This document shows, piece by piece, positions 1 to 38,552 of a DNA stretch of 38,552 nucleotides (the stretch's first letter is position 1; every line of letters begins with the position of its first letter). Origin of the DNA: an uncultured Eubacteriales bacterium (GTDB lineage: Bacteria > Bacillota > Clostridia > Oscillospirales > Oscillospiraceae); NCBI GenBank assembly GCA_900321275.1, contig ONVI01000030.1, forward strand, positions 1-38,552. Reading direction: 5' to 3'. The notes beneath the pieces are model-generated. The model was not told where the DNA came from, made no database searches, and was given only the letters and a program-made list of their open reading frames with translations. The position numbers were made by a program, and so were the translations under genes.

Positions 1-127
1 TCCGAGGCAGATTTGCGTCAGGCAAGGCAGCGGACGCAGAGCATCCTTTGTGTATGGTCAAGTCCGATCACGAAGCCTGGCACAAATCCGGCCGGAAAGA
101 TTCAAACTGTTCTATCGGATAATCGTA

Positions 128-796
128 TTACAGCACAATTGCGTTCTTCGGGCAGACGTCGGCGCAGGTGCCGCAGGCTACGCATTTGTCCTCGTCGAGC
201 TTCCAGACCTTCTCCTTGCGGTCGACGGTCAGGGCCTCGCCGGGGCATTTCTTCGCGCAGATCGTGCAGTAGACGCACTTGTTCGGATCCTGGGTCGGCT
301 TGCCGTCGCCTCTCGGCTGGACGGCGGGCGCCGCATCCGCAGCGGGCGCAGCCGGAGCCTCCCCTTCCTTCTTCGCTGCCGGAGCCGCGGCAGGCGCGGC
401 GGCGGGCTTGGGCGCGGGCTTCTTCACGGCCTTCTTGATAAAGGTGCCGGAGACGATCAGGTCGCCCTCCTCAATGCCGATCATGTGATAATCCTGGGTC
501 AGCTCAATGGAGTGGCGCGTGCAGAAGTCGGCGCAGGTGGCACAGAAGGTGCAGGAGCCGAGGTCAAAGCTGCGGGTAACGACATCGTCCCCATCCTCGT
601 TCTTGACGCTCGTATGGGTGATGGCCCCGCCGGCGCAGACGCGCTCGCACATGTTGCAGTTGATGCAGGTCTCCGGGTGGAAGACGATGCGGCCGCGGTA
701 GTTGGGGGCCGCCTCGCTCGGCTCGAAGGGATACATGGCGCAGCTGGGCTTGCTGAAAAGCTTGGTGACAGCTTCTCTGACAAACGGGAAATCCAT
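128..796 (-). CDS. mbhN: Mbh-type hydrogenase ferredoxin-like subunit N with four [4Fe-4S] motifs
   Basis: Last gene of the hydrogenase operon, 222 residues. It should pass electrons from reduced ferredoxin to the small subunit on the cytoplasmic face. Four CxxCxxCxxxC motifs are visible: C44-C54, C82-C92, C174-C184 and C205-C215. The first pair resembles the usual MbhN/EchF/NuoI-type domain. The second pair, where each last Cys is followed by Pro, resembles a free clostridial 2[4Fe-4S] ferredoxin. An Ala/Pro/Lys-rich linker of about 50 residues (121-170) joins the halves. Family members normally carry only two clusters, so the C-terminal half looks like a tethered extra ferredoxin. The ATG overlaps the mbhJ stop by one base, so the two are translationally coupled. 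Assignment to the complex is secure; the role of the second half is inferred. Confidence 0.9.
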   Translation of the reverse strand: MDFPFVREAVTKLFSKPSCAMYPFEPSEAAPNYRGRIVFHPETCINCNMCERVCAGGAITHTSVKNEDGDDVVTRSFDLGSCTFCATCADFCTRHSIELTQDYHMIGIEEGDLIVSGTFIKKAVKKPAPKPAAAPAAAPAAKKEGEAPAAPAADAAPAVQPRGDGKPTQDPNKCVYCTICAKKCPGEALTVDRKEKVWKLDEDKCVACGTCADVCPKNAIVL

Positions 797-1236
797 TACT
801 TCTGCCCCCTCTTCTCCTTGAGTATTTGGGTCGCCTTCACAAGGCCGTCCATAATGGCCTCGGGCTTGGGCGCGCAGCCCGCAATATCCACATCCACATG
901 GACGTATTTGCTGAGCGGCGCGCAGACGGAATAGCTGCCCTTGAAGACGTTGCCGGACTGCGGGCAGGAGCCCATCGTGACGACGCATTTCGGCTCGGGC
1001 ACCTGAGAGATGGCGCTGAGAACGCGGTCAAGGCTCTGCTTCGTGACAGGGCCGGTGACGACGACGATATCCGCCTGACGGGGGCTGCCCGTAAGCTTGA
1101 AGCCCAGGCGCTCCACGTCGTAGCGGGGCGTCAGCACGGCAACGAGCTCAATATCGCAGCCGTTGCAGGAGCCGCTGTTGATGTGAAACAGCCAGGGAGA
1201 TTTTGCGGTGCTCTCCGCGATCAGTTTTTGAAACAT
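796..1236 (-). CDS. mbhJ: Mbh-type hydrogenase small subunit J (NuoB-like)
   Basis: 146-residue small electron-transfer subunit of a group 4 [NiFe] hydrogenase, homologous to NuoB/EchC. It holds the proximal [4Fe-4S] cluster next to the NiFe site. The four expected ligands are visible: C24 and C27 in the SCNGCD motif, C91 in MGSCPQSG and C121 in AGCAPKPE. Small subunits of this group are short and lack the Tat signal found in uptake hydrogenases; none is seen here. It lies 12 bases after mbhM and overlaps mbhN by one base. Confidence 0.93.
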   Translation of the reverse strand: MFQKLIAESTAKSPWLFHINSGSCNGCDIELVAVLTPRYDVERLGFKLTGSPRQADIVVVTGPVTKQSLDRVLSAISQVPEPKCVVTMGSCPQSGNVFKGSYSVCAPLSKYVHVDVDIAGCAPKPEAIMDGLVKATQILKEKRGQK

Positions 1237-1248
1237 AGCGCTCCCTCC

Positions 1249-2226
1249 TTACAGACCGTACCACGCGAGCACAAGGCTTAAGAGCGCAAGGCCGGAGACG
1301 ACAGTCCAGTAGTATTTGAATACCTGTTCGATCTTGAGTCTGGCGGTGACCGCGTGGACAAAGGAGATGAACAGGGCCGTGGCAATGACGCACAGCGCGA
1401 AGACGATCACGCCGTCCACCGCGATGATGCCGGTGCCAACGCCGCCGAGGAACAGGGCGACAAAGAGGCTGGTCATGGTCAGCACCTTGACCGCGTGGCT
1501 GAGCTTAAAGACCGCGAGGGGCGCGCCGCTGTATTCGGCGTGCATGCCTTCGCAGATCTCCGTCTCGGCCTCGGCGGTGTCAAAGGGGTGGCTGCCGGTC
1601 TCGCCGGGGATGACCATGGCGAAAGCGATCGCCGCGGGGATCATGCTGAGCCTGGTGATCAGGCTGCCGTTTTCGACCTGATAGCGCGCGATCTCGCTCA
1701 GGGAGAAGCAGAGACCGGAGCCCATGGTGCTGCCGACGGCCTTGGCCACGGCCAGCAGCACGAGGACAAGGGGCAGCTCGCAGGCGATGATGGTGACCAT
1801 CTCACGGCTCAGACCGACGCCGGCATAGGGAGAGCCGGAGGCGGCGGCGCCGAGGATTGCGGCCAGCGCCGGGATCAGCAGCAGGTAGAGCACCACGATG
1901 ATGTCCGCCATGCCGGAGAAGGCGCTGAAGCCGCGGATCGGGATAAAGAGCTGGATCACGACCAGCGCGGCAAGCCCCACCAGCGGTGCAAGGAGGAAGG
2001 TGGTTCGGGAGGCCGCTGCGGGCACGATGGTCTCCTTGCCGCAGAGCTTAAAGAAATCATAGAAGGGCTGGAGGATCGGGGGGCCGACTCTCTTCTGCAT
2101 TCTGGCGACGAGCTTGCGGTCGATGCCGACCAGCAGCATGCCGCAGAGGAAGCAGAACAGGAAGCCCGGGAATATGAGGATGTAGCCCAGATACTGAAGG
2201 CCGTTCAGAAAAATATTCGCAGTCAT
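1249..2226 (-). CDS. mbhM: Mbh-type hydrogenase membrane anchor M (NuoH-like)
   Basis: Integral membrane protein of about 325 residues in the NuoH/EchB/MbhM family, with roughly eight hydrophobic segments. It docks the peripheral hydrogenase arm onto the membrane antiporter module. The motif LVARMQKRVGPP near the N-terminus is the conserved quinone-cavity loop of NuoH-type proteins, and an acidic loop (PFDTAEAETEICEG) is the second family signature. I place the start at the ATG at 2226, which has AAGGAGG eight bases upstream, rather than at an in-frame GTG at 2235 that falls inside that ribosome binding site. It follows mbhH by 13 bases. Confidence 0.92.
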   Translation of the reverse strand: MTANIFLNGLQYLGYILIFPGFLFCFLCGMLLVGIDRKLVARMQKRVGPPILQPFYDFFKLCGKETIVPAAASRTTFLLAPLVGLAALVVIQLFIPIRGFSAFSGMADIIVVLYLLLIPALAAILGAAASGSPYAGVGLSREMVTIIACELPLVLVLLAVAKAVGSTMGSGLCFSLSEIARYQVENGSLITRLSMIPAAIAFAMVIPGETGSHPFDTAEAETEICEGMHAEYSGAPLAVFKLSHAVKVLTMTSLFVALFLGGVGTGIIAVDGVIVFALCVIATALFISFVHAVTARLKIEQVFKYYWTVVSGLALLSLVLAWYGL

Positions 2227-2239
2227 ATTTCCCACCTCC

Positions 2240-4180
2240 TTAGAACACGATCATCATGTACACGATTGCCAGGGCCAGGGCAACCACGGCCCAGAGGGCA
2301 TAGTCGTTCACAACGCCGCTGTGCAGATCGTGCATGAAGCTGAAGTAGTGTCTCCAGTTGTGCTTGAAGCCCCAGAAGAGGTCTCCGCCGCCGACCTGGG
2401 AGTACACGTTCTTTTCGCCGCCGTAGAAGAGCTGATACTTGGTCTCGACCGCTTCGTTTTCGCTCTCGCTCTCGCTGACGCGGTCATACTTGCCGGCGAC
2501 GGCAACGACCGTCAGGGCGAGCAGTGCGCAGCAGAGAATGAGCAGCCAGTTGATGGGCTCCCACACGCCGACCTGAGCAAAGTTCAGCTCAGGCACGGGG
2601 AGGTTGGACTTGAAGCCCATGGCGGTGATGTATTCGCCGACGTCTGCCACGGCCTTCGCGGCGGGCTGGGTCAGGATGCCGGTGACGGTATTCGGGAATA
2701 TGCCGGTCAGGATGCAGAGCACGGCGAGGATGCCCATGGCGAGACGCATGCCGAAGGGAACCTCCTTGACGTTCTCATACTCCTTGGGAAGCTGCCCGAA
2801 GAAGACGGACTGGCTGACCTTGACGAAGGAGGCGAGCGTCAGCGTGGAGGTCACAAGGGCGACGATGGTGACCGCCAGGAAACCGATGTTGTTCGACTCG
2901 ACCGCCTTCTGGTACGCCGCCTGATAAATCATCCACTTGGAGGCGAAACCGTTGAAGGGCGGCACGCCGCTGATGGAGAAAGCGCCGATGAGGAAGAGCA
3001 CCGTGGTGTGCGGCATCTTCTTCGACAGACCGCCGAGCTTGCCGAGGTCGGTGGTGCCGGTCTCGTGCAGGACAGCGCCCGCGGCAAGGAACAGCAGGCC
3101 CTTGAAGAGGGTGTGGTTCATCGCGTGGTAGAGGCCCGCGGAGACGCCGAGGGAGGTGGAGAGGCCCACCGCCGCCAGCACATAGCCGATCTGGGAGATG
3201 GAGTGGTAGGCCAGCAGACGCTTGAAGTCATGCTGGGCAAGCGCCATCGTCACACAGACGAACATGGAGACGCTGCCGATGAAGACCAGCATGAACTGGG
3301 ACGCGCCGAGATTCATCGTCTGGAACAGGAAGTAGGTAAGTCTGATGATGCCGTAGATGCCGGATTTGGTGAGCACGCCGGAGATCAGCACTGAGATGGA
3401 CGCGGGGGCAGCGCCGTGGGCGTCCGCCGCGAGGGGGTGGAAGGGCACGATAAAGGCCTTGGTGCTGAAGCCGATGTACAGGAAGGCGAAGGCCAGCTTG
3501 GTGGCATTGTTCATGCTGCCGGGGATCAGGCTTGCCAGCTGCGCGAGGTTCAGCGTGTGGTACTGGGCGTAGAGCATGATGACGCCGGTCAAAATTGCGG
3601 TGGAGCCCATGCAGCCGACGACCAGATACTTGAACGCGGCCTCCAGCGCGCCGTAGACCTTCGTGCGGAAGGCGGTCAGCGCGACGGCGGCAAAGGTGAG
3701 GATTTCGACCATGACGAACATGTTGAAGATATCGCCCGAGAGGACAAGGCCCAGCACGCCGCCCGCCAGCAGGCAGTAGAGCACATAGTACTGGGGCACG
3801 CAGTCGTCATGCACCATGTAGCGGATGGAGTAGATAGCGGAGACGAAGACCGCCGTGGAGATGAGCAGCGCGAAGAAGAGGCTGAGCGCGTCAACCTCGA
3901 GCGCGATGCCGATGGCATAGCCGCCCGCAATGCCGCGGGAGCCCATCCAGTAAGCGATAACCTCGCCGTCCATCATGACGGGCTTTACAAGCGAGCCGAG
4001 GAAGAAAAGGCTCAGGCCCGTGGCAATCAGGGCGATCCAGGCCCGGAAGCCGGCGGGGTTCCTGGGGTTCTTCGATTCCTTCCCGCCGGTGGCGGCGATG
4101 AGGAAGGCGCCGAGGAAGAGCACCATGATCGAGTAGATCGGGAAGTGATGGTAATCCACCATGTTATTCAGGTTTATCAT
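2240..4180 (-). CDS. mbhH: Mbh/Mrp antiporter subunit H (NuoL/M/N family), probably fused to MbhI
   Basis: 646-residue polytopic membrane protein of the NuoL/NuoM/MrpD family, the main ion-translocating subunit of the antiporter module. Conserved features include the Lys/His-containing stretch FSTKAFIVPFHPLAADAHGAA, the motif AYHSISQIGY and the helix SGVPPFNGFASKW. It is over 100 residues longer than a typical MbhH or MrpD (about 500). The tail contains a charged loop, the segment VGGGDLFWGF, then HDLHSGVVNDYALW and a final hydrophobic helix. Such a C-terminal helix is supplied by the separate MbhI subunit in archaeal Mbh, so a fusion is likely (inference). The ATG overlaps the mbhG stop by four bases. 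Confidence 0.9.
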   Translation of the reverse strand: MINLNNMVDYHHFPIYSIMVLFLGAFLIAATGGKESKNPRNPAGFRAWIALIATGLSLFFLGSLVKPVMMDGEVIAYWMGSRGIAGGYAIGIALEVDALSLFFALLISTAVFVSAIYSIRYMVHDDCVPQYYVLYCLLAGGVLGLVLSGDIFNMFVMVEILTFAAVALTAFRTKVYGALEAAFKYLVVGCMGSTAILTGVIMLYAQYHTLNLAQLASLIPGSMNNATKLAFAFLYIGFSTKAFIVPFHPLAADAHGAAPASISVLISGVLTKSGIYGIIRLTYFLFQTMNLGASQFMLVFIGSVSMFVCVTMALAQHDFKRLLAYHSISQIGYVLAAVGLSTSLGVSAGLYHAMNHTLFKGLLFLAAGAVLHETGTTDLGKLGGLSKKMPHTTVLFLIGAFSISGVPPFNGFASKWMIYQAAYQKAVESNNIGFLAVTIVALVTSTLTLASFVKVSQSVFFGQLPKEYENVKEVPFGMRLAMGILAVLCILTGIFPNTVTGILTQPAAKAVADVGEYITAMGFKSNLPVPELNFAQVGVWEPINWLLILCCALLALTVVAVAGKYDRVSESESENEAVETKYQLFYGGEKNVYSQVGGGDLFWGFKHNWRHYFSFMHDLHSGVVNDYALWAVVALALAIVYMMIVF

Positions 4181-4527
4181 CCTCTCAGCCTCCTTATCTC
4201 TCTGGTGTCAAGCGTCCCGTAGGACTCATGCAGGCGCATGACGAGGGACATGGACATGGCCGTCACGCATGCGCCGATGACGATGCTTGTCAGCGTCAGA
4301 GCCTGAGGGATCGGATCGACAAAGTAGCTGGCCTGGGTCAGCTCACCGGCGGTGAAGACCGGGGCGGTGCCGCCGGGGGTATAACCGACGGAGATGATGA
4401 GCAGGTTCACGCCGTAATCCATGACGGACATGCCGATGACCGTTTTGACCAGGTTATACTTGGTGACGATCGTATAGAAGCCGAGCACGATGAGGAAGAA
4501 GGCGCAGATGTAATTATACAGTATCAT
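4177..4527 (-). CDS. mbhG: Mrp-like antiporter subunit MbhG (MnhC/NuoK family)
   Basis: 116-residue protein with three predicted membrane helices, of the NuoK/MnhC/MrpC family, in the Mrp-like ion-translocating module of the hydrogenase. The helix with YNLVKTVIGMSVMDYGVN and the segment DPIPQALTLTSIVIGACVTA match the family signature, with P-QAL-LT-IVI in the third helix. It is packed between mnhB-like mbhF (one base away) and mbhH (four-base ATGA overlap), as in Mrp operons. Confidence 0.92.
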   Translation of the reverse strand: MILYNYICAFFLIVLGFYTIVTKYNLVKTVIGMSVMDYGVNLLIISVGYTPGGTAPVFTAGELTQASYFVDPIPQALTLTSIVIGACVTAMSMSLVMRLHESYGTLDTREIRRLRG

Positions 4528-4528
4528 G

Positions 4529-4993
4529 TCACTTCACCTCTTTCTCGTCTGCCGCGTCCTTCATCACACCGAGCATGAGAAGGGCGATGGAGCCGACGCC
4601 GGTGATGACCTTGACGCCGACAGTCACGTTCATCCAGAAGATGGTGCCGGAGCTGTACAGATCGCCGATCGCGCCGTGGGTGTAGAGGACGTTTTCGGCG
4701 AAGTGCGCGCCGACCGCGACGCCGAGAAGACCCAGCGCCACATAGAAGATGGAGGCGCAGCCCTCAACCGTGTGCAGAAGATGATAGCTGAAGGTTTCGA
4801 CGGTGCGTTCATAGCCGTGTCCCATATAGACAAGCGCCACCAGCGCGACCATCAGGACGCCGCCCTGGAAGCCGCCGCCGGGGGACAGATGCCCGTGGAG
4901 GATAATGTACAGGATATAGACGACCACGCAGGGCAGGATTCTGTCACAGCCGCAGCGCGCGATCACATTTTTGACAACGGGTTTTTCATTCAT
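4529..4993 (-). CDS. mbhF: Mrp-like antiporter subunit MbhF (MnhB family)
   Basis: 154-residue membrane protein of the MnhB/MrpB family with about four helices. The signature HGHLSPGGGFQGGVL at residues 33-47 is the hallmark of this family. It is part of the Na+/H+ antiporter half of the Mbh complex. The start ATG at 4993 lies inside the 3' end of mbhE (eight-base overlap), and the stop is one base from the start of mbhG, so it is translationally coupled on both sides. Confidence 0.93.
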   Translation of the reverse strand: MNEKPVVKNVIARCGCDRILPCVVVYILYIILHGHLSPGGGFQGGVLMVALVALVYMGHGYERTVETFSYHLLHTVEGCASIFYVALGLLGVAVGAHFAENVLYTHGAIGDLYSSGTIFWMNVTVGVKVITGVGSIALLMLGVMKDAADEKEVK

Positions 4994-5345
4994 CCCGATC
5001 GTCCTCCTTTCCTGCTTTCTTTTTAAAGAGGATGACGGCGCTGCCGGTCACGGCGGTAACAAGGATGAAGGCTTCGCCCATGGTATCATAGCCACGGAAG
5101 TCGAAGACGATCGAGGTCACGTCGTTGACGGCATGGGTCCTGGCCAGGTTCTGCTGAACGATCGCGTCTGCCGCGCCGGCGGCAAAGCTGTCGTCATAGC
5201 TTTCGGGGTTCTGCTGGAGATCATAGACGGGAACCGGGGCGGCCTGTCCCTCATAGCTGCGCTCCATCCCCGCGAGGGTGAGCGCGCCGAAGACGCTGAA
5301 AAACAGGATCGCGCCGAGGGAGACATAGGTGAGCCACTTTTTCAT
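4986..5345 (-). CDS. mbhE: Mbh subunit E (MrpA C-terminal-like)
   Basis: 119-residue protein with an N-terminal membrane helix, a soluble middle part (residues about 28-75) and a second helix near the C-terminus. The stretch NDVTSIVFDFRGYDTMGE just before the second helix is the conserved signature of MbhE-type subunits and of the matching part of MrpA/MrpB. In archaeal Mbh this subunit helps carry the ion path beside MbhD and MbhF. It starts on the last base of mbhD and overlaps mbhF by eight bases. Confidence 0.85.
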   Translation of the reverse strand: MKKWLTYVSLGAILFFSVFGALTLAGMERSYEGQAAPVPVYDLQQNPESYDDSFAAGAADAIVQQNLARTHAVNDVTSIVFDFRGYDTMGEAFILVTAVTGSAVILFKKKAGKEDDRDE

Positions 5346-5596
5346 CAGTCATCCCCTCCTCTCATTTTCCTGAGGGCAACGATGAATACCAGCGGTGTGA
5401 GCGCGGCGCCGACGGCGGCCTCGGAGATGGCCACGTCGGGCGCGTGCATCACGAGAAAAGCGCCCGCGCAGAAGACGCCGGTCACAGCCAGGGCGATCAC
5501 CGCGCTCAGAAGCTTTTCAAAGTGGCAGGCGAGAATTGCCGAAACCACAACGCCGCTGACGACCAGAATATCGAGAAGTGCAACGATATTATTCAT
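5345..5596 (-). CDS. mbhD: Mbh subunit D (DUF4040, MrpA C-terminal-like)
   Basis: 83-residue protein with three predicted membrane helices, of the DUF4040/MbhD family. It corresponds to a piece of the large MrpA subunit of stand-alone antiporters. The segment HAPDVAISEAAVGAALTPLVF is the family signature (PD-A--EA-VGA-L) and carries the acidic residues thought to lie on the ion path. It overlaps mbhC by eight bases and touches mbhE. Confidence 0.9.
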   Translation of the reverse strand: MNNIVALLDILVVSGVVVSAILACHFEKLLSAVIALAVTGVFCAGAFLVMHAPDVAISEAAVGAALTPLVFIVALRKMRGGDD

Positions 5597-5927
5597 TGAA
5601 ATCCCTCCCGTAATCGTCGATTTCCATCTCTTTGTCGGGACGGACGCCGTTTTTGTAAGCGCCTTTGGCGATGGCGTGGGAGCCGATGGGGTTGATGGTG
5701 ATGATCAGCAGGCCGATAAACAGCGCCTTGATGCCGGTGGAGACGCTGCCCATCACGAAGAAGGCGTAGAGCGCGCCGCCGAGGATCACGCCCGCGGTGC
5801 CGAGCGTCGTGATGCAGGTGCTGGCCTGCATGCGGCAGAAGGTGTCAGGCATCTGCAGGATGCCCTTGGTGCCGGCCAGCGCGAACACGAAGCCGACGGC
5901 AAGCAGGATGTCGATCACGATTCTCAT
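5589..5927 (-). CDS. mbhC: Mrp-like antiporter subunit MbhC (MnhG family)
   Basis: 112-residue membrane protein of the MnhG/MrpG family with three helices. Family hallmarks are GTKGILQMPDTFCRMQAST near the start of helix 2 and NPIGSHAIAKGAY after helix 3. The C-terminus is a short acidic cytoplasmic tail. It starts four bases inside mbhB and overlaps mbhD by eight bases, in the usual E-F-G order of Mrp operons. Confidence 0.93.
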   Translation of the reverse strand: MRIVIDILLAVGFVFALAGTKGILQMPDTFCRMQASTCITTLGTAGVILGGALYAFFVMGSVSTGIKALFIGLLIITINPIGSHAIAKGAYKNGVRPDKEMEIDDYGRDFNE

Positions 5928-6193
5928 TTGTCAGACCACCTTCTTTTCTCAAGATAACGGCCGACCAGCATCGTATCCACAATGCCGAGCATGGCGCAGA
6001 TGATGGCGATGTCGAGATAGATGCCCCTGCCGGAGTAGAGGGAATAGAGCATCAATCCGCAGGAGAGCAGGACGTCTATACTGTCGCCCGCGACCATGCG
6101 GTCTGCGGCCGTGGGGCCTTTCGCCAGCCGGTACAGGAGTATCACTGCGAGAAAGGCAAAAGCCGCGGCAAAAATCAGTATTTCAATCATCAT
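5924..6193 (-). CDS. mbhB: Mrp-like antiporter subunit MbhB (MnhF family)
   Basis: 89-residue protein with three membrane helices, of the MnhF/MrpF family. The motif AKGPTAADRMVAGDSIDV after the first helix is the conserved family signature. The ATG overlaps the end of mbhA by four bases and the stop overlaps mbhC. It has the typical size and place for a MrpF-type subunit. Confidence 0.93.
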   Translation of the reverse strand: MMIEILIFAAAFAFLAVILLYRLAKGPTAADRMVAGDSIDVLLSCGLMLYSLYSGRGIYLDIAIICAMLGIVDTMLVGRYLEKRRWSDK

Positions 6194-6708
6194 TGCCAGA
6201 TCCTCCTGATCCCTTTTTCAAGGCGGCCCTTGATGATCTTGCCCGCCTTCTCGCGGTCGGTTTCCGCCACATCGATCCAGTGGATGTAATACCAGGTTTT
6301 GCCGTCCTGTTCGGCGATATCGAGGGTGATGGTGCCGGGCGTGAGGGTGATGGAGTTTGCAAGCATGGCCTGCGCGTAGTCCCCCTCCAGCTCCACGGGC
6401 ACCTTGACGATGCCGGGATTGACTTCCCTGCAGCCGCCGAAGCAGCGCCGGGCCACGTCCAGATTCGCCTTGACAAGCTCACCCAGGAAGATGAAGACGT
6501 AGGCGATCAGCGCGCCGAACCTGACCGGATTTGCCAGCCGGAAGGCGTTTTCGTGGATGAAGAATCCGGATGTAAAGAGAGCCGCCGCGAGGCTCACTAC
6601 CGCGCCCGCAATCATCTCCTGGGGCGTAAAGCTCCATGTGAGCAGCACCCAGAAGAGAAAACACAGGCAGAAGGTAGATATCACTGCGGGAACTTTTGTT
6701 TTGGGCAA
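6190..6708 (-). CDS. mbhA: Mrp-like antiporter subunit MbhA (MnhE family)
   Basis: 172-residue MnhE/MrpE-type subunit. Two or three N-terminal helices are followed by a cytoplasmic domain with the family segments ANSITLTPGTITLDI and YYIHWIDVAE. It is the first gene of the eight-gene antiporter block. No ATG fits the frame; the best start is a TTG at 6708, six bases after AAAGGAGAGG. It is separated from upstream hypA by a 195-base gap filled by a palindromic repeat, so expression may depend on read-through of that structure. Confidence 0.9.
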   Translation of the reverse strand: MPKTKVPAVISTFCLCFLFWVLLTWSFTPQEMIAGAVVSLAAALFTSGFFIHENAFRLANPVRFGALIAYVFIFLGELVKANLDVARRCFGGCREVNPGIVKVPVELEGDYAQAMLANSITLTPGTITLDIAEQDGKTWYYIHWIDVAETDREKAGKIIKGRLEKGIRRIWQ

Positions 6709-6739
6709 GTGAATCCTCTCCTTTCAAAATGAGTCCATG

Positions 6740-6892
6740 GCTCCCTCTCCGAGGGAGCTGTCACCGGTGCGCACACCGGTGACCAAGGGAGTCGTCCGAT
6801 CCATGAAACGCTCAATGGTACGCACGTTGACTCCTTCCGTCACGGCCTTGCGGGGGATCGGCCGTGTCACCTCCCTCAGAGAGGGAGGCAAG
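6740..6892. repeat. Palindromic intergenic repeat, copy 1 (between hypA and mbhA)
   Basis: About 150 bases of imperfect dyad structure fill most of the hypA-mbhA gap. One end reads ggctccctctccgagggag, then a stem cCACCGGTGcgcaCACCGGTG, then accaagggag. The other end is acctccctcagagagggagg. The same layout recurs at 8776-8894 and 9916-10053. It has no coding potential. It could fold as an RNA hairpin within the transcript. Confidence 0.75.
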
Positions 6893-6903
6893 TATATGGT
6901 TTG

Positions 6904-7245
6904 CTATTCGACCTTGAGGCTGTCGACGAAGAATTCCCGGCCGCCCGTCATTCGGAGGGCTGTACCGCCGCATTGGGGGCATTTTGCCTCTCTTCGGTCG
7001 ACCGCCCCCTCATAGCCGCAGCCGGCACAGAGGAAGCGTCCGGGGATCTGCTCAAACAGGAGCTTTGCCCCCTCCGCCGCCGTGCCTCTGGAGGCTTCGG
7101 GGAAGAGATCGAGGATGTACCCCGGAACGACCCCGGAATACTCGCCGAGCTTCATGCGGATCTCCAGGGCCCTCGTAAAACCCTGGTTCTTCGCTTCCCG
7201 CTCCACAAGGTCGATCAGGCTTTTGGTCAGTGCCAGCTCGTGCAT
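6904..7245 (-). CDS. hypA: [NiFe] hydrogenase nickel incorporation protein HypA
   Basis: 113-residue HypA. It delivers nickel to the large subunit during NiFe-site assembly. The N-terminus MHELAL supplies the conserved nickel ligand His2. The zinc site is two CxxC pairs, FLCAGCGYEG and KCPQCGG, at residues about 72-94. The gene sits nine bases after the large-subunit stop, inside the structural operon, rather than with the other hyp genes. The usual partner GTPase gene hypB is not in this window. Confidence 0.96.
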   Translation of the reverse strand: MHELALTKSLIDLVEREAKNQGFTRALEIRMKLGEYSGVVPGYILDLFPEASRGTAAEGAKLLFEQIPGRFLCAGCGYEGAVDRREAKCPQCGGTALRMTGGREFFVDSLKVE

Positions 7246-7254
7246 GCCTCAGGT

Positions 7255-8337
7255 TCAGCGATCCGTGCAGCTGAAGCAGGGGTCGATGCTGGCGATGATG
7301 AGCCCGGCGTCGGCCACACTGTTGTCGCGGAGCATGTAGGGGATGGTCGGGGTGTTCTTGTAGCTCGGCACATGGACGCTGACGCGGTGGTTGTTGAAGC
7401 CGCCGTTGCCCACGACCATGTGGGAAAGCTGTCCTCTGGGAGCCTCATGGCGGCAGACGGCGACGCCCTTCTGGATCTTCGGGAGCTTGTTGCCGAGATT
7501 GATGGGCCCGTCGGGGAGATTGTTCAGCGCCTGGTCGATGATCTTGATGCTCTCATAGCACTCGAGGGCACGGACAACGACTCTCGCGAACACGTCGCCG
7601 CTTTCGACCACGGGGACGTCGAACTTGAAGTCGCCGTATGAGCAGTAGGGGGAATCGCGGCGCACATCGATATCCACGCCCGAGGCGCGCGCATGAGGGC
7701 CGATCGCGCCGAGGCGGGTCGCCACTTCTTTCGTCAGGACACCCACGCCCTTGGTGCGCAGGGCGATGGTCTTGTCGTTCAGGGCGATCTCGACGATGCG
7801 GTCCATGAGACCCTTGAGCTTGTCCAGGGACTTGAGAAGCTTTGCCTTGAGCTCGTCGTCGATGTCGCGCCTCGAACCGCCCACAGTGACCATGGCGTAG
7901 TTGACGCGGTTGCCGCTGAGCTCTTCCAGCAGATCCATGACCAGCTCGCGCTCGTCCCAAATGTGCATGAACATGCTGTCATGGCCGATGACGTGACAGG
8001 CCACGCCCAGCCAAAGCAGATGGGAGTGCAGACGCTCAAGCTCGGCGGTGATGACGCGGATATATTCGCCGCGCTTGGGGCACTCGATGCCGTTGAGCTG
8101 CTCGACGCACATGGCGTAGGTCAGGGCATGGGAGTGGGAGCAGATGCCGCACACGCGCTCGACCAGCACCAGGGTCTGGATGGCGTTGCGCTCGGTGCAG
8201 AGCTTTTCGATGCCGCGGTGGTTGTAGCCGACGAAGACCTCCGCGTCCTTGATGACTTCGCCCTCGGTGTAGAGCTTGGCATGAATGGGCTCCTCCAGCG
8301 CGGGATGGTAGGGGCCGATGGGAACGATATAGCTCAT
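7255..8337 (-). CDS. mbhL: Mbh-type [NiFe] hydrogenase large (catalytic) subunit L
   Basis: 360-residue catalytic subunit of a group 4 [NiFe] hydrogenase (EchE/CooH/MbhL type), reducing protons to H2 or the reverse. Both nickel-binding CxxC pairs are intact: C63-G-I-C66 in ERVCGICSHSH, and C354 and C357 in DPCFSC. This separates it from NuoD of complex I and from Mbs-type complexes, which lack these cysteines. The protein stops at DPCFSCTDR, exactly where the maturation peptidase would cut in other hydrogenases, so there is no C-terminal extension. Start ATG at 8337 has AGGAGG just upstream; a longer frame to 8454 overlaps mbhK and is not used. Confidence 0.96.
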   Translation of the reverse strand: MSYIVPIGPYHPALEEPIHAKLYTEGEVIKDAEVFVGYNHRGIEKLCTERNAIQTLVLVERVCGICSHSHALTYAMCVEQLNGIECPKRGEYIRVITAELERLHSHLLWLGVACHVIGHDSMFMHIWDERELVMDLLEELSGNRVNYAMVTVGGSRRDIDDELKAKLLKSLDKLKGLMDRIVEIALNDKTIALRTKGVGVLTKEVATRLGAIGPHARASGVDIDVRRDSPYCSYGDFKFDVPVVESGDVFARVVVRALECYESIKIIDQALNNLPDGPINLGNKLPKIQKGVAVCRHEAPRGQLSHMVVGNGGFNNHRVSVHVPSYKNTPTIPYMLRDNSVADAGLIIASIDPCFSCTDR

Positions 8338-8338
8338 C

Positions 8339-8731
8339 TTATCCCTCCTTAAAATTCTTTGCGCGCAGCTCGGAAAGCGGCGTGACCATGATCTGGCCCT
8401 TGCCCTGGGTTTCCAGCATCTCCTCGGGCAGGAAGAGTCTCTTCGACGTGTCAAGTCCCTCGAACTCGACGCCGAAAAGCTCGTTCAGCTCGCGCTCCGG
8501 CCACTCCGCCGCGCAGTCGTAGATCGCGCCGATGGAGGGAAGCTGCATCTCGCCCACCACATGGTAGGACTCGATAACCGGCTCGACCTGATAGTCCCAC
8601 GAGACGTCCATCTTCCCCTCTTCGTTGAGGAAGCCGTGGATCATCGTGAGCCACACGCCGGCCTTGCGCATCTTCTCTGCAATCGGTATGACCTGGTCTT
8701 TGGTAATTTCGATTCTCTTGTACTCCTGCAT
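8339..8731 (-). CDS. mbhK: Mbh-type hydrogenase subunit K (NuoC-like)
   Basis: 130-residue NuoC/EchD/MbhK-type subunit, which packs against the large subunit in the peripheral arm. The family core IYDCAAEWPERELNELFGVEF at residues about 77-97 is clear (W-ERE--ELFG); a shorter match is DTSKRLFLPEE after it. The chosen start is the ATG at 8731 (MQEYKRIE), preceded by GAGAGGTGAAAGG. It is one base upstream of mbhL, so the two are translated together. It is first in the structural part of the operon, unlike the archaeal order. Confidence 0.92.
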   Translation of the reverse strand: MQEYKRIEITKDQVIPIAEKMRKAGVWLTMIHGFLNEEGKMDVSWDYQVEPVIESYHVVGEMQLPSIGAIYDCAAEWPERELNELFGVEFEGLDTSKRLFLPEEMLETQGKGQIMVTPLSELRAKNFKEG

Positions 8732-8775
8732 ACCTTTCACCTCTCTATTTGCAATTAGTAACAAACCTGTTCAGG

Positions 8776-8894
8776 CCCTCTCCGCCCCAGTTTGCGAGCC
8801 GGGGCACCTACCCCAAAAAGGGAGGCAAGCCCCGGCCCCCCTTTGGGGGAGCTGCCATGGCCGATCTCATGCGAGGCCATGACTGAGAGGGCTC
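8776..8894. repeat. Palindromic intergenic repeat, copy 2 (between hypE and mbhK)
   Basis: The 160-base gap between hypE and mbhK is largely inverted repeats: ccggggc/gccccgg, gggaggc...gccccccttt, and gagctgcCATGGCC / GGCCATGactgagag. The outer sequences gagctg and gactgag match copies 1 and 3, but the inner stem is CATGGCC/GGCCATG instead of CACCGGTG/CACCGGTG. It starts directly next to the hypE stop codon. Confidence 0.65.
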
Positions 8895-9896
8895 TCAGCA
8901 AATTCTCGGTAGCTGCGCCCCTGTAAGCTTCTGCAAAATCCGCTTTCCGCCGAATTTTGTCTTCATGACGAGCCTGCCGGGACAATCCGCGCTCACAGTG
9001 CCGATCAGCGCGGCGTCGCGCCCTTCCTCCGTGCTGCGCATGGCGTCCAAAACCCGCTCCGCGTCGTCCGGGTTGACGACGGCAAGGAGCTTGCCCTCGT
9101 TTGCGCAGTAAAGCGGCTCCAGACCCAGCATGGAACAGGCAGCCTGCACCTGGGGCCTGATTGGGATTTTCTCTTCGTCGATCTCAATGCCGAGCGATGT
9201 TCCCTCCACGAACTCGTTGAGTGTGGTGGCGACGCCGCCGCGGGTGGGATCGCGCAGGACACGCACATTTGCCCCGGTTTCGAGGATCGCCGCGCACAGC
9301 GTATTCAGCGCCGCGCAGTCGGATGTGAGCTCCCCCTGCATCATGCCGCTTCTTGCCAGCATGACCGCGGTGCCGTGGTCGCCGACGGTGCCGGAGACGA
9401 GCACCGCGTCCCCCGCCCGGATGTTTTTCGGGCTGAGGCCGGGATATTTCAGAAAGCCGATCCCGGCGGTGTTGATATAGAGCTTGTCGCCTCTCCCCTT
9501 CTCGACGACCTTGGTGTCGCCGGTGACGATCCGTACCCCCGCGTGTTCGGCGGCTGAACGGATGGAATCGACGACGCGCTTGAGATCGTCCATGGGCAGC
9601 CCTTCTTCCAGAATAAGGGCACAGCTCAGATACCTCGGCTCCGCCCCGCAGACGGCCAGATCATTGACCGTACCGCAGACGGCGAGCTTGCCGATATCCC
9701 CGCCGGGGAAAAAGACGGGATCGACCACAAAGCTGTCTGTGGAAAAGGCGAGCTGTGCGCTCCCCTCTATTATCGCCCCATCGCCCAGGGAATCAAGTGC
9801 GGGGTTGGAGAAGGCGGGAAGCAGCAGCTCTTCAATCAGGCGGGAGGTCTTTTTCCCCCCGCTGCCGTAGTCCAGGGTGATGATTTCTTCTGTCAT
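8895..9896 (-). CDS. hypE: Hydrogenase maturation protein HypE
   Basis: 333-residue HypE of the PurM/ThiL-like ATPase fold. It dehydrates the S-carboxamide on its C-terminal cysteine to a thiocyanate, giving the CN ligands of the NiFe site. The N-terminus carries LDYGSGGKKTSRLIEE, the middle has VVTGDTKVVEKG-type and RDPTRGGVATTLNE segments, and the protein ends in the obligatory PRIC with the reactive Cys. The start is the ATG at 9896 with AAGGAAGAGGG upstream. Palindromic repeats flank the gene on both sides. Confidence 0.96.
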   Translation of the reverse strand: MTEEIITLDYGSGGKKTSRLIEELLLPAFSNPALDSLGDGAIIEGSAQLAFSTDSFVVDPVFFPGGDIGKLAVCGTVNDLAVCGAEPRYLSCALILEEGLPMDDLKRVVDSIRSAAEHAGVRIVTGDTKVVEKGRGDKLYINTAGIGFLKYPGLSPKNIRAGDAVLVSGTVGDHGTAVMLARSGMMQGELTSDCAALNTLCAAILETGANVRVLRDPTRGGVATTLNEFVEGTSLGIEIDEEKIPIRPQVQAACSMLGLEPLYCANEGKLLAVVNPDDAERVLDAMRSTEEGRDAALIGTVSADCPGRLVMKTKFGGKRILQKLTGAQLPRIC

Positions 9897-9915
9897 GAAA
9901 ACCCTCTTCCTTACA

Positions 9916-10053
9916 GGCTCCCTCCCCGAGGGAGCTGTCGCCGGTTCGCACACCGGTGACTGAGGGAGCCGCCCAATCCTTTGAGCGCTCAGATAAACGC
10001 GCCTTGACATCTTCCGCCGCTTCGCGGTTCCCTTTCTCAGAGAGGGAGGCTTG
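9916..10053. repeat. Palindromic intergenic repeat, copy 3 (between hypD and hypE)
   Basis: The layout is the same as copy 1: one end ggctccctccccgagggag, stem cGCCGGTtcgcACACCGGTG, then actgagggag, and a far end ctcagagagggaggcttg. It overlaps the 3' end of hypD: the last codons (SLPL) and the TGA stop of hypD lie in the repeat's terminal arm. This suggests that insertion fixed the present HypD C-terminus (inference). Confidence 0.75.
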
Positions 10054-11119
10054 CGTATTTCCATGCGGCGGCACAGGCGCCTTCGGAGGACACCATGCAG
10101 GGACCCACCGGGTCTTCGGGTGTGCAGGCTTTTCCGAACAGCGGGCATTGCGCCGGGCTGCGTCTGCCGGTGATGACCTCGCCGCAGCGGCAGGCTGTGG
10201 GTGTCTCGGTATCGGAATACCGAATGTCAAAGCGCTTTTCGGCGTCGAAACCCTTCAGCTCGTCCCGCAGACCGAGGCCGCTGCTTTCGATCCCGCCGAG
10301 ACCGCGCCAGAGATCGAGACGCGGTTCAAAGCACTGCTTCAATATCCTCTGCGCGAGGACGTTTCCCTTTTGCGACACGGCACGGGTGTATTCGTTTTCA
10401 AGCCGCGGGCTCTTTTCCGCAAGCTGTTTGACAAGCCGACAAATCGCCCGCAGGATATCCTCCGGTTCAAAGCCCGCGACCACGGCGGGCAGGCCGTATT
10501 CCTCGGGCAGGAAGGCAAAGCCGTCCGCGCCGATGATTGTCGCCACATGGCCGGGGCAGAGGAAGCCGTCCACGTTGAAGCCGTCCATCCGGATCAGCGC
10601 CCGCAGCGCGGGTTCCACTCTTTTGAGCATCGACCAGAGGGTGAAGTTTTTTGCGCCCTTTTCTTTTGCCGTCAAGACGGCGGCGGCGGTGCCGGGGGCG
10701 GTGGTCTCAAAGCCGACGCCGAGGAAAACCACCTGCTTTTCGGGGTTTTGCAGTGCAAGCTCCACCGCGTCGACCGGGGAATAGACCGTCTCCACCCGCG
10801 CGCCGAGAGCTTTCCGCCGCAGCAGGCTGTCCCCTCTCCGGCTGCCGGGGACACGCAGCATGTCGCCGTAGCTTGTGAGGATAACATCCTTTTCCATGCT
10901 CAGCTCCAGCACCGCGTCAATCACCTGCGGGGGCGTGACGCAGACCGGGCAGCCGGGGCCGGACAGAAGTCCGATCTCCGGCGGGAGCATGGTCTTGATA
11001 CCCGACGCGGCGATGGACATGGTGTGCGTGCCGCAGACCTCCATCAGCCGGATTTCCCCGGGGACAAGCTCACGTATCCCTTCCAGCAGCGCCGCCGTCC
11101 GTTCCTTATCCGATGGCAT
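10037..11119 (-). CDS. hypD: Hydrogenase maturation iron-sulfur protein HypD
   Basis: 360-residue HypD, the scaffold with a [4Fe-4S] cluster on which, together with HypC, the Fe(CN)2CO unit is built. Conserved motifs are visible: EVCGTHTMSI with the catalytic Cys, GPGCPVCVTP, GFETTAP, and the C-terminal cysteine motifs CRCGEVITG and CPLFGKAC. The start at 11119 overlaps the end of hypC by 14 bases. The last few residues are encoded by a palindromic repeat. Confidence 0.96.
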   Translation of the reverse strand: MPSDKERTAALLEGIRELVPGEIRLMEVCGTHTMSIAASGIKTMLPPEIGLLSGPGCPVCVTPPQVIDAVLELSMEKDVILTSYGDMLRVPGSRRGDSLLRRKALGARVETVYSPVDAVELALQNPEKQVVFLGVGFETTAPGTAAAVLTAKEKGAKNFTLWSMLKRVEPALRALIRMDGFNVDGFLCPGHVATIIGADGFAFLPEEYGLPAVVAGFEPEDILRAICRLVKQLAEKSPRLENEYTRAVSQKGNVLAQRILKQCFEPRLDLWRGLGGIESSGLGLRDELKGFDAEKRFDIRYSDTETPTACRCGEVITGRRSPAQCPLFGKACTPEDPVGPCMVSSEGACAAAWKYASLPL

Positions 11120-11327
11120 TGCGCACATCCTCCCAGGCCTCCAGATCGTCCAGCGCCTGCTGCTCGGGCAGGCGCTCGATGGCGAAGCCCGCATGTACGA
11201 TCACGTAATCGCCGATTCGGGGCTTGTCGATGAAGTCCACGCGGATTTCCCGGCGCATGCCCATCGCCTCGCCCACAGCGGTGCTGCCGTTGATTTCTAT
11301 CAATTGCAAAGGTATCGCAAGACACAT
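11106..11327 (-). CDS. hypC: Hydrogenase assembly chaperone HypC
   Basis: 73-residue HypC/HupF chaperone. It begins MCLAIP, giving the essential Cys2 that binds iron, and has the typical segments GDYVIVHAGFAIERL and a C-terminal amphipathic helix. It carries the Fe(CN)2CO group to the large subunit. It has AAGGAG upstream, follows hypF by 14 bases and overlaps hypD. Confidence 0.96.
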   Translation of the reverse strand: MCLAIPLQLIEINGSTAVGEAMGMRREIRVDFIDKPRIGDYVIVHAGFAIERLPEQQALDDLEAWEDVRNAIG

Positions 11328-11341
11328 AAGAATGTCTCCTT

Positions 11342-13594
11342 TTAGCCTCCCGCATTGAGGGAGCCATGAAGAGCCGCTTCCGCGATCATGAGCTGGCCGA
11401 GGCTCAGTCCCTCGTCATTGGTTGAGACCCGACGGTGCCGGAGCACACGGAAGCCCTCGTTTTCCAGCCTTCGGGGAAGCCGCGCCATAAGATACATATT
11501 CTGAAAGCTGCCGCCGGAGAGGGCCACGGTTTTGATCCCGCTCTGCTCCCGCGCGGCTTTGCACATCTGAACCGCCATTTCGACCAGTGTATTCATGAAT
11601 CGCGCCGCAAGGCGGCCTGCAGCTTCTCCCGCTTCCCGTGCGGTGACGATGGCGCGGATCATCTCCCGCCAGTCAAAGCGGAGGGGCGCACCCTCCGAAA
11701 CGATCGGGAAAACGCCGTCGTCCTCCGTCGCTGCGGCCTCCAGCAGGATTGCGCCCTGCCCCTCATAGCTGCATTTTGTCTTGATCCCCAGCAGTGCGGA
11801 GACGCCGTCGAACAGTCTCCCCATGCCGGAGGACAGCGGGCAGTTGAGCCCGGCGCGCAGCATGGTCTCATAGATTGCGACGTTCCCGACGTTGCTTGTA
11901 TCAAGCCCCGCTTCACGCAGCAGGGCAAAAGCGACACGTTCTGTCTCCTTTGTTGCCAAATCCCCGCCGATCAGGGGGATCGGGCGGATGGAGCCGAAGC
12001 GCTCAAAGCCCTTGAAATCACCGATCAGGCACTCCGCTCCCCAGCTTGTCCCGTCGGTTCCGAGGCCGGTGCCGTCCCAGATGAGGCCGATCACCTTTTC
12101 CGAGACAAGATTATCAGCCATGCAGGAGGCCAAATGCGCATGGTGGTGCTGAACCCGGATCAGAGGGATTTCTTCCCGCTCCGCCCGTTCGGCGGCATAC
12201 TCCGTGGAGAGATAGTCCGGGTGCAGGTCACAGGCCAGCGCTTTCGGTCTGATATCGAACAGCCGCTCAAAATGCGCGATCTGTCCGGTATAAGCCTCGA
12301 AGGTCTCCATGTTTTTGAGATCTCCGATATGCTGGCTTGGAAAAACATAGTTTTCGCGGGAGAGACAGAAGCTGGCCTTCTGCTCGGCTCCGCAGGCGAG
12401 GATCGGCTCAAGTGCACGCTCCGCGCGTATCGGAAACGGCACATAGCCCCTGGAGCGGCGGGCAAAGTATTCCCTCCCGTCCAGCGCCCAGCAGAGCGAA
12501 TCGTCGCAGCGGGTCTGGATACGGCGGTTATGAAGCAGAAACCCGTCGGCAATGCCGCGCAGATTTTTCACCGCCTCGTCGTTATCGGTCATCATGGGGG
12601 TATCGGAGAGATTCGCGCTCGTCATGACGAGCATATCAAAATCATCCCCAAAGAGCAGTACGTGCAGCGGCGTGTACGGGAGCATCACGCCCACATATCC
12701 GTTCTCGCTGACATGCCGAAGCCCCGCCTCCCGCTTTTCGAGCAGGACAATGGGCTTCCGAAAGCCGTCCAGAATTGCCCGTTCCTCTTCCGAGACACGG
12801 CAGATTTTTTCGGCGCAGGAGACGTCCCGGCACATAACAGCGAATGGTTTTTCGTCTCTCTGCTTGCGGCGGCGGAGCATCTTCGCAATCTCCGGATCGT
12901 CACAGCGGCAGGCCAGATGAATGCCGCCGAGGCCCTTGACCGCGATGATTTTCCCCGCTTTCAGGGCTTTGCGCGCAAGCTCAATGGCGTCGCCCGGTAT
13001 GCGCTTTCCATCCGCGTCCAGAAAAAATACTTCCGGCCCGCAGTTTGCGCAGCAGTCCGGCTGGGCGTGATAGCGGCGGTTTTCGATGTCATGGTATTCC
13101 CGATCGCAATCCGGGCACATGGGAAAAGCGCTCATGGAGGTCTTGGCCCGGTCATAGGGCACATCCCGGATAATCGTAAAGCGCGGGCCGCAGTTGGTGC
13201 AGTTGATGAAGGGATAGCGATATCGCCGATCCGCGGGATCGAGCAATTCCCGCAGGCAGTCGTCACAGACGGCGATATCCGGCGAGATCAGCGTATCGCG
13301 CAAAGCTTCGGTCTTGCTGCCGAGGATCTGAAAACCCGTAAAGCCTTTACAGTCATCGAACCATCTGACCTCGACTTCCTCAATTACGGCGAGCTTCGGC
13401 GCCTTTTCAGGCAGCTCCGCAACAAATCGCTCCAGCGCGTCCCGCTCCCCTTCCAGCTCCAGCTCCACGCCGGAGGAGGTGTTTTTGATCGTGCCGCGCA
13501 AATCCCGCTCCCGCACCTGCCGGTGGATAAAGGGACGAAAGCCGACGCCCTGTACGATGCCGCGAATATGTATCCATGCGCGGTTTAAGCTCAA
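11342..13594 (-). CDS. hypF: Carbamoyltransferase HypF
   Basis: About 750-residue HypF. It uses carbamoyl phosphate and ATP to make the carbamoyl group that becomes cyanide on HypE. Domains in order: acylphosphatase (RGIVQGVGFRPFIHR), two zinc fingers (CDDCLREL...CTNCGPRF and CPDCDREYH...CCANCGP), a YrdC-like domain (KGLGGIHLACRC) and a Kae1-like C-terminus (QHHHAHLASCMADN, ALSGGSFQN, VSTNDEGLSLGQ). Start choice: the ATG at 13609 has no ribosome binding site, but the TTG at 13594 lies eight bases after a perfect GGAGG, so I prefer the TTG. First gene of the locus. Confidence 0.94.
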   Translation of the reverse strand: MSLNRAWIHIRGIVQGVGFRPFIHRQVRERDLRGTIKNTSSGVELELEGERDALERFVAELPEKAPKLAVIEEVEVRWFDDCKGFTGFQILGSKTEALRDTLISPDIAVCDDCLRELLDPADRRYRYPFINCTNCGPRFTIIRDVPYDRAKTSMSAFPMCPDCDREYHDIENRRYHAQPDCCANCGPEVFFLDADGKRIPGDAIELARKALKAGKIIAVKGLGGIHLACRCDDPEIAKMLRRRKQRDEKPFAVMCRDVSCAEKICRVSEEERAILDGFRKPIVLLEKREAGLRHVSENGYVGVMLPYTPLHVLLFGDDFDMLVMTSANLSDTPMMTDNDEAVKNLRGIADGFLLHNRRIQTRCDDSLCWALDGREYFARRSRGYVPFPIRAERALEPILACGAEQKASFCLSRENYVFPSQHIGDLKNMETFEAYTGQIAHFERLFDIRPKALACDLHPDYLSTEYAAERAEREEIPLIRVQHHHAHLASCMADNLVSEKVIGLIWDGTGLGTDGTSWGAECLIGDFKGFERFGSIRPIPLIGGDLATKETERVAFALLREAGLDTSNVGNVAIYETMLRAGLNCPLSSGMGRLFDGVSALLGIKTKCSYEGQGAILLEAAATEDDGVFPIVSEGAPLRFDWREMIRAIVTAREAGEAAGRLAARFMNTLVEMAVQMCKAAREQSGIKTVALSGGSFQNMYLMARLPRRLENEGFRVLRHRRVSTNDEGLSLGQLMIAEAALHGSLNAGG

Positions 13595-13666
13595 GCCGTC
13601 GTCCTCCATTTTTGTTATAAATGTATCAAACTTTTTCAAAAAACATGCGCAGAAATGGTGGTTTTT

Positions 13667-13694
13667 ATTATACCACAGTCTGCGCATTTAGCAA
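13667..13694 (-). promoter_or_regulatory. Probable sigma-A promoter of the hyp-mbh locus
   Basis: On the minus strand TTGCTA (13689-13694) and TATAAT (13667-13672) are 16 bases apart, about 70 bases upstream of hypF. It is the only good promoter I see for the whole 13-kb cluster. Confidence 0.7.
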
Positions 13695-13925
13695 GAAGCG
13701 TCTTTTGCTTTTCGTCATTTTCAGTAAAATAATACAATCTGGGAATCGGGTTTATTCAGCAAACAACCAACATACACACCGTAGGGGCCGTTCACGAACG
13801 GCCCGGCAGTACACGATCGTTTTTTCGGATTCGCCTGGCGCATTCGCCGGACGCGGCCTCTGCCGCCGGGCGAACAGAGAAGCTTGCTGTGTCAAGCCGA
13901 TACCCATATAATACAATATTCTGTA
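13695..13925. other. Intergenic region between hypF and spoVAC
   Basis: No gene seen. It contains a short dyad ggggccgttcacgaacggccc at about 13785-13805, which resembles dispersed palindromic repeats. The remainder is unremarkable. No spoVAD or spoVAE sequence follows spoVAC here. Confidence 0.5.
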
Positions 13926-14369
13926 TCACATGCCTGCGGCGATCCACAGAATAAGCCCATAGACCGCGCCCGCCGTGACGCCGTAAACGATCACCGGCCC
14001 TGAGATCACAAACATTTTGGCCGCTGTACCGGTGATCTTCCCCTCCGTCTTGTATTCCAGAGCCGGGGCAACGACGGCGTTGGCAAAGCCGGTAATCGGC
14101 ACCAGCGTTCCAGCCCCACCGAATTTCGCGATTTTGTCATAGACGCCCAGCGCCGTCAACAGCGCGCCGAGCAGAATCAGCGTCACGGAAACAGCCGTGC
14201 CCGCTATCTCTTCGTCGAGTCCCGCGCGCAGATACAGGCCGCTCAGAATCTCCCCCAGCGTGCAGATCAACCCTCCGGTCACATAGGCGCGAAGCATGTT
14301 CCGCCCCGCTCTCGAGCGCGGCATGTGCTGCGAAACGTATTCATTATAATTGTTCCTGTCTATTTCCAT
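13926..14369 (-). CDS. spoVAC: Stage V sporulation protein AC
   Basis: 147-residue inner spore membrane protein of the SpoVAC/SpoVAEb family, part of the channel that moves dipicolinic acid into the forespore and out at germination. About five hydrophobic segments are present. Family landmarks: RAYVTGGLICTLGE, LLTALGVYDKIAKFGGAG and VPITGFANAVVAPALEYKTEG. Length and the ALEYK-EG stretch fit SpoVAC rather than the shorter SpoVAEb. The start has AAAGGAGAG upstream. The usual neighbours spoVAD and spoVAEb are absent. A MITE lies 24 bases upstream of the ATG. Confidence 0.92.
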   Translation of the reverse strand: MEIDRNNYNEYVSQHMPRSRAGRNMLRAYVTGGLICTLGEILSGLYLRAGLDEEIAGTAVSVTLILLGALLTALGVYDKIAKFGGAGTLVPITGFANAVVAPALEYKTEGKITGTAAKMFVISGPVIVYGVTAGAVYGLILWIAAGM

Positions 14370-14393
14370 GTTTTTCTCTCCTTTCGACGTTAG

Positions 14394-14546
14394 GGAAGCG
14401 CTGATGAAATCGACGTGTACAGGCGGATTTTTCGTCTGACGAAGCCGTAAAAGCGAAGGAATACTTTCTGTATTTCAAGCTTTTCAGGCAAAGTCAGGCG
14501 GAATATCCACCGTCAGGATGTGCGCGGGGATTTATTCAGCGTTTCC
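14394..14546. mobile_element. 153-bp MITE with 18-bp terminal inverted repeats
   Basis: The left end GGAAGCGCTGATGAAATC and the reverse complement of the right end, GGAAACGCTGAATAAATC, match at 15 of 18 positions. Both flanks carry the 4-bp duplication TTAG (14390-14393 and 14547-14550). There is no coding capacity. The target TTAG and the GG-starting ends would fit mobilisation by an IS5-type transposase, but this is inference. Confidence 0.85.
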
Positions 14547-14547
14547 T

Positions 14548-14577
14548 TAGTATCTGCTGAAAACTCATTTTTATTCG
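14548..14577 (-). promoter_or_regulatory. Sigma-G-like promoter for spoVAC
   Basis: Minus strand CGAATA (14572-14577), spacer of 17, then GATACTA (14548-14554). This is one base off the Bacillus sigma-G consensus at each box (TGAATA and CATACTA). The -10 overlaps the MITE target duplication, so the MITE now forms the transcript leader of spoVAC. Confidence 0.5.
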
Positions 14578-14678
14578 GAAGCGAAACGATCCTTCGCTCC
14601 GCTCAGGACGACGCGCAAACCGTCCTTCTCTCTTTTCACCTGTTTCTTTCCGCTTTTTGCTTTTCCTTCTCCTCTTCC

Positions 14679-14707
14679 TTGACAGTTTTCCCCTTTTCCG
14701 CTAAAAT
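14679..14707 (+). promoter_or_regulatory. Sigma-A promoter of the NSS transporter gene
   Basis: TTGACA at 14679-14684, spacer of 17, TAAAAT at 14702-14707, 41 bases before the ATG. The ribosome binding site is AAAGGAG at 14731-14737. Confidence 0.8.
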
Positions 14708-14747
14708 GCCTATCATATTATCGATGTAATAAAGGAGCATCTCTGAC

Positions 14748-16148
14748 ATGGACAATTCTCGCGCACAGTGGGGCAGCAAGCTGGGGTTTATTCTGGCTGC
14801 CGCCGGGTCGGCCATCGGCCTCGGGAACATCTGGAAATTCCCCGGCAGGGCTTTTGAGGGCGGCGGCGGAACCTATGTGCTGATCTATCTTTGCATGGTC
14901 ATCTTCCTGGGTGCGCCCCTTATGCTGACGGAGCTCTCCATCGGCCGCGCAAGCCAGGCGAACGTCGTCGGCGCATTTCGGAATCTGGGGCACAAGCGCT
15001 GGTCCTGGGTCGGCTGGGTCGGCGTCATCGGCGCATTCATCATCACCTGCTACTATTCCCATGTCGGCGGCTGGGTGCTGCGCTATGTCTGCGGCTATAC
15101 GGTGGAAGCGCCCACGATCTATGCCGATCCCCTCGGCTATTTCTATGCCACGCTCGGCCTCGGCGCCGACGGCAATACTTTCTTCCCGTGGGTTGCGATC
15201 CTCTTCGCCGCGCTCTTCATGGTCTGCAACGCCGTCGTTATCATCCGCGGCGTTGAGGGCGGAATCGAGCGCTTCAACAAAATCGGCATGCCCGCCCTGT
15301 TTGTGATCCTGATCGTTCTGCTTGTCCGTTCCGCCACGCTTCCCGGCGCTGAGGCAGGTCTGAAGTATATGCTCTCCTTCGACTGGGGGAAGGTCACCTT
15401 CAACACGGTGCTCTCCGCGCTGGGACAGGCCTTTTATTCTCTCTCCATCGGCATGGCAATTCTGATCACCTACGGCTCTTACCTGCCGAAAACCGAGGAT
15501 CTGCCCAAAAACACTGCGCTGATCTGCGCGATGGACACACTGGTTGCCATTCTCGCCGGCTTCATCATCATCCCCGCCGTGTTCGCCACGCTCGGCCCCG
15601 ATCAGGTCGGCAAGGGCGGCGGCTTCGCCTTTGTGTCGCTGGCCGGCGTTTTTGAGAGCATGCCCGGCGGCCGGATTTTCGGCGTGCTGTTTTATCTGCT
15701 GCTGCTGTTTGCGGCGCTGACCTCCTGCATCTCTCTGATCGAGAGCATCGTCGCCTTCCTGACCGAGCATTTCTCCTGGGAGCGTAAGACCACCACGATC
15801 TGGGTCTGCTTTGTCATGTTCCTGATCGGCTGCTTATACACCTGCTCCCAGGCGGCCTATCCCCTCAAGGGCGTTTGGTACGACGCCGTCAACGGCGTGA
15901 CCTTCCCGGCCCTTTGCGACGCGATGGAGTATCTGACCGACCGGCTGATGATCCCCTTCTGCGCCCTGGGCTGCTGCCTGTTCGCGGGCTGGGTCTGGAA
16001 GCCGGAGAGCGCCATCGCCGAGATTGAACAGCACGGCGTCCGTTTCGGTCTCAAGAAGGTCTACAGCGTGCTGATCAAGTTTGTCGCACCCATCGCCATT
16101 CTGGCGATTCTGGTGCTGAGCCTCGTCACCGGCACGACGCTGAGCTGA
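14748..16148 (+). CDS. Neurotransmitter:sodium symporter (NSS/SNF) family transporter
   Basis: 466-residue polytopic membrane protein, about 12 helices, LeuT-fold NSS family. These proteins use the Na+ gradient to import amino acids or related amines; the substrate cannot be read from sequence. The first helix motif SAIGLGNIWKFPGRAFEGGGG holds the unwound Na+/substrate site of the family, and LTELSIGRAS follows in helix 2. A link to the Na+-pumping Mbh complex nearby is possible only in the general sense that both use the Na+ gradient. It is monocistronic and ends at a strong hairpin. Confidence 0.93.
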   Translation: MDNSRAQWGSKLGFILAAAGSAIGLGNIWKFPGRAFEGGGGTYVLIYLCMVIFLGAPLMLTELSIGRASQANVVGAFRNLGHKRWSWVGWVGVIGAFIITCYYSHVGGWVLRYVCGYTVEAPTIYADPLGYFYATLGLGADGNTFFPWVAILFAALFMVCNAVVIIRGVEGGIERFNKIGMPALFVILIVLLVRSATLPGAEAGLKYMLSFDWGKVTFNTVLSALGQAFYSLSIGMAILITYGSYLPKTEDLPKNTALICAMDTLVAILAGFIIIPAVFATLGPDQVGKGGGFAFVSLAGVFESMPGGRIFGVLFYLLLLFAALTSCISLIESIVAFLTEHFSWERKTTTIWVCFVMFLIGCLYTCSQAAYPLKGVWYDAVNGVTFPALCDAMEYLTDRLMIPFCALGCCLFAGWVWKPESAIAEIEQHGVRFGLKKVYSVLIKFVAPIAILAILVLSLVTGTTLS

Positions 16149-16163
16149 GTTTTTTTGATATGC

Positions 16164-16205
16164 ACCGATCCCCTGCGAATGATGTGTCATTCGCAGGGGA
16201 TCGGT
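16164..16205. terminator. Bidirectional hairpin between the NSS gene and sigF
   Basis: A perfect 19-bp stem (ACCGATCCCCTGCGAATGA) with a TGTG loop separates two convergent genes. The T tracts after the stem are poor in both directions, so termination strength is uncertain. Confidence 0.75.
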
Positions 16206-16206
16206 A

Positions 16207-16914
16207 TTATTCCAGCATATTACGCAGAAGCTCCACGGCGCGGCGCTCGAGACGGGAGATCTGCACCTGCGAGACATGCAGGACACGCGCGCTGGCCTGT
16301 TGGGTCATGCCGTGGTAGTAGCGCAGCGCGATGACCTGCTTCTCCCTCTCCGGCAGCTTTTCGATGGCAGCGCGCAGGGCGACATGCTCCACCAGCCGCT
16401 CCTCCGCGCCGTAATCGCCCAGAATCAGTTCAAGGGTAAAGCCGTCCTCCCCGCTCTCGCGCTGGATACTGTCGGCGGGGCCGGTGGCTGTCTCGGCAAA
16501 GGCGATCTCTTCGGGTGAAAACCCCGTCTCCGCCGCAAGCTCCGACATTTTGGGCTCTCTGCCGATGCGCTGCTCCAGTACGATCCGCGCCTGCCGGATC
16601 TTCGCCGCCTGTTCCTTGACGCTGCGGCTGACCTTTACGGTTCCGTCATCCCGCAGGAAGCGGCGGATCTCCCCGGAGATTTTCGGCACGGCGTAGGTGG
16701 AAAACTGCGTGCCGTAATTGAGATCAAAGCCCTCGATCGCCTTGAGAAAGCCCACGCAGCCGAGCTGAAAGAGATCGTCCGGCTCCACGCCGCGCCCAAA
16801 GAAGCGGCGCGCGACGCTCCAGATCAGGCCCGTGTTTTCCTCCACGAGTCTCTGGGCAGCCCCCTGCTCCCCCGCCTGCGCGCGCCGGACGAGCTCAAGC
16901 CGCTCCCCGCTCAT
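16207..16914 (-). CDS. sigF: Forespore sigma factor F
   Basis: 235-residue sigma-70 family factor, the first compartment-specific sigma of the forespore. Regions in order: 2 (EPDDLFQLGCVGFLKAIEGFD, YGTQFSTYAVPKISGEIRRFL), 3 (VKVSRSVKEQAAKIRQAR) and 4 (LPEREKQVIALRYYHGMTQQ). The ATG overlaps the stop of spoIIAB by four bases. Third gene of the classic spoIIA operon, spoIIAA-spoIIAB-sigF. Confidence 0.96.
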   Translation of the reverse strand: MSGERLELVRRAQAGEQGAAQRLVEENTGLIWSVARRFFGRGVEPDDLFQLGCVGFLKAIEGFDLNYGTQFSTYAVPKISGEIRRFLRDDGTVKVSRSVKEQAAKIRQARIVLEQRIGREPKMSELAAETGFSPEEIAFAETATGPADSIQRESGEDGFTLELILGDYGAEERLVEHVALRAAIEKLPEREKQVIALRYYHGMTQQASARVLHVSQVQISRLERRAVELLRNMLE

Positions 16915-17351
16915 GGCTGCATCACGCGGGGGCAGATGAGCTTGCGCATGGTGACGGCGGTTCCCTTGCCCGGTACGGAACGCACGCGCAGCCTGTCCGT
17001 GAAGCTCGACATGATGGTAAAGCCCATGCCGCTGCGCTCCTCCCCGCCGGAGGTGTACAGCGGCGTCATAGCCCTCTCCACATCCTCAATCCCGCATCCC
17101 CAGTCGCGCACCGTGATCTCCACGGTATTGCCGTCGAGGATCCGCATCCGCATGGCGATTTTTCCGATGCTGTCAGGGTAGGCATGGACGATGGCATTGG
17201 TCACAGCCTCGGACACGGCCGTGCGCAGATCGCCGAGTTCCTCCATCGTGGGATCAAGCTGCAGCGCGAAGGCTGCTGCCGCGGCGCGGGCAAAGCCCTC
17301 ATTGCTGCTTTTGCTGGGAAATTCCAGCTTTATGTAGTTCTTCTCCTTCAT
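16911..17351 (-). CDS. spoIIAB: Anti-sigma F factor / serine kinase SpoIIAB
   Basis: 146-residue GHKL-type kinase that binds sigma F and phosphorylates SpoIIAA. The N box is AVSEAVTNAIVHAYP, the G1 box is VRDWGCGIED, and the G2 region is GGEERSGMGFTIM. It overlaps spoIIAA and sigF by four bases on either side (ATGA), the strict coupling usual for this operon. Confidence 0.96.
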   Translation of the reverse strand: MKEKNYIKLEFPSKSSNEGFARAAAAAFALQLDPTMEELGDLRTAVSEAVTNAIVHAYPDSIGKIAMRMRILDGNTVEITVRDWGCGIEDVERAMTPLYTSGGEERSGMGFTIMSSFTDRLRVRSVPGKGTAVTMRKLICPRVMQP

Positions 17352-17677
17352 GTCTGGCTCCTCACTTTGCTTATGGCGATGGGGATGAGGCGGTCGATGC
17401 CCGCCGCGTCGATCACGCGCTGCGGCTGGCGCGCCGGGTCCTCGATCCAGGCTCTGCCGCCGAGGATCTGCATACGGCGGCTGACGCGGATGATGACCGC
17501 AATGCCGGAGGAGTCCATGAAGCGCAGCCCCGCGAGATTCAGGGCGCAGTCTCGCGGGAGGTATTCGTCCAGCAGTTCGTCGATGCGCAGCATGGCGCGC
17601 CGCGCCTCGTGATGGTCAAGCTCCCCTGTCAGGTATACGGTGAGCCGCCCGGCCTCAAAGCCCGTGCTGATTTCCAT
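17348..17677 (-). CDS. spoIIAA: Anti-sigma F factor antagonist SpoIIAA
   Basis: 109-residue STAS-domain protein. When dephosphorylated it frees sigma F from SpoIIAB. The phosphorylated serine lies in LRFMDSSGIAVIIR. The start is the ATG at 17677 with AAAAGGAG nine bases upstream; an in-frame upstream extension would run through the valS terminator and is not credible. No sigma-H promoter is clear in the roughly 35 bases between that terminator and the gene. Confidence 0.95.
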   Translation of the reverse strand: MEISTGFEAGRLTVYLTGELDHHEARRAMLRIDELLDEYLPRDCALNLAGLRFMDSSGIAVIIRVSRRMQILGGRAWIEDPARQPQRVIDAAGIDRLIPIAISKVRSQT

Positions 17678-17711
17678 ATCTATAAGCTCCTTTTGTAAAA
17701 AACGGATAAAA

Positions 17712-17744
17712 AATAACACCGCACGTTTTTTGTGCGGTGTTATT
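17712..17744 (-). terminator. valS terminator
   Basis: A 13-bp perfect stem AATAACACCGCAC / GTGCGGTGTTATT is followed by a T run on the minus strand, 32 bases after the valS stop. Confidence 0.85.
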
Positions 17745-17775
17745 GTATCGTATTTTGTTTGCGAACGCTGTCGAA

Positions 17776-20397
17776 TCAACCGAGCTGCTCCAGGCTGATT
17801 TTCAGATTTTCGATCAGGGCCTCGAGCTTGGCCTTCTTTTCGCGCTCCACGTTGACAACGGCCTCGGGGGCACGGCTTACGAAATTCTGGTTTGCAAGCT
17901 TCGCGTTCTGACCTGCAAGCTGCTTTTCGGCGTTCTGGAGCTCCTTCTGAATACGGGCGCGCTCCTTTTCAAGATCGACCAGCTCCGCCATGGGCATGAA
18001 CATGCGGGCGTTGTCGGTGACGACGGAGACCATGCCCTCGGTATTGGCGGGGGCTTTGTCGGTCACGCTGACCTCGCTCGCGTAGGCGAGCTTCTTGATA
18101 TAGCTGACGCCGGCCTCGAATGCGGCCTTCTTGTCGGTGACGATGATAAGGTGAGCCTTGCGGGAGGGCGGGACGTTCATCTCGCTGCGGCGGGCACGGA
18201 CGGCCTTGATGGCGGTCATGACCATCTCGAAGTTCTGCTCGTCCTCCGGAAAGCTGAGAGCGGGGTCAAAGGCCGGATAGCGTTCAAGCATCAGTGCCGT
18301 GCCCTCGTGCGGCAGGGACTGCCAGATCTCCTCCGTGATGAAGGGGATGAAGGGATGGATGAGTTTGAGGATCTCGGTCAGCACATACAGCAGGACCTTC
18401 TGCGCGCCGAGCTTCGCCTCCTCGTCGTCTCCGTTGAGGCGGGGCTTGGTGAGCTCGATATACCAGTCGCAGTAGCTGTCCCAGATGAAGTCGTAGATCT
18501 TGCCCGCGGCCACGCCCAGCTCGTAGCTGTCCATATTTTCGCAGACCTCTTTCGCCAGGTCGTTGAGCTTGGAGAGGATCCACTTGTCCTCGATCTCCAG
18601 CTTTTCGGGCAGCTCGTTGCGCTCGATAGTGAGATTCATCATCACGAAGCGGGAGGCGTTCCAGAGCTTGTTGCAGAAGTTGCGCATGGCCTCGCACTTC
18701 TCCACATAGAAGCGCATGTCGTTGCCGGGGCTGTTGCCGGTGATGAGGTTGAAGCGCAGGGCGTCCGCGCCGTACTGGTCAACCATCTCCAGCGGGTCGA
18801 TGCCGTTGCCGAGGGATTTGGACATCTTGCGGCCCTGGCTGTCGCGCACGAGGCCATGGATAAAGACGGTCTTGAAGGGCTCCTCCTTCATCTGCTCCAT
18901 GCCAGAGAAGATCATGCGTGCAACCCAGAAAAAGATGATATCATAGCCCGTGACCATGACGGAGGTCGGATACCAATAATTGAGATCAGCGGTCTTCTCG
19001 GGCCAGCCCATCGTGGAGAAGGGCCAGAGGGCGGAGGAAAACCAGGTGTCCAGGACGTCCTCGTCGCGGTGTATATTTTTGCTGTGGCACTTTTCACACT
19101 CGCAGGCGTCCTCGCGGGAGACGGTGATATGGCCGCAGTCGTCGCAGTACCAGGCCGGGATCTGATGGCCCCACCAGAGCTGACGGGAGATGCACCAGTC
19201 GTGCACGTTCTCCATCCAGTTGAGATAGATCTTTGTAAAGCGCTCGGGCACGAACTTGATGCGCCCGTCCTTTACGACCTCGATGGCGGCCTTGGCCAGG
19301 GGCTTCATCTTCACAAACCACTGGGGGCTGGTGAGCGGTTCGACCACAGTGCCGCAGCGGTAGCAGGTGCCGACGTTGTGGCTGTAGGGCTCGACCTTGA
19401 CGAGATAGCCCTGCTCCTCCAGATCGGCGACAATGGCCTTGCGGGCCTCATAGCGATCCATGCCGTCGTATTTGCCGCCGTTGATGATCCGCGCGTCCTC
19501 GTCGATGCACTGCACCTGCTCCAGATTGTGGCGCAGGCCGACCTCATAGTCGTTGGGGTCGTGGCAGGGCGTCATCTTCACCGCGCCGGTGCCGAAGCCG
19601 AGTTCCACATAGTCGTCGGCGACAATGGGCAGCTTCCGGCCCACCAGCGGCAGGATCGCGTTTTTGCCGACCAGGTGCTTGTAGCGCTCATCCTCCGGGT
19701 TGACGGCGACACCGGTATCGCCCAGCATGGTCTCGGGGCGGGTGGTGGCGATGATGAATTCCTCGTCCGAGTCCTCCACGGGATAACGGATGTACCAGAA
19801 GGAGCCGGGAATGTCCTTGTACTCGACCTCCGCGTCGCTCAGGGCCGTGCGGCAGTGTGGGCACCAGTTGATAATGCGGCTTCCTTTATATATCAGTCCC
19901 TTCTCATAGAGGTCGCAGAAGTTTTCACGCACGGAACGGGCGCAGACCTCGTCCATGGTGAAGCGGCTGCGGCTCCAGTCGCAGGAGACGCCCATGCTCT
20001 TCTGCTGCTCGACGATACGGTCGCCGTACTGGTTTTTCCAGTCCCAGACGCGCTCCAGGAACTTCTCGCGCCCCAGGTCGTAACGGGTCTTGCCCTCTTC
20101 CTTGCGCAGCACTTCCTCCACCTTGATCTGGGTGGCGATGCCCGCATGGTCGACGCCGGGCAGCCACAGCGCGGCATAGCCCTGCATTCTCTTGTAGCGG
20201 GTCAGAACATCCTGCAGCGTCGCGTCCAGGGCGTGGCCCATGTGGAGCTGTCCCGTGACGTTGGGGGGCGGCATGACGATGGAGAAGGGTTTCTTGTCCG
20301 GGTCGATCTCGCCGCGGAAGCAGCCGTTTTTCTCCCACATGTCGTAGATCTTTTTCTCGACCTGTTTGGGATCGTAGGTCTTCGGCAGTTCTCTCAT
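17776..20397 (-). CDS. valS: Valyl-tRNA synthetase
   Basis: 873-residue class I aminoacyl-tRNA synthetase charging tRNA-Val. Landmarks: the HIGH motif as [16 protein letters not shown] near residue 42, the editing domain with [20 protein letters not shown], a zinc-ribbon-like Cys set (CDDCGH, CECEKC), the KMSKS loop as [13 protein letters not shown], the tRNA-binding [19 protein letters not shown] stretch, and a C-terminal coiled coil of about 65 residues ([17 protein letters not shown]) typical of ValRS. The start has AAGGAG upstream. Controlled by the T-box leader at 20662-20908. Confidence 0.98.
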
Positions 20398-20416
20398 AAT
20401 ACTACTCCTTCTATAC

Positions 20417-20665
20417 TCATTTGATTTCTTTCACTTCAAGCCCCGTTTTTTCGGCGATAAAGCGCCCGAAGGCGGCGGGGTCACCCTGGGTAAAGCAGCG
20501 CTCGGGAAGCACAATGGCATGTGCTTTGTCGATATACAGATAATATGCGCCCTTACTGTGATATAGCTCTTTGAAAGCTGAATAGGCAAATTTCCCGTCC
20601 ATATCGTTCAGCTTCTGCTGAACCGCATCGTCATCGAAGCGGCATTCATGTTCTTCTCCGATAAA
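20417..20665 (-). pseudogene. YcxB-like C-terminal domain fragment between T-box and valS
   Basis: An open frame of about 80 residues resembles the C-terminal half of YcxB-family proteins (typically 150-200 residues): segments FAYSAFKELYHSKGAYYLYI, then AIVLPERCFTQGDPAAFGRF. The frame is open backward into the T-box terminator, where no real start can lie. The only in-frame ATG is at 20602, without a ribosome binding site, and starts within the domain. An alternative ATG at 20647 has a good GGAGAA but opens a 13-codon out-of-frame peptide. I read it as a gene remnant, but a short translated protein cannot be excluded. Confidence 0.5.
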
Positions 20666-20908
20666 AAAACGCCCCGAGACCTTCGTCTCAGGGCGATAAA
20701 AATACCGCGGTACCACCTGAATTCCGCAAAAGCGGCACTCTTGGGCCCGTTAACGGGAGCCGTCCGTCCGGACTACGCAGGGATTCCCTTCACCCGGAAT
20801 GCTCGAGGCCGACCTTCCGCGCCGCTTCACAGGGACTTGCACCGTCCGTCCCCTCTCTGCGATCCGCTTTGCGCGTACTCCTGCCCTTCACAGCACAAAT
20901 ACGAGGAG
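20662..20908 (-). promoter_or_regulatory. T-box leader controlling valS
   Basis: The T-box sequence AGGTGGTACCGCGG lies at 20705-20718 on the minus strand. It is followed by the intrinsic terminator CGCCCTGAGACgaagGTCTCGGGGCG plus seven Ts (20662-20695). Upstream are the stem I elements, including AGAGAGGGGACGG and GGTGCAAGTCCC. Uncharged tRNA-Val should stabilise the antiterminator and allow read-through into valS. I could not place the specifier codon with certainty. Confidence 0.92.
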
Positions 20909-20909
20909 A

Positions 20910-20938
20910 ATTGTACATCAGTGCCCGGCGTTTGTCAA
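20910..20938 (-). promoter_or_regulatory. Sigma-A promoter of the valS T-box transcript
   Basis: Minus strand TTGACA (20933-20938), spacer of 17, TACAAT (20910-20915), just upstream of the T-box leader. Confidence 0.85.
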
Positions 20939-20951
20939 TACGCGTGAAACA

Positions 20952-20979
20952 AGAAAAGCCGGGTTTCTCCGGCTTTTCT
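20952..20979 (-). terminator. trxA terminator
   Basis: The stem AAAAGCCGG / CCGGCTTTT with a 6-base loop follows the trxA stop by a few bases and has a TTTTCTTG tail. Confidence 0.75.
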
Positions 20980-20983
20980 GCAG

Positions 20984-21289
20984 TTATTTGAGCATGTCCT
21001 TCAGGCTCTGGAGATCCTGGTAGCCCACGCGGGTCTCCTTGATCTGTCCGTCTTTGAGCGCGATGAGGGTCGGGATGCTCATAACCCGGAACTTGCGGGC
21101 AAGCGCCGGCTCCGCGTCTACATCGACCTTGCAGACCTTAACGCTTGCGCCAAGCTCAGTATCGAGCTGATCGACGACCGGTGCCTGCATGCGGCAGGGG
21201 CCGCACCAGGTTGCCCAGAAGTCGACAAGCGCGAGGCCTTCACGGGTGATCTCTTCAAAATTGTCCTTGTTTAGATGGATAACAGCCAT
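20984..21289 (-). CDS. trxA: Thioredoxin
   Basis: 101-residue thioredoxin, a general thiol-disulfide reductase. The active site WCGPC sits in VDFWATWCGPCRMQAP. The cis-proline loop is MSIPTLIALKDG. The second of two possible ATGs (21289) is used because the upstream AAGGAG lies at the right distance from it. Monocistronic, with a dyad over its promoter. Confidence 0.96.
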   Translation of the reverse strand: MAVIHLNKDNFEEITREGLALVDFWATWCGPCRMQAPVVDQLDTELGASVKVCKVDVDAEPALARKFRVMSIPTLIALKDGQIKETRVGYQDLQSLKDMLK

Positions 21290-21309
21290 AATCATTCTCC
21301 TTTTTCTGT

Positions 21310-21358
21310 ATTTTAGCTACGATCACAGGCCATGTTATGCGGTATGTCACATAACATG
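21310..21358 (-). promoter_or_regulatory. trxA promoter with overlapping inverted repeat
   Basis: Minus strand ATAACA (21333-21338), spacer of 17, TAAAAT (21310-21315). The -35 lies inside the left arm of the dyad CATGTTATG-N10-CATAACATG (21331-21358), a plausible operator for an unknown regulator. Confidence 0.5.
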
Positions 21359-21406
21359 CGTTCGGATGAGCCATCGTTATTTTTTCCCCTTTTTTCATCT
21401 TAACGA

Positions 21407-21435
21407 TTGACATTTGATCCGAATGCTGGTATCAT
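21407..21435 (+). promoter_or_regulatory. Sigma-A promoter upstream of the secreted-protein gene
   Basis: TTGACA at 21407-21412, spacer of 17, TATCAT at 21430-21435. The leader to the ATG at 21600 is about 160 bases. Related 10-mers TTGTATCATA at 21445-21454 and 21576-21585, and inverted with one change at 21430-21439, may be protein-binding sites. Confidence 0.65.
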
Positions 21436-21599
21436 ACAAACGAATTGTATCATAGTATCTTCCTTTTGCATAGAGATTCTTTCATTCTGTTTCCCCTTTT
21501 TTTCTCCCGGTTCAAAAATTTGATAGAATTCTCTTGCATTTTTTCTCGTGATGTGCCATACTATGATCATCCTATTTGTATCATAATGGAGGTTTTTTT

Positions 21600-22079
21600 A
21601 TGAAGAAAGTTCTTTCCGCTGTACTCATGCTTGCAATCGTTCTGAGTCTGTCGGCTGTTGCTTTTGCCGGCAATTCTCCGCATTCCTCTTCGAGCGATCC
21701 TATTGTTGAGCCTGAAGTTTATAATGGCGGCTCTTCCGCTGACGTTGATCTTAGCTCGGTTGCCATGCCGAAGGACGTCTCCACCGACGATGATGACGTT
21801 GTTGTCGATAAGCTGGCCAATTGCCCTGACGCAATGAAGGAAACTGCCAAGCAGGAACTCGCCGCTCTCAAGAGAAGCGGTTACAAGGTCGACTGTGGTT
21901 TTGGCGCATGGTCCAAGTCCGGCAAGACCGCTGCCTGCACGATCAAGCTCTCCGAGAAGGACGTTCCCGACGGCTCTCAGATTTTTGTCAATGGCGCTGC
22001 TGTTCAGGCTGAGCTGAAGGATGGTTACTACTTCTTTGAAGTTACCCTTCCCGCCATCATCTTGGTTGCTCACAAGTAA
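21600..22079 (+). CDS. Secreted protein of unknown function
   Basis: 159 residues. A clear signal peptide (MKKVLSAVLMLAIVLSLSAVAFA, cleavage after AFA at about residue 23) is followed by a Ser/Asp-rich low-complexity part (HSSSSDPIVEPEVYNGGSSA) and a compact C-terminal domain ending in FEVTLPAIILVAHK. I do not recognise the family. GGAGG lies upstream of the start. It is followed by a hairpin and then by an LCP-family gene on the same strand, so a cell-envelope role is possible. The bases 21460-21599 are an AT-rich leader without other genes. Confidence 0.85.
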   Translation: MKKVLSAVLMLAIVLSLSAVAFAGNSPHSSSSDPIVEPEVYNGGSSADVDLSSVAMPKDVSTDDDDVVVDKLANCPDAMKETAKQELAALKRSGYKVDCGFGAWSKSGKTAACTIKLSEKDVPDGSQIFVNGAAVQAELKDGYYFFEVTLPAIILVAHK

Positions 22080-22106
22080 TTTCTGAATTGGTAATTGAAC
22101 AGTTTT

Positions 22107-22136
22107 AATAAAGGACGGGTTATCCCGTCCTTTATT
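22107..22136 (+). terminator. Terminator or attenuator between the secreted-protein and LCP genes
   Basis: A 13-bp stem AATAAAGGACGGG / CCCGTCCTTTATT with loop TTAT and an AT-rich tail. Only 20 bases separate it from the LCP start and no new promoter fits there, so the LCP gene probably depends on read-through. Confidence 0.75.
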
Positions 22137-22155
22137 TATAGAAGGAAAAAAGCTC

Positions 22156-23157
22156 ATGAAGAAAAAAACAAATATACTCCTTCTTTTGCTCGTGATTCTG
22201 CTTGTCTGCACGATGGGGTTCGGATTCTATTATGTTCAGCAAATGGCAAAACAAGAGGATTTGAACAAAGCCTCCCCGGATGATCTTGCCCGGCGTTACC
22301 GCCCTTCCATTGTTTATCATCTCCAGAGTTATCCGCTCAAACGAAACATGTCCTCCGTACTTCTGATCGGCACAGATAATTTTGTTGACGACGATAAGCA
22401 GAATCTGGATGATGAGTACTATCACAATTCAAATTTTGCAGATTTGCTGCTTGTCCTGGTTTTTGATCATGACAGCAAAACCGTCACTCCCTTCCAAATC
22501 GGACGTGATACCATGTGTGATGTCCCGCGTGTCAACATTGCCGGAGAGCAGCTTGTCAGCCGCTACGCGCAGATAACGTATGCTTATACTTACGGTACCG
22601 GCAAAGAGGACAGCTGCGTCAATACGCGCAATTGTGTCGAAAGGCTGCTTTTCCAGGTTCCGATCGACAACTACATCGCCTTTACCATGGACGCGGTGCC
22701 GATCGTCAATGACCTCGTCGGCGGCGTTACGGTTACGCTTGAAAATGATATTCCTGCGTTGGGAAAAGCGTATGTCAAGGGCGCCCAAATCAATCTGAAG
22801 GGAAAAGACGCGCTTCGCTTCGTTCGTTATCGTGACACTTCTTTGATGGACTCGAATTTGTCGCGTATGTCGAATCAACGTCTATACATGAATGGCTTCA
22901 CCTCCGCCGCCCGCGAAGCGGCGGGGAAAGACCCCGATCTCGCGGTGAAGGCATTTAAGCTTGTCACGCCGTTTATCCATACGGATTTGACTGTTGACCA
23001 TGTGCAGCGCATCGTTGATGACCTTCTCGCCTATGAGCTTCTGCCGTTTGTGACGCCGGATGGTGAGTACGATCTCAAAGAGGGAGAACGGTTTCCCGGC
23101 TTCTATGTCGATGAGGCTTCTCTCTGGTCCTGTGTGCAATCTACCTTCTGCGAGTAA
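22156..23157 (+). CDS. LytR-CpsA-Psr (LCP) family protein
   Basis: 333 residues. An N-terminal membrane anchor (residues about 6-25) is followed by an extracellular LCP domain. LCP enzymes attach wall teichoic acids or capsule polymers to peptidoglycan using polyprenyl-linked donors. Visible motifs: SVLLIGTDN at the domain start, ADLLLVLVFDHDSKTVTPFQIGRDTMCDV with the conserved Arg-Asp, VNDLVGGVTVTLENDIP, and GKDALRFVRYRD. The order and spacing fit the family, although IGRDT replaces the common IPRDT. It lies downstream of the secreted unknown protein, probably co-transcribed. Confidence 0.9.
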   Translation: MKKKTNILLLLLVILLVCTMGFGFYYVQQMAKQEDLNKASPDDLARRYRPSIVYHLQSYPLKRNMSSVLLIGTDNFVDDDKQNLDDEYYHNSNFADLLLVLVFDHDSKTVTPFQIGRDTMCDVPRVNIAGEQLVSRYAQITYAYTYGTGKEDSCVNTRNCVERLLFQVPIDNYIAFTMDAVPIVNDLVGGVTVTLENDIPALGKAYVKGAQINLKGKDALRFVRYRDTSLMDSNLSRMSNQRLYMNGFTSAAREAAGKDPDLAVKAFKLVTPFIHTDLTVDHVQRIVDDLLAYELLPFVTPDGEYDLKEGERFPGFYVDEASLWSCVQSTFCE

Positions 23158-23166
23158 GTATTGCCA

Positions 23167-23201
23167 AACGCCCTGGGAATTGTAATCTCAGGGCGTTTTT
23201 G
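23167..23201 (+). terminator. LCP gene terminator
   Basis: AACGCCCTG / CAGGGCGTT stem with a 13-base loop followed by TTTTTG. Confidence 0.8.
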
Positions 23202-23203
23202 TG

Positions 23204-23232
23204 TTGTGTTTTTCCCGACTATCGTTTATAAT
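23204..23232 (+). promoter_or_regulatory. Possible glnS promoter
   Basis: TTGTGT (23204-23209), spacer of 17, perfect TATAAT (23227-23232). The -35 is weak. Confidence 0.45.
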
Positions 23233-23288
23233 ATAATATAAAAGGTCTAATCAAGCGCCGCGGGGTCAGCGGCAGAACGGAGAAAGAA

Positions 23289-24974
<1,686 letters not shown>

Positions 24975-24985
24975 ATAAAGTTCTA

Positions 24986-25011
24986 TCCCGGGCGGTATAT
25001 GCCGCCCGGGA
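24986..25011 (+). terminator. glnS terminator
   Basis: A 10-bp stem TCCCGGGCGG / CCGCCCGGGA with loop TATATG, shortly after the glnS stop. The T tract is weak. Confidence 0.65.
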
Positions 25012-25039
25012 ATGAAATATCCCGATCATTATATTTTTC

Positions 25040-25068
25040 TTGACATTCCGGTTTAGAGTGATTATAAT
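25040..25068 (+). promoter_or_regulatory. Promoter of tRNA-Pro
   Basis: TTGACA (25040-25045), spacer of 17, TATAAT (25063-25068): a full consensus sigma-A promoter 33 bases before the mature tRNA. Confidence 0.9.
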
Positions 25069-25101
25069 ACAAAAGCTGTCCGGAACAGCAGGAATATTTG
25101 A

Positions 25102-25177
25102 CGGGGTGTAGCGCAGATGGTAGCGCGCTTGGTTCGGGACCAAGAGGCCCGGGGTTCAAATCCCCGCACTCCGACCA
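25102..25177 (+). tRNA. tRNA-Pro(CGG)
   Basis: 76 bases with CCA encoded. The acceptor stem CGGGGTG / CACTCCG folds with one G-U pair. The anticodon stem CTTGG / CCAAG holds the loop TTCGGGA, giving anticodon CGG. The T loop is GGTTCAAATCC. Its 3' 46 bases are the crossover core of the integrated element, which restores a complete gene. Confidence 0.97.
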
Positions 25178-25178
25178 A
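25132..25178 (+). repeat. attL, 47-bp direct repeat
   Basis: It starts in the anticodon stem-loop of tRNA-Pro and ends one base past CCA. It is identical to 32347-32393. Flanking bases differ on both sides (G versus A before, C versus A after), which sets the limits exactly. Confidence 0.95.
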
Positions 25179-25183
25179 CTTTT

Positions 25184-25211
25184 GAGGCTTAAAACGCAAG
25201 TTTTGAGCCTC
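25184..25211 (+). terminator. tRNA-Pro terminator brought by the element
   Basis: 12-bp stem GAGGCTTAAAAC / GTTTTGAGCCTC (one G-U pair), loop GCAA, T-rich tail CTTTTGTTTTG. It lies inside the element, so it replaces the chromosomal terminator now at 32394. Confidence 0.85.
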
Positions 25212-25265
25212 TTTTGTTTTGCTTTGATAACAATTTGAGTAAAATAAAAATCCCGTCATTTTTGC

Positions 25266-25305
25266 GTGTCAACAAAAAGTGTCAACAAATTTGAAAATGT
25301 CAACC
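25266..25305 (+). repeat. Left integrase arm-type sites
   Basis: Two copies of GTGTCAACAAA (25266-25276, 25279-25289) and a partial ATGTCAAC (25297-25304), in direct orientation, 88 bases inside attL. The same 11-mer recurs at the right end. Confidence 0.75.
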
Positions 25306-25402
25306 GAAAAGCTGTTTGGGTCACGATCAGAGCGGGCGTTTTTGCTATGCTTTTGCTGCGTTCTTGCTGTCTTTTTTGGTGTCCGATTTGTCCGACAACA
25401 AA

Positions 25403-25428
25403 AGGCCGGGGAACACTCCCCGGCCTTA
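25403..25428 (-). terminator. Terminator of the element's leftward operon
   Basis: AAGGCCGGGG / CTCCCCGGCCTT hairpin followed on the minus strand by TTTTGTTG, just after the last gene of the operon. Confidence 0.8.
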
Positions 25429-25435
25429 CCGTATC

Positions 25436-25624
25436 TTATGAGGTAAATTCTTTCAAGAGTCGGATAGCTTCCAGCCGGTCAGCGTCGGCGGCGTTTTCAT
25501 CGTCGCGGATTTTGCGACAAACGGCGATTGTCTGTTCACGATCTCGGCAAAGCTCGGCGGCCTTGACTTTTCTTTGCTCTCGATGTTCTCTTGCCGTCTG
25601 TGCGGCTTTCTGAGCGGGCGTCAT
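25436..25624 (-). CDS. Small hypothetical protein, 62 residues
   Basis: A highly charged, helix-forming protein (Arg, Lys, Glu, Ala-rich: TAREHREQRKVKAAEL) of unknown family. The start has GAGGAGGTGAGAAT upstream, a strong ribosome binding site. Last gene of the leftward operon of the element, with a terminator directly after it. Confidence 0.65.
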   Translation of the reverse strand: MTPAQKAAQTAREHREQRKVKAAELCRDREQTIAVCRKIRDDENAADADRLEAIRLLKEFTS

Positions 25625-25681
25625 ATTCTCACCTCCTCTGCTATGATTTGCTGTTGTAATGAGTGTGTAAAGTGGGCAAAT

Positions 25682-25702
25682 CGCCGGGGAGAATCCCCGG
25701 CG
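25682..25702 (-). terminator. Hairpin between two small element genes
   Basis: 9-bp perfect stem CGCCGGGGA / TCCCCGGCG with loop GAA. There is little T tract, so it may be a processing or pausing hairpin rather than a full terminator. Confidence 0.5.
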
Positions 25703-25721
25703 TTCTGCTTTTCATTACATG

Positions 25722-25814
25722 TCAGTGCATGAGTATCACTACCAGCACCAGCGCCACGGCTTCAAGTGCTGCCGCGATTGCCAGCCGTCTGTTAATGCGC
25801 TCCATCCTGGCCAT
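25722..25814 (-). CDS. 30-residue single-helix membrane peptide
   Basis: The frame encodes MARMERINRRLAIAAALEAV followed by a hydrophobic stretch ending VVILMH. A basic N-terminus and one helix of about 18 residues suggest an inner-membrane peptide with its N-terminus inside. GAGG lies nine bases upstream of the ATG at 25814. It is downstream of the 234-residue protein gene in the element's operon. No family recognised; it could be a small toxin-like or regulatory peptide, or a chance frame. Confidence 0.45.
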   Translation of the reverse strand: MARMERINRRLAIAAALEAVALVLVVILMH

Positions 25815-25895
25815 TTCTGCCTCATGGACAATGTACGGGACACTCGGTGCTCCCCCTTTTTCCTCGGTGCTTTTGCAGCTTTCACAGCTCACAGC

Positions 25896-26600
25896 TCATT
25901 CCTCGCTTTCTTTACTCTCAGTGGAGACAAGTCCAGCCGTGGCTTCTTCCCAGAATTCCAAAGAATTGGAAGAAAGATAGCCGTCCGAAGAATTCCAGTC
26001 TCCGTTTTCCCTTCTCCCCGAAAACTGTTTCGCTATGCTGTTCAAATTATCAAAGCTTGCAATAAGCTTCTCAGCATCAGTTCGGGCGTTTTCAATTACA
26101 GCAAGCAGCTCGTGCCGCTCTTGGTACTGTTCCTCCCCCAGCCCTTCAATTGCTTTCTGTGCAGCTTGCCGAACAAGGCCGAGCATTGCCGGATTCTCGG
26201 AAAAGTCTGTCGCCATTTGCTGGAAATCTTTTCCTCGCATCGTGCCGGAATTCAACAACGTAACCGCTGCTGCGTCAACGCCCGCCGCCCGGCGAATATC
26301 TATTTTGTCCAGCTCCGCGACAAGTTCTTCGCGGACGCGCCGAACAGTGCTGTCGAACGTCTCCCACACTTTTTCCACTCTGCCGCGAATCCCGCTTTTC
26401 TCAGCAAGGAAAGCCGCTTTTGCCGCTTCTTTCTTAGCTCTTGCGGAAAAATCCCAATCGGGGTACCGTTCAGTGGCGAGCATATCACGCTTTGCAGCTT
26501 CAAACTTTTTGACGATCTCCATGTGCTCTTTCCGGGCTGCCTTCATAGCCGCGTCAAGCCTGGTTGCTGCCCTGTTGTACGAATTTACCATTTCGATCAT
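25896..26600 (-). CDS. Alpha-helical phage-like protein of unknown function
   Basis: 234 residues, mostly charged helix with coiled-coil character (AARKEHMEIVKKFEAAKRDM, RVEKVWETFDSTVRRVREEL). No membrane segment or known catalytic motif. The start is the ATG at 26600 with AAAGGA upstream; a longer frame to 26783 overlaps the preceding gene. It occupies a place where phage operons often have scaffold- or head-associated helical proteins, but no homology can be claimed. Confidence 0.7.
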   Translation of the reverse strand: MIEMVNSYNRAATRLDAAMKAARKEHMEIVKKFEAAKRDMLATERYPDWDFSARAKKEAAKAAFLAEKSGIRGRVEKVWETFDSTVRRVREELVAELDKIDIRRAAGVDAAAVTLLNSGTMRGKDFQQMATDFSENPAMLGLVRQAAQKAIEGLGEEQYQERHELLAVIENARTDAEKLIASFDNLNSIAKQFSGRRENGDWNSSDGYLSSNSLEFWEEATAGLVSTESKESEE

Positions 26601-26637
26601 TTGAAAAAATCCTTTCTGGCCGTTTTTGGCCCTAAAT

Positions 26638-26868
26638 TTATTGGTCAAGTAAACCTTTAATAAGTTCCAGCAAAAGGCCGTTGCTGCCTCCGCTCTCGCC
26701 GCATACATCAACGATGGAATCCGGCGATTGAAGTAAAGGGATCGCATCCGCCGCCGCCATCCGCCGTGAGCTGCCATCGGCAAATCTGACAGTAATATAC
26801 TTGTCTGTGTTTTGCCTCAGAAGCCGCTCAAGCCTCGCCAGGCGGCTTTTTATCGCGTTCAGGAACAT
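26638..26868 (-). CDS. Small hypothetical protein, 76 residues
   Basis: Begins with an amphipathic helix (KSRLARLERLLRQNTDKY) followed by a strand-like segment ITVRFADGSSRRM and a C-terminal helix. Unknown function. The start ATG at 26868 (GAAGGTG upstream) lies inside the 3' end of the preceding gene (41-base overlap), a compact phage-like arrangement. Confidence 0.6.
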   Translation of the reverse strand: MFLNAIKSRLARLERLLRQNTDKYITVRFADGSSRRMAAADAIPLLQSPDSIVDVCGESGGSNGLLLELIKGLLDQ

Positions 26869-27085
26869 CACCTTCTTTCCAAATTTCTTTTGCAATGGCG
26901 TTCATGGCTGCAATGTCATCATAGCCGACGCCGCCGTCCACATTTTTTCTCTCATATTCCCGTGGATCGAGACCAAATGCGACAATGAAGCTACTGTCAG
27001 TCGGCCAGAGCGGGATTCTCTTCATAATCGCCGCTTCCAATGCGGCAAGGCGTTTTCGTAATTTTTCGATCTGTGTCACCCCCAT
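26828..27085 (-). CDS. Small hypothetical protein, 85 residues
   Basis: Begins MGVTQIEKLRKRLAALEAAI, a coiled-coil helix, followed by a folded part with GLDPREYERKNVDGG and an acidic/basic tail. Its ATG overlaps the stop of the upstream gene by ten bases and its end overlaps the downstream gene. No recognised family. The N-terminal helix resembles those of the next two small proteins, hinting at related chaperone- or multimer-type roles (inference). Confidence 0.6.
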   Translation of the reverse strand: MGVTQIEKLRKRLAALEAAIMKRIPLWPTDSSFIVAFGLDPREYERKNVDGGVGYDDIAAMNAIAKEIWKEGDVPERDKKPPGEA

Positions 27086-27276
27086 ATAATTAGTGTCGCA
27101 TCTGGTGATGTTTTCTTGAGAAATGCCGCTTCCGCCTCCGTCCGGGTGGCGTAATCGGTGTATTTTCCGTCGAAATGCAAGCGCCACGCTCCATTTACCG
27201 GCATGAGGACGCCGACGCCGGTTTTACCGTGTACGGCGTCCTCAAGTGCTTTTAGGCGTCTCTCGATTTCTCTCAT
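27076..27276 (-). CDS. Small hypothetical protein, 66 residues
   Basis: N-terminal helix MREIERRLKALEDAVHGK followed by a beta-rich part (GVGVLMPVNGAWRLHFDGKY, TDYATRTEAEAAFLK). Unknown function. The ATG overlaps the stop of the TerS-like gene by four bases, so it is translationally coupled. Confidence 0.6.
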   Translation of the reverse strand: MREIERRLKALEDAVHGKTGVGVLMPVNGAWRLHFDGKYTDYATRTEAEAAFLKKTSPDATLIIWG

Positions 27277-27641
27277 GATTTATCCTCCAATACCAGGCGT
27301 TCCAGCTCCGCCATTCGCCCCTCAAGGCTTTGCAGCTCCAGCAAACGCCCGCCGCTGTCAAGAATCGTCCGCGCCGCTTGTACTTTCACATTAGGAGCGG
27401 CTTCAACGTCGGCCATGATCTCGCGTAATACGCTGACGGCTTCGGTCATGCCCTGCCGCGCCTGTGTCGCTGCGCTCTCTACAAGCTCCCGAAGCATAGC
27501 GTCATACTCTGCGCGGAATTCTTTATCAGATGTCAACCAACGGCGCACGCTCGAATATGGAACTTTTGCCTGTGCTGCCGCCGTTTGTACCGTGGAGGCG
27601 GTCAGCAAGGCCGCGAGAGCTTTTTTCTTTCGTCCGGTCAA
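27273..27641 (-). CDS. Small-terminase-like / phBC6A51-type HTH protein
   Basis: 122 residues. The N-terminus KKKALAALLTASTVQTAAAQ then KVPYSSVRRWLTSDKEFRAEYD forms a helix-turn-helix of the type seen in phage phBC6A51-like HTH proteins and some TerS small terminases. The second half is helical (MTEAVSVLREIMADVEAAPN, VKVQAARTILDSGGRLLEL), as in TerS oligomerisation domains. I place the start at TTG 27641, eight bases after AGGAGG; a GTG at 27650 lies against that site. TerS would recognise DNA for packaging; without a large terminase here it would have to act with a helper phage. Function is inferred. Confidence 0.65.
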   Translation of the reverse strand: MTGRKKKALAALLTASTVQTAAAQAKVPYSSVRRWLTSDKEFRAEYDAMLRELVESAATQARQGMTEAVSVLREIMADVEAAPNVKVQAARTILDSGGRLLELQSLEGRMAELERLVLEDKS

Positions 27642-27697
27642 TATTGACACCTCCTCTCTTGGAATTGCTCAAAACCGCTCAGAATCGCTTATTTTGG

Positions 27698-28519
27698 CTA
27701 AATAACAGTAAATTCTTGCCGTGTCTCCGTCGTTTGCACCAGCGCTCGGAGGCGTTCACGATCAAAAAATATTGCTTCGACAGGGCTTGTCTCTGTGATC
27801 TGCATGGTTTTAATCCCATAGCTTTTATAAAAGATGGTCCGCTGCTCGACAAACTGCTCAAGCCCGTATTTTCCGGCCTGCTGACGGAGCTTTCGCAATG
27901 CGTCCCCTTCAATCTGCCGTGCGCGTGACGCTGTAATACCGCGTTCCTCGCCCACTCTTTTAAGCGTGCGGCCCTCAAAGTATCGCGCCTTTATGATTTC
28001 ACGTTGAGCCGGAGAAAGCGCGTCCAGCGCCTTTGTGAGCGTTCTGTGCAAGTCCTGAATGAACAGCTTTTGTTCAGCGCCGGTAAATGCGGCCTCGGCT
28101 CTCTGATCCGGGATAAGGTCGGCGCGGGTCTGTTCTGAATCGTCGCCGTAAATCTCGCCCAGCGGTTCGTCAAGGCTCGCCGCGCCGTTCAATGGGTCTT
28201 TACCGCCTCGAAAACCCTCGGCCTCTGCAAACACTTTCAGAAGGTGGAACGACAGGAGCGCCAGGAAGTTTCCCCGTTCCGGGTTGAAATCGTTGATAGC
28301 TTCCACAAGGCCGAAAAATCCTTGCTGAACAAGATCGTCAACCTCCGCGCCGCCCACATTGCCGACAGTATGGAAACGCCGCCGTGCTTGCCAACGGATA
28401 AACCCCTCGACGCTTTCCCAAAGGGCGGCAACGGTGGAGCTGTCGCCGCCCTGGGCAGCAAGTGCAAGCTCTCTGAGCGGGTCTGTTTTTGTTTCCGGCT
28501 GGGTGCCGACTTCTTTCAT
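27698..28519 (-). CDS. Sigma-70 family RNA polymerase sigma factor of the element
   Basis: 273 residues. Region 2 is recognisable (AEVDDLVQQGFFGLVEAIND, then FNPERGNFLALLSFHLLKVF) and region 4 is clear (LSPAQREIIKARYFEGRTLK, then GITASRARQIEGDALRKLRQ, a typical HTH). Between them is an acidic spacer and after region 4 an extra tail of about 55 residues. AGGAGG precedes the ATG. It lies downstream of the replication-like gene, across a 190-base region with TTATTG repeats, and could direct transcription of the element's later genes. It is distinct from host sigma F. Confidence 0.85.
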   Translation of the reverse strand: MKEVGTQPETKTDPLRELALAAQGGDSSTVAALWESVEGFIRWQARRRFHTVGNVGGAEVDDLVQQGFFGLVEAINDFNPERGNFLALLSFHLLKVFAEAEGFRGGKDPLNGAASLDEPLGEIYGDDSEQTRADLIPDQRAEAAFTGAEQKLFIQDLHRTLTKALDALSPAQREIIKARYFEGRTLKRVGEERGITASRARQIEGDALRKLRQQAGKYGLEQFVEQRTIFYKSYGIKTMQITETSPVEAIFFDRERLRALVQTTETRQEFTVI

Positions 28520-28711
28520 GCGGTGGCCTCCTGCATAACGTGTGATATAGATATTGCGCGTTTTGGCTATTGCTTTTTGTCAATAACTTTAGTGTGAATC
28601 TTGTTGATAAAAGGCAATAAGATTTCATTTCGAGGGCTTTTCCTTATTGCTTCAAGTCAATAACTGCACCTCGGTTTTTCGTCTTGCCCTTATTGACAAA
28701 AGTCCATAGAT
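28520..28711. promoter_or_regulatory. Repeat-rich control region or origin candidate in the element
   Basis: A 21-base near-repeat occurs at 28568-28588 and 28645-28665 (TATTGCtttttGTCAATAACT and TATTGCttcaaGTCAATAACT, 18 of 21 identical), each an imperfect dyad TTATTG/CAATAA. Two more TTATTG-type half sites lie at about 28614-28619 and 28689-28697. The region is AT-rich and lies between the replication-like gene and the sigma gene. It may be the sigma operator-promoter, iterons, or both. Confidence 0.5.
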
Positions 28712-29191
28712 TTAATAAAGATTACCATTTGCATTGTTTTCTTTATCTTTTCTTCGGCGGGCCGCTGCCTGTGTAATCTCCTGTGCTGATACTGAAAAAT
28801 CAGCCGTTCCGTACTTCTGCCACATGCTCGAAAAGCGGTAGACACTTTTGGTTCGTGTGGTAGCTCCACACGCAACACAAACAATAAAGCCGTGTTCAAT
28901 TAGCGCGGACATATCACGGTAAAAACCTTTTGCGTTCGATTTCTCATACAAGTTGTAAAGGTCGCCCCATTTGCTTTGATTCATTGTAAAGCTCATATTG
29001 TCGCCATCTGGCTTGTGCTTTTCGGCGTAATATTGCGCCTTGCAATAAAGATAAAGCCTTTGTTGCTGGGCGGAGAGCGCCCGCCATGCAGGGGACAGGA
29101 GCATGGACATATATAAATTCGCGCTTGTGTCATTGCTTGCCCCTGTGGACTCAAATGGTTTCTTTTGATACGGCCTCTTCCGGCTGCTCAT
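28712..29191 (-). CDS. Replication-initiator-like winged-helix protein
   Basis: 159 residues. After a basic N-terminus the core runs SANLYMSMLLSPAWRALSAQ, QQRLYLYCKAQYY, then NQSKWGDLYNLYEKSNAKGF and SALIEHGFIVCV, which looks like the winged-helix fold of Rep or replisome organiser proteins of Gram-positive mobile elements. The C-terminus is polar. The start ATG at 29191 has AGGAGG and overlaps the previous gene. Replication is an inference; a regulator is the alternative. Confidence 0.55.
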   Translation of the reverse strand: MSSRKRPYQKKPFESTGASNDTSANLYMSMLLSPAWRALSAQQQRLYLYCKAQYYAEKHKPDGDNMSFTMNQSKWGDLYNLYEKSNAKGFYRDMSALIEHGFIVCVACGATTRTKSVYRFSSMWQKYGTADFSVSAQEITQAAARRRKDKENNANGNLY

Positions 29192-29387
29192 GCTCGCCTC
29201 CTGCATCCTCGCCGCCATCTTCTCGCCAGATCACACATTGAAATCCTTGCCTGAATGATAGGCGGCAAAGCTCAACCGCTTCCTCCCATTTTAATCCATC
29301 ATATCTGAGGCTTTCGATGGTCATATCAACGACAAAATCGCGAAAATCACCATCAATGGCGCGGACCGTATAAAGCGGCTCGTTCAT
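29151..29387 (-). CDS. Small hypothetical protein, 78 residues
   Basis: Acidic protein beginning MNEPLYTVRAIDGDFRDFVV, with a compact N-terminal part of about 55 residues and a Glu/Gly-rich tail. No family recognised. It is coupled to its neighbours by a four-base overlap upstream and a 41-base overlap downstream. Confidence 0.6.
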   Translation of the reverse strand: MNEPLYTVRAIDGDFRDFVVDMTIESLRYDGLKWEEAVELCRLSFRQGFQCVIWREDGGEDAGGEHEQPEEAVSKETI

Positions 29388-29788
29388 GCCTCACGCCCTC
29401 CCTTCGCACAGTTTTCCAACGCTCTCGCCGTTCGGTGGATTTCGCCAGCTCGTCGATGTAATCCTGCTGTACATCTGTGCAGTTCGTCGGCATCTGAAGC
29501 AATCCAAAAGCCTGCGCCGGGATCTGACAAAATCGGCGCTCCCATTCTGCGCTCAGTGCAAATCCGGCGCGTGATCTCGCGGGGCTTCTGGCCTGTGATC
29601 TTGCACAGTTCTCTCGTGGTCAGCGCATTTTCTCTCCCTTTGGACAGTAGAAACGCAACGGAGCCTTGCGCGGGGGAGAAGTTTGTGATAAAATCATACA
29701 TGGGCAGTTCGTCGAAGCCGTCAAGCCGCGTCTGCTCTCCGCCGCTCCCGGTCTGATCCACCGGGGCGGCTTTCTTTTGCCTTGTCAT
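29384..29788 (-). CDS. Winged-helix DNA-binding protein, 134 residues
   Basis: The middle part (PAQGSVAFLLSKGRENALTT, RELCKITGQKPREITRRICT, ERRMGAPILSDPGAGFWIAS) has the layout of a winged helix: HTH followed by a beta wing. Such proteins are common in Gram-positive prophages and integrative elements near the replication genes. Precise role unknown. ATGA overlaps link it to both neighbours. Confidence 0.6.
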   Translation of the reverse strand: MTRQKKAAPVDQTGSGGEQTRLDGFDELPMYDFITNFSPAQGSVAFLLSKGRENALTTRELCKITGQKPREITRRICTERRMGAPILSDPGAGFWIASDADELHRCTAGLHRRAGEIHRTARALENCAKGGREA

Positions 29789-29979
29789 TTTCCCGCCTCC
29801 GCATTGACCGCTTCCATGCTTTCCCGTTCGAGCTGTTCAACAAGCGCCTGAACGTTAATCAAAAAACGTGTCCCGGAAAAGATACCAGGGCAACGGCCCT
29901 CTTTGACAAGCGCCCTGAGACGGTGCTCGGGGAGTATTCCGATTGCTGCCACTTGCCGAATTGTCTTAAACTCCGGCAT
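29785..29979 (-). CDS. Excisionase-like / MerR-type small DNA-binding protein
   Basis: 64 residues. MPEFKTIRQVAAIGILPEHR followed by LRALVKEGRCPGIFSGTRFL is the short winged-helix pattern of Xis and Tn916-type excisionases (helix, turn, recognition helix, then the wing G-FL-NV). First gene of the leftward operon, under the switch promoter at 30034-30062. It has a good GGAGGTG upstream. An excision role is likely but could also be regulation. Confidence 0.7.
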   Translation of the reverse strand: MPEFKTIRQVAAIGILPEHRLRALVKEGRCPGIFSGTRFLINVQALVEQLERESMEAVNAEAGK

Positions 29980-30021
29980 TTTGCACACCTCCAAAAATAA
30001 AATGATTTTCAACGGTTTTCG

Positions 30022-30062
30022 TTGACATTTGCAAGTATACATGCTATTTTGTATTTCGTGAA
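30022..30062. promoter_or_regulatory. Face-to-face promoters and operator of the element's switch
   Basis: Plus strand: TTGACA (30022-30027), spacer 17, TATTTT (30045-30050), driving the XRE gene. Minus strand: TTCACG (30057-30062), spacer 17, TATACT (30034-30039), driving the xis-like operon. The near-palindrome GCAAGTATACATGC (30031-30044) lies where both promoters overlap and is the likely repressor site. Confidence 0.7.
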
Positions 30063-30112
30063 GATACGTAACAGCTACATTTGAAAAGTAATAATCGGAG
30101 GATTGTATCTCT

Positions 30113-30718
30113 ATGGAATACAGCTTTTTGGAAATAGCACAGCGGATAGTTGATCACCGCCATGAACGGAAAATGACACAGGAGCGTTTCATTGAGGAAT
30201 TAAACAATCAGGGCGTGAGTATTGGCAGAAATCGCCTTTCCAAAATTGAGAATGGAGAAGGAAAGGCGTTCAGTCTCGACTTTTTACTTGCCTGCTGCAA
30301 AATTTTCAATACCGATATAGGCCATCTCATGGGCGAATACGAACAAAAAAACCGTGATTTCGCTTTCGTCTGCGAATTTACAGGACTTTCAGAGTGGGCA
30401 GTTGATGCAATGACTTTTTATCGCAACAGCTACGCGATAGAACAACTCGGCAAGCTGCTCCAAGATAAAGAATTTTGGGAAATGCTTTCGCTGTTTGAAT
30501 CTCATAAAAACATGGCCCCAGAGATAATGCAAAAGAATAAAGAAACTGTTGATTTAATGTATCGTGTCGCAAAAGATGCAGAGAACAAAGCACTTTCAGA
30601 GCGATATGATCAAACTGCTATCTATCTTGACGAACTTCGATATAGATACAATACTGACAAAAGGCGCTGCCATGTTATCCTCGATAATATTGTAAATCGG
30701 TTTCTTCCAAACATCTAA
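30113..30718 (+). CDS. XRE-family transcriptional regulator of the element
   Basis: 201 residues. N-terminal XRE helix-turn-helix (residues about 8-70: RKMTQERFIEELNNQGVSIG, RNRLSKIENGEGKAFSLDFL), then a long helical C-terminal domain (residues about 85-200) without metal or peptidase motifs, possibly a TPR-like sensor. The only rightward gene of the element. It faces the xis-like operon across a shared promoter region, as lysogeny repressors do. AT-rich compared with its neighbours. Confidence 0.85.
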   Translation: MEYSFLEIAQRIVDHRHERKMTQERFIEELNNQGVSIGRNRLSKIENGEGKAFSLDFLLACCKIFNTDIGHLMGEYEQKNRDFAFVCEFTGLSEWAVDAMTFYRNSYAIEQLGKLLQDKEFWEMLSLFESHKNMAPEIMQKNKETVDLMYRVAKDAENKALSERYDQTAIYLDELRYRYNTDKRRCHVILDNIVNRFLPNI

Positions 30719-30723
30719 AAAAA

Positions 30724-30751
30724 CGCCCGTCCCCATGATCGGGGGCGGGCG
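30724..30751. terminator. Terminator between the XRE gene and the 48-residue gene
   Basis: CGCCCGTCCCC / GGGGGCGGGCG hairpin, 11 pairs with one G-U and a 6-base loop, between convergent genes. Confidence 0.75.
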
Positions 30752-30773
30752 CTGTGGTATGGGTTTAACGCTT

Positions 30774-30920
30774 TTACTTGGTTGCCTGAATTGATGGAAT
30801 ATCCTGCTTGTTTTTCTCTGCCAGAAGAATATTAAGCACCTCACGCGCTTCTGTTTCGGTTAAAGACAGAATAGCGCGTTTTGCCTCTTCTCTCAGAGCG
30901 TTTAGATTCTTTTCACTCAT
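30774..30920 (-). CDS. Small hypothetical protein, 48 residues
   Basis: Helical, charged protein (NALREEAKRAILSLTETEAR) with no recognised family. The start at 30920 has GAGGAG eight bases upstream; a longer frame to 30965 overlaps the integrase end. It is 41 bases downstream of the integrase gene on the same strand and probably co-transcribed with it. Confidence 0.55.
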   Translation of the reverse strand: MSEKNLNALREEAKRAILSLTETEAREVLNILLAEKNKQDIPSIQATK

Positions 30921-30961
30921 TACGAAAACTCCTCTCTTGTTTTTCGGCTTGTGTTCCTTAA

Positions 30962-32179
30962 TCATGCGTTCTTGGTGATAAGGCTTTCAATTCCGTCAAC
31001 TGTTCGGCGCTGTTTTTCTTCTGATATACCGACATAAAATTGCATTGTTGTGGATGCGTCTTTGTGTCCAAGAAGCGCCTGAACGTCTTTCAGATCAGCC
31101 CCGGATTCAAGCGCGAGGCTTGCCGCTGTGTGTCTCAGATCATGCGGTGAGACATCCGGCAGACCGTTCTTTTCGACAAACTTTCTGACATGGCGGGTTA
31201 CACTGTCCGGCCTGAGCGGGCGGTAAGGATCAGTAAAATTGCAGAAGATGAAGCCCGCCGGGAGGATCAGCGCATGAAATGTTTCTTCCTGCCCTTTCTT
31301 GAACTGCAAGAGCATTGCGCACAGCCGCGCGGATATAGGAACGATTCGCGTCTCCCCGGTTTTTGTCTTGCCGATATGCAAGCCGCTCTCCGCGTCTTTG
31401 TCAAGGGTTACATTCCGCACGATAGAAAGCTCCAGCTTGCCCGCGTCCAGATCGCCCCATTGCAGGGCTACGACTTCACCCCGGCGAAGTCCGGTTGTAA
31501 TCAAGACATTCATCAAGCAGCGCCAGTATAACGGTTCCTCCGCCATGCAAGCCATGAAGCGCACGGCCTGTTCCTGTTCCAGAAAATCCACTTTCTTTTT
31601 GTCTCTGTGCGGCTTTTCCTTTTGTGTCAGATCGGCGGTGGGATCTTCTTTGATGTAATGCAGGCGCTTTGCATATCCGAGAATGTTTCTCAGTGTTCCA
31701 AAATGATGCTGCTTTGTTGTTGCACTGAGAGGTTCGCCGTTCTTAGTCGTGGCCTCTTTGTTCAAATATCGGAGGTAGCGCTTGACAGCCTCAGTGTCAA
31801 TCTGATTCAGGCGCTTTGACCCGAAATAGCTCACGAGGTCAGCTGCCATATATCGAAAGAAGCTCACGCTTGACGGCGTGTGTTCTCCGTCCATGACATG
31901 ATCTTTCATCCAATGGTCACGCACAAAGGATTCAAAGCTGATGCGGTCAATATCTTCCTTTGCATGGGTCTTGTTATACTGTGCTACCTGTTCCCGCTCC
32001 CATTCGTCGGCTTGCCGCTCAACTTCTTTCTGTTCCTTTTTTGGGGTCAGCCCTTCAGGCCGGGGAATGGTGCATGTGCGCCAGACTTGCCGCCCCTGTT
32101 CATCCCGAGCAATACAGGCGCGAAACCTGTAACCCGTTATTGTCCCGCTCTTGTCTTTTCTGGTGTCTACGGTAGCCAT
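30962..32179 (-). CDS. int: Tyrosine-type site-specific integrase
   Basis: 405-residue tyrosine recombinase that integrates and excises the element at tRNA-Pro. Order: N-terminal arm-binding domain (residues 1-60, KSGTITGYRFRACIARDEQG), core-binding SAM-like domain (about 75-190), then the catalytic domain with Arg in TGLRRGEVVALQW, His and Arg in HDLRHTAASLAL, His in LLGHKDASTT and nucleophile Tyr in MQFYVGIS. The start is the ATG at 32179 with AGGAGG. The open frame continues upstream only through the attachment arm repeats and is not coding there. The gene abuts attR, as expected. Confidence 0.95.
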   Translation of the reverse strand: MATVDTRKDKSGTITGYRFRACIARDEQGRQVWRTCTIPRPEGLTPKKEQKEVERQADEWEREQVAQYNKTHAKEDIDRISFESFVRDHWMKDHVMDGEHTPSSVSFFRYMAADLVSYFGSKRLNQIDTEAVKRYLRYLNKEATTKNGEPLSATTKQHHFGTLRNILGYAKRLHYIKEDPTADLTQKEKPHRDKKKVDFLEQEQAVRFMACMAEEPLYWRCLMNVLITTGLRRGEVVALQWGDLDAGKLELSIVRNVTLDKDAESGLHIGKTKTGETRIVPISARLCAMLLQFKKGQEETFHALILPAGFIFCNFTDPYRPLRPDSVTRHVRKFVEKNGLPDVSPHDLRHTAASLALESGADLKDVQALLGHKDASTTMQFYVGISEEKQRRTVDGIESLITKNA

Positions 32180-32207
32180 GTCGATACCCCTTTCCTCCTG
32201 CAAAACC

Positions 32208-32242
32208 GTGTCAACGAAAGTGTCAACAAATGTGTCAACAAA
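32208..32242 (+). repeat. Right integrase arm-type sites
   Basis: Three direct copies at 32208-32218 (GTGTCAACGAA, one change), 32220-32230 and 32232-32242 (both GTGTCAACAAA), with an exact 12-base period. They lie between the integrase start and attR and match the left-end copies in sequence and direction, so integrase bound here could also control its own gene. Confidence 0.8.
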
Positions 32243-32346
32243 GTTAGAAAAACATATTTCAACTTTCAAGATGATAATACACGAAACGTATTGAGAAATC
32301 AAGAGTTTTTCGACATTATTGCACGATGCTAAACACACAAATTTTA

Positions 32347-32393
32347 GTTCGGGACCAAGAGGCCCGGGGTTCAAATCCCCGCACTCCGACCAA
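32347..32393 (+). repeat. attR, 47-bp direct repeat
   Basis: An identical copy of 25132-25178 holding the 3' part of tRNA-Pro (from the anticodon loop to CCA). It lacks the 5' half, so it is not a working tRNA. Confidence 0.95.
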
Positions 32394-32425
32394 AAAAGAT
32401 GACCCACTTTTGTGGGTCATCTTTT
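32394..32425. terminator. Original chromosomal tRNA-Pro terminator, now beyond attR
   Basis: 14-bp perfect stem AAAAGATGACCCAC / GTGGGTCATCTTTT with a TTTT loop. It directly follows the tRNA fragment, marking the pre-insertion tRNA 3' flank. It also serves the convergent aconitase X operon. Confidence 0.85.
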
Positions 32426-32448
32426 CTATTTCGTACAGTCTTTTCTTC

Positions 32449-32889
32449 TCACTCCACCGTGACGAGGCCGCCCTCCCCGACGGTGACGGTCATGCCGGTC
32501 TGCACATAGTCAAGAAATTCGTCGCCCAGCATGTCCACAACGGGCATGGAGGCGTCCGTCCAGACGTCGCCCAGGATTGCCCCGGAAGCGGCAAGGGAGT
32601 CAATCGGTTTTGAGAAGAGTATGCAGGCAGGCTGCTTGCCTTGGGCGCAGGCGGTATAGAGCACCATCCCGCCGGTGGTGGAGCCGATGGTCATCGGCAG
32701 GCACAGCGCCTTGCCGAGCATGGGTTTCCTGTAAATGTCCGGGTTATTCTGGTCGCCGCATTTGACCTGCCTGTCGCCGAACATCAAGGCCATCTGGAAG
32801 CTTGCCAGGGTATTGAAACCGCCGCGGCTGACCAATGCCTCGGCCTTACAGGTACCGGGGACAATGACGCGGCCTTGAAACTCCTTCAT
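32449..32889 (-). CDS. Aconitase X small subunit (DUF126 swivelling domain)
   Basis: 146-residue DUF126 protein, the swivelling domain of aconitase X enzymes. Conserved-looking segments are GRVIVPGTCKAEALVSRGGF (N-terminus), MGKALCLPMTIGSTTGGMVL-like (residues about 56-75, seen here as LGKALCLPMTIGSTTGG) and DSLAASGAILGDVW. It closes over the Fe-S active site formed by the large subunit encoded just upstream (four-base overlap). Two-gene aconitase X enzymes act as dehydratases, for example on cis-3-hydroxyproline or mevalonate phosphate; the substrate here is not known. Confidence 0.9.
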   Translation of the reverse strand: MKEFQGRVIVPGTCKAEALVSRGGFNTLASFQMALMFGDRQVKCGDQNNPDIYRKPMLGKALCLPMTIGSTTGGMVLYTACAQGKQPACILFSKPIDSLAASGAILGDVWTDASMPVVDMLGDEFLDYVQTGMTVTVGEGGLVTVE

Positions 32890-34166
32890 ACGCTCCCCTC
32901 CTTCCCGGTAATCATATCAAGAATCTCCGCCTCGGTATAGAAGCGGGCGCTGGTATAGGTGCGCAGTTTGTTGGAGCAGGTGATGACCGGCTTTTTCTTA
33001 CAGAGTGGATTGTTCATGTACATCAGCGGGCAGATATAGCTGATGACAACGCCGTAGCTGCGCAGCCTTGCGGCAACGGTTCCCTTCTCGGCCTCGCGGA
33101 TCACCGCGGGAGAGGCCGTGAAGACCGTCGGAACGGTAATTGTATCCCGACCGCTCTGCCGCAGTTTTTCGCCGATGGCAGCACACCACGCCTCCATCTG
33201 TTTAAGCGTCAGGTGCGGACAGCCCACAAAGCACAGGGCAGGATCGGCGTCCGGATTTTTCCAGACTACGGGATAGCTCTCCTTCACCCGCCGGAGCTCG
33301 GCGTCGTCAATGACATAGACCTGCGCGCCCTCGCGGATCAGCGCCTCGCCCTGTTCTTTTGCCTCAGGCGTGAGATTTTCAATATGGTAAAGCCCCACCG
33401 CGCCGTTTGAGGCCGCAGCCGCGCCGAAGTCCTTCAGATAGGAGACGGTGTCCTCATTCAGCTCTGTACCGAGCCATTTGTCAAGCCCGCGCACATAGGG
33501 AACCGCCTCCATGACCTTCATTCCGATGGCGGAACCGAGAAGCTGCGCCTCAGGTTTTTCGGCGCAGTTGACCTCAACGATCCAGTCGGCCTTGCGCCCC
33601 TCGTCGGTCAGAAGGCCGAATTCCGGTACAAAGCCCGCCACCGAACCCATGAGCTCGATAATCCCGGAGTTGCGGTTGCAGCGCGCGCCAAGGACGGAGT
33701 TTGCGAATACCACGGCGGAGGATTCCGCCCAGCTCAGCACGTCGCCTTTTTCGGGCTTGTTTCCCACCTGGTCGAGATAGCAGGTGCAGGTGTAGTCCTC
33801 GTCCTTCGTAATGCCGAGCTTCTTGAGCTGTGCCTCATATTCCTTCTGGCGGGTATACATGATCTTTTTGAACACGATATCCTCCAGCAGGCTGGTGGGC
33901 ACGGCCGGGTCGATGGGCCTGGGATCGGCGGTAAACCTCTGTCCGGCGGTGAGCCCCGCCGCGATAAGCTGGTCGTACAGTTCATAGACCGGCTGAATCG
34001 CCTTGAGTCCGAAGGAGATCACCGTATGGCCGCATTTTCCCGTGATGGGAACCATGCGCTCGGCGCCGAAAGCGTCGCCGTACATGACGAGCGTTCTGAC
34101 TACCTTGGCCATGGTTTCACCCTGCGCGCCGTCCAGCATGGCCTGTTGCTCGGGTGTCAGTTTCAA
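32886..34166 (-). CDS. Aconitase X catalytic (large) subunit (DUF521)
   Basis: 426-residue DUF521 protein, the catalytic part of aconitase X, which should carry an iron-sulfur cluster. Cysteines typical of the family appear in DYTCTCYLDQVGNKP (about residue 130), NSVLGARCNRNSG (about 160) and ISYICPLMYMNN (about 387). Other landmarks are the start LTPEQQAMLDGAQGE and WAESSAVVFANSVLG. No hydroxyproline epimerase or mevalonate gene is adjacent, so cis-3-hydroxy-L-proline dehydratase is only one possibility. The promoter is at 34224-34252. Confidence 0.9.
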   Translation of the reverse strand: MKLTPEQQAMLDGAQGETMAKVVRTLVMYGDAFGAERMVPITGKCGHTVISFGLKAIQPVYELYDQLIAAGLTAGQRFTADPRPIDPAVPTSLLEDIVFKKIMYTRQKEYEAQLKKLGITKDEDYTCTCYLDQVGNKPEKGDVLSWAESSAVVFANSVLGARCNRNSGIIELMGSVAGFVPEFGLLTDEGRKADWIVEVNCAEKPEAQLLGSAIGMKVMEAVPYVRGLDKWLGTELNEDTVSYLKDFGAAAASNGAVGLYHIENLTPEAKEQGEALIREGAQVYVIDDAELRRVKESYPVVWKNPDADPALCFVGCPHLTLKQMEAWCAAIGEKLRQSGRDTITVPTVFTASPAVIREAEKGTVAARLRSYGVVISYICPLMYMNNPLCKKKPVITCSNKLRTYTSARFYTEAEILDMITGKEGSV

Positions 34167-34223
34167 AATATCACTTCCTTAGCTTCAGTTTTTCACATTT
34201 TGTTTTTTACCTACTTTGTTATT

Positions 34224-34252
34224 ATTTTACCAGCGTTGTGATGGAAAGTCAA
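34224..34252 (-). promoter_or_regulatory. Promoter of the aconitase X operon
   Basis: Minus strand TTGACT (34247-34252), spacer of 17, TAAAAT (34224-34229). A second TTGACA lies a few bases further upstream. The stretch 34253-34430 shows no gene. Confidence 0.75.
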
Positions 34253-34430
34253 TTGTCAATAGATATGGAAAGCACAAGCATCGCACACGGCAAGATCAGC
34301 CGGGTTACATAATACAGTTGACCGATTATGAGCAGTGAACGTCAAGATCGCGCAGTCTGTGTTTTTTGCAGCATCAAGCGGCGGGCAGACCGCGAAGTTC
34401 TAAAGAACTCTTAAACCCGCGTCCATTCTG

Positions 34431-34459
34431 TAGACAAGGGAAAATCGCTGTGTTATAAT
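34431..34459 (+). promoter_or_regulatory. Promoter of the GG-leader LysM gene
   Basis: TAGACA (34431-34436), spacer of 17, TATAAT (34454-34459), followed by AAAGGAG eight bases before the ATG at 34504. Confidence 0.8.
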
Positions 34460-34503
34460 ACAGCCATCCTGAGAAAAGGAAAAAATGAAAGGAGATAACA
34501 AAA

Positions 34504-34746
34504 ATGTCCGATAATATGAACAAGCTTTCCGATGAATTCGCCGGCCAGGTTTCCGGCGGCAAGGGTGCAGACGGCCCCTCCTGGGTTGAGAACGGCATCA
34601 CCTATTACCGTATTGTCCGCGGCGACACTCTTTCCCAGATTGCCCAGAGATTCGGCACTTCCGTTTACCAGCTCCAGGCCCTGAACTCCGGCCTCATCAA
34701 GAACATCGACGTTATCCGTGAGGGCTGGGTTATCAGAATCTACTGA
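34504..34746 (+). CDS. LysM-domain miniprotein with a double-glycine-type leader
   Basis: 80 residues. The N-terminus MSDNMNKLSDEFAGQVSGG looks like the leader of class II bacteriocins and other peptides exported by C39-peptidase ABC transporters: a short charged helix with hydrophobic residues at spaced positions ending in Gly-Gly. After it follow a Gly/Asp linker and one LysM module (TYYRIVRGDTLSQIAQRFGT, then YQLQALNSGLIKNIDVIREG and WVIRIY). There is no Sec signal peptide. Export by leader cleavage after GG and binding to peptidoglycan or chitin-like glycans is inferred. It has its own promoter and terminator; no transporter gene is near. Confidence 0.85.
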   Translation: MSDNMNKLSDEFAGQVSGGKGADGPSWVENGITYYRIVRGDTLSQIAQRFGTSVYQLQALNSGLIKNIDVIREGWVIRIY

Positions 34747-34763
34747 TTTCACAGACACAATGC

Positions 34764-34799
34764 AAAAACGGCGCGGCCCATGGGCCCGCGCCGTTTTTG
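34764..34799 (+). terminator. Terminator of the LysM gene
   Basis: AAAAACGGCGCGG / CCGCGCCGTTTTT-type hairpin with a short CCATGGG loop and a T tract included in the 3' arm. Confidence 0.85.
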
Positions 34800-34817
34800 C
34801 GTTCCTTTTCCCCGTTC

Positions 34818-34846
34818 TTGACCGATCCCGCGCCGCGTGGTATAGT
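34818..34846 (+). promoter_or_regulatory. Promoter of the 113-residue protein gene
   Basis: TTGACC (34818-34823), spacer of 17, TATAGT (34841-34846), 33 bases before the ATG, with CAGGAGG between. Confidence 0.75.
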
Positions 34847-34879
34847 GAGCGCAGACAAATCGTTCAGGAGGCAGAACCC

Positions 34880-35221
34880 ATGTTTGAGAAGCGAGTGGAC
34901 ATTTTCAAAAAGCGTGACCGTGAGACCTGGCTGCAGATCAGGGCGGCGCTCAAGGAGGCCGGGCTTCCCGGCGTCAAGTCGGGCCATTACCTGCAGGAGA
35001 CCGTCATAGGCGGCGGCTGCGGCGCAAAGCTCGATCCCCGTAATTTCGGCAGCCGTGGCGCCATCGACCGCGATATCTACTGGGTCAAGGTGATCGCCGG
35101 CGATGAGGAAAAAGCCCGTGAAATCCTGCGGCGCAACGGCATCGTCCCTGTCGTGGAGGAAAACGTCCTGCTTGACGCCGCCCTGCGCAAGCGTCCCAAG
35201 GAGGATTACTTTGAGCGCTAA
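34880..35221 (+). CDS. Small cytosolic protein, possibly DUF2007-like
   Basis: 113 residues, basic, no membrane segment. The stretch DRETWLQIRAALKEAGLPGV and the later GDEEKAREILRRNGIVPVV form a helix-strand/helix-strand pattern like the DUF2007 'signal-transducing' fold, with a Gly/Cys loop (VIGGGCGAKLDP) between. The match is weak and no function can be given. It has its own promoter and ribosome binding site and ends at a strong hairpin, so it is a real monocistronic gene. Confidence 0.75.
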   Translation: MFEKRVDIFKKRDRETWLQIRAALKEAGLPGVKSGHYLQETVIGGGCGAKLDPRNFGSRGAIDRDIYWVKVIAGDEEKAREILRRNGIVPVVEENVLLDAALRKRPKEDYFER

Positions 35222-35266
35222 AGCATGAAAAAGACGGAATCGAATCGGTTCCGTCTTTTTCATGCT
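35222..35266. terminator. Bidirectional terminator
   Basis: 18-bp stem AGCATGAAAAAGACGGAA / TTCCGTCTTTTTCATGCT with a 9-base loop. The inner GACGGAA / TTCCGTC stem is followed by five Ts in both directions. It serves the plus-strand 113-residue gene and the minus-strand 39-residue gene. Confidence 0.85.
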
Positions 35267-35339
35267 CTATCACAGTCGAATTTCTTCAAGCTGTTTTCTG
35301 TTGTTCTCTCAGCGCCGCATAACAGCGCGCACCATGCAA

Positions 35340-35459
35340 TCAGAGATTGCAGAAGGGCAGCGTCCAATAATAATAAGCAAAGTCCTTATCATCCAGCAAA
35401 TTGGGAAATTGGTGCTGCTCCGGCTCGAAAACATTTGAGATGATCATTTCTCTGTACAT
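35340..35459 (-). CDS. 39-residue peptide gene with strong expression signals
   Basis: It encodes a peptide starting MYREMIISNVFEPEQHQFPN and ending DFAYYYWTLPFCNL. AAGGAGG lies ten bases upstream of the ATG, and a TTGAAA-17-TATAAT promoter ends 36 bases upstream. The peptide is acidic at its centre and aromatic at its C-terminus (YYYW, F), with one Cys. It has no signal peptide or membrane helix and no neighbour on its strand before the terminator at 35222-35266. No family recognised; it could be a small regulatory protein, a precursor peptide, or a leader-type peptide. Confidence 0.65.
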   Translation of the reverse strand: MYREMIISNVFEPEQHQFPNLLDDKDFAYYYWTLPFCNL

Positions 35460-35494
35460 GTTCTCTTTGCCTCCTTTCCTTGGGTTCGCGCTGG

Positions 35495-35523
35495 ATTATA
35501 GTCCTTTACACCCGCGATTTCAA
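35495..35523 (-). promoter_or_regulatory. Promoter of the 39-residue peptide gene
   Basis: Minus strand TTGAAA (35518-35523), spacer of 17, TATAAT (35495-35500), a strong sigma-A match. Between it and the end of the noc-like gene (35524-35604) nothing else is seen. Confidence 0.8.
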
Positions 35524-35604
35524 GAGCAGTTTTGCCCAAGATTTTGGCTATTATTTCTAAATGCCTGTATGCTTTTTTGTGTTGTTTGCACAATTTTGGC
35601 TCAT

Positions 35605-36438
35605 TTATGCTCCATTCACCGGTGTTCGTCCCTTGGGGATAGAGATCGTTAGAATAAGGGAATCGTCGGTTTCCATACGCTTGACGCCCGCGTCGATACC
35701 TCCCTGTTTCATGAGATCCAGCGAGCGGTTGAGGCTGTTGAGAAAGACGCGCACATCCTTGAGGATCAAGGTACGGCGCGGCTCCGGCTTCTCCTGCGCA
35801 TCCTCCGGCGCAGTCAGCAGAGCCTCTATGTATTCCTCTGTTGCGGCAACGGTCAGGTCGTTTGCGGCGATGTATTCCAAAGCCATGCGCTGGGAGCCGG
35901 GCTCCGGCAGACGCAGGAGGGCGCGGCCGTGGCGCTCGCTCAGGCCATAGCTGCGCAGATTTTCCAGCACATCCGGCGGAAGCTTGAGGAGGCGCAGCTT
36001 GTTCGCCACCGCGGACTGTGATTTGCCGATGCGCTTTGCCGCTTCCTCCTGGCTCATGCCGAACATGCGGATCAGCCTGCTCAGACCCACGGCCTCCTCT
36101 ACGAAGTCCAGATCGCGTCGCTGGAGATTTTCAATCAGCGCGATGAGGCTCGCGTCCTGCATGTTCACATCCAGCACAATGCACGGCACCTCCTCCAGAC
36201 CCGCCAGCTTTGCCGCGCGAAGCCGCCGTTCCCCTGCCACCAGCTCGTACCTCCCACCCCGGCAGCGCACCGTCAGGGGGTTGAGGATGCCGTAGCTCCG
36301 TATACTCTGGCTCAGCTCCTCCAGCGCGCTCTCATCAAACAGCTTTCGCGGCTGCACGGGGTTCGGCGCGATGTCCTCCGCCGGCAGCCACACGACATTC
36401 CCCCGCCGGACACCCGGGCGGCTTCGCATTGTCTGCAT
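35605..36438 (-). CDS. noc: ParB/Noc-family chromosome-binding protein
   Basis: 277 residues. The N-terminal ParB/Srx CTPase domain has DIAPNPVQPRKLFDESALEE and the CTP-binding motif GERRLRAAKLAG; next is ENLQRRDLDFVEEAVGLSRL, then the HTH (MSQEEAAKRIGKSQSAVANK). The C-terminal dimerisation part is short. Noc binds NBS sites and blocks division over the nucleoid; ParB binds parS and loads SMC. I favour Noc because no parA is adjacent, but sequence alone does not settle this. AGGAGG lies upstream. Confidence 0.85.
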   Translation of the reverse strand: MQTMRSRPGVRRGNVVWLPAEDIAPNPVQPRKLFDESALEELSQSIRSYGILNPLTVRCRGGRYELVAGERRLRAAKLAGLEEVPCIVLDVNMQDASLIALIENLQRRDLDFVEEAVGLSRLIRMFGMSQEEAAKRIGKSQSAVANKLRLLKLPPDVLENLRSYGLSERHGRALLRLPEPGSQRMALEYIAANDLTVAATEEYIEALLTAPEDAQEKPEPRRTLILKDVRVFLNSLNRSLDLMKQGGIDAGVKRMETDDSLILTISIPKGRTPVNGA

Positions 36439-36561
36439 ATCGGTGACCTCCTATGTTGTGGTTGATGAACCAAGCATATACCGGATATAGTGAAAAAGCG
36501 GGCGAAAGCGCAAACCCGACCGTTTTTTTCGGCCACTGCGCACGGAGAGAGAAAATAAACC

Positions 36562-36590
36562 TTGAAAGTATTTGAAATTTTAGGTATAGT
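36562..36590 (+). promoter_or_regulatory. Promoter of the alanine symporter gene
   Basis: TTGAAA (36562-36567), spacer of 17, TATAGT (36585-36590), 47 bases before the ATG. Confidence 0.75.
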
Positions 36591-36637
36591 AGGCGTGCGG
36601 TCATTGACCCGATTAACAAGACAGGAGAAAAAGACAC

Positions 36638-38053
36638 ATGCTCAATTCCATCGACAGCGTCATCAACGCCATCAGCGGCTTTTTGTACCAGCCGTACGTA
36701 GTGCCCCTGATTTTGATCCTTGCCGGGCTCTATTTTACTTTCCGGCTGAAATTTGTTCAGTTCCGCCTCTTTGCCGAATCTCTCCGCGTCGTGAAGGAAA
36801 AGCCTGTGAACCTCGGCGCGACCTCCTCCTTCGGCGCCCTGATGCTTTCGACCGCCTCGCGCGTCGGCACAGGCAATATTATGGGCGTCTCGACAGCGCT
36901 CTGTCTCGGCGGCCCCGGCGCGATCTTCTGGATGTGGGTCACGGCGGTCCTCGGCGGCGCGTCCGCGTTCGTGGAATCCACCCTCGCCCAGATCTATAAA
37001 AAGCGTGATCCCAACGGCGGCAGCTACGGCGGCCCCTCTTATTACATGGAGCAGGGTCTCGGCAAGCGCTGGCTGGGCGTTATCTTCGCCATCGTGCTGA
37101 TTCTTACCTATGCGGTGGGCTACAACATGCTGGCTGCCTATAACACGCAGGATACCTTCTCCACCTTCTCCTTCTACAGCAAGTCCACCTCCGTCGTGGT
37201 CGGCGCGGTGCTGGCGGCGCTGTTCGGCTTCTGCATCCTCGGCGGCGGCAAGCGTCTGACCAGGGTGACGGAGATTCTCGTTCCCGTGATGGGGATTCTC
37301 TATGTGCTGGTCTCCCTCTATGTGGTCATCACCCACATCGGCAGCTTTACCAGAGTTTTCGGCGATATTTTCCGCCAGGCTTTTGATTTCAAGGCTGCTT
37401 TCGGCGGCTTCAGCGGCTCCTGCATCATGTGGGGCATCAAGCGCGGCCTGTACTCCAACGAGGCCGGTATGGGCTCCGCCCCCAACGCTGCCGCCGCGGC
37501 GGATGTCAGTCACCCCGCCAAGCAGGGTCTGGTGCAGATGCTGTCCGTGTTCATCGACACGCTGCTGATCTGCTCCGCCACCGCCTTTCTCTGCCTCTTC
37601 TCCGGGGTACAGCCGCTTGCGGAGTCGGCCGGCGCAACCTATGTCCAGGCCTGCACCAGAACGGCGCTCGGCAGCTTCGGCGCGATCTTCATTTCTGTTG
37701 CGGTCTGTCTCTTCGCCTTCACCACGCTGCTGGGCAACTACTACTACACCGAAGGCTGCCTGCGCTTCATCATGAAGAAGGAGCCGAGCAATGGCTTCCT
37801 GGTTGTCTACCGTCTGGCAGCAACGGCCCTGGTCTTTCTGGGCGCGGTGATTTCGGCCGGTCTCGCCTGGGACACGGCGGATCTGCTGCAGGCACTGATG
37901 GTCATCATCAACATCCCGGTCATTGTGATCCTCGCCAAGCCCGCCATCGCCGCCCTGCGCGATTATGAGTGGCAAAAGCGCAAGGGCAAGCTCCCCGCCT
38001 ACCGCGGCGACGCCAACGGCGTCAAAGGCACCGACTTCTGGCAGAGCGTATAA
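36638..38053 (+). CDS. Sodium:alanine symporter (AGCS) family transporter
   Basis: 471-residue membrane protein with about 11 helices, of the alanine/glycine:cation symporter family (AlsT/DagA). It imports alanine or glycine with Na+. Family landmarks: STASRVGTGNIMGVSTALCL, GPGAIFWMWVTAVLGGASAF, KRDPNGGSYGGPSYYMEQGL, and the long signature WGIKRGLYSNEAGMGSAPNA. AGGAG precedes the ATG. It is monocistronic; an IS element begins about 18 bases after its stop, so its native terminator may have been displaced. Confidence 0.95.
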   Translation: MLNSIDSVINAISGFLYQPYVVPLILILAGLYFTFRLKFVQFRLFAESLRVVKEKPVNLGATSSFGALMLSTASRVGTGNIMGVSTALCLGGPGAIFWMWVTAVLGGASAFVESTLAQIYKKRDPNGGSYGGPSYYMEQGLGKRWLGVIFAIVLILTYAVGYNMLAAYNTQDTFSTFSFYSKSTSVVVGAVLAALFGFCILGGGKRLTRVTEILVPVMGILYVLVSLYVVITHIGSFTRVFGDIFRQAFDFKAAFGGFSGSCIMWGIKRGLYSNEAGMGSAPNAAAAADVSHPAKQGLVQMLSVFIDTLLICSATAFLCLFSGVQPLAESAGATYVQACTRTALGSFGAIFISVAVCLFAFTTLLGNYYYTEGCLRFIMKKEPSNGFLVVYRLAATALVFLGAVISAGLAWDTADLLQALMVIINIPVIVILAKPAIAALRDYEWQKRKGKLPAYRGDANGVKGTDFWQSV

Positions 38054-38070
38054 CAATCCTGTGACATAGA

Positions 38071-38552
38071 AGGTGTTGTCTCAAAATAGCAAAGATTGCT
38101 ATTGAGAGGCAGCGCCTCTTTCAATTGGCGTAGATTGTGGAGAACGAGGCTTTACGAAGCACAATTACCGCCGAAAATGTGGAAAACCATCCAGAGAGTA
38201 CCACAAAATAGCGGCGCTCCCGGATGGCTTTTCCATATTCAGTTGCCTGGTATACTACAACCCCGCCGGAAAACTCGTGGGAACCACGAGGCCCGTTCCC
38301 AAGCGGCCTTTTTGGATTTAATGATGAAGTTTGAGGACGTTGTATGCCAAGCTGAGCAAAGTCCATTCCACTTCAACCTTGACCGCGCTGCGCAGAAGAA
38401 ATCTACGAAACCCCATGTCTTCCTTGGTCATGGCAAAAACACCCTCGGCCTGGATGCTGCGATTCACTCGGATCAGCTTTCCTTCGTAAGTGCTGATGCG
38501 TTCTTCCATCGTTTCTCTCTGTCTGGCAAAGCGCTTGGAGACATAGATAACC
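38071..38552 (-). mobile_element. IS1182-like insertion sequence, 3' part, runs off the window
   Basis: From an end near AGGTGTTGTCTCAAAATAGC (about 38071-38090) through a 227-base non-coding part to the transposase gene. Only the 3' end of the element is inside the window, so the other terminal repeat and any target duplication cannot be checked. Confidence 0.6.
38318..38552 (-). CDS. IS1182-family transposase, C-terminal fragment
   Basis: 77 residues are visible and the frame is open at the window edge. The sequence (VIYVSKRFARQRETMEERIS, then GVFAMTKEDMGFRRFLLRSA and KVEVEWTLLSLAYNVLKLHH) matches the C-terminus of IS1182/DDE transposases: EGVFA-TKEDMGFRRFLLRG-KV--E--L---AYN--K. The 5' part is outside the window, so intactness is unknown. 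Confidence 0.8.
   Translation of the reverse strand, partial: VIYVSKRFARQRETMEERISTYEGKLIRVNRSIQAEGVFAMTKEDMGFRRFLLRSAVKVEVEWTLLSLAYNVLKLHH

Follow-up and report, generated by a model that had tools for sequence, protein, structure and literature searches.

Small LysM proteins with double-glycine leaders in uncultured Oscillospiraceae: probable cargo of an unlinked NHLM-type exporter

The window analysed here is a stretch of 38,552 nucleotides from an uncultured Eubacteriales bacterium of the Oscillospiraceae, and one of its genes probably encodes a small wall-binding protein with a C39-type leader, which an unlinked NHLM exporter would carry out of the cell and whose LysM domain would bind peptidoglycan. 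The evidence, all drawn from sequence, lies in the leader, the LysM domain, a family of paralogues, the exporter, the co-occurrence of cargo and exporter across genomes and their clustering in relatives. An earlier sequence-only reading, which had seen in this gene a LysM domain behind a double-glycine (GG) leader, is supported as essentially right, yet the gene proved to be one of a large family with seven copies in this genome. The features of the window are:

34399..34416, + strand: conserved box TCTAAAGAACTCTTAAAC (consensus TCTRAAGAASTCTTAAAC), a candidate activator site, 14 nt upstream of the -35 element
34431..34459, + strand: sigma-70-type promoter TAGACA-N17-TATAAT, 11 of 12 consensus bases, TG ahead of the -10 element
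34504..34746, + strand: gene of the GG-leader LysM protein, 80 aa, ATG start
34504..34560, + strand: double-glycine leader, residues 1-19, predicted cut after Gly19 (L-12, A-7, V-4, G-2, G-1)
34606..34740, + strand: LysM domain, residues 35-79 (PF01476, 45.4 bits against a cut-off of 20.9; predicted structure and fold matches)
34758..34805, + strand: intrinsic terminator-like hairpin
34880..35221, + strand: downstream gene of conserved position, near the GG-LysM gene in relatives as well, no part of the system

The window protein consists of the 19-residue leader MSDNMNKLSDEFAGQVSGG, with the two glycines at residues 18 and 19 as numbered in the sequence-only reading, followed by 61 residues with one LysM domain. 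The Pfam scan matched PF01476 with an E-value of 7.7e-12, above the gathering score. In the structure model, pLDDT is about 88-93 per block from residue 21 onward and below 50 in the leader. A fold search of the PDB with this model returned LysM domains as its first five matches (rmsd 0.7-1.3 Å); the best E-value among the fold matches was 0.0075, and such weak values may be expected for a domain so small. The best sequence match among PDB entries was LytE (8i2e). The assignment of the domain to LysM rests on the family match together with the predicted fold. No class II bacteriocin family scored above its cut-off for the window protein in the family scans.

The gene had been credited with its own promoter, ribosome binding site and terminator. 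The first two hold, the promoter with a spacer of 17 nt and the ribosome binding site as AAAGGAGA directly ahead of the ATG. For the third, a hairpin of -34 kcal/mol (z -6.3) is present and is absent from the output of a simple terminator scan. The claim that a Sec signal is lacking was borne out, since the first 45 residues hold no Sec-like hydrophobic stretch (best 10-residue Kyte-Doolittle mean 0.01); LytE, for its part, is exported by Sec. The product of the downstream gene has counterparts of 78-82% identity at five loci (L048, L085, L086, L089 and L090), two of which, L048 and L086, seem to be one contig and are both counted. Upstream of the GG-LysM gene, positions 29785-32407 of the window hold a tyrosine-recombinase-like ORF with small excisionase-like and helix-turn-helix-like ORFs close by, a region that reads, by eye, like an integrated element.

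The genome of the window (G000; 101 contigs, 93.4% complete) carries seven full-length GG-LysM copies, on contigs C64 (the window), C29, C61, C38, C59, C55 and C46. When full-length members are defined as matches to a 32-row profile that begin no later than model position 7 and lie in open frames of at most 205 aa, 33 of the 61 genomes (60 congeners and G000) have members, the classes having been assigned by hand from the matches listed, down to about E 2.6e-7; the raw profile tally of 54/61 also includes ordinary LysM proteins. Nine G000 stretches, most of them picked because of their GG-LysM genes, contain 753 ORFs with lengths of 50-130 aa; the leader pattern fits 12 of these, namely seven GG-LysM genes, three that look like other GG cargo and two that look spurious. 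At greater distance, 394 order-level genomes, a sample in which G000 is the sole representative of genus g1, gave no leader-onward match in a short ORF outside G000 under the strict bound of E<=1e-14, and G669 of this sample has one match from position 6 inside a 443-aa frame. In 300 family-level genomes, with at most 18 candidates scored per genome, full-length short-ORF matches were confined to genera g1 and g84 among the matches listed. A scan of named genomes considered the best 80 of 228 loci and translated 43 of these; an intact GG or GA leader was found in 14, from 13 Ruminococcaceae records with RUG isolate names (RUG presumably standing for rumen) and one Eubacteriales record, one further locus (L103) lacks GG, and 28 of the 43 are LysM proteins without a GG/GA leader, mostly long. 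Two short LysM ORFs of other genera, L188 (truncated by a contig end) and L189, have no GG leader.

Two neighbourhood and architecture observations belong to this family. A secreted-looking protein (L042:7378-8880, L044:7825-8898 and L166:7685-9196) adjoins three of the G000 copies and, in relatives, further ones; this possible partner has a homologue in L047 that matches nothing in Pfam or NCBIfam. Additionally, one relative has two tandem double-glycine leader-like segments ahead of the LysM domain (L028:1483-1887, - strand).

The leader is conserved throughout the family. Residues -2/-1 are GG in 86 and GA in two of the 88 distinct full-length members from the loci fetched, a recovery biased toward leader-bearing proteins by a search profile that itself contained the leader; countering this bias, only G051:C39:5, at a contig edge, began after position 7 among the matches listed with frames of at most 205 aa. 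After reduction to 59 representatives at 80% identity, the leader ends in GG in 58 and in GA in one; position -12 is hydrophobic (L, I, M, V or A) in 58/58, position -7 likewise (L, V, M, A or I, with Ala counted as hydrophobic) in 58/58, and position -4 is V, A or I in 56/58. These are the leader positions described as packing into the C39 groove of LahT (PMC6363468), and the window copy has L, A and V there. The consensus L(-12)-x3-E(-8)-L(-7), which describes one transporter, ComA (PMC6363468), does not fit the window copy, where -8 is Phe and -7 is Ala; in the family, Glu occupies -8 in 31/58 and Leu -7 in 39/58 representatives. Better leaders than that of the window copy exist in the family.

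The sequence-only reading had allowed that homologues might keep the LysM domain and vary freely ahead of it. This was refuted: the leader pattern is kept, and the segment from GG to the LysM core ranges in length from 9 to 34 residues across the family, as a processing boundary at GG would predict. Its companion expectation, that GG and the hydrophobic spacing are conserved, stands for the family as a whole and gives way in places: position -7 is Ala in the window copy, and one further copy (L103:7896-8147, + strand) lacks the GG and the linker, apparently through an internal deletion, and retains the frame and the LysM domain. The ratio pN/pS was 0.50 in the leader versus 0.28 in the LysM domain (25 pairs), which indicates that both are constrained, the leader less so.

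The C39 transporter that such a leader calls for is present in G000, as a C39-ABC protein above the curated cut-off. The exporter and its neighbours include:

G000 C58:10539-12719: C39-ABC protein, 726 aa (PF03412, 120.5 bits; TIGR03796, 928.3 bits against a cut-off of 853.3)
L053:10105-10527, + strand: short HlyD-like protein, 140 aa, between the STAS protein gene and the C39-ABC gene
L053:9239-9565, G000:C58, + strand: GG-leader protein with two CW_7 repeats (PF08230, E 2e-27), ahead of the STAS gene

A TIGR03797 protein (740.8 bits against a cut-off of 709.4) is encoded after the C39-ABC gene and is followed by an 84-aa GG-leader protein. G000 has a single C39-ABC exporter of NHLM type (TIGR03796 with TIGR03797). 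Residues C28, H102 and D118 of the C39-ABC protein lie in contexts fitting a Cys-His-Asp triad; going by sequence motifs, they make a plausible catalytic triad. The 140-aa HlyD-like protein matches TIGR03794 over positions 1-86 of 421 only (45.5 bits against 156.2), short of a full-length match. Short homologues of it occur at 15 of 18 exporter loci, L053 included, and the remaining three stretches end there. The exporter cluster also features a recurrent DUF218 protein (L047:8105-9562, - strand; L053:15283-16497, + strand). A second C39 match, on C61 (280 aa), was rejected as an exporter because its N-terminus looks, by eye, like a signal sequence and its frame contains no ABC part. A natural-product reading of the Nif11 type was likewise rejected for G000, which has no match to Nif11 precursors (TIGR03798) at E<=0.01; at that threshold 16/61 genomes have one. 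The window gene (C64) and the exporter (C58) are unlinked, and no C39 domain occurs within 15 kb of any of the seven GG-LysM genes of G000.

What ties the two together is their distribution. Across the 61 congeners, kinship ignored, a C39 domain (PF03412) was found in 32/33 genomes with GG-LysM versus 5/28 others (Fisher p 5.5e-11), and TIGR03797 (E<=1e-150) in 32/33 versus 4/28. The C39 association weakens when only the 23 best genomes are taken (11/12 versus 3/11, p 0.0028, kinship again ignored). The co-occurrence proposed beforehand holds in these relatives with one exception, G059, which has two GG-LysM genes, no C39 domain, no TIGR03797 (E<=1e-150) and no TIGR03796 above the cut-off in an assembly 93% complete. 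Of the five C39-positive genomes without GG-LysM, three (G039, G045 and G050) have Nif11-type precursors and another, G052, has a GG-CW_7 gene beside the exporter (L173). A Nif11 match (E<=0.01) is found in 12/33 GG-LysM genomes versus 4/28 others (p 0.08); GG-LysM is therefore no simple replacement of Nif11, the cargo types are not exclusive, and the exporter may serve natural products in those 12 genomes. Physical linkage is seen in relatives, where GG-LysM genes adjoin both ABC genes of the NHLM-type exporter (TIGR03796 and TIGR03797). A C39 domain lies within 15 kb of 42/111 GG-LysM genes, in 21/33 genomes, a gene count that omits five partial or weak rows (G051:C39:5, G015:C26:69120, G058:C1, G058:C31 and G060:C94) with genome classes unaffected; the row on G015:C26 looks like a genuine GG-LysM gene. 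Among 29 loci that were chosen and not drawn at random, 18 hold the exporter, and of these 10 have GG-LysM genes and 11 a GG-CW_7 gene. GG-LysM and exporter share one contig in genus g84 (G144:C30 and G350:C43), and the same linkage occurs in genus g1 (G169, G322 and G064).

These data bear on two readings in which no export takes place through the C39 route. That the product is a soluble LysM protein whose N-terminus resembles a leader by accident could draw on the two apparently spurious ORFs among 753 that fit the pattern; the 86 GG and two GA among 88 members, the fixed hydrophobic spacing, the C39 co-occurrence and the clustering speak against it, and this already disfavoured reading is scarcely credible. 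Since LysM proteins such as SafA function without Sec, the gene might alternatively encode an intracellular spore-envelope protein in which GG is incidental. The LysM domain has a weak similarity to that of SafA (TIGR02899, E 1.3e-4) and SpoIVA occurs in 39/61 congeners. A SpoIVA match is nevertheless absent from G000, 93.4% complete as it is, and in the control comparison of the 61 congeners SpoIVA was not enriched with GG-LysM (18/33 versus 21/28, p 0.12). The conservation of the leader and the C39 link would also go unexplained, and the spore-protein reading, set aside after the SpoIVA test, is very unlikely.

Other proteins carry leaders of this type. A PepSY protein with a double-glycine leader shares its stretch with a GG-LysM gene:

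L166:9376-9642, G000:C55, - strand: GG-leader PepSY protein (PF03413, 44.4 bits against a cut-off of 24)

In a relative, an SH3-like protein follows a GG leader (PF08239, 23.9 bits, below the cut-off of 27). GG leaders also stand on cysteine-rich proteins, one of them zinc-ribbon-like (family matches below cut-offs), and on further proteins without a family assignment. The candidates for such cargo came from a permissive pattern with 50 entries, many spurious-looking, of which 10 proteins were domain-scanned. That the exported LysM proteins act like bacteriocins, binding or blocking the walls of competitors, would agree with the export route, which is that of bacteriocins, with the number and diversity of the paralogues, and with sub-cut-off leader matches in relatives (TIGR03949, E 4.8e-4; PF10439, E 0.036-0.046, on other cargo). 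The mature part is nonetheless a lone binding domain in which no hydrolase or pore-forming part was found, and no bacteriocin family scored above its cut-off among the proteins scanned, which leaves antagonism an improbable role, if the least improbable of the rivals.

The box ahead of the window promoter may serve to regulate some copies. Its consensus has two exact matches genome-wide, in the window (C64) and at G000:C29:38828-38845, both upstream of GG-LysM genes, and with up to three mismatches one match was found in the window against 0.02 expected from shuffles. Box, 14-nt gap and 17-nt promoter spacer recur together in 13 of 14 rows compared, some rows being near-identical strains; the promoter is absent from the fourteenth row, L092. 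The gene after the box is GG-LysM in 12 of the 13, and in the other, L116, a GG-leader zinc-ribbon-like gene comes first with the GG-LysM gene behind it. The box may be an activator site. An operator common to all copies was rejected (five further matches with three mismatches each; six matches with the reversed control), and an OmpR-type repeat in other upstream regions, fitted by eye, was dropped. A dedicated box, together with a response-regulator-domain protein and other regulator-like genes in the clusters of relatives, would also suit a signalling role, in which the leader is that of a secreted signal and the LysM domain holds the signal near the cell. The part after GG is, in opposition to this, a predicted globular LysM domain with its linker and no short peptide, and signalling appears distinctly unlikely.

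The preferred reading, a small wall-binding protein exported through the C39 route, can be put as a sequence of steps. The window gene would be transcribed alone from its own promoter and its product exported without Sec. Residues -12, -7 and -4 of the leader would fit into the peptidase-domain groove of the C58 NHLM-type exporter, which we infer to handle this unlinked cargo; the leader would be cut after Gly18-Gly19, and the 61-residue remainder would pass out and fold outside. The LysM domain would then bind peptidoglycan, most likely that of the producer, wall binding being what its membership of the LysM family leads one to expect. The paralogues, the CW_7 protein and other GG cargo could together form a non-covalent coat of small modules. 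The function of the N-terminus as a C39 leader is the best-supported step, and the producer's own wall as the target is the least certain. A wider proposal, which we judge as likely as not, is that of a Sec-independent second secretome, in which an NHLM exporter has shifted from natural products to serving generally for small folded extracytoplasmic modules (LysM, CW_7, PepSY and probably SH3-like and zinc-ribbon proteins), with unlinked cargo, a box-controlled subset and an exchangeable, non-covalent wall coat.

The novelty appears to lie in the class of cargo, a paralogous family of small peptidoglycan-binding domains, and in its tie to the NHLM exporter; the machinery is known. In the portions of the open-licence literature covered, no description of GG leaders fused to LysM was recognised. 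Annotation commonly assigns GG leaders and C39 exporters to bacteriocin or pheromone systems. Should wall-binding modules travel by this route too, some loci in uncultured gut Clostridia now labelled "bacteriocin" are misread, and Sec-based predictions of secretomes miss a class of surface proteins. A natural route for the display of small domains is also suggested, with a 19-residue tag, a predictable cut and cargo that may anchor itself.

Among known systems, the NHLM transporters of NHLP and Nif11 precursors share TIGR03796 and TIGR03797, the GG leaders, often several precursors per genome, and co-occurrence with clustering (PMC2887384); Haft et al. (2010) used a co-occurrence argument of this kind to link the NHLM transporter trio with its precursors (PMC2887384). 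Those precursors are described with long leaders and hypervariable peptide-like cores, whereas GG-LysM proteins have a leader of about 19 aa and a domain with a predicted fold, and the HlyD-like partner is short here, unlike that of the NHLP/Nif11 systems (PMC2887384). The microcin V type I system is reported to export a wide range of small proteins with length as the main limit, which makes small-domain cargo plausible, although it is Gram-negative and the cargo was engineered (PMC10231218). In Synechococcus elongatus, the EbfG1-4 proteins resemble the present family in being a set of small GG-motif proteins whose role concerns biofilm and is not antibiotic, and whose secretion is aided by the C39-type peptidase-transporter PteB; they differ in belonging to a cyanobacterium, and the account of them, as far as it was available, names no wall-binding domain (PMC4997328). 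The LysM of LytE (PDB 8i2e) and of the LysM/YG proteins of L. reuteri (PMC3873254) serves as a wall-binding module, as proposed here, in larger proteins. The MAM protein of Faecalibacterium comes near in having a GG leader on non-bacteriocin cargo of a gut Firmicute, with a C39-ABC transporter, and in being abundant in the cell envelope (PMC12184118). MAM is described as being without known domains, exclusive to its genus and adjoining a PCAT gene in most species (PMC12184118); the GG-LysM cargo, unlike MAM, is a LysM domain (with CW_7 and PepSY beside it), multi-copy and partly unlinked, and its exporter is of the NHLM type.
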